This document shows positions 1-48,103 of a stretch of DNA of 48,103 nucleotides, piece by piece. Both the position numbers and the translations under genes were made by a program. Below the pieces are notes generated by a model. That model ran no database searches and had not been told where the DNA came from. It worked only from the letters and a program-made list of their open reading frames with translations. Within the stretch, counting starts at the first letter, position 1. Every line of letters begins with the position of its first letter. The stretch covers positions 1 through 48,103 of the IMG/VR virus record IMGVR_UViG_3300046520_000148; one strand, 5' to 3'. Source of the DNA: a virus.

Positions 1-336
1 GCGGGTTTGCTTGCGTTTGCCAGCGTATTCGGCATCGGCGAAGGATATTTGCTTCATCGGGACTCAACCGTTCAGTTCGTGGGGCAGGCGTATTTCAGCA
101 GACTTGGAAGTCTTTTTCAGAGTTTCCTTAAGGAAACATCGGAGGGAGTGCCTTACCTGCATATGGAGGCTTTAGACGTTATTCCAAATTTCCCTGCGGA
201 GCCGCCTGCGTTTGATCTTCCGCCTGGAACGGATATGGCCAAAGCCGAAGAGATTGCGAAGTATCTCAATCGAAACATCGCTGGTTTTCGACCAGAACCG
301 TCTCGTAAGACTTATGGTTTCCAGCCAATGCGGTAA
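1..336 (+). CDS. C-terminal part of an unrecognised protein (5' end outside window)
   Basis: An open frame runs from the first base to a TAA at 334-336 (111 residues visible), so the start lies upstream. I recognise no family. The visible part is proline-rich in the middle (FPAEPPAFDLPPG) and ends in a basic tail. It reads toward the leftward phage operon, converging with the next gene only 12 bases away. It could be a host gene at the prophage edge or a further phage gene; the sequence does not decide. Confidence 0.55.
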   Translation, partial: AGLLAFASVFGIGEGYLLHRDSTVQFVGQAYFSRLGSLFQSFLKETSEGVPYLHMEALDVIPNFPAEPPAFDLPPGTDMAKAEEIAKYLNRNIAGFRPEPSRKTYGFQPMR

Positions 337-348
337 AAGTGTGTCGAG

Positions 349-678
349 CTACGTTGCAGGATTTTGGATTTCATCACCCGGATCCTGCTGAATCATCAGC
401 AGGCTCTTCCGGTGAAAAGCCAGCGACACGTTCTGGGATACCTCAATAACGTGTCGCGGCGGATCAAGCATCGGCAGACACTTTTGAGGCCCCAGCTCAT
501 GCAGCCGGTGAATCATCAGCGTGATCGCCTCGCCCTGTTCCTCGATGCCGCTCCAGGCCATCAGCTCAGCCAATGCCTGACGGGTGCCGGCCATGCAGTG
601 CAGCCGGATTTCTTCCTCGGCCCGAGTCTTTCGCCTCGCCGCAGTCTTTGCCGATCGTTCTTTCTGCGCAGCTGCCAT
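349..678 (-). CDS. Small hypothetical protein, last gene of the leftward early operon
   Basis: 109 residues, with ATG at 676-678 preceded by GAGG six bases away. The N-terminus is strongly basic and alanine-rich (KERSAKTAARRKTRAEEE), and the middle is helical and amphipathic. This would fit a small nucleic-acid-binding protein, but that is inference. It ends the leftward gene chain starting at 6297, so it is probably transcribed from PL during early infection. A long rightward open frame overlaps it but has no ribosome site and no recognisable product. Confidence 0.6.
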   Translation of the reverse strand: MAAAQKERSAKTAARRKTRAEEEIRLHCMAGTRQALAELMAWSGIEEQGEAITLMIHRLHELGPQKCLPMLDPPRHVIEVSQNVSLAFHRKSLLMIQQDPGDEIQNPAT

Positions 679-753
679 GGCTTACCTCTTCGATTCCGCT
701 GGCCGGCATTCCCAGCCATGTCTGTCGTTTGCGTTGCTGGGTACGGAAACGTC

Positions 754-1215
754 TCACGCTGCTACCTTCACCTGATGCCAGGCCCCGGTGGCATAGAACA
801 ACTTCGCGGCCTGCGCCTCTTCAAGCGTTACCTCCGCAGGAACGGCGATCCATCCAGACGCAATCAGGTGGTTGGGATTGCAGCTGTTCCGCAGATCCAG
901 GTAGTAATGCTCGATGGCATCCGTCAGGCGCTCGACCTTGTAGATGCCCTCCGGCGATATCTCCACCGACTTGACGTACTCAACGCCGCGCTCGTCTCGA
1001 CACATGGCGCTGATGTAGATCGTCCAGTGGTAGGCGAAGTCGAACAGAGCGTTGGCTATCGCCAAGCTCCTGATCTGCCGACAGCTCTTCCAGTTCGCCA
1101 TAATCTGCGTGCCGCTGGGGTCGATGTTTACGACGGCGACATGGTTGGTCCGGAGCAACGCCCGGCAGCTTCGTTCGGCCCGGGCGAAGCCGTTGTTTGC
1201 TTTCCGCTTGCTCAT
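754..1215 (-). CDS. Hypothetical phage protein of the leftward early operon
   Basis: 153 residues. ATG at 1213-1215 follows GGAGG four bases away and overlaps the TGA of the upstream gene as ATGA, indicating translational coupling. I do not recognise the fold. The N-terminus is basic, and the middle has an aromatic-rich stretch (LFDFAYHWTIYISAM). It sits just downstream of the recombination genes, a place where siphophages usually keep small accessory proteins of host takeover. No function is assigned. Confidence 0.65.
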   Translation of the reverse strand: MSKRKANNGFARAERSCRALLRTNHVAVVNIDPSGTQIMANWKSCRQIRSLAIANALFDFAYHWTIYISAMCRDERGVEYVKSVEISPEGIYKVERLTDAIEHYYLDLRNSCNPNHLIASGWIAVPAEVTLEEAQAAKLFYATGAWHQVKVAA

Positions 1216-1454
1216 AACGCCTCCGCAAGTTTCCGCATCACCTTGCGTTCAGCGGCAGTGATGGGCTGGCGCCGGCGCTTGAGGACGGTGTCGGGATCGA
1301 TCTTCGCCGAGCGCTCAGCAGGCGCCGGATTGATTTGAGCGGGCTCCGATCTGGAGAAGCGCCCGCCAGCAGCCATGTGCTGTTCGACCTGAGCGGAAAG
1401 CTCCAGCGCTTTCTCGCGCCGGAACTCGATGTCGTATTTAAGGTTGCTGATCAT
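1212..1454 (-). CDS. Small hypothetical protein downstream of the phage exonuclease
   Basis: 80 residues. ATG at 1452-1454 was preferred to an upstream TTG because AGGAG, inside the end of the exonuclease gene, lies seven bases before it. The protein is charged, with a basic C-terminal third (LKRRRQPITAAERKVMRKL) that resembles a short DNA- or RNA-contacting helix. Family unknown. It is coupled by ATGA overlap to the next gene downstream. Confidence 0.6.
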   Translation of the reverse strand: MISNLKYDIEFRREKALELSAQVEQHMAAGGRFSRSEPAQINPAPAERSAKIDPDTVLKRRRQPITAAERKVMRKLAEAL

Positions 1455-1456
1455 GA

Positions 1457-2119
1457 TCAAGCTCCTAAACGATAGGCTTGCGCCCTGGCCTTGTCCGCTA
1501 CCTCATCAACCATGCGATTCAGTTCTAGGTTGAATTGGACGAGCTCTTTGTGAAGGTTGGCGATGTACTCGTCGTCGCGGTAAATCGTCTCGACGTAGAG
1601 CTGGCATTCTTCATCTTGACGGGAGTCGAACGACAGGAAGTCCCACCATTTCCGCCCCGTCACGAACATGCAGCCTTGGACCTGCGGCATATGCTCTTCG
1701 GGCATGCCTTCGAGCCACGTCCTGACGTGTATCGCTTCGTTGAAAGGGCACTTCGATTCGGTGCCCCCGTCATCGTTGACCAGGCCGTCTGGCGAGCAGC
1801 CGAGCCAGTCGTACTTCGGGTGCACGATGAACTCTGACGGGATGACGATGTTGCCGGTCAACATCTCGTAGGCGTCCTGGGCTTTCTGTTCTTCGGTGTG
1901 ACCCCACTTCATGGAAGCGCTGCTGACGTTGTGCTTGGACTTCTTTGCCAGCCGCTCGAAGCACAGTTCGCGCATGTATGAGGTGCGCGCCCCCATTGGT
2001 TCGCGCTTCCCATGTTTGTCAGGCTTCCCCCAGGCCATCACGTCTTTGAACCGGCTGGCCGTCACTCGGCCAGATCGGTCTGCACGCCACTTTTCAGTGC
2101 CCTGAAGTTCCGTTCTCAC
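1457..2119 (-). CDS. YqaJ-type viral recombinase (lambda-exonuclease family, 5'-3' dsDNA exonuclease)
   Basis: 220 residues, the usual length for this family. Nuclease-core motifs are visible in order: RSGRVTAS near residue 16, a GHTEEQKA helix near 73-80, GCSPDG with Asp111, the ExK pair Glu121/Lys123 in TESKCP, and QVQG near 146-149. By family knowledge it resects dsDNA ends to leave 3' single strands for annealing by a partner. The partner, RecT, is immediately upstream: the GTG start at 2117-2119 shares one base with the RecT stop (TAGTG), with GAGGA as ribosome site inside recT. Together they form a lambda Red-like recombination pair. Confidence 0.9.
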   Translation of the reverse strand: MRTELQGTEKWRADRSGRVTASRFKDVMAWGKPDKHGKREPMGARTSYMRELCFERLAKKSKHNVSSASMKWGHTEEQKAQDAYEMLTGNIVIPSEFIVHPKYDWLGCSPDGLVNDDGGTESKCPFNEAIHVRTWLEGMPEEHMPQVQGCMFVTGRKWWDFLSFDSRQDEECQLYVETIYRDDEYIANLHKELVQFNLELNRMVDEVADKARAQAYRLGA

Positions 2120-3108
2120 TACGCTGCTTCCTCGGCCTGAGACAGGTCGTCGTGGGTGCCAGTTATGTCGGTGAAGTCGCCATCAACAGTCGCCGCCATG
2201 GCCTTGAGCGCCTCATGGCACTCCAAGCCGATTGCTGCGCGCTGCTTCGGCTTGAGACCTGCCCAAGCTGCTGCATAGGCTTCGATGTCCTGCTGCTTCG
2301 CGACGGCCAAGAGGTCTGCGAATACCCCGTCGATTTCCGGCGACGGGGATTTCGGGCCGAACGACACGCTGGAGGCGGCGGCAGTGTTCGCAGCCTGCTT
2401 AACAGGGGTGATATCGATTTCGCCGCCGTACGAGTCTTCGAACTCGTCGGGCGTATAGACGCCGAGGATGACGTCAGGGCAGAAGAGTCGCGCCCATTTT
2501 TTGGTCACCAGGTAGGCAATCTGCTGCTTCGGATCTTCCGCCCAAAGCGTAGAGTTTCGTGTGCGGACTTGGGTGAGCAGAAGCTCCAGAACGCGGGGCT
2601 CGTCTTCGCCCTTGAAGGTTGCCCAGACCTTGATCCCGAGACCTTTCTCGTCGTCAAAGCTCCAGGCCGGAACGCGATACTTCTTGAACTCGCCAGTGTC
2701 CTCGTCCTTCTTGGTCTTGCTGGTGACTTCGCGCATCTTACCGATGACGTTTTCCCAAGCACCGAACCACTCGAAGTTCAAGCGACCCTTGACTGGTGCC
2801 TTGGCGGTGATGACTGCGTTGACGAGCTGAGCCTCATAGCTCAGCGCACCACCGTTGACGATGAACGTCTTCTGCGCAACAGCGAATGGGTTCATCTGCC
2901 ACTGCATCGCTTGGAGCACTACCGCCATGCAGTCAGCTTGATTGCCCTTCAGATGCTTGGGGACTGTTGTCACGCCCTTCGACATCATCAGCGCGAGATC
3001 GCTCATCGACTTCATGGTGCCCGGGTCGAGGATGAGCGCTGCCGCGTTGTGCGATGGATCGTGGTACGTGGCGAGGCCGGTTTGTGCTTGGGTGTCTGAA
3101 TCGGTCAT
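2119..3108 (-). CDS. recT: RecT-family single-strand annealing protein
   Basis: 329 residues from ATG at 3106-3108, chosen over an upstream TTG because GGAG lies six bases before it. The RecT core is recognisable: a MSKGVTTVPKHLKG-type N-terminal segment, QMNPFAVAQKTFIVNGGALSYEAQL, then WAEDPKQQIAYLVTKKWARLFCPDVILGVYTPDE, followed by an acidic, alanine-rich C-terminal extension. The family anneals complementary single strands and promotes strand invasion in phage recombination. It is translationally coupled to the YqaJ exonuclease. The C-terminal tail beyond about residue 230 is probably variable and may bind a host SSB, which is inference. Confidence 0.92.
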   Translation of the reverse strand: MTDSDTQAQTGLATYHDPSHNAAALILDPGTMKSMSDLALMMSKGVTTVPKHLKGNQADCMAVVLQAMQWQMNPFAVAQKTFIVNGGALSYEAQLVNAVITAKAPVKGRLNFEWFGAWENVIGKMREVTSKTKKDEDTGEFKKYRVPAWSFDDEKGLGIKVWATFKGEDEPRVLELLLTQVRTRNSTLWAEDPKQQIAYLVTKKWARLFCPDVILGVYTPDEFEDSYGGEIDITPVKQAANTAAASSVSFGPKSPSPEIDGVFADLLAVAKQQDIEAYAAAWAGLKPKQRAAIGLECHEALKAMAATVDGDFTDITGTHDDLSQAEEAA

Positions 3109-3161
3109 TGCGCTCTCCGTGGCCGACAAGGAGAAGGTCGGCCTTCAGATGGAAAGGGAGG

Positions 3162-4322
3162 TTAGAAGCGGATGGCGCGAAGCCAGGCGCGAGCAGTGTC
3201 GAGGTCCACGTCGAAGCCCAGGGCTACAACCTCGACAATGTCTTCAACTGGTGGTGCGTCGACGGTCACGTCGTCGGATTCAGCAGCGGCCACATGTGCG
3301 CTGACAGGAGCGACTTCGACTTTCTCTGTGACCACCGGCGCAACTACAGCAGTCGCTGTAGCGGGTGCAGCAGCCTGGGCGCGCAGACGGGCCAACTCTT
3401 CCTGGTCCCGCTGATACTGTGCGTCGCGTTCGCGCTGCTGGCGCTGTTGCTCTTCCTGCTGCTCACGTTGTTGGCGTTGCTGTGCTTCCATGTCACGGCG
3501 CTGTTGGTCCAGATCATCCTGCTGCTTCTTCAGACGCAGGCGGTCTTCCTCGGCGCGCTGCTTGCGCAGCTCCTCGGCTTCAGCGTCGGCAATGCGTTGC
3601 TTCTCTCGCAGTGCGTCGAGTTCTTTCTGCTGGGCCAGCAGCTTGGCGGCGGCCTCTTCGCGTTCAACGGCAGACTTGTGCAGAGTTTCAAGCTGATCAA
3701 TAGCGTTGTCGCGGGCGATGGTGCCTTCAGCTTCGAACTCGGCATATTCTTCGGGCAGGATCACCGACTCCTTGACGCCTTGCAGAATGCTTGCAACATC
3801 GCCAGCGCTACGGCTTGCATATGCCGCAGCGATAGAGCTGAAACGGGTAATCTTCGCCCGGATGGTTTCGACACGTTCAGCCTCGACACGCTCGCGCTCG
3901 GCCTTGGCGTCGGCTACGCGTTTTTCCTCGGCCTTGATCGCTTCGTCGACAGGCGTTTCAATTGCTAACACACGATCCTTCAGCGTCTCGCCGAACTCCT
4001 TTACCTGGTTGACGCGAGCCTGGGCATCCTTGACCTTCTGCTGATAGGGCACCAGCGCCGTTTTGGTGGTGTTCGCCAGGGCATAGCGCACGTCGCGGAT
4101 ATCGACGCGAACTTCCTTCGCACTCGCCAAACCTTCGCTGGTCGAGCAGTCAACGACCAGCTTCGCGTAAGTGGTCTCCAGGCGAACGATCTGTTCTTCG
4201 TGCGGGCGATATTCGGCGATGTCGGTGACGGCTACCGCAGGGACTACCGGTTTTTGCGCGTCGTCGCTTTCGCTCATTTCGAGCGATTCTTGTGCGGGTG
4301 TTTGTTTGGTATTTGCGGACAT
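3162..4322 (-). CDS. Coiled-coil protein next to RecT (DUF1351-like)
   Basis: 386 residues. ATG at 4320-4322 was chosen because AAGGA lies six bases before it; the longer frame starting at 4400 lacks a site. Residues about 40-130 resemble the helical DUF1351 pattern found beside recombinases in other phages (paired helices around SAKEVRVDIRDVRYALANT). A long charged coiled coil follows, with Gln/Arg/Glu-rich repeats (QQRRDMEAQQRQQREQQEE) at about 240-300, then an Ala/Val/Pro-rich linker and an acidic C-terminus. Its place upstream of recT suggests a recombination or DNA-end accessory, but the role is not known. Confidence 0.7.
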   Translation of the reverse strand: MSANTKQTPAQESLEMSESDDAQKPVVPAVAVTDIAEYRPHEEQIVRLETTYAKLVVDCSTSEGLASAKEVRVDIRDVRYALANTTKTALVPYQQKVKDAQARVNQVKEFGETLKDRVLAIETPVDEAIKAEEKRVADAKAERERVEAERVETIRAKITRFSSIAAAYASRSAGDVASILQGVKESVILPEEYAEFEAEGTIARDNAIDQLETLHKSAVEREEAAAKLLAQQKELDALREKQRIADAEAEELRKQRAEEDRLRLKKQQDDLDQQRRDMEAQQRQQREQQEEQQRQQRERDAQYQRDQEELARLRAQAAAPATATAVVAPVVTEKVEVAPVSAHVAAAESDDVTVDAPPVEDIVEVVALGFDVDLDTARAWLRAIRF

Positions 4323-4365
4323 GACAATTCCTTGCCGCGATGCACGCAGCGTTTGAAGGTGTGAG

Positions 4366-4482
4366 TTATTGGGTGAGCTGAGAGCAGTAGGAGCTGGCAA
4401 GCATCCAGGCGGTGAAGAAGAGCAGGGCGATGGCGGATCCGCGCCAGGTGTAGAGACGCTTTGCGCGTTGGTAGGAGGTCAT
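4366..4482 (-). CDS. 38-residue single-pass membrane peptide
   Basis: A short frame overlapping the upstream gene as ATGA (ATG at 4480-4482, stop TAA at 4366-4368). The product has a basic N-terminus (MTSYQRAKRLYTWRGS), then one hydrophobic segment (AIALLFFTAWMLASSYC), then a short polar tail, so it is probably an inner-membrane peptide with its N-terminus inside. The start-stop coupling matches every other junction in this operon, which is the main reason for accepting it. No homologue is recognised. Confidence 0.55.
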   Translation of the reverse strand: MTSYQRAKRLYTWRGSAIALLFFTAWMLASSYCSQLTQ

Positions 4483-4829
4483 TGGATTTGCTCCGTTCGA
4501 CCGCCGTGCCGAAGTACCTCGCCATATGCACCGATAGAGACGCTGGCGTCACTGTGTTGGCGTAGAGCCTTTTTGACGGCTGTTTCGGCGTTGCCTCGGT
4601 AGGCGTTGAACTCTGCTTCCAGAGCCTTGAATTTCGCCTTCCACTCACGATCAATCTCGTTGTAACGATCCGAGGCTGGCGGGCTGTAGAAGGCCATGCC
4701 CTGATTCTCGACATAGAGAGCGACGTCGCTTGCCACCGCCCTGATCTGCTCGGGCGTTGCGGTTATTCCGTTCTCGTCGAACGATTCCGACAGGCCTTCG
4801 GCGTAGTAGTCTTCTTTGCTGTAGCTCAT
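4479..4829 (-). CDS. Hypothetical phage protein
   Basis: 116 residues, acidic N-terminal half (SKEDYYAEGLSESFDENGITATPEQ) and a predicted helix at about 58-90 (EIDREWKAKFKALEAEFNAYRG). It overlaps the next upstream gene by four bases and the downstream 38-residue peptide by four bases. No known domain is visible. Probably expressed early from PL with the recombination genes. Confidence 0.65.
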   Translation of the reverse strand: MSYSKEDYYAEGLSESFDENGITATPEQIRAVASDVALYVENQGMAFYSPPASDRYNEIDREWKAKFKALEAEFNAYRGNAETAVKKALRQHSDASVSIGAYGEVLRHGGRTEQIQ

Positions 4830-5020
4830 GGCCGAACCCTCACCGCAATCCGGCCGCCCTTCATGGTCGCAGCCAGACGGTGCGGCAAGCTGGCGACCAA
4901 TTCATCACGCCGTCGGCCGATCACCTCGTTGAATGGCAGGCCGAAGCCGAGCACCGCGATCTTCCGCTCGATGTCGTCGAGCTGTTCGTCGATCAGACTT
5001 TTCACGATTGGCATGGTCAT
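4826..5020 (-). CDS. Small hypothetical phage protein
   Basis: 64 residues. Two in-frame ATGs (5020 and 5014) are possible; the first has AGGGAG about nine bases upstream. The protein is predominantly helical and ends in a basic patch (MKGGRIAVRVRP). It is packed between overlapping genes of the leftward operon. Function unknown. Confidence 0.6.
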   Translation of the reverse strand: MTMPIVKSLIDEQLDDIERKIAVLGFGLPFNEVIGRRRDELVASLPHRLAATMKGGRIAVRVRP

Positions 5021-5250
5021 GCTGCTGCTCCCTGCGTAAACGATGCGTTGTAGGTGGCGTAGATCTGGTCGATTCGAGCCCTGTAGTGCCGGTGCTCGCT
5101 TTCATTGATGGCGCGCAGGAGGAAGGCCAGGGTGATGGCCGATGTCGCCGCTGAGCTGGCGTTTGGTTTGCCGAGGTCGCGGATCATGTTGTTGATCTCG
5201 CCCTCGATCCAGTTGACCGCCGTCTGGTGGTCTCGCTGTTCAGCGTTCAT
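5017..5250 (-). CDS. Small helical hypothetical phage protein
   Basis: 77 residues from ATG at 5248-5250, which has GTGGAGG five bases upstream; the longer open frame reaching 5610 has no such site. The sequence is helical (NWIEGEINNMIRDLG, then AITLAFLLRAINESEHRHYRARIDQIYATY). It overlaps the next gene by four bases. No family recognised. Confidence 0.6.
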   Translation of the reverse strand: MNAEQRDHQTAVNWIEGEINNMIRDLGKPNASSAATSAITLAFLLRAINESEHRHYRARIDQIYATYNASFTQGAAA

Positions 5251-5494
5251 GTGCGCCTCCACTGGGTGGGCAGACCATTTCCATTTTCGCCATGGCAAGG
5301 CCAATGCGCCGTCTGAGGCTCTTTCGCTCTTCCAGTAAGCGAGCATCACGACTGACCAGCGCTTGAGCGCGGATCCTCTCGGCCGCCTCGTAGTCGTGGA
5401 ACTCATCAGGCTGCGACTTCTTCTCGCGCCCCCAAGCGTCGTAGCTCCTGTCCCACTCTCGGGCCTGCGCACTGTCTGCATAGCTGGTTGACAT
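5240..5494 (-). CDS. Small charged hypothetical phage protein
   Basis: 84 residues from ATG at 5492-5494, with GGAGG five bases upstream. It is rich in Arg, Glu and Ala and looks mostly helical (EAAERIRAQALVSRDARLLEERKSLRRRIG). It overlaps the following gene's start by eleven bases. Unknown function. Confidence 0.6.
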   Translation of the reverse strand: MSTSYADSAQAREWDRSYDAWGREKKSQPDEFHDYEAAERIRAQALVSRDARLLEERKSLRRRIGLAMAKMEMVCPPSGGAHER

Positions 5495-5518
5495 GGCTGC
5501 CTCCAAGAGTGGACGGGG

Positions 5519-5830
5519 TCAGGCGTTGACGACTGCGGCCAGATGGGCCCGAGAAACCTTGACGCGATCAGCAGCGGTTTGAAGCTCAGCGCCGAGAGCC
5601 TTGAGCGCACCGAGGTGAATCATTTCCCGGCCCCTGATCAGCGTTCCTTGATAGGTGCGGCTGTCACAGACGGAGACCGCGACGGTTACGCCGTTGACGC
5701 TTACCGAGTAGCCAGACTGTCCGCCGTGACCACGAACAGTGGCGAGCCGCTCCGACGCGATCTGGTGGGACTTTTCGGCTAACTCCAGAGCCTTAATGGC
5801 CTCCGTGACAGCCTCCGTGAATTTGCTCAT
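5519..5830 (-). CDS. Hypothetical phage protein
   Basis: 103 residues from ATG at 5828-5830, with GGAG seven bases upstream; the longer frame to 5857 is less well supported. An N-terminal helix (EAIKALELAEKSHQIASERL) is followed by a beta-rich middle (GYSVSVNGVTVAVSVCDSRTYQG) and a C-terminal helix. It has no motif I recognise. It is one of the first genes read after PL. Confidence 0.6.
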   Translation of the reverse strand: MSKFTEAVTEAIKALELAEKSHQIASERLATVRGHGGQSGYSVSVNGVTVAVSVCDSRTYQGTLIRGREMIHLGALKALGAELQTAADRVKVSRAHLAAVVNA

Positions 5831-5985
5831 GACTTGCTCCATCTGGTTGATCCGCACCCACTCGAAAGCACTCAGCCGCCCGTTTTATGCCGTTGGGCGC
5901 AGGGGTGAGTGCTTGCGGGTGAGGTTGGAGGGGGAAGGGTTGACGCAGGGGGCCGCGTTGCGCGGTGCAGAATCGTCCGCATCCG

Positions 5986-6010
5986 TCTGCCCACTCAGTG
6001 AATGGGCAGA
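5986..6010. repeat. 8-bp perfect inverted repeat (hairpin) after the first leftward gene
   Basis: TCTGCCCA at 5986-5993 is mirrored by TGGGCAGA at 6003-6010 with a nine-base loop. It lies just after the stop of the 6025-6297 gene, in a 194-base stretch (5831-6024) without any credible gene. No U-run follows in either direction, so it is more likely an RNA-processing or attenuation element than a simple terminator. Confidence 0.5.
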
Positions 6011-6024
6011 GGTGATGCTGGCGG

Positions 6025-6297
6025 TCAGTCGTCTTCGCCCTGAGCGAGCATCTTTTCGATGTCACCAGCGGTTGGCTTCTTCCAGTTCTTGATCTGGCCG
6101 GTTTCCAGATCGATGTTGAGGATGAGGTAATCGCCGTAGTGATCGCCGGGGAAGAAGTCCGGCACGTAGCCTTCGTAGCTGCCCACTTCTTCGCCCTGTG
6201 CATCCTTCAGGCCGGCAGTGAAGCCGTCGCGCACCTTGATGTGCAGGTGCAACTCAGTCACGTCGACCTGCACCGTTTTCTGCTGATTGATCTGCAT
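6025..6297 (-). CDS. Hypothetical phage protein, first gene of the leftward early operon
   Basis: 90 residues, beta-rich N-terminus (KTVQVDVTELHLHIKVRDGFTAGL) and an acidic C-terminus (DIEKMLAQGEDD). It is the first gene behind PL, separated by a leader of about 290 bases, which is the place of N in lambda. It lacks the arginine-rich RNA-binding helix expected of an N protein, so antitermination is not supported. Confidence 0.65.
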   Translation of the reverse strand: MQINQQKTVQVDVTELHLHIKVRDGFTAGLKDAQGEEVGSYEGYVPDFFPGDHYGDYLILNIDLETGQIKNWKKPTAGDIEKMLAQGEDD

Positions 6298-6591
6298 GCT
6301 GCTGTCTCCGGTTGATTTCCCAATGCACCCGGATAACCAGGTGCATCAGTGAAATGTTCCGTTTCTGCTGGCACTGCTTATCGGGTCATTCACGCGGTTC
6401 GAGCCTTTCGCTCTAGTCAGCCGTCGAGGTGGTCCTCGCGTTGGTAGCCTTTCGGGGCTATCTGATCTCCGGTCGCCGTAGAGGCAGTGCCGTCTTTGTT
6501 CGTATTGCGCTGATTGTTAAAGAGCGACTCCTGATCGGAGCGGACCCTTTCGAGGCCCTTCGCAGTGGCTGTGTGTCGCTGCGATGGGTGA
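6298..6591. other. Untranslated leader of the leftward operon
   Basis: About 290 bases between PL and the first leftward gene without a convincing coding frame; the 60-residue leftward frame at 6417-6599 has no ribosome site. A perfect 7-bp inverted repeat (ATGCACC at 6323-6329, GGTGCAT at 6340-6346) lies close to the gene start. Such a leader could carry an antitermination or processing signal, but none was recognised. Confidence 0.4.
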
Positions 6592-6620
6592 ACTATCACG
6601 CATCGTGTTTATTTCGTCAA
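6592..6620 (-). promoter_or_regulatory. Leftward early promoter (PL-like)
   Basis: On the minus strand, TTGACG (6620-6615, five of six to consensus) is followed by exactly 17 bases and GATAGT (6597-6592, four of six). It reads toward the recombination operon. A 15-bp palindrome overlaps its spacer and -10, and a second lies against its -35, the arrangement expected of a repressor-controlled early promoter. Confidence 0.7.
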
Positions 6621-6633
6621 CACGAAATGTGAT
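6595..6633. promoter_or_regulatory. OL-like operator pair
   Basis: Two 15-bp near-palindromes, ATCACGCATCGTGTT at 6595-6609 and AACACGAAATGTGAT at 6619-6633, are spaced 24 bp apart and cover the PL promoter. Half-sites follow AWCACR with a 3-bp centre. The same pattern occurs between the repressor and cro genes. An extra AACACG half-site lies at 6650-6655. Binding by the CI- and Cro-like proteins is inferred from position and symmetry. Confidence 0.7.
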
Positions 6634-6705
6634 TTATTTTTTGTGAGTTAACACGCCTTTCATCGCTTACGTTTTTCGGATTGGTGGGCTATGATCGAAG
6701 AATAA

Positions 6706-6721
6706 CTGGATACATATACAG
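6706..6721. promoter_or_regulatory. LexA-type SOS box
   Basis: CTGGATACATATACAG fits the CTG-N10-CAG form with an AT-rich core. It lies 16 bases before the start of the DUF1654 gene, and a possible -10 (TATGAT, 6690-6695) sits just upstream, so LexA would cover the transcription start. This suggests DNA-damage control of the gene. Confidence 0.7.
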
Positions 6722-6737
6722 TGGTTAGGGAAGCGGA

Positions 6738-7055
6738 ATGGCAAAGGCAAAGAAGCAGGAAAAACCAGCAGAACGGAAAGAAGTTAGCGGTGTAGAGCGG
6801 CTGGTGCTGCGGGTGTCATCGATGATTAATCACCACGTCGCGCAAGCTCAGCGCTGGGTGACGATTCACCGCCTGGACACGGATGGGGATCGAGAGTGGG
6901 AGGAGGTGATGGGCGTGCTATCCGAGACGGACGGCATAGACATGACGTTCAACGACGATGAGTCGGTGACGCTGAAGTGGGAGGCGAGTGCCGAGGAAGA
7001 TCGGGTGGAGGAGGTCAATAGCATGGAAGCGGTGGAGGAGGTCGCGCCTTTCTGA
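6738..7055 (+). CDS. DUF1654-domain protein, probably SOS-induced
   Basis: 105 residues from ATG at 6738 after AGGGAAG. The segment VERLVLRVSSMINHHVAQAQRWVTIHRLDTDGDREWEEVMGVLSETDGIDMTFNDDESVTLKW matches my memory of the DUF1654 family, common in Pseudomonas and its phages; its function is not known. The N-terminus is lysine-rich and the C-terminus acidic. It is a single rightward gene in a leftward region, has a LexA-type box before it, and is isolated from its neighbours by terminator-like hairpins. That makes it a candidate induction factor, though this is inference. Confidence 0.75.
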   Translation: MAKAKKQEKPAERKEVSGVERLVLRVSSMINHHVAQAQRWVTIHRLDTDGDREWEEVMGVLSETDGIDMTFNDDESVTLKWEASAEEDRVEEVNSMEAVEEVAPF

Positions 7056-7061
7056 AAGCCA

Positions 7062-7088
7062 AAAAAATGGCCCGCGTGCGGGCGGGCC
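7062..7088 (-). terminator. Leftward rho-independent terminator
   Basis: Read on the minus strand, a stem of GGCCCGC (7082-7088 against 7069-7075) with a six-base loop is followed by seven T bases (7067-7061, ending ATTTTTTT). It would stop leftward transcripts from the repressor operon before they reach the SOS-box gene. Confidence 0.65.
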
Positions 7089-7326
7089 TAATTGGGATTC
7101 TGCAAAGGAGTGCGAGCAATCTGCGCCCGATACTGTGGGCGATTCGTGAAAAGCATGTCGCAGAAACGAAACGCCCGATCAGTGGCGGGGCTAGGGCTTT
7201 CAAGAGGGGGAGACGGGGAGGGCGAAATCAGGAAGTACAAACCCCGCATGTGCGGGCAAAACTATTCGGCGATCCTTCAGCAGTCGTATGGTGTAAATCG
7301 AGCGTGCGGAGGCGCAAGGCTGAAAC
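7089..7326. other. Non-coding stretch between two leftward terminators
   Basis: About 240 bases with no convincing gene; rightward frames across it begin without ribosome sites and have arginine/glycine-rich shadow-like products. It holds a CCCGC-ATGT-GCGGG hairpin near 7243-7257 and a looser GCCC/GGGC pair near 7117-7134. A structured RNA is possible but not shown. Confidence 0.35.
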
Positions 7327-7352
7327 GAAAAAGCCCGGCACTGGGCCGGGCT
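7327..7352 (-). terminator. Leftward terminator behind the repressor operon
   Basis: AGCCCGGC (7332-7339) pairs with GCCGGGCT (7345-7352) over a five-base loop; on the minus strand it is followed by TTTTT. It lies 20 bases past the stop of the last leftward gene (7372-7770). Confidence 0.75.
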
Positions 7353-7371
7353 CAACGACACTATTGATGCA

Positions 7372-7770
7372 TTAGCTCAGTGAGCGCGCCAGGCCAAACG
7401 CGATAGCTCCCACGCCGCCGGACAAAACGATTGCGGTTGCTATAAACCATTTGATCATCGAGCCTTCCACGCGCGTGATTTCAGTGCGGAAGTTAGCAAC
7501 TGCGAGGTTTGTCCCACTGGTTTCTTCGATGATGTCAGCCTTAGTGGCAAGGTTTGGAAAGACGTGCTTGTCGAAGGAACCGAGCGTAGTTTCAATGCGT
7601 GCGAGAGCCTCCCGAATTTCCGGGATAGATTTCTCAAGCGCAACTACACGAGCTTCCATTGGGTCGCCTCCGGGCGGTTCTTGACCGTTAGTATTGCCTC
7701 CAAGCCCACCTTTGTCACCCTTGAGCCCTTGAGGCAGATGACCGGCCGTAAAAATCTGATGGTCAGACAT
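7372..7770 (-). CDS. Tail-anchored coiled-coil membrane protein in the repressor operon
   Basis: 132 residues from ATG at 7768-7770 (GAGG nine bases upstream). The N-terminus is Gly/Pro-rich. A coiled coil follows (ARVVALEKSIPEIREALARIETTLG, about 39-63), then a C-terminal membrane segment (MIKWFIATAIVLSGGVGAIAFGLA, about 105-128). The layout resembles XhlA or DUF1640-type phage membrane proteins. It overlaps the upstream zinc-ribbon gene by eight bases. As the last gene of a cI-led operon it would be made in the lysogen, like lambda rexB, so an exclusion role is possible but unproven. Confidence 0.65.
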   Translation of the reverse strand: MSDHQIFTAGHLPQGLKGDKGGLGGNTNGQEPPGGDPMEARVVALEKSIPEIREALARIETTLGSFDKHVFPNLATKADIIEETSGTNLAVANFRTEITRVEGSMIKWFIATAIVLSGGVGAIAFGLARSLS

Positions 7771-8077
7771 GTTTATCGGCCTCAACATCTACAGGGTTTT
7801 TATCAAGCCATTCTCTAATGAAGCTTGCCCTGTGAGACCTCATAAACCCGCAAACATTGCATATGATTTTTAGCTCAAGCACTGGCAAATCATCAAGTGT
7901 ACGCATACCGCTATCCGAGAGAGAAAGCGGAGAGCCTTCGACTTCTATCGGTAAAGCCCAAGACACCGACTTACACATAGGGCACTCGCCGGGGCTTGAC
8001 TGGCTTTTAAAAAACCTTACCGCCTCGTCAAAATGTATATCTAACTTCGGCGTTTCGGCCTGATCACTTGGCGGCAT
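7763..8077 (-). CDS. Zinc-ribbon protein in the repressor operon
   Basis: 104 residues from ATG at 8075-8077 with AAGGA upstream. Two CxxC knuckles, CPMC (32-35) and CNVC (73-76), would bind one zinc. Between them is a beta-rich stretch, and the C-terminus is basic (RSHRASFIREWLDKN). Downstream overlap with the membrane protein gene suggests the two work together. Lysogenic expression is expected from the cI transcript. No specific family recognised. Confidence 0.65.
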   Translation of the reverse strand: MPPSDQAETPKLDIHFDEAVRFFKSQSSPGECPMCKSVSWALPIEVEGSPLSLSDSGMRTLDDLPVLELKIICNVCGFMRSHRASFIREWLDKNPVDVEADKHV

Positions 8078-8110
8078 TAATCTATCCTTGAAATCGAATA
8101 ATAAATTTTC

Positions 8111-8350
8111 TCACTCAACCTTCCCCCGCACAATCCTTCCCGCCTTCAATTCCTCAACGTAGGCCGTCAGCCGATCCTCATCAGCATGGAATACGGTGCA
8201 CATCTTCAGTAATGCCTGGGCATCTGCTTCATTGCCGGCCAGGCTGGCGCGCTCAGCTATTCGCATCAGCTCAACCGCTGACCACTTCAGGTCGGAGGCG
8301 ACACCTTGGAGGTCGCGCTTCAGGTCTTGCTCTGGTTTGTTGAGTCCCAT
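8111..8350 (-). CDS. Small helical hypothetical protein
   Basis: 79 residues. Two adjacent ATGs exist (8353 and 8350); the second is better spaced from AAGGGG. The product is helical (QDLKRDLQGVASDLKWSAVELMRIAERASLAG) and ends in a basic tail. Located between cI and the membrane/zinc-ribbon pair, it is probably expressed in the lysogen. Function unknown. Confidence 0.55.
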   Translation of the reverse strand: MGLNKPEQDLKRDLQGVASDLKWSAVELMRIAERASLAGNEADAQALLKMCTVFHADEDRLTAYVEELKAGRIVRGKVE

Positions 8351-8389
8351 CATCGCCCCTTACAAATCCCCATCACGGGAATCCGCTGT

Positions 8390-8578
8390 TCAATCTGCCA
8401 AAGCGATTCTCAGTGCTACCGCAGCTTGCAGAAGCTTGTTCACCTGGGCCGAGACTGCTGCTGCCAGCTCTTCATCCCCAGCATCTCTAAGCGTTGCTGC
8501 CAATTCGAGCAGTTTCCCCACCTCAGCCTCAATGGTGCGGACGGATTCGCCAATCTGGTATCGAATTGAGTGCGCCAT
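8390..8578 (-). CDS. Small helical hypothetical protein
   Basis: 62 residues, ATG at 8576-8578 with GGAGG nine bases upstream. It is almost entirely helical with heptad-like hydrophobic spacing (EVGKLLELAATLRDAG, then VNKLLQAAVALRIAL), so it may form a small helical bundle or oligomer. It resembles its neighbour at 8111-8350 in size and style. No family recognised. Confidence 0.55.
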   Translation of the reverse strand: MAHSIRYQIGESVRTIEAEVGKLLELAATLRDAGDEELAAAVSAQVNKLLQAAVALRIALAD

Positions 8579-8622
8579 ACCTTCAATCCTCCAGATCGGT
8601 TACAAATCTCCGCTGTGCCAAA

Positions 8623-8802
8623 TCACTCCGGCTTCGCTCGCACAGGCGAAAGCTCCTGCTTCTTGAGGAGCAAAAGCCGAGCTTCTTCGTACTCGTGTTC
8701 CGTCATCGGCATGTTGCCCTGCGGGAGGAAAGGGTGTTCCGGCTCGTGTGTGCTGCAGCCGACCAGCATGGCCAGCGCAAAAAACATCATCGTATTTGTC
8801 AT
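8623..8802 (-). CDS. 59-residue lipoprotein in the repressor operon
   Basis: ATG at 8800-8802 follows AAGGA by five bases; stop TGA at 8623-8625. The N-terminus MTNTMMFFALAMLVGCSTHE has a clear lipobox (LVGC), so Cys16 should be lipidated. The mature part is short and charged (MPMTEHEYEEARLLLLKKQ). Made in the lysogen just downstream of cI, a small lipoprotein could act in superinfection exclusion or envelope modification, as known for other phage lipoproteins. That is inference. Confidence 0.65.
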   Translation of the reverse strand: MTNTMMFFALAMLVGCSTHEPEHPFLPQGNMPMTEHEYEEARLLLLKKQELSPVRAKPE

Positions 8803-8880
8803 ACCTATCCTTGGTATCCATGGAACTCCGTGTTTTACAAATTCCCACCATGCCTACTCGAGCTTGGCTCGCGTTATGGG

Positions 8881-9705
8881 TTACACCAAGTGAGCGTTCC
8901 ACACCAGCAGCACGCGCGCCAGAATGTGCGTGTCGTCACGTCTTATCCGCTTTGGTGTATGCCGTGCGTTATCTGAAATGATCTCAAAATTATCAGCGTC
9001 AGCGACCTGCATACGCTTGATGTACAGCAGGTCATCCCACGAATACAGATAGATGCCGTCACCAATGAAGTCCCGGATGCTGATATCTACGATCAGCGGG
9101 TCTCGGTGCTTGATGGTTGGCTCCATCGACTGTCCCCAGCCAGTGACAAGCTTGAGGTAGTTGTAATCCTCGTATTCAACGCCCAGCTCGCGAAGGTGCT
9201 TTTGGCTAACGCGAATGTCCTTCAGCATCTCAGGGAAGTCCGCTGCCTTTTGTCCATCACCCATGGCCCCACGAATGTCGTAGTGCGCGATCCTGATTTC
9301 GTCGCCGACAAGGCCGGGGCGGGAGAAGTCAGCAGTGATGACGTTGTTCGAGACAACCACCACAGTATCCTGCACTGCATCCGAGATTTTCTGCCGAACA
9401 TCCACGGGTAAGTTTTTACCGTGCTTCATCAGCATTTGCCGAACGAGATCGGCAGAGGACAATGACTGCTGTTCCTGAGCAACCTTCTCTGGCTTCGAAA
9501 CTCGGTGGCCTATCAATAGATCGGATTCCTCCACGCTGAGTGCTGCTGCCATCGCGGTTATGTCGGCAAAGGTTGGCTCGCGAGTACCTGCCTCGTAATT
9601 CCCCACGCGTGACTGCGATTTCCACCCACAAGCTTCCGCCAGCTGAGCCTGGGACATTCCTGCTTTCTTTCTTGCGCGCTTGATGCGCTCAGCTAATTCG
9701 TTCAT
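8881..9705 (-). CDS. CI-like prophage repressor (XRE HTH plus S24 peptidase domain)
   Basis: 274 residues. An N-terminal helix-turn-helix (about 17-45, MSQAQLAEACGW...SRVGNYEAG) is joined by a linker to a LexA/S24 domain with nucleophile Ser193 in GWGQSMEPT and general base Lys230 in LLYIKRMQ. The family represses early promoters and self-cleaves when RecA is activated. The usual Ala-Gly cleavage pair is not obvious; the expected position reads RGAMGDG (146-152). ATG at 9703-9705 has only a weak ribosome site. It is divergent from the Cro-like gene, with operator palindromes between them. Confidence 0.93.
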   Translation of the reverse strand: MNELAERIKRARKKAGMSQAQLAEACGWKSQSRVGNYEAGTREPTFADITAMAAALSVEESDLLIGHRVSKPEKVAQEQQSLSSADLVRQMLMKHGKNLPVDVRQKISDAVQDTVVVVSNNVITADFSRPGLVGDEIRIAHYDIRGAMGDGQKAADFPEMLKDIRVSQKHLRELGVEYEDYNYLKLVTGWGQSMEPTIKHRDPLIVDISIRDFIGDGIYLYSWDDLLYIKRMQVADADNFEIISDNARHTPKRIRRDDTHILARVLLVWNAHLV

Positions 9706-9740
9706 GCGCGGGATTCAATCACGTATTGAAATACCCGGCT

Positions 9741-9777
9741 TTCACTTATTGTGTTTGCCTTTAACACGATGCGTGTT
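9741..9777. promoter_or_regulatory. OR-like operator pair between repressor and cro
   Basis: A perfect palindrome AACACGATGCGTGTT at 9763-9777 and a weaker copy TTCACTTATTGTGTT at 9741-9755, 22 bp centre to centre. The same half-site and 3-bp centre appear in the PL region, which supports a shared repressor target. The strong site fills the spacer of the rightward promoter. Confidence 0.72.
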
Positions 9778-9783
9778 TATCCT
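9755..9783 (+). promoter_or_regulatory. Rightward early promoter (PR-like)
   Basis: TTGCCT (9755-9760, four of six), a 17-base spacer and TATCCT (9778-9783, four of six) point toward the Cro-like gene, whose start is 29 bases beyond the -10. The perfect operator occupies the spacer, as at PL. Base match is moderate; position and operator overlap are the stronger support. Confidence 0.55.
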
Positions 9784-9811
9784 TCAGCCAAGTGCCATTG
9801 GAGCGAACTTC

Positions 9812-10039
9812 ATGAACCACGTCCGAAACATTCGAGAGAAGGCCGGGATTACCCAGGCAGCTCTTCGTCGGTCGCTTGGGTGGAATCAGTCGCGCCTCGC
9901 GAATTACGAGTCTGGATTGCGCTGCCCTGGACTGAGCGAGGCACGGCTGATTGTTTCCGCGCTGAACGCTCTTGGAGCCAAGTGCGGTCTCGACGAAGCC
10001 TTCCCGCCTGAAGGCGTTTCCAGCCAATCCGCCGCCTAA
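9812..10039 (+). CDS. Cro-like XRE-family regulator
   Basis: 75 residues from ATG at 9812, GGAG eight bases upstream; the longer frame crosses the operators. It is essentially a single helix-turn-helix domain (NIREKAGITQAALRRSLGWNQSRLANYESG) without a peptidase domain. Divergent from the CI-like gene across shared operators, it is the natural Cro counterpart favouring lytic development. The helix-turn-helix is similar in style to that of the repressor (both end NYE-G), consistent with recognising the same sites. Confidence 0.85.
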   Translation: MNHVRNIREKAGITQAALRRSLGWNQSRLANYESGLRCPGLSEARLIVSALNALGAKCGLDEAFPPEGVSSQSAA

Positions 10040-10067
10040 CAAATTCATCAGCCACAAGGAGCAGTAC

Positions 10068-10259
10068 ATGTACGACGAGCCGCGCCATCTAAAAGACCGG
10101 GAGATCAAGTCCCGTTATGACGACGAGACCTACGAGGCGCTCAAGGCTGTTGCGAAGCTGCATAAGCTTCAGCTCGCGGTCTTTGTGCGCATGTGCGTTG
10201 AAGAAAAACTGGAAAGCATCGTTGAGACGGATGTTAACGACAAACGCCACATGGCCTGA
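10068..10259 (+). CDS. Small ribbon-helix-helix-like protein
   Basis: 63 residues from ATG at 10068 with AAGGAG six bases upstream. The segment REIKSRYDDETYEALKAVAKLHKLQLAVFVRMCVEEKL fits a short beta strand followed by two helices, as in Arc/MetJ-type DNA-binding proteins that act as dimers. It follows cro directly, where lambda has cII, but is not CII-like. A role in early gene control is inferred from fold and place. Confidence 0.65.
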   Translation: MYDEPRHLKDREIKSRYDDETYEALKAVAKLHKLQLAVFVRMCVEEKLESIVETDVNDKRHMA

Positions 10260-10279
10260 AGTCCCTGAAGGAGGCCAAC

Positions 10280-10522
10280 GTGCCCGAAAACACGATCTGC
10301 CATGGGATCGATGGACGCCTCTACGAGAAGCTTGAGCGATTAGCAAAGGCAAAGGGTATGACGCCTAGCGAGTACGCCGCAAAGCTTGGAGCAGAGCGTT
10401 TTTTCGAGAAGACCAGGCCTAAAGGTGCCGGGAAGATCCGGAACCTGCCAACACCCCGGCGCCACCATCCGCCGGACTTAAAAGGGCCTGAAAAAGGACG
10501 AACCGATGACGGCTCTGAATAG
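10280..10522 (+). CDS. Second small ribbon-helix-helix-like protein
   Basis: 80 residues from GTG at 10280, with AAGGAGG five bases before it, a very strong ribosome site. The N-terminal half (GIDGRLYEKLERLAKAKGMTPSEYAAKL) has the strand-helix-helix pattern; the C-terminal half is basic and proline-rich (NLPTPRRHHPPDLKG) and probably disordered. It follows the related-looking gene at 10068, so they may be partner or competing regulators. Confidence 0.6.
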   Translation: MPENTICHGIDGRLYEKLERLAKAKGMTPSEYAAKLGAERFFEKTRPKGAGKIRNLPTPRRHHPPDLKGPEKGRTDDGSE

Positions 10523-10622
10523 CAAACCCCAAACAGCGGGCGAAAAAAAACCACCAGGCCCGGTGGTTTCTTCAACGGCGTACAACAAAAGCATCTGTGA
10601 GGCCGATTATGCATACCTCTAA
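10506..10622 (+). CDS. Possible 38-residue peptide spanning a hairpin
   Basis: ATG at 10506 has AAAGGA seven bases upstream and overlaps the previous gene; the stop TAA at 10620-10622 overlaps the start of the HNH gene. The peptide is polar and lysine/proline-rich with no domain. The frame reads through the hairpin at 10548-10569. The good ribosome site and double overlap favour translation; the unremarkable sequence does not. Confidence 0.35.
   Translation: MTALNSKPQTAGEKKPPGPVVSSTAYNKSICEADYAYL
10548..10569. terminator. Terminator-like hairpin before the HNH gene
   Basis: AAACCACC (10548-10555) pairs with GGTGGTTT (10562-10569) over a six-base loop. On the plus strand it is followed by only a short T-rich tail (CTTC); on the minus strand the stem is followed by more than five T bases, so it may stop leftward transcription better. 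Confidence 0.5.
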
Positions 10623-11244
10623 CACCGATGTACAGGGCCTGAAGAAGTCTGCGACACAATTCAGCCGCTCGCCAAACGTGTCGCGCATCGAAAATGAATC
10701 ACTGCTTACAGCCGATCAGGCGAATGACCTTTTCTACATTGATGGCGGACTGCTTATAAATCGTGTCATGCGCGGCCGCCGGGCTATGCCAGGAGAGCCT
10801 GCGGGCTCACTAGACGGCAACGGTTATCTCCGCATCAAGATCGATAACGTCAAGTACCGCGTTCATCGCGTTATCTGGTTGATGACCTACGGCAACTGGC
10901 CGGACGGGCAGATCGATCACGTTAACGGCGTCAGGAATGACAACCGAATCGAGAATCTGCGTGTGGTTTCGGTTCAGGACAATCAGCGCAACTCCCACCG
11001 TCGGGTAGACAACACCTCTGGCGCAACTGGCGTTTTCAAGGAGGTCGGAGGGTGGCGGGCGCGAATCAAGGTTAACGGCAAAAGGATCAACCTCGGGTTC
11101 TTCGACAGCTTCGATGCGGCCGTTGCCGCTCGCAAGCAAAGCGAATCCCAATTCGGATTCCATCCCAACCATGGCGCAACAGACGAAGTCCGCAGAAACG
11201 GACTGCGCTCTCTTGGCTCGCCTCGACTTCTGAGGTCCGCATAA
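10609..11244 (+). CDS. HNH homing-type endonuclease with AP2 DNA-binding domain
   Basis: 211 residues from ATG at 10609 (GAGG seven bases upstream). The HNH core is at about 85-122 (HRVIWLMTYGNWPDGQIDH, then VNGVRNDNRIENLRVVS), and an AP2-like domain follows at about 137-190 (SGATGVFKEVGGWRARIKV, then GKRINLGFFDSFDAAVAAR). Such free-standing enzymes cut specific DNA and spread themselves among phages; some assist packaging. It sits between the early regulators and the replication genes, a common insertion place. The gene's stop overlaps the next start (TAATG). Confidence 0.88.
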   Translation: MHTSNTDVQGLKKSATQFSRSPNVSRIENESLLTADQANDLFYIDGGLLINRVMRGRRAMPGEPAGSLDGNGYLRIKIDNVKYRVHRVIWLMTYGNWPDGQIDHVNGVRNDNRIENLRVVSVQDNQRNSHRRVDNTSGATGVFKEVGGWRARIKVNGKRINLGFFDSFDAAVAARKQSESQFGFHPNHGATDEVRRNGLRSLGSPRLLRSA

Positions 11245-12074
11245 TGGCCAGAGCACGAAACATAAAGCCCGGCCTGTTCAGCAATGAGGTTATTGCCGAG
11301 CTCCCGCCGTTCGACCGACTGCTCTTCATTGGTCTGTGGTGCCTTGCCGACCGCGAAGGGCGCCTCGAGGATCGCCCTAAGCGCATCAAGATGGAGTTGT
11401 TCCCTTGCGATACCTATGACGTGTCTGACGGGCTTAACGCCTTGAGCGATCACGGGTTCATAAGTCGCTACCAGGTACTGGGTCAATCCATCATTGAAAT
11501 TCCCACATTCCAGAAGCATCAGCGGCCGCACGGGACCGAGAAAGATAGCGCGCTGCCTGACAGAGACGGCTTTCTCTCTGTCCATGATCGGAAATCAAAC
11601 GGTGTAGTCACCGGCACGAAAAAGCTGATTAACGTTAAAACACTCCAAAATAACGTTAAGCCACTGTTAGTTAACGGAGGTTCACCGTTAGATAACGCCC
11701 TGATACCTGATTCACTGATACCTGAAGAACACAACACTCTGCGCGAGGCTCCTGAAGCTGCGTGCGACCCTAAGTCCCCGTGCGAAATGACCCTTGAGTG
11801 GAAGCCTGACGACAAGCTGCTGAAAGCTTACGCCTTGCGCATGGCTATTCCTGTCAGCGCATTTACGGACGAAGCCACCGCATCGTTCGTCTGCCACTAC
11901 TCGGCATCTGGCCGCGCTGAGACTCAAGCCGCCTGGGTGAGCCTTCTGGTGAAGTGGATCAAACGCGACAACGCAGCGGCAAGCAATGTTCGTCAGTTCC
12001 CACTGAAGCGCCAGGTCAACGGTCCTGACTTTGACGGCCGCGACTGGGCTGACAATCTGGACGGTGGCCTGTGA
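11244..12074 (+). CDS. O-like replication initiator with DnaT-type C-terminal domain
   Basis: 276 residues. The N-terminal part (LFSNEVIAELPPFDRLLFIGLWCLADREGRLEDRPKRIKMELFP) looks like the winged-helix start of phage replication proteins. The C-terminal part, about 188-250 (LEWKPDDKLLKAYALRMAIP, then FVCHYSASGRAETQAAWVSLLVKWIKRD), matches the DnaT DNA-binding domain. The linker between them (about 128-162) is encoded by a cluster of short repeats that looks like the phage origin. It is followed, with GTGA overlap, by a P-like gene, as O-P in lambda. Confidence 0.8.
   Translation: MARARNIKPGLFSNEVIAELPPFDRLLFIGLWCLADREGRLEDRPKRIKMELFPCDTYDVSDGLNALSDHGFISRYQVLGQSIIEIPTFQKHQRPHGTEKDSALPDRDGFLSVHDRKSNGVVTGTKKLINVKTLQNNVKPLLVNGGSPLDNALIPDSLIPEEHNTLREAPEAACDPKSPCEMTLEWKPDDKLLKAYALRMAIPVSAFTDEATASFVCHYSASGRAETQAAWVSLLVKWIKRDNAAASNVRQFPLKRQVNGPDFDGRDWADNLDGGL
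11629..11725. other. Candidate phage replication origin inside the O-like gene
   Basis: TAACG/CGTTA motifs recur: TTAACGTTAA at 11629-11638, TAACGTTAA at 11651-11659, TTAACG at 11671-11676 and the pair CGTTAGATAACG at 11686-11697. A direct repeat CTGATACCTGA follows at 11700-11710 and 11715-11725 (15-bp period). The stretch is AT-rich compared with its surroundings and lies in the coding region of the initiator, as in lambda. Confidence 0.65.
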
Positions 12075-12856
12075 ACAAGCCAAAGCCGCCGAGAAGCGCG
12101 GCTCAACTCATGAAGGTCGCCGGTGCTACCACTGACCTGCGCGCCGCCATAGGCAGTTACCAGCCGCCAGCCATGCCGGTGATGCCGAAGACCCTGCCGC
12201 CCGGGACAATCGATGTCGTCAACGCCTTGTTCAAGGAACTGCAGGCTATCTTCCCGGCGTGGAAACAGGCCTGGCCGACCGATGACGCGCTGGATTCGGC
12301 CAAGCGCAGCTGGATCAAGGCTTTCATCGTCGAGGGGATAGCTCAGCTGGAGCAAATCCGATTCGGCGTTGAGCGTTGCCGGTCGCTGGGTACGGACTTC
12401 ATGCCGAGCGTCGGCAAGTTCATCAAGCTGTGTCAGCCCACTCCGGAAATGTTGGGCATTCCGTCCCACGACAAGGCGTTTCGGGAAGCGCTGGAAAACT
12501 CCCATCCGAGCAGGTTTGGCGGTCGCACCTGGTCCCACCCGGCCATTCGACACGCTGCGCTGCAATGCGAGATGCACAACCTTGGTGACCTGGTGCCTGA
12601 GAAGGCGAGCGAGGTGTTCGAGCGGGCATATGAAATCACCATTCGCCGTCTGGTCGCAGGCCTGCCGCTGGAAGACGTCGCCATTGGCATCGGGCACGAC
12701 GGCCAGAAGACCGAACTGGAGCTGGCAGACGAGTACGGAGCTCAGCGCCAGGCACGATTGCTGGAGATCCAGGGTATTCCAACGTCAGGCGCCGCCGCAC
12801 GTGCACAGCTGATGGCCAAATTTGGCAAGAACCGGGGAGGGCATGCACATGGGTGA
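12071..12856 (+). CDS. P-like replication protein (helicase loader)
   Basis: 261 residues from GTG at 12071, coupled to the O-like gene as GTGA. The central part (LFKELQAIFPAWKQAWPTDDALDSAKRSWIKAFIVEGIAQLEQIRFGVERCR, then FMPSVGKFIKLCQP) fits the phage replication protein P family, which brings the host DnaB helicase to the origin. The last third is a helical region with an Ala/Gly-rich tail. It works with the adjacent initiator and origin. Confidence 0.85.
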   Translation: MNKPKPPRSAAQLMKVAGATTDLRAAIGSYQPPAMPVMPKTLPPGTIDVVNALFKELQAIFPAWKQAWPTDDALDSAKRSWIKAFIVEGIAQLEQIRFGVERCRSLGTDFMPSVGKFIKLCQPTPEMLGIPSHDKAFREALENSHPSRFGGRTWSHPAIRHAALQCEMHNLGDLVPEKASEVFERAYEITIRRLVAGLPLEDVAIGIGHDGQKTELELADEYGAQRQARLLEIQGIPTSGAAARAQLMAKFGKNRGGHAHG

Positions 12857-13346
12857 CTACACCGAACTGACGCGTCTGGTAGCGCAGGGCAGCCTGCCGC
12901 CGATAGTGGCGACCCTGATCGCCGAGAACGAGCGGCTTGCTGCAAACGTAAAACTGAACCTTTGCGACCATCCAGCAATTCACCGGGGCGACGTAGACCT
13001 GCTGATTAGCTTCATCAGCGGAACATCCCAGATCGAACTGGCCGAACTGCATCAGTGCACGCCGCCGAACATCAGCCGGAAAATCCGCCGCGTGAAAGAG
13101 CGCCTTGGCTGGAAGTCGGGTATGGGGGCAGAAGAGATTCAGGCCCGCGCCGACCAGTTGCGCGCTCTGGCATCGCAAGGTGCGGTCGTAACGGCAAACC
13201 TGGTGGAAGAACGAGACCAGCTCAAGGCCGAGAACGAGGCGCTTGAGTTGAGCCGCGCAAAGCTGGCTGGCCAACTGAGCCGCTTGCGAGCCAAGCACAA
13301 GGACTGGTCTGTGGGTGCCGACATGAGCAAGGGAGAGCAGCCATGA
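12849..13346 (+). CDS. HTH and coiled-coil hypothetical protein
   Basis: 165 residues. ATG at 12849 was chosen because GGGGAGG lies eight bases before it; the ATG at 12843 is too close. A helix-turn-helix-like segment (LISFISGTSQIELAELHQCTPPNISRKIRRVKERLG, about 55-92) is followed by a coiled coil (LVEERDQLKAENEALELSRAKLAGQLSRLRAKHK). This suggests a DNA-binding dimer. It stands between replication and nin-type genes. No specific family recognised. Confidence 0.65.
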   Translation: MGDYTELTRLVAQGSLPPIVATLIAENERLAANVKLNLCDHPAIHRGDVDLLISFISGTSQIELAELHQCTPPNISRKIRRVKERLGWKSGMGAEEIQARADQLRALASQGAVVTANLVEERDQLKAENEALELSRAKLAGQLSRLRAKHKDWSVGADMSKGEQP

Positions 13347-13543
13347 GCATCGTTCGCGAAAACCTCATGTCGCGCCGCGGTTATTCCCCGTACTGCGGAG
13401 GCGAGAAGTGCCCAACTATGCCGCGAACCAGCTGGAACGGAAAACAGTTCCGCTGCTGGCAATGCGGTTGGGAGTCAGTATTCCCTGCTGACTTCCTCGC
13501 CGAGTACCGAGCCAAATGGAACTTGTCCGAGGTTCGCCCATGA
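13343..13543 (+). CDS. Small zinc-ribbon protein
   Basis: 66 residues from an ATGA overlap with the previous gene. Cysteines 18, 23, 38 and 41 (CGGEKC and CWQC) form a probable zinc site. Small zinc-ribbon proteins of the nin region are common in lambdoid phages, usually of unknown function. It overlaps the NinB start by four bases. Confidence 0.65.
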   Translation: MSIVRENLMSRRGYSPYCGGEKCPTMPRTSWNGKQFRCWQCGWESVFPADFLAEYRAKWNLSEVRP

Positions 13544-14010
13544 CCGACAAGATCAGCGTCAACAGCCAAGCCAAGCTCTCCGAGGCCATCACCAGCCTGA
13601 CCACCATGTACCGCGACAAGAAGTTCGTCGTCGTGTCGCTGCGTCCCGGCAAGGACCGCACGCTCGACCAGAATGCCTTGTGGTTCAGCCTGTACCAGCG
13701 CATTGCCGCGATGACGCAGATCGGCGACGTGGAGGACGCCCGCCGGTACTGCAAGTTGCACTTTGGCGTTCAGATCCTGCTGAACGAGGACGACGACTTC
13801 CGTGCGGCTTGGTACCAGACCATGCGTCATCTGACCTACGCACAGAAGCTCGACATGATGGGGGGCTGCTCTCTGTTCGGTCCGGACGGATTCCCGGTAA
13901 CTCGGTTGTTCAGTCGCGTCCAGGGCATCGCTTACACCGATCGTATTGTTGCGGACTTCACGGAGCGCGGCGTGGTGTTCACGGACCTGCTGGGCGAGGC
14001 GGCTGCATGA
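13540..14010 (+). CDS. ninB: NinB / Orf-like recombination mediator
   Basis: 156 residues from ATG at 13540 (ATGA overlap, GAGG seven bases upstream). The pattern FVVVSLRPGKDRTLDQNALWFSLYQRIAAMTQIGDVEDARRYCKLHFGVQILL and the later LTYAQKLDMM are typical of the NinB family. Lambda NinB (Orf) binds single-stranded DNA and SSB and can replace host RecFOR in phage recombination. Its neighbour NinG completes the pair, and together with RecT/YqaJ they make a full phage recombination set. Confidence 0.88.
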   Translation: MTDKISVNSQAKLSEAITSLTTMYRDKKFVVVSLRPGKDRTLDQNALWFSLYQRIAAMTQIGDVEDARRYCKLHFGVQILLNEDDDFRAAWYQTMRHLTYAQKLDMMGGCSLFGPDGFPVTRLFSRVQGIAYTDRIVADFTERGVVFTDLLGEAAA

Positions 14011-14165
14011 ACGCGACCAATAGCGTTTCCATGTTGGTCATGGTCACCGCCTGGGTGTGCGGCATCGCTTTGGCGAAAGGCTTCTGGATGACTGCGGTCT
14101 GCTTCGTGCTGCCGCCGGTGGCCTGGGTTCTGCTGGCCGAGCATTTGATGGGGGTGGCTGCATGA
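14007..14165 (+). CDS. 52-residue hydrophobic membrane peptide between ninB and ninG
   Basis: ATG at 14007 and stop at 14163-14165, with ATGA overlaps on both sides. The product has two hydrophobic segments (SMLVMVTAWVCGIALAKGF and WMTAVCFVLPPVAWVLLAEHL), so it is probably a two-pass membrane peptide. It is kept in register with its neighbours, which argues for real translation. Function unknown. Confidence 0.6.
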   Translation: MNATNSVSMLVMVTAWVCGIALAKGFWMTAVCFVLPPVAWVLLAEHLMGVAA

Positions 14166-14764
14166 CTCTCGCCGCCAAACAACCTCGACCGAAGAAATGC
14201 AGTGTCACGTCGTGCCGGGCGGTGTTCGTCCCGAAGCAAAGCTTTCAGAGTTGGTGCTCGCCGGACTGTGCCGTCGTGATTGCCAGGGGCAGGCAGGAGA
14301 AAAAACGCAAAGAGCTGGCCGCCATCGAGCGCCGGGAGATCAAGGTTCGCAAGGAGAAGCTGAAGAGCCGGGCGGAACACCTTCGCGAGGCCCAGACAGC
14401 GGTGAACGAGTTTGTCCGCCTGCGTGACGCGCACCTGCCATGCATCAGCTGCGACTCAATGCCAAGCGATCACGACCTGATAACAGGCAGCCGCTGGGAT
14501 GCTGGTCACTATCGTTCAGTTGGTGCCTGCCCAGAGCTGCGCTTCGAACCGCTGAACATCCATCGCCAGTGCGTGAAGTGCAATCGGAACCTGTCCGGTA
14601 ACGCGGTGGAGTACCGCGTCCGGCTGGTGAAGCGCATCGGTTCCGACAAAGTGGATTGGCTGGAAGGGCCTCATTCGGCCCGCAAGTACACCGTCGACGA
14701 GATCAAGACCATCAAGGCCGACTACCGGGCACTGACCAGAGAATTGAAGGGAGCAGCAGCATGA
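14162..14764 (+). CDS. ninG: NinG / Rap-like recombination endonuclease
   Basis: 200 residues from ATG at 14162. An N-terminal zinc finger (Cys13, 18, 32, 36), a long charged helix, then the catalytic part with CISC (94-97), GSRWDAGHYRSVGACPELRF, and HRQCVKCN (137-140) are all typical. Lambda Rap is a structure-specific nuclease acting on recombination intermediates. It follows ninB in the standard order. Ends with ATGA overlap to the next gene. Confidence 0.92.
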   Translation: MTLAAKQPRPKKCSVTSCRAVFVPKQSFQSWCSPDCAVVIARGRQEKKRKELAAIERREIKVRKEKLKSRAEHLREAQTAVNEFVRLRDAHLPCISCDSMPSDHDLITGSRWDAGHYRSVGACPELRFEPLNIHRQCVKCNRNLSGNAVEYRVRLVKRIGSDKVDWLEGPHSARKYTVDEIKTIKADYRALTRELKGAAA

Positions 14765-15306
14765 CCTATCGCAACGTGGTATCCGCAGTAGTTCGGGCGC
14801 TGGCCGCCGAAACCATCAACTCTGCCGGTGGGTGCGACTTTGAGCCCAAGGTGCAGTGCGCCAAGCAGAAAGGGGAGATCGTGGGCAAGGAGGCTGCATT
14901 CCTCACCGACTGCTGGGTGTTCGGTCGCCTGCACAAGTCTCTGTCGGCTGCACACTGGAGAGCTCTGGTTGCGAAGTACTCCACGCATGACGATCGCAAG
15001 CATGGCGCTATCCTGGAGCTGCTGAACTCGGTCAAGTCGCCAGCACCGAAGCGGTTCCGGGAGTGCGCGATTCTGACCTGGGCCATTCCGCAGGTGGCTG
15101 GCACTGACGGCAAGCGATCCGCGGCAGTGCTTCCGGCAGCTTGGTACGACATCACGAATTGGGACAACGACGGCAAGCCAGAGTCGACCCGGTACCGGTG
15201 GCGCTCCTCGATCCGCAAGACGCTGGACGATCAGGTGAACGACGCACTGGCCGCCGCTCATGAAATTATGGAGGCAGAGGGATTAATCGAAAGTTGCGCG
15301 GCATAG
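14761..15306 (+). CDS. Conserved phage protein after ninG (possible late regulator by position)
   Basis: 181 residues from ATG at 14761 (ATGA overlap). It contains several Cys residues, WAIPQV and NWDNDGKPESTRYRWRSSIRKTLDDQVNDALAAAHEIM, but no motif I can name. It is the last gene of the rightward early operon, followed by a terminator at 15385, which is where lambdoid phages place their late antiterminator Q. That role is a positional guess only. Confidence 0.65.
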   Translation: MTYRNVVSAVVRALAAETINSAGGCDFEPKVQCAKQKGEIVGKEAAFLTDCWVFGRLHKSLSAAHWRALVAKYSTHDDRKHGAILELLNSVKSPAPKRFRECAILTWAIPQVAGTDGKRSAAVLPAAWYDITNWDNDGKPESTRYRWRSSIRKTLDDQVNDALAAAHEIMEAEGLIESCAA

Positions 15307-15384
15307 CGAATAGATATTGCAAGTAGTGAGAGAATGAGAGAATATTTATCCATCCTGTCACTTTTGCGCGTGTAGGAGTGATCC

Positions 15385-15415
15385 AAAAAACCCGGCCGTT
15401 GAGTCGGGTTTTTTT
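15385..15415 (+). terminator. Rho-independent terminator at the end of the early operon
   Basis: AAAAAACCCG (15385-15394) pairs with CGGGTTTTTT (15405-15414) over a ten-base loop, with a run of seven T. A late antiterminator would have to read through this and the next two terminators to reach the late genes. Confidence 0.8.
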
Positions 15416-15463
15416 GTTTCCGCGTGGTAGATTTCCTCCACCGATTTTTGGTCTGGAGTTGAA

Positions 15464-15643
15464 ATGGATACCTTGAGAAAAGAACGGAACAAGCATTCGC
15501 GTTCTGCTAGATGCTGGACAGTTTTTCACGGCATGGTGGTGATCGCAGAAGAGCTCACCGAGTCTGAGGCGGATGCGTTTATCGAGCTGCGGCGTAAAAG
15601 TATTGTGAATCTGAACGATCCTCACGTTACAGATCGCGAATAG
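15464..15643 (+). CDS. 59-residue hypothetical protein
   Basis: ATG at 15464 with GGAG five bases upstream, stop TAG at 15641-15643. Basic N-terminus (MDTLRKERNKHSRSARCW) and acidic middle (AEELTESEADAFIELRRKS). It lies between two terminators and so forms its own small unit. No family recognised. Confidence 0.55.
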   Translation: MDTLRKERNKHSRSARCWTVFHGMVVIAEELTESEADAFIELRRKSIVNLNDPHVTDRE

Positions 15644-15660
15644 CGAACAGTTTCAAAAGA

Positions 15661-15686
15661 GCCCGGCCATCGCGTCGGGTTTTTTA
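15661..15686 (+). terminator. Rho-independent terminator
   Basis: CCCG (15662-15665) and CGGG (15676-15679) with six T following. The bases after it, TTTTTTATTGCCCGAAGAAA, resemble the cassette repeated before several right-arm genes. Confidence 0.6.
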
Positions 15687-15722
15687 TTGCCCGAAGAAAA
15701 ACCAGCCCAAGAGGGATGACAG

Positions 15723-16013
15723 ATGATGAAGCGACTCACGATGTACCTGGGGCTGGCATTCGCCGCCTGCCTGTCCTGTTTCTCGGCGACCGCGTTCGCC
15801 GAACCGCTGCGAGCTGTCAGCTACCAACTGGCAGTGATGACCGAGCCGCAAGGTGTCGCCATGCAGCGACTGGACCTTGCCCTCGCCATGTGGCGAACGG
15901 GTAGCCAGCCGAATGAACAGGCCCTGAAAAGTAACCTGCGCGCATCCAGCAATCACTTCGTGATGACCACGTTTAAGGCCGCGCCTGTTGGTGTCAGCCT
16001 GTCCCCCTGCTGA
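15723..16013 (+). CDS. Small secreted (periplasmic) protein
   Basis: 96 residues. ATG at 15723 (a second ATG follows directly) has GAGGG upstream. The N-terminus MMKRLTMYLGLAFAACLSC continues to SATAFA and has a signal-peptide form with a likely cut after AFA. The remaining 70 residues are small and polar with one C-terminal Cys. It is isolated by terminators on both sides. A lysogenic-conversion or envelope role is possible; no homologue is recognised. Confidence 0.6.
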   Translation: MMKRLTMYLGLAFAACLSCFSATAFAEPLRAVSYQLAVMTEPQGVAMQRLDLALAMWRTGSQPNEQALKSNLRASSNHFVMTTFKAAPVGVSLSPC

Positions 16014-16032
16014 GTACGCCCGGTCGTAATAG

Positions 16033-16059
16033 AAAAGCCCGCATGTTGCGGGCTTTTTT
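16033..16059 (+). terminator. Strong rho-independent terminator
   Basis: AAAAGCCCGC (16033-16042) pairs perfectly with GCGGGCTTTT (16048-16057) over a five-base loop, followed by more T. It closes the unit of the secreted protein gene. Confidence 0.85.
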
Positions 16060-16178
16060 GCGCCACCGAGGAAAGCCTCTACGCGAGTGGGTGTTTTCCC
16101 GGATGCGCTATTGGAAGGCGGTACCAGTTGGTGGGCACACTTTCTGTTTGCTAAACAGTCGGTAAGTTCTACGGGTTT

Positions 16179-16394
16179 CTAAGCGTTATCGCGCCCCTTG
16201 CCGGAGGGCTCGCCCGTTTTGCTGGGCCAGTTACGAAGGTAGTCAATGAACAAGAAGTCCTCCCTATCGAATGACATACCCGGCAAGACGTTAACGATGG
16301 GGCGAAATCCATCCGGGGAGCTGGTACGAATTTCTTTATCGCCGTACTTCTCCTTGCTGGCTTCGAGCAGGTTTATCAACTCACTTATGTTCAT
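16179..16394 (-). CDS. Small acidic hypothetical protein
   Basis: 71 residues from ATG at 16392-16394, with GGAGAG upstream. Sequence begins with MNISELINLLEASKEKYGDK and has a beta-rich middle (EIRTSSPDGFRPIVNVLPG), a style common to short phage proteins of unknown function. It is leftward among rightward genes, so it has its own promoter and is likely a moron. It is followed on its own strand by the convergent terminator at 16033-16059. Confidence 0.55.
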   Translation of the reverse strand: MNISELINLLEASKEKYGDKEIRTSSPDGFRPIVNVLPGMSFDREDFLFIDYLRNWPSKTGEPSGKGRDNA

Positions 16395-16660
16395 GATCTC
16401 TCCATAGATGGCGGATTGAGATTTAACTGTAGCAGGGCGGATCAACTTGCAATGAGATCATGGTCCCGACATTCCTTTAGCGCTACTGCTTAGCGTTCAG
16501 ATCGTAAGGTCTCGGAGATCATCGCCGGCGATGCGCACATATATGCGGCCTCTGCACATGCAGCGGTCTTTCTGTTTTCGGCTCCACCACACCCATTGCT
16601 CCGAGCTGGGAGTGCTGTTGGAGCCGGATCTATTTCGCTCCCCGAAAGGGAGGAATCCGG
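16395..16660. other. Intergenic region before the holin
   Basis: About 265 bases without a credible gene. It must hold the promoter of the leftward gene and the entry to the late operon. It contains a 14-bp perfect palindrome CATCGCCGGCGATG at 16520-16533, and a small hairpin CTCCC-CGAAA-GGGAG at 16638-16652 that covers the ribosome site of the holin. No confident promoter was identified. Confidence 0.45.
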
Positions 16661-16990
16661 ATGCCAAACATGCCCGACAAACCAGACACCTGGCTCATCG
16701 TCATGGCCTGGCTTAGCCAACACTCCCCGATGTTCTACGCCGCGGCGTTGTCGTGCTGGATCGCCTTCTTGCGCGTCATCTACGGGGGAGGCGGGCGGCG
16801 ACAGGCCCTGCTCGAATCCTGCCTGTGTGGCGCGATCACAGCCGGGGCATTCCCGCTGCTCGAATACTTCAACCTGCCTTCAAGCCTTGCAGCTGCCCTC
16901 GGCGCTGTCATCGGCACCCTCGGCGTGAAGAAGGTTGCCGACCTGGCCGACCGATTCACCGACTTCAAATTGCCCAAGCGGCAGGAGTGA
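16661..16990 (+). CDS. Holin (small multi-pass membrane protein)
   Basis: 109 residues from ATG at 16661 with GGGAGGA seven bases upstream. Three hydrophobic segments are visible (about 11-40, 50-67, 71-90), with a charged tail (ADRFTDFKLPKRQE). Pattern and size fit the lambda-type/LydA-like holin family of Pseudomonas phages, which form membrane lesions to release the endolysin. It pairs with the following membrane protein gene. The phage endolysin is not next to it but at 44403. Confidence 0.8.
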   Translation: MPNMPDKPDTWLIVMAWLSQHSPMFYAAALSCWIAFLRVIYGGGGRRQALLESCLCGAITAGAFPLLEYFNLPSSLAAALGAVIGTLGVKKVADLADRFTDFKLPKRQE

Positions 16991-16992
16991 CT

Positions 16993-17187
16993 ATGCAACT
17001 GATCGACAACTGGAAAAAAGCGCTGAGCATGACCAGCGTTCAGGCGGGTGGAGCCATTGCGGCACTGGGTATCGCTGAACAGCTGATGCCGCAACTTCAG
17101 GCTGTGCTGCCACCGATGGCCTATGGCGTGCTGGGTGTCCTGGTGATGATTGCCCGGGTGATCCTGCAGCCGAGATTGGGCAAGTAG
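16993..17187 (+). CDS. Small membrane protein paired with the holin (DUF7940-like)
   Basis: 64 residues from ATG at 16993, three bases after the holin stop. A basic amphipathic start (IDNWKKALSMTSVQ) is followed by two hydrophobic stretches (GGAIAALGIAEQLM and MAYGVLGVLVMIARVIL). I associate this pattern with a small Pseudomonas phage family beside holins; it could be a second holin or antiholin. This is a memory-based assignment, moderate at best. Confidence 0.6.
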   Translation: MQLIDNWKKALSMTSVQAGGAIAALGIAEQLMPQLQAVLPPMAYGVLGVLVMIARVILQPRLGK

Positions 17188-17188
17188 G

Positions 17189-17226
17189 TCGCGACACGTT
17201 TCGCGAACGAGAAAATTGTGTCGCGA
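17189..17226. repeat. Inverted repeat with three TCGCGA motifs
   Basis: TCGCGACAC (17189-17197) is mirrored perfectly by GTGTCGCGA (17218-17226); the palindrome TTCGCGAA (17200-17207) lies between. It occupies the gap between the convergent holin unit and the leftward 17242-17730 gene. No T-run is present, so it does not look like a plain terminator. Confidence 0.55.
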
Positions 17227-17241
17227 GCTGAAACTAGGGAG

Positions 17242-17730
17242 TTAGAGCTTACCCTGTGTTTTGAGGCTACTGAGCAGCTGAAAAAGCTTGTTGAAGCGTT
17301 CTTTCAGGTCGTCGTTGTGAGTCTCTAAAAAAGCCTCAAACTTCTGGATATCAGTAGAAGCTACGGATTCCTCTCGTACTCGAAATCCTTCTGGCTGATC
17401 TACAAAAAGATTACGTTCTATCTCTACGCTTTGCTGGTCTCTATCCAGCAAAACCTTCGCCAGAAAAACAGTCGAGTCGATAACTCTATGGAGTGGGATC
17501 TCCTCAGACTGACGTGACCATTGGTCCCTGTAGCGCATGATTTTCAGGGATAGATCTTCGTGCCCCCATTGCGACAATCCGACTGATAGATATCGTGCGT
17601 CAGTGTTCTTACGATACATGCCATCGAATGGTTGGTATGGCATTGCGTAAATCGGTTGGTGCTCCAGGTGCTGTGGCAGCGGCGGAGTAATTTTGTAGTT
17701 GTTCTTACCGCCGAACTCTTCGATAGGCAT
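17242..17730 (-). CDS. Hypothetical accessory protein, leftward moron
   Basis: 162 residues from ATG at 17728-17730. A GTG at 17808 would extend it by 26 residues across a hairpin and is less likely, though it overlaps the upstream stop. The protein is rich in aromatic and charged residues (NNYKITPPLPQHLEHQPIYAM, then GLSQWGHEDLSLKIMRYRDQW), with a helical C-terminus (FEAFLETHNDDLKERFNKLFQLLSSLK). I do not recognise the family. It lies in opposite orientation inside the late region, a typical place for lysogen-expressed cargo. Confidence 0.6.
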   Translation of the reverse strand: MPIEEFGGKNNYKITPPLPQHLEHQPIYAMPYQPFDGMYRKNTDARYLSVGLSQWGHEDLSLKIMRYRDQWSRQSEEIPLHRVIDSTVFLAKVLLDRDQQSVEIERNLFVDQPEGFRVREESVASTDIQKFEAFLETHNDDLKERFNKLFQLLSSLKTQGKL

Positions 17731-17775
17731 CTTCTGCCATTCCTTCTGCTTGATGAGTGGTGACGCGAGGTAGGT

Positions 17776-17797
17776 GTGCCGCAGGTGAGTGCGGCAC
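17776..17797. terminator. Hairpin between the two leftward moron genes
   Basis: GTGCCGCA (17776-17783) and TGCGGCAC (17790-17797) form a perfect 8-bp stem with a six-base loop, eight bases after the stop of the 17805-18011 gene. No T-run follows, so it may attenuate or stabilise RNA rather than stop transcription outright. Confidence 0.5.
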
Positions 17798-17804
17798 GGG
17801 TGGA

Positions 17805-18011
17805 TCACTTCACTTTCAGTGCTGCCTGGATCTGGTCGGCGTATGTAGAAAGATTGGCGAACTCTACCTTTAGACTGGTCGCATCTGCCCCAGAAGCCTT
17901 CGCGGCGATCACTTCGATCGCTGCCGCTACCGCTCTTGCGCGGTGGCCCAGCTCTTCAGTGTTACGCGGGCCTGCATCCATTACGTAACTCGCTGCATTG
18001 CTATTCGACAT
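17805..18011 (-). CDS. Small hypothetical protein, first gene of a leftward moron pair
   Basis: 68 residues from ATG at 18009-18011, AAGGA eight bases upstream. Alanine-rich and helical (GHRARAVAAAIEVIAAKASG, then VEFANLSTYADQIQAALKVK). It is followed by a hairpin and then the 17242-17730 gene, so the two may form an operon. No known family. Confidence 0.55.
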   Translation of the reverse strand: MSNSNAASYVMDAGPRNTEELGHRARAVAAAIEVIAAKASGADATSLKVEFANLSTYADQIQAALKVK

Positions 18012-18084
18012 TTTTGAATCCTTCCGTTGAGTTGATTCCCACCAATACCGGCAACCAGCCACCATTTCAAGTCTCAGGTGATTC

Positions 18085-18708
18085 GTGAACAGACCGATGC
18101 CACCTGCCTCGATCCTGGAGTTGTCAGGACTATCCGACTTCGGTATCCGGTTGGCGCCAGCGCCTGAGGTATGGGAATGGCTGAACGCCGAGATCCTGGC
18201 CGACACCGGCAGCATTCACAACGAAGACCATGCTCATCTGATCGACGCTGACATCCGTGTGATGTGGGCATCGGCTGCATTCAGCAAGAAGGGACGCACG
18301 GTGGTTGGTCAGGCCGAGCAAGTAGCGTTCCGCGCGGGTGGATGGCAGAAGGCCCGGATGGAGCAGCAGATGTTCGATTGGTTTGGCACTGTGCCGACCT
18401 ACATCATCACCCTGGCTGCTGATTACTGCGCCCAGTGCTCCGACGCTGACTTCTGCGCACTGATCGAGCATGAGCTTTACCACATCGCCCAGGCGAAGGA
18501 TCAGTACGGCGCTCCCAAGTTCACCCAGGAAGGCTTGCCAAAGCTTGAGATGCGCGGACATGACGTCGAGGAGTTCGTCGGCGTCGTCCGCCGCTACGGT
18601 GCGAGCCCTGACGTGCAAGAGTTGGTGGACGCTGCAAACAGTCCTGCTGAGGTGGGGAAATTGAACATATCGAGGGCCTGCGGAACCTGTCTGCTCAGAT
18701 CGGCCTGA
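18085..18708 (+). CDS. Putative phage metallopeptidase
   Basis: 207 residues from GTG at 18085 after AGGTG. A zinc-peptidase motif HELYH (His129, Glu130, His133) sits in LIEHELYHIAQ, and the early sequence (FGIRLAPAPEVWEWLNAEIL, then HLIDADIRVMWAS) fits the phage metallopeptidase family often placed beside the small terminase gene. The substrate is unknown. It starts the rightward packaging block. The short Cys-rich tail ACGTCLL seems to be the natural end. Confidence 0.8.
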   Translation: MNRPMPPASILELSGLSDFGIRLAPAPEVWEWLNAEILADTGSIHNEDHAHLIDADIRVMWASAAFSKKGRTVVGQAEQVAFRAGGWQKARMEQQMFDWFGTVPTYIITLAADYCAQCSDADFCALIEHELYHIAQAKDQYGAPKFTQEGLPKLEMRGHDVEEFVGVVRRYGASPDVQELVDAANSPAEVGKLNISRACGTCLLRSA

Positions 18709-18739
18709 TTCTTGACAGGCTCTAGACGGATGAGAATTT

Positions 18740-19216
18740 ATGGCAGTCCTGAAAAATGAGGTGAAGAGCTTCATCGTTCAGGCGCTGGCGTGCTTTGACA
18801 CACCGTCCCAGGTGGTGGAAGCCGTCAAGAACGAATATGGGGTTGTGGTGAGCCGCCAGCAGGTGGAGACGCACGACCCAACCAAGTCTGCCGGGAAGGG
18901 GCTTGCTGTGAAGTGGGCGACCTTATTCCAAGACACCCGCAAGCGCTTTCGCGAAGAAACCGCCGAGATTCCGATAGCCAATCGTGCGTTCAGATTACGC
19001 GGCTTGGGGCGAATGGCGGAAAAGGCCGAGACCATGCGCAACCTGGCGCTTACCGCTCAGTTGTACGAGCAAGCCGCCAAAGAAGTGGGCGACGTCTACG
19101 TGAATCGCCGCCTCGAGCCTGAAAAGAACCTTGGCTCTCACGCGGACCAGCAGCACGCCGTTGCTGAATACACGCTGGAGCCTGATGAGAATGTCCCGAC
19201 TTCCCCGCACCTTTGA
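18740..19216 (+). CDS. Terminase small subunit (DUF2280-type)
   Basis: 158 residues from ATG at 18740. The N-terminal HTH-like part (VKSFIVQALACFDTPSQVVEAVKNEYGVVVSRQQVETHDPTK) and middle (FRLRGLGRMAEKAETMRNLALTAQLYEQAAKEVGD) are typical of DUF2280, which precedes the large terminase in many phages and recognises the packaging site. It overlaps the terL start by 26 bases. The C-terminal tail is acidic and probably contacts the large subunit, by analogy. Confidence 0.85.
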   Translation: MAVLKNEVKSFIVQALACFDTPSQVVEAVKNEYGVVVSRQQVETHDPTKSAGKGLAVKWATLFQDTRKRFREETAEIPIANRAFRLRGLGRMAEKAETMRNLALTAQLYEQAAKEVGDVYVNRRLEPEKNLGSHADQQHAVAEYTLEPDENVPTSPHL

Positions 19217-20513
19217 CCCTCCGGTCAAGCTGACGCCCAAGCAGGCGAACATTTACTGCTGGGGGTTTCAGCCTGAGGCCCGATTTCGCGATGCGGTGTG
19301 TGGTCGACGGTTCGGCAAGACGTTCCTGGGCAAAGCTGAGATGCGCCGCGCTGCCCGCCTTGCTGCTGAGTGGGGTGTGAGCGTTGAAGACGAGATCTGG
19401 TACGGCGCGCCGACCTTCAAGCAGGCCAAACGTGTGTTTTGGCGCCGCCTGAAGCAGGCTATTCCCGAGGCATGGCGTGCACACCGTCCCAACGAGACTG
19501 AATGCTCGATAACGCTTAAGTCCGGTCACGTCATGCGCGTGGTAGGGCTCGATAACTACGACAACCTGCGCGGCTCCGGCCTGTTCTTTGTTCTTGTGGA
19601 TGAATGGGCAGACTGCCCGTGGGCTGCGTGGGAAGAAGTGCTGAGGCCGATGCTCTCGACCTGTCAGTACACGATTCCTAGTATCGGAGTGCGAAAGGGC
19701 GGCCATGCGCTACGCATTGGCACGCCGAAAGGCTTCAACCATTGCTACGACACATACCTCGACGGCAAACCTGGCGGTGAGCCTGACCACAAGAGCTGGC
19801 AGTACACATCCTTGCAGGGCGGAAACGTTCCCGAGGAAGAGCTCGAAGCTGCCAAGCGCAAGATGGATCCCCGGACGTTCCGGCAAGAGTACGAGGCCGG
19901 TTTCGAGAACTACGCAGGCGTCGTTTATTACACGTTCAACCGTGAAGAGTGCCGGACCAGCGAGCGGATAAAGCCGGGCGAGGCGCTGCACATCGGCATG
20001 GACTTCAACGTCATGAAGATGGCGTCTGTGGTCTACGTCGTGCGTGACGACCTGCCGCTGGCTCTGGATGAGTTCCACAGCGTGCGCGACACGCCGGAAA
20101 TGATTGAGAAGATCAAAGCTCGTTTCCCTGGTCACTCTGTGGTGGTTTATCCCGACGCCAGCGGCCAGAACACCAGCAGCAAGAACGCCAGCGAGTCGGA
20201 CCTATCGCTGCTGAAGAAAGCAGGCTTCACCGTCATCGTTGATTCGACAAACCCCGGCGTTAAGGATCGCGTTAACTCGGTCAACGCCATGCTGCTCAAC
20301 GCCTACGGTGAGCGCCGCTTGAAGGTGAACATTGACCAATGCCCGCAGCTCACTCTGTGCCTTGAGCGACAAACCTACACCGACAAGGGCGAGCCGGACA
20401 AAGACCCGAAGAAGGGCCACGACCATATGAACGACGCTGCCGGCTACTTCATCGCAAAACGTTATCCGATCAAAGCGATCGTCACCTCTATCAAAATGGG
20501 ATACGCCCGATGA
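19191..20513 (+). CDS. Terminase large subunit (packaging ATPase-nuclease)
   Basis: 440 residues from ATG at 19191; an alternative ATG at 19185 lies close to the GGAG. Walker A is GRRFGKT (38-44), Walker B VLVDE (134-138, Asp137/Glu138). The RNase H-like nuclease has Asp271 in GMDFNV, Asp322 in YPDASGQ and Asp415 in DHMNDAAGY. It pumps DNA into the prohead through the portal and cuts the concatemer. Gene order terS-terL-portal is standard. The stop overlaps the portal start by four bases (ATGA). Confidence 0.95.
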   Translation: MSRLPRTFDPPVKLTPKQANIYCWGFQPEARFRDAVCGRRFGKTFLGKAEMRRAARLAAEWGVSVEDEIWYGAPTFKQAKRVFWRRLKQAIPEAWRAHRPNETECSITLKSGHVMRVVGLDNYDNLRGSGLFFVLVDEWADCPWAAWEEVLRPMLSTCQYTIPSIGVRKGGHALRIGTPKGFNHCYDTYLDGKPGGEPDHKSWQYTSLQGGNVPEEELEAAKRKMDPRTFRQEYEAGFENYAGVVYYTFNREECRTSERIKPGEALHIGMDFNVMKMASVVYVVRDDLPLALDEFHSVRDTPEMIEKIKARFPGHSVVVYPDASGQNTSSKNASESDLSLLKKAGFTVIVDSTNPGVKDRVNSVNAMLLNAYGERRLKVNIDQCPQLTLCLERQTYTDKGEPDKDPKKGHDHMNDAAGYFIAKRYPIKAIVTSIKMGYAR

Positions 20514-21925
20514 GCAATGACGTCTCCTACAAGCGGGCGGACTACATCGAAGTGCTAGACCGCTGGGCTACCGTCCGTGATGTCTGCGCCGGCCAGCACC
20601 GGGTTGTGTCTCGGCTTCCGTACATCAACGCGCACGACAAGTCGCCGGAAAACATCGATCGCAACAAGGCGTACCGCGAGCGCGCGGTGTTCAAGAACGC
20701 CACGGGACACACTCGCAACGGTCTGCTCGGCCTAGCCTTTCACAAAGACCCGACGCTGACGGTGCCAAAGAAGCTGGAGTACTTGCAGGACAACGCCAAC
20801 GGTTCCGGTGTGAGCATTTACCAACACTCCCAAGGCACGCTTGAGAAGGTGCTTGAGGCGGGACGGCATGGGCTTTACGTCGACTACCACCAAGACGACG
20901 GTATCGGCGGTCACTCGGTGATCCTGTCGTACTGCGCTGAGGACATCATCAACTGGCGCACCGGCATGGTGAACGGTCACAACGTGCTGACGTTGGTTGT
21001 GCTGCGTGAAATGCCTGAGATTGAGGATGGATTCGGTTTCAAAGTCGTCGAGCAGTTCCGTGAGCTTGCTCTTGAGCCTGAAGGCTTTGTCTGCCGAGTT
21101 TGGCGCCGGTCTGGGCCAAGAGGTGGTGGACCACTTGAGATCACGGAAACATTCACTCCTGAAGGTATTACTGGACGCCTCAAAGAAATCCCGTTCACGT
21201 TCGTCGGTGCACAAAACAACGATCCAACAATCGACGAGTCACCGCTGTACGACATCGCAATGATCAATCTAGGTCATTACCGCAACAGCGCTGACTACGA
21301 AGACAGCGTCTTCTGGTGCGGCCAGGCTCAGCCATGGATCTCCGGCCTGGATGAGCAGTGGCGCGACCATATGGAGAAAAACGGCGTTTACGTCGGCTCC
21401 CGGGCGCCAATGCTGCTTCCCGCAGGCGGCGCCTTTGGTTACGCACAGCCATCGCCGAACACCCTGGTCAAAGAGGCAATGGCCGACAAGAACCAGATGA
21501 TGATTGAGTTGGGTGCGCGGATGGTCGTCGCTTCACTGGCTGCCAAAACGGCTACCGAGTCCCGCGGTGATCAGTCTGCATCTACATCGGTGCTGGCTGG
21601 ATGCGTGGCGAACGTCAGCGAGGCCTATACCCGGGCGATCATGTGGTGCAGCCAGTACATGGGCTTCAGTGACAAGGTCGCGTACCAGGTCAATCAAGAG
21701 TTCGTCGAGATGACGGCTGATCCGCAGATGATCACTGCTTTGGTTGGTCTGTGGCAGAACGGCGGCTTCGCGAAGGCAGATCTGCGGGTTTATTTGCGCA
21801 AGCTGGGCTTGATTGCTCCAGAGCGTACAGACCAACAGATCGACGGTGAGCTTCAAGAGCAAGGCGACGGCCTGGGCCTAGATGACGAGGTAACACCAAA
21901 TGGCGGCAAACCAAGCAATCCTTGA
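20510..21925 (+). CDS. Portal protein (DUF4055 type)
   Basis: 471 residues. The features RAVFKNATGHTRNGLLGLAF, YVDYH and the middle NLGHYRNSADYEDSVFWCGQAQPW fit the DUF4055 portal family. The portal is the dodecameric ring at one capsid vertex through which DNA passes and to which the head-tail connector binds. The gene overlaps terL upstream and the head morphogenesis gene downstream (26 bases), as expected for a coupled packaging block. Confidence 0.85.
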   Translation: MSNDVSYKRADYIEVLDRWATVRDVCAGQHRVVSRLPYINAHDKSPENIDRNKAYRERAVFKNATGHTRNGLLGLAFHKDPTLTVPKKLEYLQDNANGSGVSIYQHSQGTLEKVLEAGRHGLYVDYHQDDGIGGHSVILSYCAEDIINWRTGMVNGHNVLTLVVLREMPEIEDGFGFKVVEQFRELALEPEGFVCRVWRRSGPRGGGPLEITETFTPEGITGRLKEIPFTFVGAQNNDPTIDESPLYDIAMINLGHYRNSADYEDSVFWCGQAQPWISGLDEQWRDHMEKNGVYVGSRAPMLLPAGGAFGYAQPSPNTLVKEAMADKNQMMIELGARMVVASLAAKTATESRGDQSASTSVLAGCVANVSEAYTRAIMWCSQYMGFSDKVAYQVNQEFVEMTADPQMITALVGLWQNGGFAKADLRVYLRKLGLIAPERTDQQIDGELQEQGDGLGLDDEVTPNGGKPSNP

Positions 21926-22985
21926 CGCCACAATCCGGCACGCGGTCTTTCTCGAAAAGTTGAAGGCAGGGGAGGTCGGCAAGTTTGCCCCTTTCCTAAA
22001 AGAGATTGACCGCTCGATTCGCGACAGGCTCACCCAGTCAGATTTGACTGAGTACAACGTCAAACGGCTGGAAGCGCTTCTGAAGGAAGTCGACAGTCTG
22101 CTGCTGGGCATCTTTGACCGCTACAGCTTGCAGTTGAACCTCGACCTGATCGACATCGCCAACTATGAAGCCGAGTTCGAGGCGACGAGCTTGTCCAGGT
22201 CTGCACCGGACAGCGTGTCACTCGATGTTGCGACGCCGACGGCGGCAGCCATCCGGACGGCGGTGCTGACGAATCCACTCAGCGTGCGCGGCGCCGGTGG
22301 CGGGAAGCTGTTGAAGTCGTTTATCAAGGGTTGGACCACCGCTGAGCGTGAGCGTGTTACCGGCACGATCCGGCAGGGTTTCTTCGAAGGCCAAACGAAC
22401 TTCCAGGTGATCCGCAACATTCGCGGCACCAAGGCGGCGGGGTATAAGGATGGCATCCTGGCCACCACCAATCGTAATGCCAGCACGGTCGTACACACGG
22501 CAATTCAGCATGTGTCGTCCCAAGCGCGCATGGAGGTGGCTAAGGCCAATACGGACATCGTGTCCGAGATCGAGATGGTTGCCACGCTGGACAGCAAAAC
22601 CAGTCAGCAATGCCGGTCGATGGATAAACGACGTTTCCCGGTCGATTCCGGGCCGCGCCCACCGTTCCATCCGAACTGTCGAACCACATTTGTCTTGCTG
22701 ACCAAGCTGAGCGAAATATTTGCCAAGGACGCTACACGGGCTTCAGTTGGTGCTGATGGAGCAGGCCAGGTCAGTGCGAGCCTCGACTATTACCACTGGC
22801 TTCAGCAGCAGCCGGCGTCGTTCCAAGACGTGGCCATTGGGCCTGTGCGGGCAAAGCTGTTTCGCGAGGGTGGTCTAAGTGTTGAGCGCTTCGCAGAACT
22901 GCAGCTTGATCGCAATTTCGCGCCGCTGACCCTGGCGGAGATGAAGAGGTTGGAACCTCTAGCATTCGAGCGAGCAGGAATGTGA
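21900..22985 (+). CDS. Head morphogenesis protein (SPP1 gp7 / Mu F-like minor capsid protein)
   Basis: 361 residues. The diagnostic stretch is near residues 205-265: VHTAIQHVSSQARMEVAKAN, then TLDSKTSQQCRSMDKRRFPV, ending in FHPNCRTTF. This family is a minor capsid protein packaged in small numbers and associated with the portal. Its stop codon lies inside a short hairpin followed by T bases, after which a leftward gene begins. Confidence 0.88.
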   Translation: MAANQAILDATIRHAVFLEKLKAGEVGKFAPFLKEIDRSIRDRLTQSDLTEYNVKRLEALLKEVDSLLLGIFDRYSLQLNLDLIDIANYEAEFEATSLSRSAPDSVSLDVATPTAAAIRTAVLTNPLSVRGAGGGKLLKSFIKGWTTAERERVTGTIRQGFFEGQTNFQVIRNIRGTKAAGYKDGILATTNRNASTVVHTAIQHVSSQARMEVAKANTDIVSEIEMVATLDSKTSQQCRSMDKRRFPVDSGPRPPFHPNCRTTFVLLTKLSEIFAKDATRASVGADGAGQVSASLDYYHWLQQQPASFQDVAIGPVRAKLFREGGLSVERFAELQLDRNFAPLTLAEMKRLEPLAFERAGM

Positions 22986-23002
22986 TTGCTCAGCAATCTT
23001 TT
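22984..23002 (+). terminator. Compact terminator overlapping two converging stop codons
   Basis: GATTGC (22984-22989) pairs with GCAATC (22993-22998) over TCA, followed by TTTT. It includes part of the head-gene stop and the stop of the leftward gene, so it may separate the late operon from the moron. Confidence 0.55.
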
Positions 23003-23505
23003 CGCTGTGTGTCTAGCTCCGACATGTATTCGTAGTAGGCGTCTTTCCAATCGGTAACGAGATTTTCGTATTCCTCTTTAATGAACTCAGGCCTTTCGAA
23101 AGATTTGTAGTCCGAAACCCTAATGGTCATCCAGTCGGCCAGTTCACCGGATTTTTCTCCGAGTTTTGAGTTGTTCAACAGCATCAACGAGTAACCAGCT
23201 CTCGAGAAAGCTGCTACGTAAGCAGGCTTTTTCTCTTGAAAACCTGGAGAGGCGCTGCCGGTTGCAAGCGTCGCTAGCGAAACGATAAAGGCGTCACTTT
23301 TGATTCGAGCGTACTCCTCTCTTTTGTCTAGCCGGCTTATACAACTGAGCTTTTCGCTAGACCTGGTCGTTTGCGCGCTGCTTATCCAGGAGGTGACGCT
23401 GGTCGCAAGCACGCCGGTTAGTGTCAGTGCGGATGACAAAACTGCAATCTTTAACGCGTTCTTCAGATTATTTTGGGGTTCATATCTTGATGCCGCTGAT
23501 GCCAT
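22990..23505 (-). CDS. Membrane-anchored accessory protein inserted in the head operon
   Basis: 171 residues from ATG at 23503-23505 (AGGAG ten bases upstream). One hydrophobic segment near the N-terminus (ALKIAVLSSALTLTGVLATSV, about 17-37) is followed by a soluble, Lys/Glu-rich domain. No domain recognised. It reads against the head genes and is flanked by terminator-like hairpins (22984 and 23565), so it is likely an independently expressed moron, possibly acting at the cell envelope of the lysogen. Confidence 0.6.
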   Translation of the reverse strand: MASAASRYEPQNNLKNALKIAVLSSALTLTGVLATSVTSWISSAQTTRSSEKLSCISRLDKREEYARIKSDAFIVSLATLATGSASPGFQEKKPAYVAAFSRAGYSLMLLNNSKLGEKSGELADWMTIRVSDYKSFERPEFIKEEYENLVTDWKDAYYEYMSELDTQRKDC

Positions 23506-23564
23506 TTTTATTTGTCTCCTAAAAGAACGGCATTGAAAGGCTTTAACACTGGAAACGCAACGTG

Positions 23565-23586
23565 ACCCGCTCAGGCGGGTTTTTTT
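23565..23586 (+). terminator. Terminator before the scaffold gene
   Basis: ACCCGC (23565-23570) pairs with GCGGGT (23575-23580) over TCAG, followed by seven T. It faces rightward inside the late operon, so late transcription must pass it, either by antitermination or incomplete stopping. Confidence 0.7.
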
Positions 23587-23629
23587 ACGCCTGCAAAGCG
23601 GGCAACTCATACCCAAGGGGTGCATCAAC

Positions 23630-24364
23630 GTGGCAGAAGAAAACGAAATCGACCTGGAAAACCCGGCAATCAAGGCCGCTATCGCGACTGCCGTTGAAGC
23701 ATCCGTTTCCGGACTGAAAACCAAGAACACCGAGCTGCTGGGCAAGTTGAAAGACACCACCGGCAAGCTGACCCAATTCGAAGCCCAGTTTGAAGGCATC
23801 GACATCGACATCGACGCCGTCAAAGGCCTGCTGAGCCGGGCGGGCCAGGATGAAGAAACCAAGCTGCTGACCGAGGGCAAGGTAGACGAAGTCTTCAATC
23901 GACGAACTGAACGCCTGCGTGGTGACTATGACAAGCAGTTGAAGGCCGTAACTGGTCGCGCTGAGAAGGCAGAAGCCTTCGCTACCAAGTTTCAGGGCAA
24001 AGTCCTGGGCGACTCGGTGCGCGGCGCGGCACTGAAAGCCGGCGCACTGCCGGAAGCAACCGACGACATCATCCTGCGCGCCAAGGGCGTGTTTTCACTG
24101 AACGAAGAGGGCGAGGCGGTCGCCGTCGATGAGTCTGGTCAGACCATCCTCGGGAAAGACGGCAAAACCCCTCTGACTCCGTTCGAGTGGGCGGAATCAT
24201 TGCGCGAAAGCGCGCCTCACCTGTGGCCGAGGGCTTCAGGGACACAAGCCCCGGGCGGGGGTGGCGGCCAGGCTGCATTCAAGCGCTCCGAAATGACCTC
24301 CGAGCAGAAGCGCGACTACCAGCGCAAGCACGGCCAAACCGCATACCTGCAATTGCCCAAGTAA
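23630..24364 (+). CDS. Capsid scaffolding protein
   Basis: 244 residues from GTG at 23630 with AAGGGG upstream. It is highly charged with helical stretches (VEASVSGLKTKNTELLGKLK, then LKAVTGRAEKAEAFATKFQG), lies directly before the major capsid gene, and has a Gly-rich linker and basic C-terminus (FKRSEMTSEQKRDYQRKHGQ), which in scaffolds often binds the coat. No sequence signature beyond this; the call rests on composition and position. Confidence 0.75.
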   Translation: MAEENEIDLENPAIKAAIATAVEASVSGLKTKNTELLGKLKDTTGKLTQFEAQFEGIDIDIDAVKGLLSRAGQDEETKLLTEGKVDEVFNRRTERLRGDYDKQLKAVTGRAEKAEAFATKFQGKVLGDSVRGAALKAGALPEATDDIILRAKGVFSLNEEGEAVAVDESGQTILGKDGKTPLTPFEWAESLRESAPHLWPRASGTQAPGGGGGQAAFKRSEMTSEQKRDYQRKHGQTAYLQLPK

Positions 24365-24376
24365 GGGGACTCTCCC

Positions 24377-25327
24377 ATGGCTACAACTGTTAACAGCGAC
24401 CTGATCATCTACAACGATGAGGCGCAAACCGCATACCTGGAACGTGTTCAGGACAATCTCGACGTCTTCAACGTATCGTCCAACGGCGCGATCGTACTCG
24501 ACAACGAGCTGATCGAAGGTGACTTCCGCAAACGCTCCTTCTACAAAATCGGCGGATCGCTGGAGCACCGCGACGTCAACTCCGTCGGCAAGGTGACCGC
24601 CAAGAAGATCGGCGCCGGCGAAGCGGTTGGCGTCAAAGCGCCTTGGAAGTACGGCCCGTACCAGACCACCGAAGAGGCGTTCAAACGTCGCGGTCGTCCG
24701 GTCGATGAGTTCTCCCAGATTATCGGTGCCGACGTGGCCGACGCTACCCTGGAAGGCTTCATCCAGTACGCTACCGCTGCGTTGCGCGCTGCCATCAGCT
24801 CCAACGCCGGTATGGTGGTCACGGCCAACATTGAAACCGACGGCAAAAAGACTCTGACCCGCGGCATGCGCAAGTTCGGCGATAAGTTCGGCCGCATTGC
24901 GCTGTGGGTCATGCACTCCAGCGCCTACTTCGATATCGTCGACGAGGCCATAGCCAACAAAGTCTACGAAGAGGCCGGTGTCGTGATTTATGGGGGCCTC
25001 CCGGGCACCCTCGGCAAGCCTGTGCTGGTGACCGATACCGCTCCAGCAGACGTGATCTTCGGCCTGCTTCCGAATGCCGTGGTGATCACCGAGTCCCAAG
25101 CCCCAGGCTTCCGCTCGTACAACGTGGACGACGAGGAAAACCTCGGTATCGGCTACCGCGCCGAGGGCACTGTCAACATCGACGTGCTGGGTTACAGCTG
25201 GAAGGACGCCGTCGGCGGCGCGAACCCAACTTTGGCGGCCGTTGGTTCGGCAGCCAACTGGGTCAAGCACTCCGATAGCGACAAGGTCACCGCCGGCGTG
25301 ATGATCACCCTGACGACCACTCCTTAA
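24377..25327 (+). CDS. Major capsid protein
   Basis: 316 residues from ATG at 24377. It follows the scaffold gene and has a beta-rich sequence without a long delta domain (RDVNSVGKVTAKKIGAGEAV, then FGRIALWVMHSSAYFDIVDEA, then KPVLVTDTAPAD). These fit major coat proteins found with DUF4055 portals. It should form the icosahedral shell. High G+C and strong codon bias are in keeping with abundant expression, though not measured. Confidence 0.85.
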   Translation: MATTVNSDLIIYNDEAQTAYLERVQDNLDVFNVSSNGAIVLDNELIEGDFRKRSFYKIGGSLEHRDVNSVGKVTAKKIGAGEAVGVKAPWKYGPYQTTEEAFKRRGRPVDEFSQIIGADVADATLEGFIQYATAALRAAISSNAGMVVTANIETDGKKTLTRGMRKFGDKFGRIALWVMHSSAYFDIVDEAIANKVYEEAGVVIYGGLPGTLGKPVLVTDTAPADVIFGLLPNAVVITESQAPGFRSYNVDDEENLGIGYRAEGTVNIDVLGYSWKDAVGGANPTLAAVGSAANWVKHSDSDKVTAGVMITLTTTP

Positions 25328-25374
25328 CGCTCCCCCCCTGACAGCGGTCAGCGATGGCCGCTACGGAGATTTCC

Positions 25375-25983
25375 ATGGAACTCATCTATTCCACTCAAAG
25401 CTCCGGCTTTGATCCAGATAAGCGCTACCGTAACCCTGAGCACTTTGATCGAGCAGAAGCGGGCGTGACCGGTGTTGTTGTGGTCGGCGATTGGCCGAAG
25501 GTCGTTGATGCCTACGAGAATGTCGGCGTCGAAGTGACGCTGAGCGAGGCGGCGCCACGCCTGGTGCTGGTTGCTGGGGCTAGTGAAAACAAGGCCGAAC
25601 TCGAAGAGCTGATCAGCAAGCTGCGCATCGAAAGCGATATGGTCCGAGCTGTCATTGATGGGCTTGACGCTGGCGAGATTGAAAAACCGGAAGCCGGCGA
25701 GCTCGCAATCCGTCTGTTTCAGGCGCTCGACGGCATCCGCCTTCAGATGGTCGATCTGGCCGGTCAGCGTGATTCCGAAGCTGAGCGCGCGCGAGCACTG
25801 CAAAAGCAGGTGGACGATCTATTGGTTCAAGCTGCCCAAGCAAAGCTGGAAACAGACGAAACCAAAGAAGCAAAGGTCATTGCTGAACTGAAAGCCCAGC
25901 TCGATGCGGCTGGCGTCGCCTATCGGGCCAATGCCTCGAAAGAATCCTTGGAAAAGCTCGTCTCTGACCTGCCCAAGGCGTGA
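25375..25983 (+). CDS. Structural protein with C-terminal HeH/LEM-type domain
   Basis: 202 residues from ATG at 25375 (GGAG six bases upstream). The first 70 residues look beta-rich (YNIS-type head protein N-terminus, GVTGVVVVGDWPKVVDAYENV). A helical middle follows, then a C-terminal helix-extended-helix motif (IAELKAQLDAAGVAYRANASK, then SLEKLVSDL). Short LEM/HeH tails occur in capsid-adjacent proteins and often bind DNA. It lies between coat and connector genes. Confidence 0.65.
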   Translation: MELIYSTQSSGFDPDKRYRNPEHFDRAEAGVTGVVVVGDWPKVVDAYENVGVEVTLSEAAPRLVLVAGASENKAELEELISKLRIESDMVRAVIDGLDAGEIEKPEAGELAIRLFQALDGIRLQMVDLAGQRDSEAERARALQKQVDDLLVQAAQAKLETDETKEAKVIAELKAQLDAAGVAYRANASKESLEKLVSDLPKA

Positions 25984-26045
25984 TACTGCTGGCTACCGGT
26001 AACCCGGCGGCCAATCATTCAAAGCTCAATTCAGCGAGTTGATCC

Positions 26046-26549
26046 ATGACACTCATCATCGAGGACGGCACCGGCAAGCCAGACGCAGAAAGCTACGCGA
26101 GCACCGAGGACTTGGTCATGTACGCCGGCAAGTTCGGCGTGACCATCCCGGCGGATGTTACTGCGCAAGAAGCACTGCTTCGCCGGTCCGCCTTGGCGAT
26201 GGATGGCATGACATGGAAGGGGCGCAAGACGGACAGCGATCAGGCTCTGGCCTGGCCGCGCCGAGGGGTTGAGTTGGATTGTCAGATCAAACCTGACAAC
26301 TACCTGCCGGCTCGCATCCAGTATGGCCAGATGGCCTTGGCCGCCGAGATTCACGCCGACGACATCGATCCACCAGAGAAACGCAAAGGTGCGGTAACGC
26401 TGGAGCGTGTCGAAGGCGCCGTGACTCGCGAGTATGCGACGATCCCGAACACCAGCGGTCGACTGTTGCCGGCGGCGCCGGATCGGCCGAGCGCTACGCA
26501 GTTCGCCGACTACTTACAGAAGCGGGGCCTGTTCGCCGTCCGCGCATAG
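26046..26549 (+). CDS. Head-tail connector protein (putative DnaT-like, adaptor)
   Basis: 167 residues from ATG at 26046, with only a weak ribosome site. The motif set ESYASTEDLVMYAGKFG, then LLRRSALAMDGMTWKGRK, QALAWPRRGV and ARIQYGQMALAAEI, is typical of the phage protein family annotated as DnaT-like single-strand DNA-binding; its place after the coat protein indicates a head-completion adaptor instead. The replication label for this family is probably misleading. Confidence 0.75.
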   Translation: MTLIIEDGTGKPDAESYASTEDLVMYAGKFGVTIPADVTAQEALLRRSALAMDGMTWKGRKTDSDQALAWPRRGVELDCQIKPDNYLPARIQYGQMALAAEIHADDIDPPEKRKGAVTLERVEGAVTREYATIPNTSGRLLPAAPDRPSATQFADYLQKRGLFAVRA

Positions 26550-26565
26550 CTGAAACGGAGCCTCC

Positions 26566-26934
26566 ATGGCCTTCTACGACGAAATGGCCGTGATGGCTCT
26601 GGAGATGATCACAGAGTTCGGCCAGCCCGTGACCATCCGCGCAACAACCGTCGGCGAGTACGACCCAGAAACCGGGAGCGCGCCGCCCGACACCATCACC
26701 GAGCAGACCGCTCAAGGCATCCTGCTCGACTTCACCGGTCAAGAATTCCAGAACAACAGCCTGATCAAGCAGGGCGATAAGAAGCTCAAGATCGCCGCGC
26801 AGGGGCTTGAGTGGGTGCCTGACCTACTGAACAAGGTCATTGTTCAGGGACGGACCTGGTCAATCGTACCTCCGCTGAAAGAGGTCAATCCAGCCGGCAC
26901 GCCAATTCTTTACGAGCTGCAGGTGCGGTCATGA
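26566..26934 (+). CDS. Head-tail stopper-like protein
   Basis: 122 residues from ATG at 26566. It is beta-rich with conserved-looking points (GQPVTIRATTVGEYDPETGS, then LIKQGDKKLKIAAQGLEW, and GRTWSIVPPLKEVNPAGTPI). Position between the adaptor and the gp10/Z-like gene is that of the stopper that closes the head before tail joining. It overlaps the next gene by four bases. Confidence 0.7.
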   Translation: MAFYDEMAVMALEMITEFGQPVTIRATTVGEYDPETGSAPPDTITEQTAQGILLDFTGQEFQNNSLIKQGDKKLKIAAQGLEWVPDLLNKVIVQGRTWSIVPPLKEVNPAGTPILYELQVRS

Positions 26935-27527
26935 ATCGCGCCGGCGCCGGCCAGTCCGGCAGCTTCGCACTGAGCCTTGCCGAGTTCGCAGTCCAGGCTA
27001 CGGAAGCCATCGATGCAAGCTTGCGCGAGATCATCATCGAGGTCGGCAGCAGCGTTATCCGCATGTCACCGGTGGGCAACCCTGAGATATGGGCGCAGAA
27101 CACTGTGGCCCATCAGTACAACAAGGCCGTAGACGATCACAACAGCGATTTGCGCAGCGATCCGGCCAATCTGACGAAGGCGGGGCGGCTCAAGCTTGGG
27201 CGCAAACTGAACGATGGCATGGACATCGTTGCCCCTCAGGGATATGTCGGCGGACGATTCCGGGCCAACTGGCATCTTTCAATCGATGTGGTCGAGAACG
27301 TCACCTTCGATGAGGTTGATCCGAGCGGCCAGGAGACGATTGCTGCACTGGTTTCGGCGGTTAGCGATTTCACCGCCGGACAGACTGCCTACCTCATCAA
27401 CAACCTGCCATATGCCATCCCGCTCGAGTTCGGGCATTCGACCCAGGCACCCGGCGGCATGGTCCGCATCACCGTGGCCCGCTTCCAGCAGATCGTGCTG
27501 GAGGCCATCAGGAACAACCAGATATGA
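26931..27527 (+). CDS. Tail-completion / HK97 gp10-like protein
   Basis: 198 residues from ATG at 26931 (ATGA overlap). The segment RFRANWHLSIDV and, near the C-terminus, YLINNLPYAIPLEFGHSTQAPGGMVRITVARF are typical of the HK97 gp10 / lambda Z-type family, which completes the tail top for joining to the head. It is coupled to the tail terminator gene by a four-base overlap. Confidence 0.8.
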   Translation: MNRAGAGQSGSFALSLAEFAVQATEAIDASLREIIIEVGSSVIRMSPVGNPEIWAQNTVAHQYNKAVDDHNSDLRSDPANLTKAGRLKLGRKLNDGMDIVAPQGYVGGRFRANWHLSIDVVENVTFDEVDPSGQETIAALVSAVSDFTAGQTAYLINNLPYAIPLEFGHSTQAPGGMVRITVARFQQIVLEAIRNNQI

Positions 27528-27940
27528 GCCACAACATCATTGCCTCAATCTACGAGGCCAAGCTGATCGCCTGGGCTAAGGCGTTGCCGGTACCGCCGAA
27601 GGTCGTTGTCGAGAACGAGGCCTACACGCCCGTTGACGGCGCCACTTACCTGAAGGCTTTCACGCTACCGGCGGACACCGCGAGCAACACGCTCGGTGGC
27701 GACCACAAGCAGTACACCGGCGTGTTTCAGGTCAGCATCGTGACGCCATCGGGGAAGTACCGCGGCGCAGCCGGTACACTGGTTGATCAGATCGCCGCCT
27801 TGTTCCCGCTGTATGAGCGAAACACGAAAGGCGCGCTGACCGTTGTCACCATGACACCAGTCGACCCCGGCCCTGCAATTCCCGACGACACGACCTTCAC
27901 TGTACCGGTCTCTTTTCAATACCGAGCCGACACAAACTAA
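27524..27940 (+). CDS. Tail terminator protein (DUF4128, lambda U-like)
   Basis: 138 residues from ATG at 27524. The core VENEAYTPVDGATYLKAFTLPAD, QYTGVFQVSIVTPSGKYRGA and LVDQIAALFP fits DUF4128, whose members form the ring that ends tail-tube growth. It stands directly before the tube gene, as in lambda (Z-U-V). A small palindrome GCCCATTGGGC at 27944-27954 and a hairpin follow its stop. Confidence 0.85.
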   Translation: MSHNIIASIYEAKLIAWAKALPVPPKVVVENEAYTPVDGATYLKAFTLPADTASNTLGGDHKQYTGVFQVSIVTPSGKYRGAAGTLVDQIAALFPLYERNTKGALTVVTMTPVDPGPAIPDDTTFTVPVSFQYRADTN

Positions 27941-27961
27941 TCCGCCCATTGGGCAACCCAG

Positions 27962-27981
27962 AACCCGCCTGTGCGGGTTTT
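27962..27981 (+). terminator. Hairpin before the tail-tube gene
   Basis: AACCCGC (27962-27968) pairs with GCGGGTT (27973-27979) over CTGT, followed by TTG. The T-run is short, so it may act as attenuator or mRNA end rather than full terminator. The ribosome site AGAGGA follows 16-21 bases later. Confidence 0.5.
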
Positions 27982-28006
27982 GTCATTTCTGCAAAGAGGA
28001 AAACCC

Positions 28007-28654
28007 ATGAGCGTCAAGATTCCCAATGGCACGACCTTCGAGATCGCCAGCGTTCTGAGCGTCCCGAAGCCATTCACCGCGATCACCAACGCCAAGCCCG
28101 CAGTGCTGACCGCTGCCGCGCACGGTATGGCCAATGGCGACGTGATTGTCATTGATTCGGCGTGGGCGAAGCTGAACGGCCGCCCTGCGCGAGTGATTGA
28201 TTCCGATGTGGGCGATTTCGCGGCCGAGGGCGTGGATACCACTAGCGTCAAAAACTATCCGGCAGGCTCCGGTGCGGGATCGGTTCGTGCTGCGTCCGGC
28301 TGGACCCAAATCGCTCAGATCACCGAGCCGACCGCAAACGGCGGTGAGCAGCAGTTCCTGACCTACGGCTTCCTCGAAGACGACGATGATCGTCAGTTGC
28401 CCACCACCAAGTCGGCCAGCAGCATGACCCTGCCAGTTGCAGATGATCCTGCTCAGGCATACGTCGCAGTGGTGGAAGCCGCCGATGAAGACAAGGAGCC
28501 GCGACTGGTTCGCGCCAATCTTCCCGGTGGCGCGACCATCTACTACTACGCGTATGTGTCGATCACTGCGACCCCAACGCTGAGCCGCAACAACATCATG
28601 ACGCGGACCATCACGCTGTCGTTCGCCTCCCGTCCAACACGCTACAACGCCTAA
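28007..28654 (+). CDS. Major tail tube protein (lambda V-like)
   Basis: 215 residues from ATG at 28007 (GAGGA upstream). It has beta-rich tube-type sequence (PNGTTFEIASVLSVPKPFTA, then VNWS-free loops, GEQQFLTYGFLEDDDDRQLP, and FASRPTRYNA at the end). Position between the tail terminator and the G/GT pair, and its length, support the tail tube assignment. It should polymerise around the tape measure to make the long flexible tail. Confidence 0.8.
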   Translation: MSVKIPNGTTFEIASVLSVPKPFTAITNAKPAVLTAAAHGMANGDVIVIDSAWAKLNGRPARVIDSDVGDFAAEGVDTTSVKNYPAGSGAGSVRAASGWTQIAQITEPTANGGEQQFLTYGFLEDDDDRQLPTTKSASSMTLPVADDPAQAYVAVVEAADEDKEPRLVRANLPGGATIYYYAYVSITATPTLSRNNIMTRTITLSFASRPTRYNA

Positions 28655-28663
28655 GGGGATCTC

Positions 28664-29047
28664 ATGGCAAAGTTTTCCATCGCGCCGAAGCCAACGTTCA
28701 CCGTCGATGTGGCGATCCCTCAGGTGGGCGGCAGGCCCGCAATGGTTCCGTTCACCTTCAAGTATCGAGACCGTACGGCCCTGGCCGAACTATTCGATGA
28801 CTGGCAGGTGAAAGCCGAAGCGCTGGGCGAGCGCTTCAAAGACACCCGGCCCACTCTCACTGAAATCACCGCTGCGGAAGTGGAGCAGGGAGTCGAGCAG
28901 ATCAAGGACCTGGTTGTGGCATGGGGTTTCAACGACAAGCTCAACGACGAGTCGATCATCGCTCTGGTGAAGAGCTGCATCGGCGTCTCGGATGCTGTCG
29001 TGAGGGCCTACAGCGAAGCCTTCGGCAAGGCCCGCTTGGGAAACTGA
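28664..29047 (+). CDS. Tail assembly chaperone, short form (lambda G-like)
   Basis: 127 residues from ATG at 28664. Residues FTFKYRDRTALAELFDDW and the helical C-terminus (GVEQIKDLVVAWGFNDKLND) fit the tail assembly chaperone family that coats the tape measure. The frame ends TTG GGA AAC TGA, and the heptamer GGGAAAC (29038-29044) allows a -1 shift into the following frame, giving a longer fusion. Confidence 0.85.
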   Translation: MAKFSIAPKPTFTVDVAIPQVGGRPAMVPFTFKYRDRTALAELFDDWQVKAEALGERFKDTRPTLTEITAAEVEQGVEQIKDLVVAWGFNDKLNDESIIALVKSCIGVSDAVVRAYSEAFGKARLGN

Positions 29048-29367
29048 CCGCCGCTGCCCGTGCGCTCTATGAGTCCGATGGTTCCGCTGAGCAGATGGCG
29101 ATGTTCGGCTTCTCGCCAGAGGACTACGACGAAACCTTCGAAGTTTGGCCTGACAACTGGAGGTCGTTCCTCGTCATGGACTCGATGGGGACTCAGTGGC
29201 GCACGGGCGCATGCGGCGCAACCGGACTCGATTACGGCGTCCTGCCCGACGTGATGAAGCTCGTCGGAGTTCCGGCGAAGGATCGCCCAGGCGTGTTTCA
29301 GGACATCCGCGTAATGGAATCGGAAGCCATCGCGGTCATGGCGGAAGCACGCGACAACAACCCGTAA
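28664..29367 (+). CDS. Tail assembly chaperone, frameshifted long form (lambda GT-like, DUF1799 C-terminus)
   Basis: A -1 frameshift at GGGAAAC joins the 127 residues of the short form to 107 more (starting LTAAARALYESDGSAEQ), for about 234 in all. The extension has the DUF1799 pattern (MFGFSPEDYDETFEVWPDNW, then YGVLPDVMKLVGVP). It has no credible independent start or ribosome site. In lambda, G and GT are made in a fixed ratio from the same kind of slip, and GT recruits the tube protein through its T part. Confidence 0.85.
29038..29044 (+). promoter_or_regulatory. Programmed -1 ribosomal frameshift site
   Basis: GGGAAAC in the phase G GGA AAC is a perfect X XXY YYZ heptamer, directly before the zero-frame stop TGA at 29045-29047. 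Lambda uses GGGAAAG at the same point. The -1 frame continues open to 29367. Confidence 0.88.
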
Positions 29368-29394
29368 TCACGGGCACTTACTCAAGGTGAGTCG

Positions 29395-32376
29395 ATGAAC
29401 ATTGCAGAACTCGGCATTAAGGTCGACTCGGCTGATGCTGCCCAGGCTGCGACCGATCTCGACAAGCTGACCAAAGCCGGCGATCGCGCTGAGCAGTCCG
29501 CCGTCGGCCTGATGAAAGAGATGGAGGCGCTGGAGAAGTCGTTATCGAAAGGCGCGACCACCACGAAGGAACTGTCCAAGCAGCGCGAGAGTCTGGCGAA
29601 ACTCACCAAGACCGGAGCTTATGGCGAGGCCGAATTCACCAAGATCACTGCGCAGCTCGATAAGCAGCAAGTGGCCCTGGCAAAGTCGACACTGGATGAG
29701 CAGAAGGCCCTGAACAGCCTGCTCAGCGCAATTGACCCTGCTCGCGCTGCCATGGGCAAGCTCGACACCCAAGTCGAGCAGCTGGGCAAGCACCTGGATG
29801 CCGGCCGGATCAGCCAGGACCAGTACAACTCAGCCCTGAGCAAGATCGATAAGGATTACGCCAGGCTCGAAAAGACCGCCACCGGTTTTGACAAACTTCG
29901 CCTCGGCACCCGTCAGGCGCAAGAGAACGTCGTGCAGTTGGGGAATGCGCTGTCTTCGGGTGACTGGGGTAGCGGTGTTCGTGCGGTCGCTCAGTTGGGC
30001 GCTGGGGCGGGAGAGGGCGCCGCGGGGCTGCTCGCGACCCTTGCACCACTCGCGCTGGTCACAGCCGCCGTTGGCGTGCTCACGTACGCCTATTACAAGG
30101 GCAGCGAAGAGCAGAACAGCTACAACAAGTCACTGATCCTGACCGGCAGCTATGCAGGAGTAAGTGCAGGTCAACTGGGGGAGATGGCGCGGCAAGTGAG
30201 CGCCACTGTCGGCACGACCGGACAGGCTGCTGAGGTTCTGGCCCTTCTGGCCGGCAACGGCAAGATCGCGGGCGACAGTTTCACCGGCATCACCCTGGCC
30301 GCCGTGTCGATGCAGGAAGCCACTGGCAAGGCAGTGAGAGAAACCGTTGCCGAGTTCTCCAGGCTGGCCGACGACCCAGTTAAGGCGTCCGCTGCGTTGA
30401 ATGAGCAGTACCACTACCTGACGGCCTCGGTTTACTCACAGATAGCAGCACTGGAAGAGCAGGGCGACCACACTGGCGCTGTGAAACTGGCGACCGAGCA
30501 GTACGCGGACGCCATCAACGAGCGCACGCCGAAGATTCTCGAAAACCTGAGCTTCTGGGAAAAGGGTTACAACGCTGTCGCGCGCGCCGCGGACAACCTG
30601 AGGAATATCGGCCGGCCAGATATTGGTGCAGACATAGAGCAGGCACGCCGTAATTTGGCGTCGGCCCAAGCCGGTAACATCGGTTTGTTCCAGAACAAGC
30701 AGGAGATGATCGACCTCTATACCAATCAGCTAAACATGCTGGAGGACCAGAGGGACGCCGAGGCCGATATCGCCAAATGGCAAGGGGAGCAGGCGAAAGC
30801 CCAGGGTGATGCCGTCTCGTCGATGGCGAAGGTTGATGCACTGACCAAGTCTTCATGGACGAATGAGCAGAAGCGCACTCAGGCGATCAAGGAATACAAG
30901 CGGCAACTCGAAGACATCCGCAAGGTTGCGCCGAACGATCCGCGCCTGAATCAAGCGGCGATCGACAAGAACCTGGCGAACATAGACGACCAGTTCAAGG
31001 GTCCGAAAGCAGTCGGTTCGCAAGTCGATCTAACCGGTTTCAACAACGCCAAGAACAACTTGGCCGACATCGTCACCGACTACAAAAACGCCAAGAAGGA
31101 ACTGGACGCGGCGCAGAAGGCCGGTCTGGTATCCCAGGAGGACTATGCCGCGCGAAGCGCCGCGCTGATCAAGCAGGAAAGCGCGGATGTGGCCGCAGCC
31201 TTCGAGGCCGAGATATCCACCCTCGAAGCGGCCAAGGCCAAGAAGACCACCACGGCTGCCCAGGGTATCCAACTGGACCAGAAGATCGCCGATGCACGTC
31301 AGGCGATGGTCAAGGCTCAGAAGGATGCTGATTCAGAGCTGGCTGTGCTCGCACTGAAAGAAAAGGAGCGCACCGACAAGCAGACTCTGGCGGTCAACAC
31401 CTACACCAGGGCCTTGCAGCAACAGGTCGACACGCTTCGGCAGCAGGGATTGCGGGCGGCCTCTGGTCTTGGCCAGGGTGACCGTCAGCGCGGGCTGAGG
31501 GACCAGCAAAACGGCATCGATGATCGATTTGACCAGCAGCGCTTGGAGCTGGCCAACCAGTATGGCGATGGCGCCCGCGGCATGAACCTCGACGAGTACA
31601 CCAAAAAACTGGCAGCGCTCAAAGCCACTCAGCAGGATCTGCACGACACCGTGCTGGCCAATTACGATGACATGACCGCCGCTCAGGGCGACTGGAGCGC
31701 CGGCGCATCGTCGGCGTGGCAGAACTACTTGGAGTCGGCACGGAATGTGGCGGGACAGACAAAAAGCCTGTTCACCAACGCTTTCAGTTCGATGGAAGAC
31801 GCGGTCGCGAATTTCGCCATATCTGGCAAATTTTCGTTCTCTGACTTCACCAAGTCGATTTTGGCTGACATGGCGCGCATTGCTACGCGGCAGGCAGCCT
31901 CTGGTCTGCTGTCGAGCCTTGCCAGCTCTGCCGCCAGTGCGTACTTCGGCAGCGGTAGCGGTGCAGCATCGTCGGCCGGCTCGACCCAGGCTGGTTACAA
32001 CAATGTCGATTTCTCTGGCTATCGAGCTGCTGGCGGTCCGGTAGCGGCGAACTCGCTGTACGAGGTCAACGAACTCGGTCCTGAGCTTTACAACGAGGGC
32101 GGGCGATCCTTCCTCATGACTGGCGCCAATGGCGGCAGCGTCACGCCGCTGACTTCTGGCGGCGGGGCTGGCATTCAAGCCATGGGCGGTGGATCTACGC
32201 AAATCAGCGTGCGGGTGAACGTTGCCAGTGATGGCAGCACCAGCGCTACATCCAGCGATCCGTCGTATCAGCAGTTCGGGAAAGAGCTTGGCGACTTCGT
32301 CGAGCAGAAATATCGACAGCTGCTTCGCAAGGATCTGAGCCAGGGCGGCAGCATTACCAGAGCAATCAAAGGGTGA
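29395..32376 (+). CDS. Tail tape-measure protein (lambda H-like)
   Basis: 993 residues. Long helical and coiled-coil stretches alternate with a hydrophobic segment near 202-235 (GAAGLLATLAPLALVTAAVGVLTYAYY), and the lambda-type C-terminal domain is visible at about 800-845 (FAISGKFSFSDFTKSILADM, then RQAASGLLSSLASSA), followed by a Gly/Ser-rich tail. It sets tail length and is ejected during infection. At about 0.15 nm per residue, the known rule would give a tail near 150 nm. Confidence 0.93.
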   Translation: MNIAELGIKVDSADAAQAATDLDKLTKAGDRAEQSAVGLMKEMEALEKSLSKGATTTKELSKQRESLAKLTKTGAYGEAEFTKITAQLDKQQVALAKSTLDEQKALNSLLSAIDPARAAMGKLDTQVEQLGKHLDAGRISQDQYNSALSKIDKDYARLEKTATGFDKLRLGTRQAQENVVQLGNALSSGDWGSGVRAVAQLGAGAGEGAAGLLATLAPLALVTAAVGVLTYAYYKGSEEQNSYNKSLILTGSYAGVSAGQLGEMARQVSATVGTTGQAAEVLALLAGNGKIAGDSFTGITLAAVSMQEATGKAVRETVAEFSRLADDPVKASAALNEQYHYLTASVYSQIAALEEQGDHTGAVKLATEQYADAINERTPKILENLSFWEKGYNAVARAADNLRNIGRPDIGADIEQARRNLASAQAGNIGLFQNKQEMIDLYTNQLNMLEDQRDAEADIAKWQGEQAKAQGDAVSSMAKVDALTKSSWTNEQKRTQAIKEYKRQLEDIRKVAPNDPRLNQAAIDKNLANIDDQFKGPKAVGSQVDLTGFNNAKNNLADIVTDYKNAKKELDAAQKAGLVSQEDYAARSAALIKQESADVAAAFEAEISTLEAAKAKKTTTAAQGIQLDQKIADARQAMVKAQKDADSELAVLALKEKERTDKQTLAVNTYTRALQQQVDTLRQQGLRAASGLGQGDRQRGLRDQQNGIDDRFDQQRLELANQYGDGARGMNLDEYTKKLAALKATQQDLHDTVLANYDDMTAAQGDWSAGASSAWQNYLESARNVAGQTKSLFTNAFSSMEDAVANFAISGKFSFSDFTKSILADMARIATRQAASGLLSSLASSAASAYFGSGSGAASSAGSTQAGYNNVDFSGYRAAGGPVAANSLYEVNELGPELYNEGGRSFLMTGANGGSVTPLTSGGGAGIQAMGGGSTQISVRVNVASDGSTSATSSDPSYQQFGKELGDFVEQKYRQLLRKDLSQGGSITRAIKG

Positions 32377-32382
32377 CGATTT

Positions 32383-32721
32383 ATGGCGCTTGAGCGATTC
32401 ACTTGGCAGATCGAAAAGGGGGCCGAGGGCGATATCAGCCAGCGGGTGCGATCCAAGCAATTCGCCGACGGCTACAGCCAGTCAGTGTCGGACGGAATCA
32501 ACAACAAGTCGCAGTCCTGGCCGTTCAGCTACACCGGTAAGGCCGTCACGATCAAACAGATCATCGCATTTCTCGACCGCCATGCAGGGGCGAAAGCCTT
32601 CCTGTGGGCACCGCCACTCGGCGAACTCGGCCTCTACAAATGCACAGGCTACAAGTCTGCGCACAAAGGCGGTGACGTTTACGCCCTGACCGGCACTCTC
32701 GAACAAACCTTTCACCCATAA
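32383..32721 (+). CDS. Minor tail protein M-like
   Basis: 112 residues from ATG at 32383. The pattern RVRSKQFADGYSQSVSDGIN, WPFSYTGKAVTIKQIIAFLD, FLWAPPLGELGLYKCTGY and a final TGTLEQTFHP is characteristic of the lambda M / phage minor tail family. It is part of the tail tip, attached between tape measure and gpL. Gene order H-M-L-K is kept here. Confidence 0.92.
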   Translation: MALERFTWQIEKGAEGDISQRVRSKQFADGYSQSVSDGINNKSQSWPFSYTGKAVTIKQIIAFLDRHAGAKAFLWAPPLGELGLYKCTGYKSAHKGGDVYALTGTLEQTFHP

Positions 32722-32732
32722 GGAATTGCCGC

Positions 32733-33485
32733 ATGGCATTGATAACGGACATCCAGAAGCTGGAGCCCGGCGGGGAGGTGCGGCTGTTTGAAATTGACGG
32801 CACGGAATACGGCGCTGACGTGCTGCGCTTCCATGGTCACGCCATCCCGCACACGCCAGCAGAGTTGCTGGCCTATGAAAGCTCAGTCGACGAACTGCCA
32901 GCCAAGTCAATCTGGTGGCAGGGCAACGAGTACGCAGCCTGGCCAGTGCAGATTGAAGGCCTTGGCGCAGACAGCAATGGCAGCGCGACTCGGCCGACCT
33001 TTATGGCAGGCAACGTCAACGGGCGCATCACAGCGTTGTGCCTGGCCTTCGATGATCTGCTGAAGTTTCAACTGACCGTCCGCGAAACCATGGCCCAGTA
33101 CCTGGACGCGGCGAACTTCCCGGACGGCAATCCGACTGCTGACCCGACGCAAGAGGCGCTGGAGATCTGGTATATCGACCAGAAAACCGGTGAGGACGGT
33201 GAGGCTGTGCAGTGGGAGCTTTCATCCCCGGGCGAGATCGACAACCACGGGCTGCCCGGTCGCCAGATGACGACCTTCTGTCACTGGGCCATGACCGGCG
33301 GATACCGAGGGCCAAACTGCGGCTACACCGGGAGCGCTATGTTCGACGATGACGACAACCCCACGGACGACCCGAGCAAGGACGAGTGCAAGGGCGGACT
33401 CAAGTCCTGCAAGTTGCGCTTCGGCGACAACAACCAACTTCCACACGGCGGCTTCCCCGCTGTTTCCCTCATTGCCAGGAGCTGA
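32733..33485 (+). CDS. Minor tail protein L-like, with iron-sulphur cysteines
   Basis: 250 residues. The N-terminal part is beta-rich; the C-terminal domain carries four cysteines, Cys183, 196, 219 and 226, in the spacing of lambda gpL, which is known to bind a [4Fe-4S] cluster. It forms a ring at the tail tip that contacts gpJ and the M ring. The gene is followed two bases later by the K start. All four ligands are present, so cluster binding is likely. Confidence 0.9.
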   Translation: MALITDIQKLEPGGEVRLFEIDGTEYGADVLRFHGHAIPHTPAELLAYESSVDELPAKSIWWQGNEYAAWPVQIEGLGADSNGSATRPTFMAGNVNGRITALCLAFDDLLKFQLTVRETMAQYLDAANFPDGNPTADPTQEALEIWYIDQKTGEDGEAVQWELSSPGEIDNHGLPGRQMTTFCHWAMTGGYRGPNCGYTGSAMFDDDDNPTDDPSKDECKGGLKSCKLRFGDNNQLPHGGFPAVSLIARS

Positions 33486-33487
33486 CC

Positions 33488-34252
33488 ATGCGCAAGCACA
33501 TCCTGCTGGAGGTTCAGGCGCACGCGGCTGCTGAGTACCCGAAAGAGTGCTGCGGCCTGCTGCTGGCGGTTGGGCGGAAGGAGCAATACTTCCCGTGCCG
33601 GAACATCGCAACCACGCCAAGCGAGGAATTTCGGATTGACCCGGAGGACTACGCCGCGGCGGAAGATTTGGGCGAGGTGATCGGCATTGTTCACTCGCAC
33701 CCTGACGCCACCAGCCGCCCGTCACCGCATGACCTGGCCATGTGCGAGGCGACCGAGATGCCCTGGCACATCCTGAGCTGGCCGGAAGGAGATCTCAGGT
33801 CGATAACTCCGACCGGCCACACGCCGCTACTCAATCGGCCCTTTGTTCATGGTGCGTGGGACTGCTGGGCTATTTGTGAGCAGTGGTACAAGCGCGAGCT
33901 GGGGCTTGAGTTCGAGGCCTTCAAGCGCGAGGACGGCTGGTGGGAAAGTGCGGACGCGGTCAGCCTGTACGAAGCGAACTACGAAGCCGCCGGCTTTGTC
34001 CGTGTCGACCATCCGCAGCGCGGTGACATGATCGTGATGGGAGTAGGGCGGACGGTTCACCCGAACCATGCCGGGATCTTCCTCGGCAGTGATCCGTCAC
34101 TACCCGGTGAGGATGCGGCGACCTTCGGGCCTGGTCCTTTTCTGCTGCACCACCTGTACGGTCGCCCGAGCGAGATCATAGTGTTTGGCGGTCCGTGGCT
34201 TGACCGAACACGTCTGATCCTGAGACATGGGAGTACAGACTCAGCAGGATAA
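33488..34252 (+). CDS. Tail-tip peptidase K-like (JAMM plus NlpC/P60)
   Basis: 254 residues from ATG at 33488 with GGAG upstream. The JAMM metalloprotease part has Glu20, His69 and His71 in VHSHP, and Ser79/Asp82 in SPHD. The NlpC/P60 part has Cys126 in AWDCWAIC and His194 in HPNHAGIF. In lambda, K is needed for tail assembly; NlpC/P60 domains cut peptidoglycan stems and may aid entry. In lambda, gene I follows directly; here a 3.1-kb insertion separates them. Confidence 0.93.
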   Translation: MRKHILLEVQAHAAAEYPKECCGLLLAVGRKEQYFPCRNIATTPSEEFRIDPEDYAAAEDLGEVIGIVHSHPDATSRPSPHDLAMCEATEMPWHILSWPEGDLRSITPTGHTPLLNRPFVHGAWDCWAICEQWYKRELGLEFEAFKREDGWWESADAVSLYEANYEAAGFVRVDHPQRGDMIVMGVGRTVHPNHAGIFLGSDPSLPGEDAATFGPGPFLLHHLYGRPSEIIVFGGPWLDRTRLILRHGSTDSAG

Positions 34253-35155
34253 TTGCTCAAGTCGCGTAGAGTGTACGTGCGAACAGTATCGACCTCCGAT
34301 GGGATAGAAACTAAGCTGGCACATCGCTTTAACTCCGAGTCAGATTTCATGCAAGGACAGCCAAAGCTGGCTATCGCTGATTTTGCCAACCAGCGCAGAA
34401 TCATGTGGAGCTCAATTGCTCAAACTCACACTGTCAATGAGATGGCAGTGCGTCGCCTTTTAAATAGCCTTGATGCCTTGTTGGCCGCGCTCCCAACGGG
34501 CGACCCCAGCCGGGGCCTTGTCTTGCATGAACAAGCGTACCTTTACGCTTATTTGATGAAGGTAGATTTGTCGACAAAACTTTTTATGCAGGCCGAGCTA
34601 GAGGGGCTTCCTCCGTTAGCAAAATCCGTATCTGCGGCTCACGCCCTTTATGTCTGTGGAGAGATAAACATGGCAGTAAAGGAAGTTGAGCTTGCGAACT
34701 TAGAGAGTGCGGAGAGCCGAGACCTTATTGCGGTTGCAAATCAGTGTGTACATTTGGGCTTGTTCAGGCGCGCCCGAGATCTTTATGAAAAAGCTAGATC
34801 CTCAAAGAATGACTACGTGGGGCGCGTCATATGCGCAGCAGAGCTAATGGACGAAATCAATGCCTTAGACCATGAGGTTTCTGATCGACTCGCGGTTGCT
34901 GCGCGAATAGTGAAGGAAATGTCCTGTCACCCTTTGATTGGTTATGACGTTTTCGCGATGCATGGCGAGGGGATACTGTTTCGTTTTGTAGTCCGAGATG
35001 ATATTGAACGGCTCGTTGAAATCGATAGGGAAATTGATGCGGTTCTTTCATCTACGTTTGACAGCTCATTAGATGCGCTGTTTTCAGTTGGCATCTGTCC
35101 CCATACAGAGGGATCTCTGAAGGAAATTGGAGACGCTTACAATGTCAGTGTGTAG
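34253..35155 (+). CDS. Helical-repeat (TPR-like) protein, partner of a HEPN-like gene
   Basis: 300 residues if started at TTG 34253, which overlaps the K stop region and has AGGA upstream; ATG 34349 (268 residues) is an alternative. The sequence is helical with TPR-like pairs (LVLHEQAYLYAYLMKVDLST, then ALYVCGEINMAVKEVELANL, then CVHLGLFRRARDLYEKARSS). One 60-base stretch counted (34981-35040) is 42 % G+C, lower than the tail genes. It overlaps the HEPN-like gene by 14 bases. Unknown family; a two-gene accessory system is inferred. Confidence 0.65.
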   Translation: MLKSRRVYVRTVSTSDGIETKLAHRFNSESDFMQGQPKLAIADFANQRRIMWSSIAQTHTVNEMAVRRLLNSLDALLAALPTGDPSRGLVLHEQAYLYAYLMKVDLSTKLFMQAELEGLPPLAKSVSAAHALYVCGEINMAVKEVELANLESAESRDLIAVANQCVHLGLFRRARDLYEKARSSKNDYVGRVICAAELMDEINALDHEVSDRLAVAARIVKEMSCHPLIGYDVFAMHGEGILFRFVVRDDIERLVEIDREIDAVLSSTFDSSLDALFSVGICPHTEGSLKEIGDAYNVSV

Positions 35156-35537
35156 CAACGAGCTTCTAGAGTTGGCAGAGGATTTGGTTGGTGGTGAGGG
35201 CGAGTGTCGGGCGAGGGCTGCAGTAGGTCGCAGTTATTACGCACTTTTTCACGAAGCAACGGCTACAGCTGAAAGTCTCAAGCTACAGCAATGCCCTGCT
35301 GATAAAAAACTGGCTACACATGAGCGCTTGATTTACCGCTACGAAAATGGCGGTAGTAAAGGGCTTGCTGCGCTAGGTAGAACGATGCGAAAGCAGAAGC
35401 AAATGAGAGCAGTTGCCGATTACGATATTCGCGAGGATTTCCGCGTCGAAGAGGCTAGGCTCCATATCGCCAATAGCATGCGAGTCATGAAAGACCTACG
35501 ACGAATTTCTCAATCTGAAGTAGTGAATCAAGCTTAG
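35142..35537 (+). CDS. HEPN-like protein (possible RNase or nucleotide-binding effector)
   Basis: 131 residues from ATG at 35142 (GGAG nine bases upstream). The helical motif RARAAVGRSYYALFHEATA fits the HEPN family, with Arg30 and His37 spaced as R-x6-H, the form of catalytic HEPN RNases; other HEPN branches lack activity. A second charged helix with MRKQKQMRAVADYDIREDF follows. HEPN proteins are frequent in toxin-antitoxin and anti-phage systems. Coupled to the TPR-like gene upstream; together they are cargo in the tail operon. Confidence 0.7.
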   Translation: MSVCSNELLELAEDLVGGEGECRARAAVGRSYYALFHEATATAESLKLQQCPADKKLATHERLIYRYENGGSKGLAALGRTMRKQKQMRAVADYDIREDFRVEEARLHIANSMRVMKDLRRISQSEVVNQA

Positions 35538-35621
35538 CTGTCGGCAATATTTTTTTGCTGGTTTATCGCCCTCAGTAGCCCTAGTGATGAACTCATCCGT
35601 TTCAGGTCGAGGAAGAAGCAT

Positions 35622-35649
35622 AAAGCCCAGCCAACCAGCTGGGCTTTTT
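35622..35649 (+). terminator. Strong terminator after the HEPN gene
   Basis: AAAGCCCAGC (35622-35631) pairs with GCTGGGCTTT (35638-35647) over CAACCA, followed by TT. It closes the HEPN pair, which is thus delimited from the rest of the tail operon. Confidence 0.8.
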
Positions 35650-35738
35650 GCATCAATCAAACAAACAAAATCCCGCTGATGCAGGCTTTTGTTTGTGGAC
35701 GCAGCGTTGTGGAGGGCGTTGCAGCTAACGCCCTAGGT

Positions 35739-36008
35739 TCAATCGTTGCACGATGCCCAGTCTATGGAAAGGATGCCAGTACCTTCGTCGAAATCAACAT
35801 CGCACGGATTGTCGCTTTCCCTGAAGTAATGAAGAACTGCGTCAGCAAACTGCACCTTGTCACCCTTCAAACGATAGGTGGTGCTGGAGTTACCCGCCTG
35901 AGCTTCCTGCCTGATTTCGTAATTGATTGACTCAATCAGGTCGCGAAAATCGTTGTTCAGTTTCCCTTCTTCAGTTTTTTTTCGAAGAAATTCTGCATCT
36001 GTTGGCAT
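35739..36008 (-). CDS. Small acidic accessory protein
   Basis: 89 residues from ATG at 36006-36008 with GGAGAGG upstream. Acidic, helical start (PTDAEFLRKKTEEGKLNNDF) and a C-terminal acidic, beta-like tail (CDVDFDEGTGILSIDWASC). It is leftward in the insertion between K and I. No known family; the acid-rich composition could suit an anti-restriction or DNA-mimic role, but this is not more than a thought. Confidence 0.55.
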   Translation of the reverse strand: MPTDAEFLRKKTEEGKLNNDFRDLIESINYEIRQEAQAGNSSTTYRLKGDKVQFADAVLHYFRESDNPCDVDFDEGTGILSIDWASCND

Positions 36009-36154
36009 TTGCCTCTCCTTAGAATTTTGGGGTCAACCTAGCCATATATGGGGAGTGAATTCACTCGATCAACTGTGATTTTGCTCAGGCTGGATTAATG
36101 TCCAGCTATTTAGGGGGAGTCGAAATCAATAGGCAGAGGGAGTTTGGTGTTTGG

Positions 36155-36454
36155 TTAATTGAAATTTCGCTCATAAAGCAGTTCGTGGCACCGCCGTGCA
36201 ACGTTCAAAAAAAACCAACTGCTCAGCGCTAGGGCGCCCAAGAAGACAAAAGCCAAAATTGCTTTCAGCGGTAGACCGTGATCGCGAGACAGAATTAACA
36301 GATCAGGTATCGTTGTACCGACAACCCATAAGTAAAAGCTGCCGACCACGAAGCTCGGGGCGCCGATGCAGGCGAGCGCCCAGTCGTTCAGCTCTGCCCA
36401 GGTCTTCTTTCTCCGGTTGCGAAACGAGATTACTGCGTTTTTCAGTATTTTCAT
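36155..36454 (-). CDS. Small two-pass membrane protein
   Basis: 99 residues from ATG at 36452-36454. Basic N-terminus (MKILKNAVISFRNRRKKTW), then two hydrophobic segments (CIGAPSFVVGSFYLWVVG and LKAILAFVFLGALALSSWFF) with a short outside loop, and a charged C-terminus. It is a leftward gene in the K-I insertion. Function unknown; membrane location suggests an envelope-linked exclusion role is possible. Confidence 0.6.
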   Translation of the reverse strand: MKILKNAVISFRNRRKKTWAELNDWALACIGAPSFVVGSFYLWVVGTTIPDLLILSRDHGLPLKAILAFVFLGALALSSWFFLNVARRCHELLYERNFN

Positions 36455-36614
36455 GACGGTCCCCGATCCTTTGGACGGTTTGGAGGCAGGAGGCTACTAC
36501 CAGTGTGCAGCAGAGCGTTACTGGCGTTACATCCAAGCTGGATATTTGGCCAGTTCCGGAGTGCTGTGCGGCCTTGGCTGGTGCTACCATCCTGGTCTGC
36601 CTCCCAAGGAATTC

Positions 36615-36992
36615 ATGATGAAACTGGATAAAGAGCTGGTCCGAGAAATCCTCCTTGCCGTAGAAGCCCATGACGAGGCCCAAGGATGGATGACTTTAAA
36701 AGTTGAAGGTCGTACCGATAAAGACGTCTCCTATCACGTCATGCTTTTGGATGAAGCTGGCCTGCTTTCCGGCATTAGCTTGGGTGGCATGAACCATTTC
36801 GAGTGGCAGCCAAAGCGACTCACTTATCAAGGACATGAGTTTCTCGAAACCGTCCGAGATGGCGAGGTATGGAGGCGAACCAAGGAGGGGGCGGAAAAAG
36901 TTGGTGGCGTCGGCCTGGGAGTGCTTGTTGAGCTTGGCAAGGCATACGGGAAGCAAATTTTCAAAGAGCGCCTCGGCATTGAGCTGCCTTGA
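36615..36992 (+). CDS. DUF2513-like hypothetical protein
   Basis: 125 residues from ATG at 36615 (a second ATG at 36618 is better spaced from AAGGA). The start MMKLDKELVREILLAVEAHD, the middle YHVMLLDEAGLLSGI and the end YQGHEFLETVRDGEVWRRTKEG fit the DUF2513 family, which is common in phages and has no known function; its shape resembles a winged helix. It lies in the K-I insertion, followed by a lipoprotein gene. Confidence 0.75.
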   Translation: MMKLDKELVREILLAVEAHDEAQGWMTLKVEGRTDKDVSYHVMLLDEAGLLSGISLGGMNHFEWQPKRLTYQGHEFLETVRDGEVWRRTKEGAEKVGGVGLGVLVELGKAYGKQIFKERLGIELP

Positions 36993-37018
36993 AAACGCCA
37001 AACCAACGAGGGAACGAC

Positions 37019-37357
37019 ATGCGGATTTTGATCGGGGCGGTTGCAGTGGCTTTGCTGGCGGGGTGTTCTTCGGTTTCATCCCTTGAGGATGGAGCGCCGG
37101 AGCTTGTCGCCTCAACGACAAAGACACCTGCGAAATATGCCAAGTGCCTGATGCCGAAGTGGCAAGAAATCAATGCGGCCACTACCTCTACAGAAACTGA
37201 AACTGGCTATCGGCTGTTACTGAACGTTGATTTTGTTGGCGCTGCAGCGCTGGCCGATATCGACAAAGCGGGTGCTGGGTCGCAGGTTCGGATTTATAAG
37301 TCCAGCGGGATCATGGGAAGTGGAAAATGGGCGGAGACTGCCCGATCTTGCCTGTAA
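37019..37357 (+). CDS. Lipoprotein in the tail operon (candidate superinfection exclusion protein)
   Basis: 112 residues from ATG at 37019 with GAGGGA upstream. The signal MRILIGAVAVALLAGCSS has a lipobox (LAGC) with Cys16 as acylation site. The mature part has a beta-rich, polar sequence. Small lipoproteins coded near tail-tip genes of other phages (T5 Llp, lambdoid Cor) block the phage receptor after infection; a like role is plausible but unproven. A terminator-like hairpin follows. Confidence 0.65.
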   Translation: MRILIGAVAVALLAGCSSVSSLEDGAPELVASTTKTPAKYAKCLMPKWQEINAATTSTETETGYRLLLNVDFVGAAALADIDKAGAGSQVRIYKSSGIMGSGKWAETARSCL

Positions 37358-37371
37358 CGAATCATACGAAG

Positions 37372-37410
37372 ACCGCCTACGGGCGGTTTTTTATTGCCTA
37401 GAGAAAAGCC
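37372..37410 (+). terminator. Terminator plus ribosome-site cassette before the I-like gene
   Basis: ACCGCC (37372-37377) pairs with GGCGGT (37382-37387), then TTTTTT, then TTGCCTAGAGAAAA, and the ATG at 37411. This is one of several near-identical units in the right half of the phage, combining a terminator shape with the start region of the next gene. Confidence 0.65.
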
Positions 37411-38010
37411 ATGTCAGCCATCGCAGTCGATTATCAGCCTTTAACCACAGTGAAGTTGTACGGGGTATTGCGGCAGTTCGGGCGTGAGTTCAGGTTGTCG
37501 GTTAGAACTCCGGCGGAGGCGGTAAAAGCGCTTTGCGTGCAGATTCCCGGTCTAGAAAGATTCATCTCGAACGCAAAGAACCGGGGGATCGAGTTTGCTG
37601 TGTTTCGTGGGTCGAAGAATTTGCAAGAGAAGGAGCTTAGCTTTGGCGGCGATGGAGACATCCGTATCGCCCCGGTTGTGACCGGCAGCAAGCGAGACGG
37701 AATCATCCAGACGGTGGTGGGGGCGGTGCTGATTGCTGCTGGCTATCTTTTATCTGCACCAACCGGCGGCGCAAGTCTTGCACTTGTAGGCCCTGGCGTT
37801 GCTCTGGTCGCCGGTGGCGTGATCCAGATGCTTAGCCCGCAAGCCAAAGGCCTGAAGACCAGCGCAGCCCCCCAGAACTCCCCCGGCTATGCTTTCGGCA
37901 GCGCCAAGAACACCACGGCATCCGGCAACCCGGTCCCGCTCTGCATCGGTAAACGCCGATGGGGCGGGGCGATCATCAGTGCCGCGATCTATGCCGAAGA
38001 CCAGATGTAG
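37411..38010 (+). CDS. Tail assembly protein I-like
   Basis: 199 residues from ATG at 37411. The N-terminal part (TTVKLYGVLRQFGREFRLSV, then AVKALCVQIPGLERFISNAK) and the central hydrophobic Gly/Ala-rich stretch (IIQTVVGAVLIAAGYLLSAP, then LVGPGVALVAGGVIQMLSPQ) are typical of lambda I. It is needed for assembly of the tail tip and is located before J. Its separation from K by a moron insertion is unusual. Confidence 0.9.
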   Translation: MSAIAVDYQPLTTVKLYGVLRQFGREFRLSVRTPAEAVKALCVQIPGLERFISNAKNRGIEFAVFRGSKNLQEKELSFGGDGDIRIAPVVTGSKRDGIIQTVVGAVLIAAGYLLSAPTGGASLALVGPGVALVAGGVIQMLSPQAKGLKTSAAPQNSPGYAFGSAKNTTASGNPVPLCIGKRRWGGAIISAAIYAEDQM

Positions 38011-38031
38011 CCAAACCGTCGAATACCACAG

Positions 38032-38069
38032 CCGCCCATGAGGTGGTTTTTTACTGCCTGGAGAAACGC
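38032..38069 (+). terminator. Terminator plus ribosome-site cassette before the J-like gene
   Basis: CCGCC (38032-38036) can pair with GGTGG (38042-38046, one G-U), followed by TTTTTT, then ACTGCCTGGAGAAACGC and the ATG at 38070. It closely matches the unit before the I-like gene. Confidence 0.6.
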
Positions 38070-41000
38070 ATGGGCGCAGCACAGCAGGTTGAAATTTTCG
38101 GCGCAAAGGGCGGATCGGATAAGCCAAAGACCCCGACCGAGGCACCAGATAGCCTGCGCTCGGTGGCCATGGCCAAGATCTTGATCGCCATGGGCGAGGG
38201 CGAGTTTGCGGGCAATCCGACCGCGCAGGACATCTACCTCGACAACACGCCACTGCAAGATCCGCAGGGGAATATGAACTTCCCGAATGTGAAGTGGGAG
38301 TACCGCAGCGGCTCGGTCGAGCAGGACTACATCCAGGGCATTCCTTCGATCGAGAACGAAACTTCCCTTGGTATCGAATTGCGTAGCGGCACCCCCTATG
38401 TGCGATCAATCAGCAATACCGAGCTGTCGGCCGTGCGCCTGCGCTTCGCCTGGCCTGCGCTGCAATCGGTCGATTCTAGTGGTAACGTGAACGGCTACCG
38501 GATCGAATACAAGGTTGAGATCTCCACCGATGGCGGCGCTTATCAGCAAGTTCTGAGTGAGGCTGTCGACGGCAAGACCACCAGCACCTACGAGCGCACG
38601 CGGCGCATCGATTTGCCGACAGCTGCCAGTGGCTGGCTGATGCGCGTGACTCGCATCACGACCAACCAGAACAACAACAAAATCGCGGACACCATGCAGA
38701 TCGCTGGCTTCACTGAGGTCATCGACGCCAAGCTGCGCTATCCGAACACAGCACTGCTCTACATTGAGTTTTCCGCTGAGCAGTTCCGCAACATCCCGGC
38801 AGTGACCGTCGACTGCCGCGCGCGTAAATGGCAGGTCCCCAGCAACTACGAGCCAGACAATCGCTCTTACACGGGCATTTGGGATGGCAGATTCAAGCAA
38901 GCCTGGACCGATAACCCTGCGTGGGTGACTTACGGCATCACGGTAAATGACCGCTTCGGCCTGGGCCGACGGATCAAGTCTTGGCAGGTGGATAAGTGGG
39001 AGCTGTACAGGATCGCCCAGTATTGCGATCAGCTGGTGCCGGATGGGAAGGGCGGGCAAGAGCCCCGCTTCATCTGCAACCTCAACCTGCAGGGCAAGGC
39101 TGATGCCTGGTCGCTGCTGCGCGACATCTCGGCGATTTATCGCGGCATGACCTACTGGGCACAAGGGCAGCTGTTCAGCCTGTCCGACATGCCGCGGGCC
39201 ACTGACTTCGACTTCGCCTACACCCGGGCCAACGTCATCGACGGCAAGTTCACTTACTCGAGCGCATCTGAGCGCACCAGGTACAGTCGAGCCCTGATCA
39301 GCTACGACAACCCGGCGAACAACTACGACACCGACGTCACCTCGGTAACCGATCCGAAGTTGCAACGCCGTTACGGCGACAACCCGCTGGAGATCAGCGC
39401 GATTGGTTGTACTCGCGAGTCGGAGGCGCAGCGCCGTGGCAAGTGGGCGCTGCTGACCAACTCCAAAGATCGCGGGATCACATTCAAGGTTGGTCTGGAT
39501 GGTCGCATCCCGCTGCCAGGGTATGTCATCCCAGTGGCCGACGAGCTGTTGGCGGGCCGTGCAATCGGCGGGCGAATCTCGGCAGTAGCTGGCCGCACCA
39601 TCACCTTGGACCGCGACACCCAGGCCAAGGCAGGCGACCGACTGATCCTGAACCTGCCCAACGGTAAGTGCGAAGGCCGCACCGTGCAGTCCGTGGCTGG
39701 CCGTGCGGTGACTGTCACTGTCGACTATTCAGCAGTGCCGGAGAGCGAACTTGTCTGGGCGCTCGACGCTGACGACCTGGCTGTCCCGCTGTACCGGGTG
39801 ACCAGCGTGTCTCGCCCTGAGCCAGGCGTGTTTGAAATCTCGGCAATTCAGTATGACCCGAGCAAGTTTGCGCACATCGATACCGGTGCGCGCTTGGAAG
39901 AGCGGCCGATCAGCGTGATTCCGATCACTGTGGTACCGGCGCCGACGAGCGTCACCCTGACGTCAAACTCGGTTGTCTCTCAGGGCATCGCCATCGCCAC
40001 CATGTCCATCACCTGGCCTGCCGTGAATGGCGCTGTGGGATATGACGTGGAATGGCGCAAGGACAGCGGCAACTGGATCAAGGTCCAGCGCACCGGCACG
40101 ACAAGCGTGGACGTGACCGGCATTTACGCCGGCGCCTACGTGGCCCGCGTCCGTGCAGTGAGCGCCTTCGACATCTCGTCGGTCTGGCGCAACTCGATAC
40201 TGACCGACCTCAAGGGCAAGGAGGGATTGCCGCCAGCGCTCAGCTTCCTGACTGCCACTCCATTGCTGTTCGGCATCTACCTCAAGTGGGGTTTCCCGGC
40301 AGGCGCCGAGGACAGCCAACGGACTGAAGTCTGGTACGGGCCGACCACCAGCCTGGGGGCTGCCACCAAGCTGACCGACCTGGCCTATCCGCAGAGCGAT
40401 TTCTCGATGCTCGGACTGGCCGCAGGCGTGACGTTCTATTTCTGGGGCCGCATCGTCGACAAGATCGGCAACATCGGGCCGTGGTATCCAATCGGCTTTG
40501 GTGTGCAGGGGCAGTCGAGTTCTGACGCCGGGGCCATTCTGGAAATGCTTGCCGGCCAGATCACCGAGACGGAACTCGGCGAGGACTTGCTTGCGGAAAT
40601 CGAGAAAATCCCCGGGCTTCAGGCGCAGATCGATGCGCTCGATGGCCTGTCTGCCTACAAGCCTGATCAGGTCTATGAGAAAGACCAGATGGTGGTTGAG
40701 GACGACCGGATATTCCAGGCCAAAGGCCAGGTTCCTATCAATACGCCGCCGCCGAACGCTACTTACTGGCTGGATGTCGGCCAGTCGATTGAGACAGCGA
40801 ATGGGCTGGCGCAACAAGTTGCCTTCAACACAGCTGATATCACCGAGCTCGACGGAGTGGTCACGGCTCAAGCGACGTCGTTCGAGGCGCTGCGGGCTTC
40901 CTCCCGTGACGACAACGGTGAAGGCGATTTGGCGGACGCATTGAAAGGGTGGGACAGCACCGCATCGGCGGCCACGGAAACCAAAGTCCGCACCTCTGAA

Positions 41001-41633
41001 AACTTCGCGATGGCGCAGCGGATCACCACGCTGGATGCAGAGGTTGGCGAGAACGCGGCCAACATCACCGAGCTGGAACAGGTGGTCGCCACCAACAATT
41101 CGGCGATGGTTACGAAGACCGATCAGCTGAGCGCCTCGGTCGGGCAGAACACAGCCGCCATTCAGCAGACCTCGACCGCCTTTGCGGACACCAGCGGCAA
41201 GCTGAACACGATGTGGTCGGTGAAAATGCAGGTCGCAGCCGACGGCAAGTACATCGCTGCGGGCATCGGTCTCGGTATCGAGAACACTGGCGCCGGACTG
41301 CAAAGCCAGTTTCTGGTCAGTGCGGATCGGTTCGCCATCGTCAACACCATCGCCGGCGGCGCCATCTCGGTTCCGTTTGCGGTGCAGGGCGGGCAGGTGT
41401 TCATGAATCAGGCGTTCATTCAGGACGGCACCATCACCAACGCCAAGATCGGCAGCTACATCAGCTCGACCAATTACATCGCCGGCCAGCAAGGCTGGAT
41501 TCTCAATAAAGACGGAACGCTTGAGATCAACGGCATTATCCCTGGACAAGGGCGAATGGTGATCAACGCGCAGAACGTATCGGTCTACGACGCCAACAAC
41601 GTGTTGCGTGTTCGACTCGGCTATCTGGGGTGA
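38070..41633 (+). CDS. Central tail-tip / host-specificity protein J-like
   Basis: 1187 residues from ATG at 38070 (TGGAGAAA eight bases upstream). The N-terminal half has the lambda J tail-hub pattern (QQVEIFGAKGGSDKPKTPTE, then LRSVAMAKILIAMGEGEFAG, then GLGRRIKSWQVDKWELYRIA). A fibronectin type III-like module lies near 620-712, and a DUF1983-type domain near 1045-1125 (MWSVKMQVAADGKYIAAGIG, then FMNQAFIQDGTITNAKIGSY). It forms the baseplate hub and, at its C-terminus, meets the receptor; that end sets host range. Confidence 0.95.
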   Translation: MGAAQQVEIFGAKGGSDKPKTPTEAPDSLRSVAMAKILIAMGEGEFAGNPTAQDIYLDNTPLQDPQGNMNFPNVKWEYRSGSVEQDYIQGIPSIENETSLGIELRSGTPYVRSISNTELSAVRLRFAWPALQSVDSSGNVNGYRIEYKVEISTDGGAYQQVLSEAVDGKTTSTYERTRRIDLPTAASGWLMRVTRITTNQNNNKIADTMQIAGFTEVIDAKLRYPNTALLYIEFSAEQFRNIPAVTVDCRARKWQVPSNYEPDNRSYTGIWDGRFKQAWTDNPAWVTYGITVNDRFGLGRRIKSWQVDKWELYRIAQYCDQLVPDGKGGQEPRFICNLNLQGKADAWSLLRDISAIYRGMTYWAQGQLFSLSDMPRATDFDFAYTRANVIDGKFTYSSASERTRYSRALISYDNPANNYDTDVTSVTDPKLQRRYGDNPLEISAIGCTRESEAQRRGKWALLTNSKDRGITFKVGLDGRIPLPGYVIPVADELLAGRAIGGRISAVAGRTITLDRDTQAKAGDRLILNLPNGKCEGRTVQSVAGRAVTVTVDYSAVPESELVWALDADDLAVPLYRVTSVSRPEPGVFEISAIQYDPSKFAHIDTGARLEERPISVIPITVVPAPTSVTLTSNSVVSQGIAIATMSITWPAVNGAVGYDVEWRKDSGNWIKVQRTGTTSVDVTGIYAGAYVARVRAVSAFDISSVWRNSILTDLKGKEGLPPALSFLTATPLLFGIYLKWGFPAGAEDSQRTEVWYGPTTSLGAATKLTDLAYPQSDFSMLGLAAGVTFYFWGRIVDKIGNIGPWYPIGFGVQGQSSSDAGAILEMLAGQITETELGEDLLAEIEKIPGLQAQIDALDGLSAYKPDQVYEKDQMVVEDDRIFQAKGQVPINTPPPNATYWLDVGQSIETANGLAQQVAFNTADITELDGVVTAQATSFEALRASSRDDNGEGDLADALKGWDSTASAATETKVRTSENFAMAQRITTLDAEVGENAANITELEQVVATNNSAMVTKTDQLSASVGQNTAAIQQTSTAFADTSGKLNTMWSVKMQVAADGKYIAAGIGLGIENTGAGLQSQFLVSADRFAIVNTIAGGAISVPFAVQGGQVFMNQAFIQDGTITNAKIGSYISSTNYIAGQQGWILNKDGTLEINGIIPGQGRMVINAQNVSVYDANNVLRVRLGYLG

Positions 41634-41636
41634 AAA

Positions 41637-41993
41637 ATGGCTTCATTTGGCCTACGCGTTTTTGATGAAAGCGGTGGCCTATCCATGGACACCAATTCCT
41701 TTACCTACCAGGTGATCTGGCAGGGCGTGATCGACTTCAGTGGCGCCACGCCCAGCTACACGCTGAATATCCCGGGCTTCAACCCGGCCAACTGCGTGTT
41801 CATGATCATTCCGACCAGGGCACAGGATGTGCAATCGGCCGAGAACGACGGCTTGGGAAACACTAAGTCGTACCCGTACGTCACCACGGCAGTGGGGCAG
41901 GTAGTTGTCCGGCCTAAAAACCCGTCCGCCAGCGCCTCCACCGGGCAGACAAGGATCGTCTCAAAGGCCTACGCGATAAGGTTTGCGACATGA
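41637..41993 (+). CDS. Small tail-tip accessory protein
   Basis: 118 residues from ATG at 41637, three bases after the J stop. Beta-rich, aromatic (FTYQVIWQGVIDFSGATPSY, then NPANCVFMIIPTRAQDVQSA, and SKAYAIRFAT), a style seen in small proteins coded just after J in Pseudomonas phages. It overlaps the next gene by four bases. Probably a baseplate or fibre-base component; the exact role is unknown. Confidence 0.65.
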   Translation: MASFGLRVFDESGGLSMDTNSFTYQVIWQGVIDFSGATPSYTLNIPGFNPANCVFMIIPTRAQDVQSAENDGLGNTKSYPYVTTAVGQVVVRPKNPSASASTGQTRIVSKAYAIRFAT

Positions 41994-42649
41994 GCTATGG
42001 ATTCCAAAGCATCAATGACAACTCCTTTGTTCAGATCGACTCCGAAGCGCCCCGGCTGTGCTTGCTGACCAAAGGATCGTACTCAGGCACCACCAATGCG
42101 TCGGGGACATTTGCCCGAGCAATCACTAGTCAGGATCCGCCGCTGGTGTTTATCCGGCCGGATGCGGGCGTTATTCAGGTGCCGATATCGGTGTGGTTCA
42201 CCGGTGGCCCGGGCAACTGGACCGGCTTCGCCATGAAGGCGTCCAACATCACGGCAACGCTGAGTGGTCAGTATTTCGTGGCCGCGTGGGCTTCGATGGG
42301 TACCGCGGCTTACGGGCTGCGGTTGTGGGATCAGAACGCCGCGCTGGTCTATGACAGCGGTGCACCGGCTGTTGTCGTGACCTTCGCCGCGGGCAACTGG
42401 ACGTACGTGGGGAGCGATGTGCTGGCTGTTGGTCGCCGTTACATCTGGGCAATTACCAAGACTCTTGGGGCTGGCGAGTACATCTCACTGAACCCGTTTG
42501 CCATGAATTGCCACAACGACGCTTCAGGTGGAGGTTGTGGGTTGGCCGTCGACTACTCCACCGGCCGAATCATGATGTACAGCCTCGCAACAACCGCCTG
42601 GACCGACCAAGGTCACCGGCCATTTCTCTGCGCCAAATTACTGGCCTGA
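41990..42649 (+). CDS. Tail-fibre-related protein
   Basis: 219 residues from ATG at 41990 (ATGA overlap). Beta-rich with Thr/Ser/Gly-rich stretches (SGTTNASGTFARAITSQDPP, then ITATLSGQYFVAAWASMGTA, and GGGCGLAVDYSTGRIMMYSL). Its N-terminus (SYGFQSINDNSFVQIDSEAP) resembles the previous protein in style. Fibre or fibre-attachment role is inferred from location after J and from composition. Confidence 0.65.
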   Translation: MSYGFQSINDNSFVQIDSEAPRLCLLTKGSYSGTTNASGTFARAITSQDPPLVFIRPDAGVIQVPISVWFTGGPGNWTGFAMKASNITATLSGQYFVAAWASMGTAAYGLRLWDQNAALVYDSGAPAVVVTFAAGNWTYVGSDVLAVGRRYIWAITKTLGAGEYISLNPFAMNCHNDASGGGCGLAVDYSTGRIMMYSLATTAWTDQGHRPFLCAKLLA

Positions 42650-42675
42650 CTCCCTACATTTTCTGGAGATACTCA

Positions 42676-43629
42676 ATGCCCTGGTACAAATCAGGAACGG
42701 TCTCTGTCACCCAAAATTCCAATGCTGTGATCGGCACGGGTACCGCTTTCATTTCCAATGCCCGGGTCGGCGATGCCTTTCGAGGCCCGGACGGTGGCTG
42801 GTACGAGGTCACGAACATCGCCAGCGATACGGCGATGTCAATATCGCCAAACTATCAGGGCGCGACCAATGCAGCGGGGATCTACGCACTGGCGCCTATG
42901 CAGGGTTACGTCAAGGATTCGGCCGATGCGCTGCGGGCGTTTGTGAATCTTTACGGCTCCAAGTTGGCCGCCCTTGGCACGACCGGCAACTACGACATAT
43001 TGCCCGTGACAAAGGGGGGTACTGGTGGCGTGAGTGCCAGCGAAGCCCGCTCTAATCTCGGCCTTGCACAAGCCGGGCTAAAAGATGTGGCGAATACGTG
43101 GATCCCGAAGCAGACATTCAACGCTCAGCCTGTCGCAGCTGGTGTTTATGGCGGTTACCAAATCAGCAATAACAATGGTGTGCAGCAGGCTGCATTCAGT
43201 ATGGATTGGGGGAATAGTAATACCTATATCGACTATTACTGGAAACTTTGGTTTCGTGATAGCAGTAACCCCGCCTATCCAGTGCGAATGGATATCGACC
43301 AGAACGGTAAGATCAGTATTCCGGGATTTGTGCGCTTGGGGGAGCAAGCACCTGCCATCAAGCAAAAGCTTGTTACTGGAACATGTTCTGGTGTGGCTGG
43401 TGGATTGGCGCAGGTTGCGCACGGACTTACATCCGCCAAGATAATCGGAATTCAAGCATTGGTGCAGGCAACCGATACAAACACCTGGACCACACCAGGA
43501 GGCGACTTTGCGGGGTACAACTTCACTGCTTATTTCGGTTCAGGAAACGTGAATATTCTAAACGGCCAAACAAACTCATCCGGAATGTTTGGCAAACCCT
43601 TCAAGGTTTTGATCACTTATCAAGAGTAA
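42676..43629 (+). CDS. Tail fibre with KGGTG repeat motif (mosaic)
   Basis: 317 residues from ATG at 42676 (GGAG upstream). The N-terminus (MPWYKSGTVSVTQNSNAVIG, then FRGPDGGWYEVTNIASDTAM) is a conserved attachment type. TKGGTGGVSASEARSNLGL at about 112-130 is the recurring fibre motif of siphophages and myophages. The C-terminal half, probably receptor-binding, is 42 % G+C in 43141-43260 against 62 % in 42781-42900, so it was likely acquired by recombination at the motif. Confidence 0.82.
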   Translation: MPWYKSGTVSVTQNSNAVIGTGTAFISNARVGDAFRGPDGGWYEVTNIASDTAMSISPNYQGATNAAGIYALAPMQGYVKDSADALRAFVNLYGSKLAALGTTGNYDILPVTKGGTGGVSASEARSNLGLAQAGLKDVANTWIPKQTFNAQPVAAGVYGGYQISNNNGVQQAAFSMDWGNSNTYIDYYWKLWFRDSSNPAYPVRMDIDQNGKISIPGFVRLGEQAPAIKQKLVTGTCSGVAGGLAQVAHGLTSAKIIGIQALVQATDTNTWTTPGGDFAGYNFTAYFGSGNVNILNGQTNSSGMFGKPFKVLITYQE

Positions 43630-43634
43630 TAGAC

Positions 43635-43982
43635 ATGACAGAATTCAAGGCAACGGCATTGCCGGGTACATCGTGGACCCGCTGCGCACGCATGGTTCTT
43701 GAGAGCCCTCGCGATTTGCCGGCGGCTATGACCTTTGTGGAAGACCGCATCGTAAATCTGGAGGGTGGAAGTGAGCTCTCTATAGCAGCGGGAAACATCA
43801 CTATCTCCCTCGACGGGATCATGAACGACTCTTTTGATCTGATTGACCCGGCCACCGGTGCGGTGACGGGCAGCATGACTTACGACCAGGCGTACCGGGC
43901 GTTTTACAGCGCTTATATCGCCGCAGGCCGAAAAGCGGAAGAGGAAAAGGCCGCCGCCGCTACGCAACCACCTAACGCCTGA
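43635..43982 (+). CDS. Small protein after the tail fibre (possible fibre chaperone)
   Basis: 115 residues from ATG at 43635, six bases after the fibre stop. Features include LPGTSWTRCARMVLESPRDL, a beta-like FVEDRIVNLEGGSELSIAAG, and a Glu/Lys/Ala-rich C-terminus. Its position is that of a fibre assembly chaperone in lambda (Tfa), though I do not recognise that family. Function unknown. Confidence 0.6.
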   Translation: MTEFKATALPGTSWTRCARMVLESPRDLPAAMTFVEDRIVNLEGGSELSIAAGNITISLDGIMNDSFDLIDPATGAVTGSMTYDQAYRAFYSAYIAAGRKAEEEKAAAATQPPNA

Positions 43983-44001
43983 CCGCTATCGAGCGAACCG
44001 G

Positions 44002-44040
44002 CCCGCCATTGAGCGGGTATTTTTTTGCCTGGAGAAAACT
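44002..44040 (+). terminator. Terminator plus ribosome-site cassette after the fibre genes
   Basis: CCCGC (44002-44006) pairs with GCGGG (44013-44017) over CATTGA, followed by TATTTTTTT, then GCCTGGAGAAAACT and an ATG at 44041. It has the same design as those before the I-like, J-like and endolysin genes. Confidence 0.65.
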
Positions 44041-44103
44041 ATGTTCGATCTCTGCAACGCTCTCGCTCAGCGAGAAGTCCAGATGAGTCTGGTGCGGAGC
44101 TAA
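44041..44103 (+). CDS. 20-residue open frame behind a cassette ribosome site
   Basis: ATG at 44041 after TGGAGAAAA, stop TAA at 44101-44103. The peptide MFDLCNALAQREVQMSLVRS has no recognised relative. It may be the truncated start of a lost gene, cut by arrival of the leftward lipoprotein gene, or a leader peptide. The good start region is the only support for translation. Confidence 0.3.
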   Translation: MFDLCNALAQREVQMSLVRS

Positions 44104-44104
44104 T

Positions 44105-44323
44105 TTAGTTCGCGCCTAGTTTAAATTTGATGTTTTTTGAAGGCCACCATGACCACGACGGGGGAGGTGTGTAGCAGCCTGGCTGATTAGCCGGTGTTGC
44201 ATCACAGCGGACGGTATAGCCTTTGTTGTTGATTTCCCTTCCGCCTTCACCGGTGCCGCGCTCACTGTATGAGGCGCAACCACCGAGCAAAGCGGTAATT
44301 AAAAGAATCGTTGTGTACTTCAT
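44105..44323 (-). CDS. Leftward lipoprotein moron
   Basis: 72 residues from ATG at 44321-44323 with GAGG five bases upstream. The signal MKYTTILLITALLGGCAS has a lipobox (LGGC) with Cys16 as lipidated residue. The mature part is polar with several Pro/Trp (PSWSWWPSKN). It lies leftward between fibre genes and endolysin, likely expressed in the lysogen and facing the periplasm or surface. Possible exclusion or serum-resistance type lipoprotein, by analogy only. Confidence 0.65.
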   Translation of the reverse strand: MKYTTILLITALLGGCASYSERGTGEGGREINNKGYTVRCDATPANQPGCYTPPPSWSWWPSKNIKFKLGAN

Positions 44324-44365
44324 AAATGCCTCCATGCGTGGAGTGCGCAGCTTAACCATTGAGTC

Positions 44366-44402
44366 CCGCCTGGTGCGGTTTTTTTTTGCCTGGAGAAAAG
44401 TG
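44366..44402 (+). terminator. Terminator plus ribosome-site cassette before the endolysin
   Basis: CCGC (44366-44369) pairs with GCGG (44375-44378) over CTGGT, followed by nine T or more, then GCCTGGAGAAAAGTG and the ATG at 44403. The stem is short but the T-run is long. Confidence 0.6.
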
Positions 44403-44828
44403 ATGACCGAATCCGAGAAAGACCGCGACATCCTCGCCCGAACGCTTTGGGGCGAGGCCCGAGGCGAATCGTTGGCCGGCCAAATCGCCGTAGCCTGGAC
44501 CATTCGCAACCGCGTCAACGACGGCAAGGCCAAGTCGTGGTGGGGGGAGGGCTATGCCGGCGTGTGCCAGAAGCCGTACCAGTTCAGCTGCTGGAACAAG
44601 AACGACCCGAACTTCGCCTACCTGAGTGGCGCGAAGAAGATTCCGTTCCGCGAGTTCGCCCAAGCACAGATCGCGGCTGACCAGGTGATGACAGGCAAGG
44701 TGCCGGATCCTACCGGTGGCGCCACGCATTACTACTCGACCACGATGCCGAAGCCGCCGGCTTGGGTGAAAGGCGCCAAGGAGACGTTGAGGCTCGGTCA
44801 CCACATTTTCTTCAAGGATGTGCCTTAA
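44403..44828 (+). CDS. Endolysin, cell-wall hydrolase SleB-type
   Basis: 141 residues from ATG at 44403. The pattern ILARTLWGEARGES (catalytic Glu18), GQIAVAWTIRNRV, the CQKPYQFSCWNKNDPN loop and GATHYYSTTMPKPPAW are those of the SleB-like hydrolase family (lytic transglycosylase type). There is no signal peptide, so release needs the holin at 16661. No Rz/Rz1 spanin genes follow. The stop overlaps that of the convergent next gene by four bases. Confidence 0.9.
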   Translation: MTESEKDRDILARTLWGEARGESLAGQIAVAWTIRNRVNDGKAKSWWGEGYAGVCQKPYQFSCWNKNDPNFAYLSGAKKIPFREFAQAQIAADQVMTGKVPDPTGGATHYYSTTMPKPPAWVKGAKETLRLGHHIFFKDVP

Positions 44829-45289
44829 TCTGAATGTGGCTGAACAGATCTGCGCTTCAAACCTATTTTCTTTGATTGCAAAATGATCTCGGCAATAATG
44901 TGAGCTATCGCAAGCAAAGCAAAAATTATGATAAATAATTTAAAGCTCAAGTCAAAAAGGAAGCAAATTGTCAAAGCAAGATAAATACTTGTACCGCTAT
45001 TGGCCCCATGCTCTAGTAACAGATCTAGGTGTTCATGTTCGCTTATGTTTTGCAAAAAATTTCTATCGTGCCCTTTGGCGACAATGGCAATAATGTAAGG
45101 GATGAAAAGGCTTGGGATAGTTAAGGCAATACTTAATAGAAGCAGTTTTAATATGTCGAGTTCTAGAAATAGAGCTCGATCAAAGTAAAATATTATTAGG
45201 CTTCCAGGTGCGAATATTGAAAATACGAGAATTATCGCGGCAGTGGCCGTTGGTATATTTATTAGTTTAAGCTGTTCTACGATGGACAT
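44825..45289 (-). CDS. AT-rich multi-pass membrane protein (leftward moron)
   Basis: 154 residues from ATG at 45287-45289, AGGAAAG upstream. About four hydrophobic segments are visible (IPTATAAIILVFSIFAPGSL; LLLLSIALTIPSLFIPYIIA; GTSIYLALTICFLFDL; FKLFIIIFALLAIAHIIAEI), with a basic C-terminus. G+C is 33 % in 45121-45240, far below the phage average, marking recent acquisition. Unknown function; a membrane exclusion or sensor role is possible. Confidence 0.65.
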   Translation of the reverse strand: MSIVEQLKLINIPTATAAIILVFSIFAPGSLIIFYFDRALFLELDILKLLLLSIALTIPSLFIPYIIAIVAKGHDRNFLQNISEHEHLDLLLEHGANSGTSIYLALTICFLFDLSFKLFIIIFALLAIAHIIAEIILQSKKIGLKRRSVQPHSD

Positions 45290-45533
45290 TATTCTTTCCT
45301 GTTTTTGATGTGTGGCTTGACAGAATGCGCTTAAGCTGAACAAGTATATCAAATGCTGCCCTTGATTTCGGATATTGCCGATTGCTCGACATACCTTAAA
45401 TCACTCGAAAGACTTTGTCGGCTCACCCTGGTGTAATATCATCTGCTCCGCAAACTCCTTAGGCGTAGCTGGGTCCCGTCGGGGGATTTGCCCCGGCTCG
45501 TCTCAGAGTATTAAGGCATCCGATACTCGGATT
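45290..45533. other. Intergenic region with a leftward coding-like fragment
   Basis: No complete gene. On the minus strand a stop-bounded stretch at about 45403-45510 reads DEPGQIPRRDPATPKEFAEQ and then MILHQGEPTKSFE before a TGA; it looks like the C-terminal remnant of a protein but has no start. A possible leftward -10 (TATACT, near 45341-45346) could serve the membrane protein gene. Nothing else is seen. Confidence 0.35.
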
Positions 45534-46214
45534 TTATTTAGAGCCTGCCCAGACGGCTGGTACGTATTTGCTTTCCATAATGAGGTAAGAATCATCCACG
45601 ATTATGTAAACACTGCCAATTCCGCTAACCTGCCATTTGATTTGGCCCTTTTTTCGTGAGGTCTCAGGAATGCCGAGTGCTCTACTCAAAGCAATCTGAA
45701 GAAAATCTTTACTGAGTTCTTTTTCATAGTTTAATCTGAATAATATTGATTCGATTTTTTTTGTTTTTTCGTTGTAGCTATATAGTAGGTATCGGAATAC
45801 AGAGTTATCGATGTTTGCGCGAACTGAAAAATTGCCTTCGCTTTCATTTGACCACTTAAGCTGGTCTTTTTCATAAAGGTCGTTAACTTTTGAAATAGGC
45901 TGGCCTAGTTTGATGGTTTCAATTGTAGATGGGAAGGGGTCCCCTTTTAAAAATAGATCGGAAAGTTCTATTTGCTCAAGTTTTTGCTGGGCTTTTTCAA
46001 GTTTTTCTTTGGTGTTGTTAAGCTCTAGTATTGCACTGGTCTGGCTTTTAAGTTGTGCCGTGAGCTCCTCAACTTTTTGCGTTGATTTAAATACTTTTAG
46101 AGGAATAACAAACTGATCGTAAAGAATGTGCATTCCCGTCGCAGTTGTCGTGATGGCCCCGAAAACAATGCCACCGATCCACATCACTGTGCTTTTCGAA
46201 ATTGAATCTGTCAT
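45534..46214 (-). CDS. Membrane-anchored coiled-coil protein (leftward moron)
   Basis: 226 residues from ATG at 46212-46214, chosen over 46268 because AGGGAAG lies eight bases before it. A membrane segment near the N-terminus (STVMWIGGIVFGAITTTATG, about 8-27) is followed by a coiled coil (VEELTAQLKSQTSAILELNN, then KEKLEKAQQKLEQIELSDLF) and a C-terminal beta/alpha domain (IESILFRLNYEKELSKDFLQ). AT-rich like the next gene. No family recognised. The layout suggests envelope-tethered sensing or exclusion, but this is inference. Confidence 0.6.
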   Translation of the reverse strand: MTDSISKSTVMWIGGIVFGAITTTATGMHILYDQFVIPLKVFKSTQKVEELTAQLKSQTSAILELNNTKEKLEKAQQKLEQIELSDLFLKGDPFPSTIETIKLGQPISKVNDLYEKDQLKWSNESEGNFSVRANIDNSVFRYLLYSYNEKTKKIESILFRLNYEKELSKDFLQIALSRALGIPETSRKKGQIKWQVSGIGSVYIIVDDSYLIMESKYVPAVWAGSK

Positions 46215-46337
46215 GCCTGAAGCTTCCCTGATATTAAAATCGTAGTTTTTTGCGTCCGTTCTAGGCATACACGTTGAGCCAGAGCGTTGTTTCGTTTTGC
46301 TGCCAGTACTGGGCTGCTGGTGATGATGATGCCGAAT

Positions 46338-46460
46338 CTACGATGTTTTCGCAGTAGGTGTTACAAGGTCAGCCCACTCCTGCATCATTTTCAGGCGCTG
46401 ATTCTGGTAGGCGGCGTGATTGTACACATCGCGGATCATGCTGCTGTCCGCGTGAGTAAG
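46338..46460 (-). pseudogene. C-terminal remnant of a P4-type tyrosine integrase
   Basis: A 40-codon open stretch ending in TAG (46338-46340) reads LTHADSSMIRDVYNHAAYQN and then QRLKMMQEWADLVTP, the usual end of P4-family integrases, with the catalytic Tyr in VYNHAAY. It is stopped immediately upstream by an in-frame TAG at 46461-46463, at a near-palindrome. No other integrase parts are visible, so this is a broken copy, probably the trace of an earlier or rearranged integration. Confidence 0.75.
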
Positions 46461-46490
46461 CTAACGCTCGATCGAGTAGCGCTTACTCAC
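46452..46490. repeat. 39-bp near-perfect palindrome at the prophage right end
   Basis: The left arm GTGAGTAAGC-TAACG-CTCGA (46452-46471) mirrors TCGAG-TAGC-GCTTACTCAC (46472-46490), with ten outer and five inner bases perfectly paired. The left arm includes the first codons of the integrase remnant, so part of that gene is present in inverted orientation. It may be a rearrangement junction or attachment-related site. Confidence 0.7.
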
Positions 46491-46548
46491 TGCCGTTCAT
46501 CTCGGTGGAGAACAAACGCAGGAGCCTGTGAAGAGACTGCTTGCTCAG

Positions 46549-46758
46549 TCACTCCGGCGCCATCATCACCGCGAGCGTCATCTTGATGAACTCTTCATTT
46601 TTGTCGATGGCTTCCAGGGCGCCACGCACATTGTCGGCGACGTCGGCCGCACCGCGCTGCTCGACCCAATTCGAAAGCTCCATGATGGCGGCTTCCAGGG
46701 CGAGTTGGTTTTCGTTGAGCTTGTAGAGCAGTGAAGGGAGTAGGTCAGAATTTGGCAT
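46549..46758 (-). CDS. Small hypothetical protein, probably chromosomal
   Basis: 69 residues from ATG at 46756-46758 with GGAGG eight bases upstream. Helical and acidic (LLPSLLYKLNENQLALEAAI, then LSNWVEQRGAADVADNVRGA, ending TLAVMMAPE). It is outside the recognisable phage genes and beyond the integrase remnant, so it is probably a host gene or a boundary gene of the island. Family not recognised. Confidence 0.6.
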   Translation of the reverse strand: MPNSDLLPSLLYKLNENQLALEAAIMELSNWVEQRGAADVADNVRGALEAIDKNEEFIKMTLAVMMAPE

Positions 46759-47013
46759 GGCGAAATCCTCCGTGGAGATTTCAGCGTAGCAGTGGTCAAT
46801 CGTAAAAGAGGGAAGGGTACGGTCGGCAGGACGCCGGGGAGTGTCACACTGACATAAAGCTGTCATTGCATAGCCAAACTGAGCCATACAAACCCCAACG
46901 AGGGATTTTTGAGGGCCTGAAAGCCGCAGCCTGCGCGGCCCTCAGGGTTGCCCTTCAAGATGATGAATCTGGATCGTTTTGATCTGGCGTGATTAGTTAA
47001 GGCTGCAAAACAC

Positions 47014-47047
47014 CGCGACCGGGTCTGATACCCGGTCGCGTTTTTTT
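47014..47047. terminator. Strong intrinsic terminator between prophage side and host gene
   Basis: CGCGACCGGGT (47014-47024) pairs perfectly with ACCCGGTCGCG (47030-47040) over five bases, followed by seven T on the plus strand. It lies in the gap between the 46549-46758 gene and the LysR gene; the T-run faces rightward. The 255 bases 46759-47013 hold no other recognisable gene. Confidence 0.85.
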
Positions 47048-47105
47048 GTTCACCACGCCGGTTTGAATGCCGGTGACGCACGCATGCGGATTAGCGCATC
47101 GCGGT

Positions 47106-47990
47106 CTACCGACTGCAGATCTCCCACAAACAGCCCCGCAACCAGCGATGCGCGGGGTCTGCGTCCATGCGCGGGTGCCAGAGCATCGAGACGCTGATGG
47201 GCGCTGTGGTGAATGGCAAGTCAAAGCACTGCATCCCCTCGCACAGGTTGCCAACGTGACGCTCCGGAACGGTGGCCACCAGGTCTGAAGCCCGGGCCAG
47301 CGCCAGCGCGGCGCAAAAGCCACCGACGATGGTGCTGATGTGTCGTTCCAGTCCGAGCAGGTTCAGGGCTTCATCCATGACGCCTTTGTCGTGCCCACGG
47401 CGTGAAACCAGAATGTGGTGGGCCGCCGCATAACGTTCGGCGGTCATAGCCCCTTTGTTCAATGAATGCCCTTTGCGCACGACACCGATGAAACGGTCGC
47501 GAAACAACAGGCGTGTGCGCACTTCCGGGCTGGTCGATTCACCGATGACACCGGTTTCCAGATCGACGGATCCGTCGCGCAACAGGGTGCTGTCCTTGTT
47601 CAGTTTCTGCACGAAGTTCAGACGGACACCGGGGGCTTCTTTGGTTATGCGGGCGATCAGTGACGGCCCAAAGTTCTCCACGAAACCATCGCTGGTGCGC
47701 AGTGTGAACGTGCGAACCAGATGCGTAAGGTCGAGCGCTTCGTCCGGTCGCAGCACGGCTTCGGCGTCCTGTACCAGCGCATTGACCCGCTCGCGCAACG
47801 CCAGCGCCCGGGGGGTGGGCACAAGACCGCGTCCGGCCCTGACCAGCAGCGGATCGCCCATGGTTTCGCGCAAGCGCGCCAGGGCACGACTCATGGCCGA
47901 TGGGCTGAGATGCAGGCGCTGGGCTGCGCGGGCGACGCTGCCTTCCTCCAGCAACACATTCAGTGTGATCAGCAGGTTCAGATCAGCCAT
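47106..47990 (-). CDS. LysR-family transcriptional regulator (host gene)
   Basis: 294 residues from ATG at 47988-47990; the longer frame to 48029 lacks a better site. The N-terminal winged HTH (LNLLITLNVLLEEGSVARAA, then QRLHLSPSAMSRALARLRET) is typical of LysR regulators, and the rest fits the substrate-binding domain (FTLRTSDGFVENFGPSLIAR, then VSRRGHDKGVMDEALNLLGL). It probably controls a neighbouring gene outside the window, divergent to its own promoter in 47991-48103. Inducer unknown. Confidence 0.9.
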   Translation of the reverse strand: MADLNLLITLNVLLEEGSVARAAQRLHLSPSAMSRALARLRETMGDPLLVRAGRGLVPTPRALALRERVNALVQDAEAVLRPDEALDLTHLVRTFTLRTSDGFVENFGPSLIARITKEAPGVRLNFVQKLNKDSTLLRDGSVDLETGVIGESTSPEVRTRLLFRDRFIGVVRKGHSLNKGAMTAERYAAAHHILVSRRGHDKGVMDEALNLLGLERHISTIVGGFCAALALARASDLVATVPERHVGNLCEGMQCFDLPFTTAPISVSMLWHPRMDADPAHRWLRGCLWEICSR

Positions 47991-48103
47991 CGAATCAAAT
48001 CCTGTAGGCGCGAGCTGGCTCGCTGCCAAATTGTTGGTGTGGCGTCAGATGCACGTAGTCAGTGCAACTGCTGCGTCTTCCGCCATGTTAGGTGTGAGCT
48101 TAG

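What the first reader, a model, noticed from the sequence alone, without database searches (positions are those of the whole stretch)
6706..6721. LexA box in front of a DUF1654 gene gives a function clue for this family
CTGGATACATATACAG is a CTG-N10-CAG site with AT-rich core, placed 16 bases before the gene and over a plausible transcription start. The gene stands alone between PL and a leftward terminator. A prophage gene under host LexA control could be an antirepressor or an induction timer parallel to CI cleavage. DUF1654 has no known role.
Basis: partly seen in the sequence, partly recalled or inferred. Interest (0 to 1): 0.74.

Follow-up and report, generated by a model that had tools for sequence, protein, structure and literature searches.

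The report
SOS-controlled prophage gene family (DUF1654)
A small prophage gene of unknown function sits behind a genuine DNA-damage switch (a LexA binding site) that is conserved in nearly every copy of its gene family across Pseudomonas, one copy of which (P. putida PP_3901) is reported to be needed to wake prophages after DNA damage; this turns a 'domain of unknown function' into a testable SOS-response protein.

Summary
Observation confirmed. CTGGATACATATACAG (6706-6721) is the only site in the window within 3 mismatches of the palindromic LexA consensus. It lies 16 bases before a DUF1654 gene (6738-7055, +). The site is conserved across the family: 212 of 221 DUF1654 ORFs score at least 12/16, against 10 of 1,805 control ORFs in the same loci. 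This holds in prophages, a plasmid and chromosomes. Most Pseudomonas genomes carry a chromosomal copy; in many it lies directly before endA (endonuclease I).

'No known role' is not quite right. P. putida PP_3901, located here by its published primers, is a DUF1654 gene behind a LexA box. It is reported to be LexA1- and LexA2-controlled, damage-inducible and required for damage induction of other prophage genes. I found no paper linking this to DUF1654.

New here: the phage lineage carries a disordered acidic linker and a conserved C-terminus E-E-x-A-P-F, resembling the SSB tail (DDDIPF in Pseudomonas).

Best reading: DUF1654 is a Pseudomonas SOS effector family; prophages use it as a LexA-controlled helper of induction, and the phage version may dock on SSB partners. 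Regulation is near certain; the mechanism is inferred. Direct antirepression of CI remains a strong rival.

The parts
6706..6721 (+). LexA operator CTGGATACATATACAG (palindromic SOS box)
6690..6695 (+). -10-like TATGAT; the box starts 16 nt after its start, over the likely transcription start
   Evidence: family peak of TA-N3-T at -16/-15 from the box. The -35 is weak and the generic scan did not report this promoter
6727..6731 (+). AGGGA, likely ribosome-binding site
   Evidence: sequence, (inference)
6738..7055 (+). DUF1654 gene, 105 aa (PF07867, phrog_2707)
7035..7052 (+). codons of the C-terminal peptide EEVAPF, SSB-tail-like
6592..6620 (-). leftward promoter-like TTGACG-17-GATAGT (PL-like)
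   Evidence: consensus match only
7069..7088 (-). leftward intrinsic terminator, just beyond the DUF1654 stop codon
8881..9705 (-). CI-type repressor, HTH + peptidase S24; GQSM and YIKR present, expected cleavage region reads GAMGDG (Met, not Ala or Cys, before Gly)

Best explanation
The site is a working LexA operator and the gene is an SOS gene. In the lysogen, host LexA sits over the transcription start and silences it; after DNA damage RecA-driven LexA cleavage releases it, independently of CI. DUF1654 is a Pseudomonas-lineage SOS effector family: an apparently old chromosomal copy (often followed at once by endA) plus copies on prophages and plasmids. In prophages the protein acts in trans to promote damage-induced prophage expression, as reported for PP_3901. 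Inferred step: the phage-lineage protein pairs a small folded DUF1654 domain with a disordered acidic linker and an E-E-x-A-P-F end that imitates the SSB C-terminal tip, so it docks on host SSB-binding proteins (RecO, RecQ, ExoI, PriA or similar) at damaged or replicating DNA, favouring RecA activation or phage replication over host repair. Shown: operator sequence, family-wide conservation, identity of PP_3901, tail conservation. Reported by others: LexA control and requirement of PP_3901. Inferred: LexA control of the window gene itself (near certain from conservation) and docking on SSB partners.
For: Operator. Family conservation in viral contigs, named phages, plasmid and chromosomes. Pseudomonadaceae-limited: 53/60 genus genomes, 32/100 family draw, 1/369 class draw (that one being the centre genome). 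DNA-metabolism neighbours: Endonuclease I starting 4 nt after the DUF1654 stop in L176, UmuDC divergent in L189. PP_3901 found by two published primers in the KT2440 prophage (L216), PF07867 1.7e-32, LexA box CTGTCTATGCATACAG, HicA neighbour as reported for PP_3900; its phenotype. Tail: 161/176 end in PF; over 82 non-redundant proteins -1 F and -2 P invariant, -3 Ala 77/82, Glu at -5 and -6 about 90%, linker entropy mostly 2.4-3.3 bits, four Pro and two Phe codons used (purifying selection). All 73 ORF segments with such an end among 8,804 in 80 prophage loci are DUF1654. Tail region pLDDT below 60. Host SSBs end DFDSFDDDIPF. The window has no SSB gene of its own.
Against: The tail has Ala where 14 of 14 identified proteobacterial SSBs have Ile. 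Several family members lack the tail: PP_3901 itself, core chromosomal copies, F116, LESphi3, P54, so it cannot be needed for the PP_3901 effect. PP_3901 groups with the chromosomal copies, not the phage clade (support 94/91, long branch), so transfer of its phenotype to the window gene is an extrapolation. No fold match above noise (best PDB E 0.24). No binding or expression data for the window gene.
Confidence: 0.45

Rival explanations
1. LexA-controlled antirepressor in the manner of Gifsy GfoA/GfhA or 186 Tum: the DUF1654 protein binds the conserved C-terminal domain of CI and strips it from its operators, so induction follows LexA rather than CI self-cleavage.
For: LexA box and separate transcription unit in the early left region; CI on the opposite strand, 0.06-5.9 kb downstream, in nearly all phages where it was found. 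PP_3901 is needed for damage induction of other prophage genes. CI C-terminal domains are conserved while HTH domains are swapped between phages, as expected if a shared partner binds that domain. The expected cleavage point reads A-M-G or A-L-G instead of A-G or C-G in essentially all window-type phages, so self-cleavage may be weak. Gifsy antirepressors also act across heteroimmune phages (PMC3121763).
Against: Copies exist on chromosomes with no prophage link and in F116 and LESphi3, whose CI has a canonical Ala-Gly site. The S24 Ser/Lys motifs are intact in the window CI. DUF1654 and CI identities correlate only weakly (rho 0.36), and P54 pairs a related DUF1654 with a lambda-like repressor.
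Confidence: 0.33
2. Host-benefit SOS gene: DUF1654 serves host repair or DNA turnover (with endA, umuDC), and prophages carry spare copies as lysogenic cargo with no effect on induction.
For: Chromosomal copies next to endA or umuDC, high copy number in some genomes (7 matches in G108).
Against: Conserved site in the early left region of prophages, the phage-specific tail under selection, and the reported PP_3901 phenotype.
Confidence: 0.15
3. The C-terminal EExAPF is a protease tag that makes the SOS protein short-lived, not an SSB mimic.
For: Many SOS proteins are unstable (general knowledge); conserved C-terminal residues after a disordered linker fit a tag.
Against: Acidic pair plus terminal Pro-Phe matches the SSB tip more closely than known Lon or ClpXP tags (general knowledge, not tested); core SOS members lack it.
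Confidence: 0.15

Closest known systems
PP_3901 of P. putida KT2440 prophage P1 (LexA1/LexA2-regulated; Abella 2007 as cited in PMC4595014)
   Same: Same Pfam family, LexA box upstream, prophage-borne, small protein
   Different: Tail-less, groups with chromosomal copies, next to hicA; 24% identical to the window protein
Gifsy-1/-3 antirepressors GfoA/GfhA and coliphage 186 Tum
   Same: Small LexA-controlled prophage genes outside the immunity region that couple SOS to induction
   Different: No shared family shown; CI here keeps an S24 domain; binding to the repressor untested
SSB C-terminal tail (SSB-Ct, DDDIPF)
   Same: Acidic residues then Pro-Phe at the very C-terminus after a disordered linker
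   Different: No SSB/OB-fold domain; Ala instead of Ile at -3; Glu pair instead of Asp run
Chromosomal SOS genes of Pseudomonas (recA, lexA, sulA, recN; about 15 genes in P. aeruginosa, PMC13114513)
   Same: CTG-N10-CAG operator overlapping the promoter
   Different: Function of DUF1654 not assigned; whether it is among the listed P. aeruginosa genes was not tested

Membership tests
Pfam DUF1654 (PF07867) | Profile match above the curated cut-off | tested here: met
   78.7 bits against 27
LexA (SOS) regulon | Palindromic CTG-N10-CAG operator with AT-rich core | tested here: met
   14/16 to consensus, only such site in the window
LexA (SOS) regulon | Operator overlaps the promoter and is conserved in orthologues | tested here: met
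LexA (SOS) regulon | LexA binding and DNA-damage induction in vivo | not testable with these tools
   reported for the family member PP_3901 only
LexA-controlled antirepressors (Gifsy/Tum type) | Gene under direct LexA control outside the immunity region | tested here: met
   (operator and position; control itself not measured)
LexA-controlled antirepressors (Gifsy/Tum type) | Cognate repressor not self-cleaved | tested here: inconclusive
   S24 Ser/Lys motifs present but Met in place of Ala/Cys at the expected bond
LexA-controlled antirepressors (Gifsy/Tum type) | Protein binds the repressor and releases it from DNA | not testable with these tools
   no binding assay
SSB-Ct-bearing proteins | C-terminal acidic stretch ending Pro-Phe after a disordered linker, under purifying selection | tested here: met
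SSB-Ct-bearing proteins | Ile at -3 as in proteobacterial SSBs | tested here: not met
   Ala in 77/82; SSBs Ile 14/14
SSB proteins | SSB (OB-fold) domain | tested here: not met
   window protein matches only DUF1654; no PF00436 in the window record

The most novel reading that the evidence does not exclude
Phage-lineage DUF1654 proteins are SOS-triggered mimics of the SSB C-terminal tip: they invade the SSB interaction hub of a damaged Pseudomonas cell and so tune RecA loading, replication restart or nuclease access, coupling host damage to prophage induction without touching CI.
Probability: 0.25. Interest if true: 0.82.

Novelty: new variant of a known kind. Interest (0 to 1): 0.62.

Why it matters
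An unannotated domain family found in most sampled Pseudomonas genomes becomes a predicted SOS family with a conserved LexA operator, an apparent SOS operon with endA, and one member already tied to prophage induction. If the phage version imitates the SSB tail, prophages would have a way to exploit the host's main DNA-repair hub, testable with a short peptide and a two-residue change.

Tried and rejected
CTG-N10-CAG alone as evidence: rejected as near chance. Solved-structure sequence search: nothing. Foldseek against PDB and viral models: no significant match; weak S8/KH-like alpha-beta hits not used. A strict rule that the tail goes with repressors lacking Ala-Gly: rejected, since phi297 and D14H are tail-less yet carry A-M-G. 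Identity of P. aeruginosa PA0922 (a LexA-regulon gene, PMC8944484) with DUF1654: not settled; the P. aeruginosa genome was not examined, and the divergent copies L212/L213 have no DinB-like motif beside them. Abella 2007 could not be read; its result is taken from PMC4595014 and PMC12894663. Tail comparison with SSBs rests on only 14 SSBs that the script could identify.

Full report
Observation. The box CTGGATACATATACAG stands at 6706-6721 exactly as stated. CTG-N10-CAG is common by chance (23 seen, 16.9 expected), but the full palindromic consensus with up to three mismatches finds only this site (0.01 expected). It is 16 nt from the ATG of a 105-aa gene that matches DUF1654 (PF07867) and PHROG 2707 of unknown function. 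A -10-like TATGAT at 6690-6695 puts the box over the likely start point. The window is an IMG/VR virus record.

Is it conserved? All 80 viral-contig homologues (66-91% identical) carry the box close before the start codon. So do nearly all distant phage members (F116, phi297, LESphi3, R656, P54, PotUPM1, AUS531phi), a P. luteola plasmid copy, the bacterial genome loci and almost all chromosomal copies fetched. Counting all 221 ORFs, which are not all independent, 212 have a box of at least 12/16, against 10 of 1,805 other ORFs in the same loci. In 81 prophage loci there is one such box per locus at DUF1654 and only eight others in 1.36 Mb. Exceptions L163, L211 and one L200 copy look truncated or degraded; L215 is divergent.

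What the family is. DUF1654 is found in 53 of 60 genomes drawn from one Pseudomonas genus and 32 of 100 from its family, but, apart from the centre genome, in none of 369 class-level genomes. A short chromosomal form (about 80 aa) often lies just before endA: in L176 Endonuclease I (PF04231) starts 4 nt after the DUF1654 stop and asparaginase lies upstream. Another copy diverges from umuDC (L189), and the plasmid copy is next to a UmuC-type DUF4113 fragment. The family as a whole therefore looks like an SOS gene family, of which prophages carry one branch.

A known phenotype. PMC4595014 describes PP_3901 of the P. putida KT2440 prophage as controlled by LexA1 and LexA2, induced by nalidixic acid and mitomycin C, and required for damage induction of other prophage genes, citing Abella 2007, which could not be read here. 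Both published PP_3901 primers match one prophage contig exactly. The gene there is DUF1654 (1.7e-32) with the box CTGTCTATGCATACAG, next to HicA, as reported for PP_3900. In the open-access library the word DUF1654 occurs in a single paper, a phage genome description that calls the domain uncharacterised, so this link appears unmade there.

The tail. The phage-lineage proteins end in a variable acidic linker and a fixed E-E-x-A-P-F. Over 82 non-redundant sequences the last two residues never change although four proline and two phenylalanine codons are used; the linker varies freely. Of 8,804 ORF segments in 80 prophage loci the only ones with such an end are 73 DUF1654 genes. The predicted structure has a compact helix-helix-strand-helix-strand-strand domain and low-confidence ends. 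Host SSBs end DFDSFDDDIPF. The likeness is real in pattern but not exact: SSBs have Ile where DUF1654 has Ala. The tail appears ancestral to the phage clade and lost in the F116/LESphi3/P54 and phi297 lines (reading of the tree).

Mechanism. LexA control is near certain (about 0.95). That the prophage gene promotes induction is likely by analogy with PP_3901 but is an extrapolation, since PP_3901 lacks the tail and groups with chromosomal copies. For the molecular step two readings compete: docking on SSB partners, favoured by the tail and by neighbours in DNA metabolism, and direct antirepression of CI, favoured by the PP_3901 phenotype, the conserved CI C-terminal domain beneath swapped HTH domains, and the unusual A-M-G at the expected CI cleavage point. 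Neither is shown.

Novelty. LexA-controlled prophage induction factors are known (Gifsy and Tum antirepressors, PMC3121763; PP_3901). What is new here is the family-wide operator, the apparent endA operon, the identification of PP_3901 as DUF1654, and the SSB-like tail.

Noticed in passing
window 8881-9705 and CI genes of L219-L298: CI repressors share one S24 C-terminal domain fused to unrelated HTH domains, and read A-M-G (a few A-L-G) instead of A-G or C-G at the expected cleavage point.
   Followed up: partly
L176 2878-3820 and similar loci L177-L195: Chromosomal DUF1654 and endA (Endonuclease I) look like a two-gene LexA-controlled operon downstream of asparaginase; SOS control of EndA would bear on extracellular DNA turnover.
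   Followed up: partly
L086 3662-3901 (-) and 3995-4309 (+): Phage P54 carries two divergent DUF1654 genes that share a single palindromic LexA box.
   Followed up: no
L216 2646-2891, L084 4664-4957, L085 545-985: Toxin-antitoxin genes (HicA, BrnT, YafO) are neighbours of DUF1654 in three different prophages or phages.
   Followed up: no
L228, L230, L251, L286, about 680-710 nt past the DUF1654 gene: A second LexA-like site, CTGTAAGTATAACCAG, between DUF1654 and CI in four phages.
   Followed up: no
L303: A prophage-encoded SSB whose DDDIPF is internal, followed by APLHHLNGA, so the tip would be masked.
   Followed up: no
L206-L209: A sister group of the phage clade ends SYDDF or CYDDF (or DDY), acidic plus a terminal aromatic without proline.
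   Followed up: no
window 36073-36105 and 36538-36553: Cluster of imperfect CTG-N10-CAG sites (11 of 16 or fewer), not examined.
   Followed up: no
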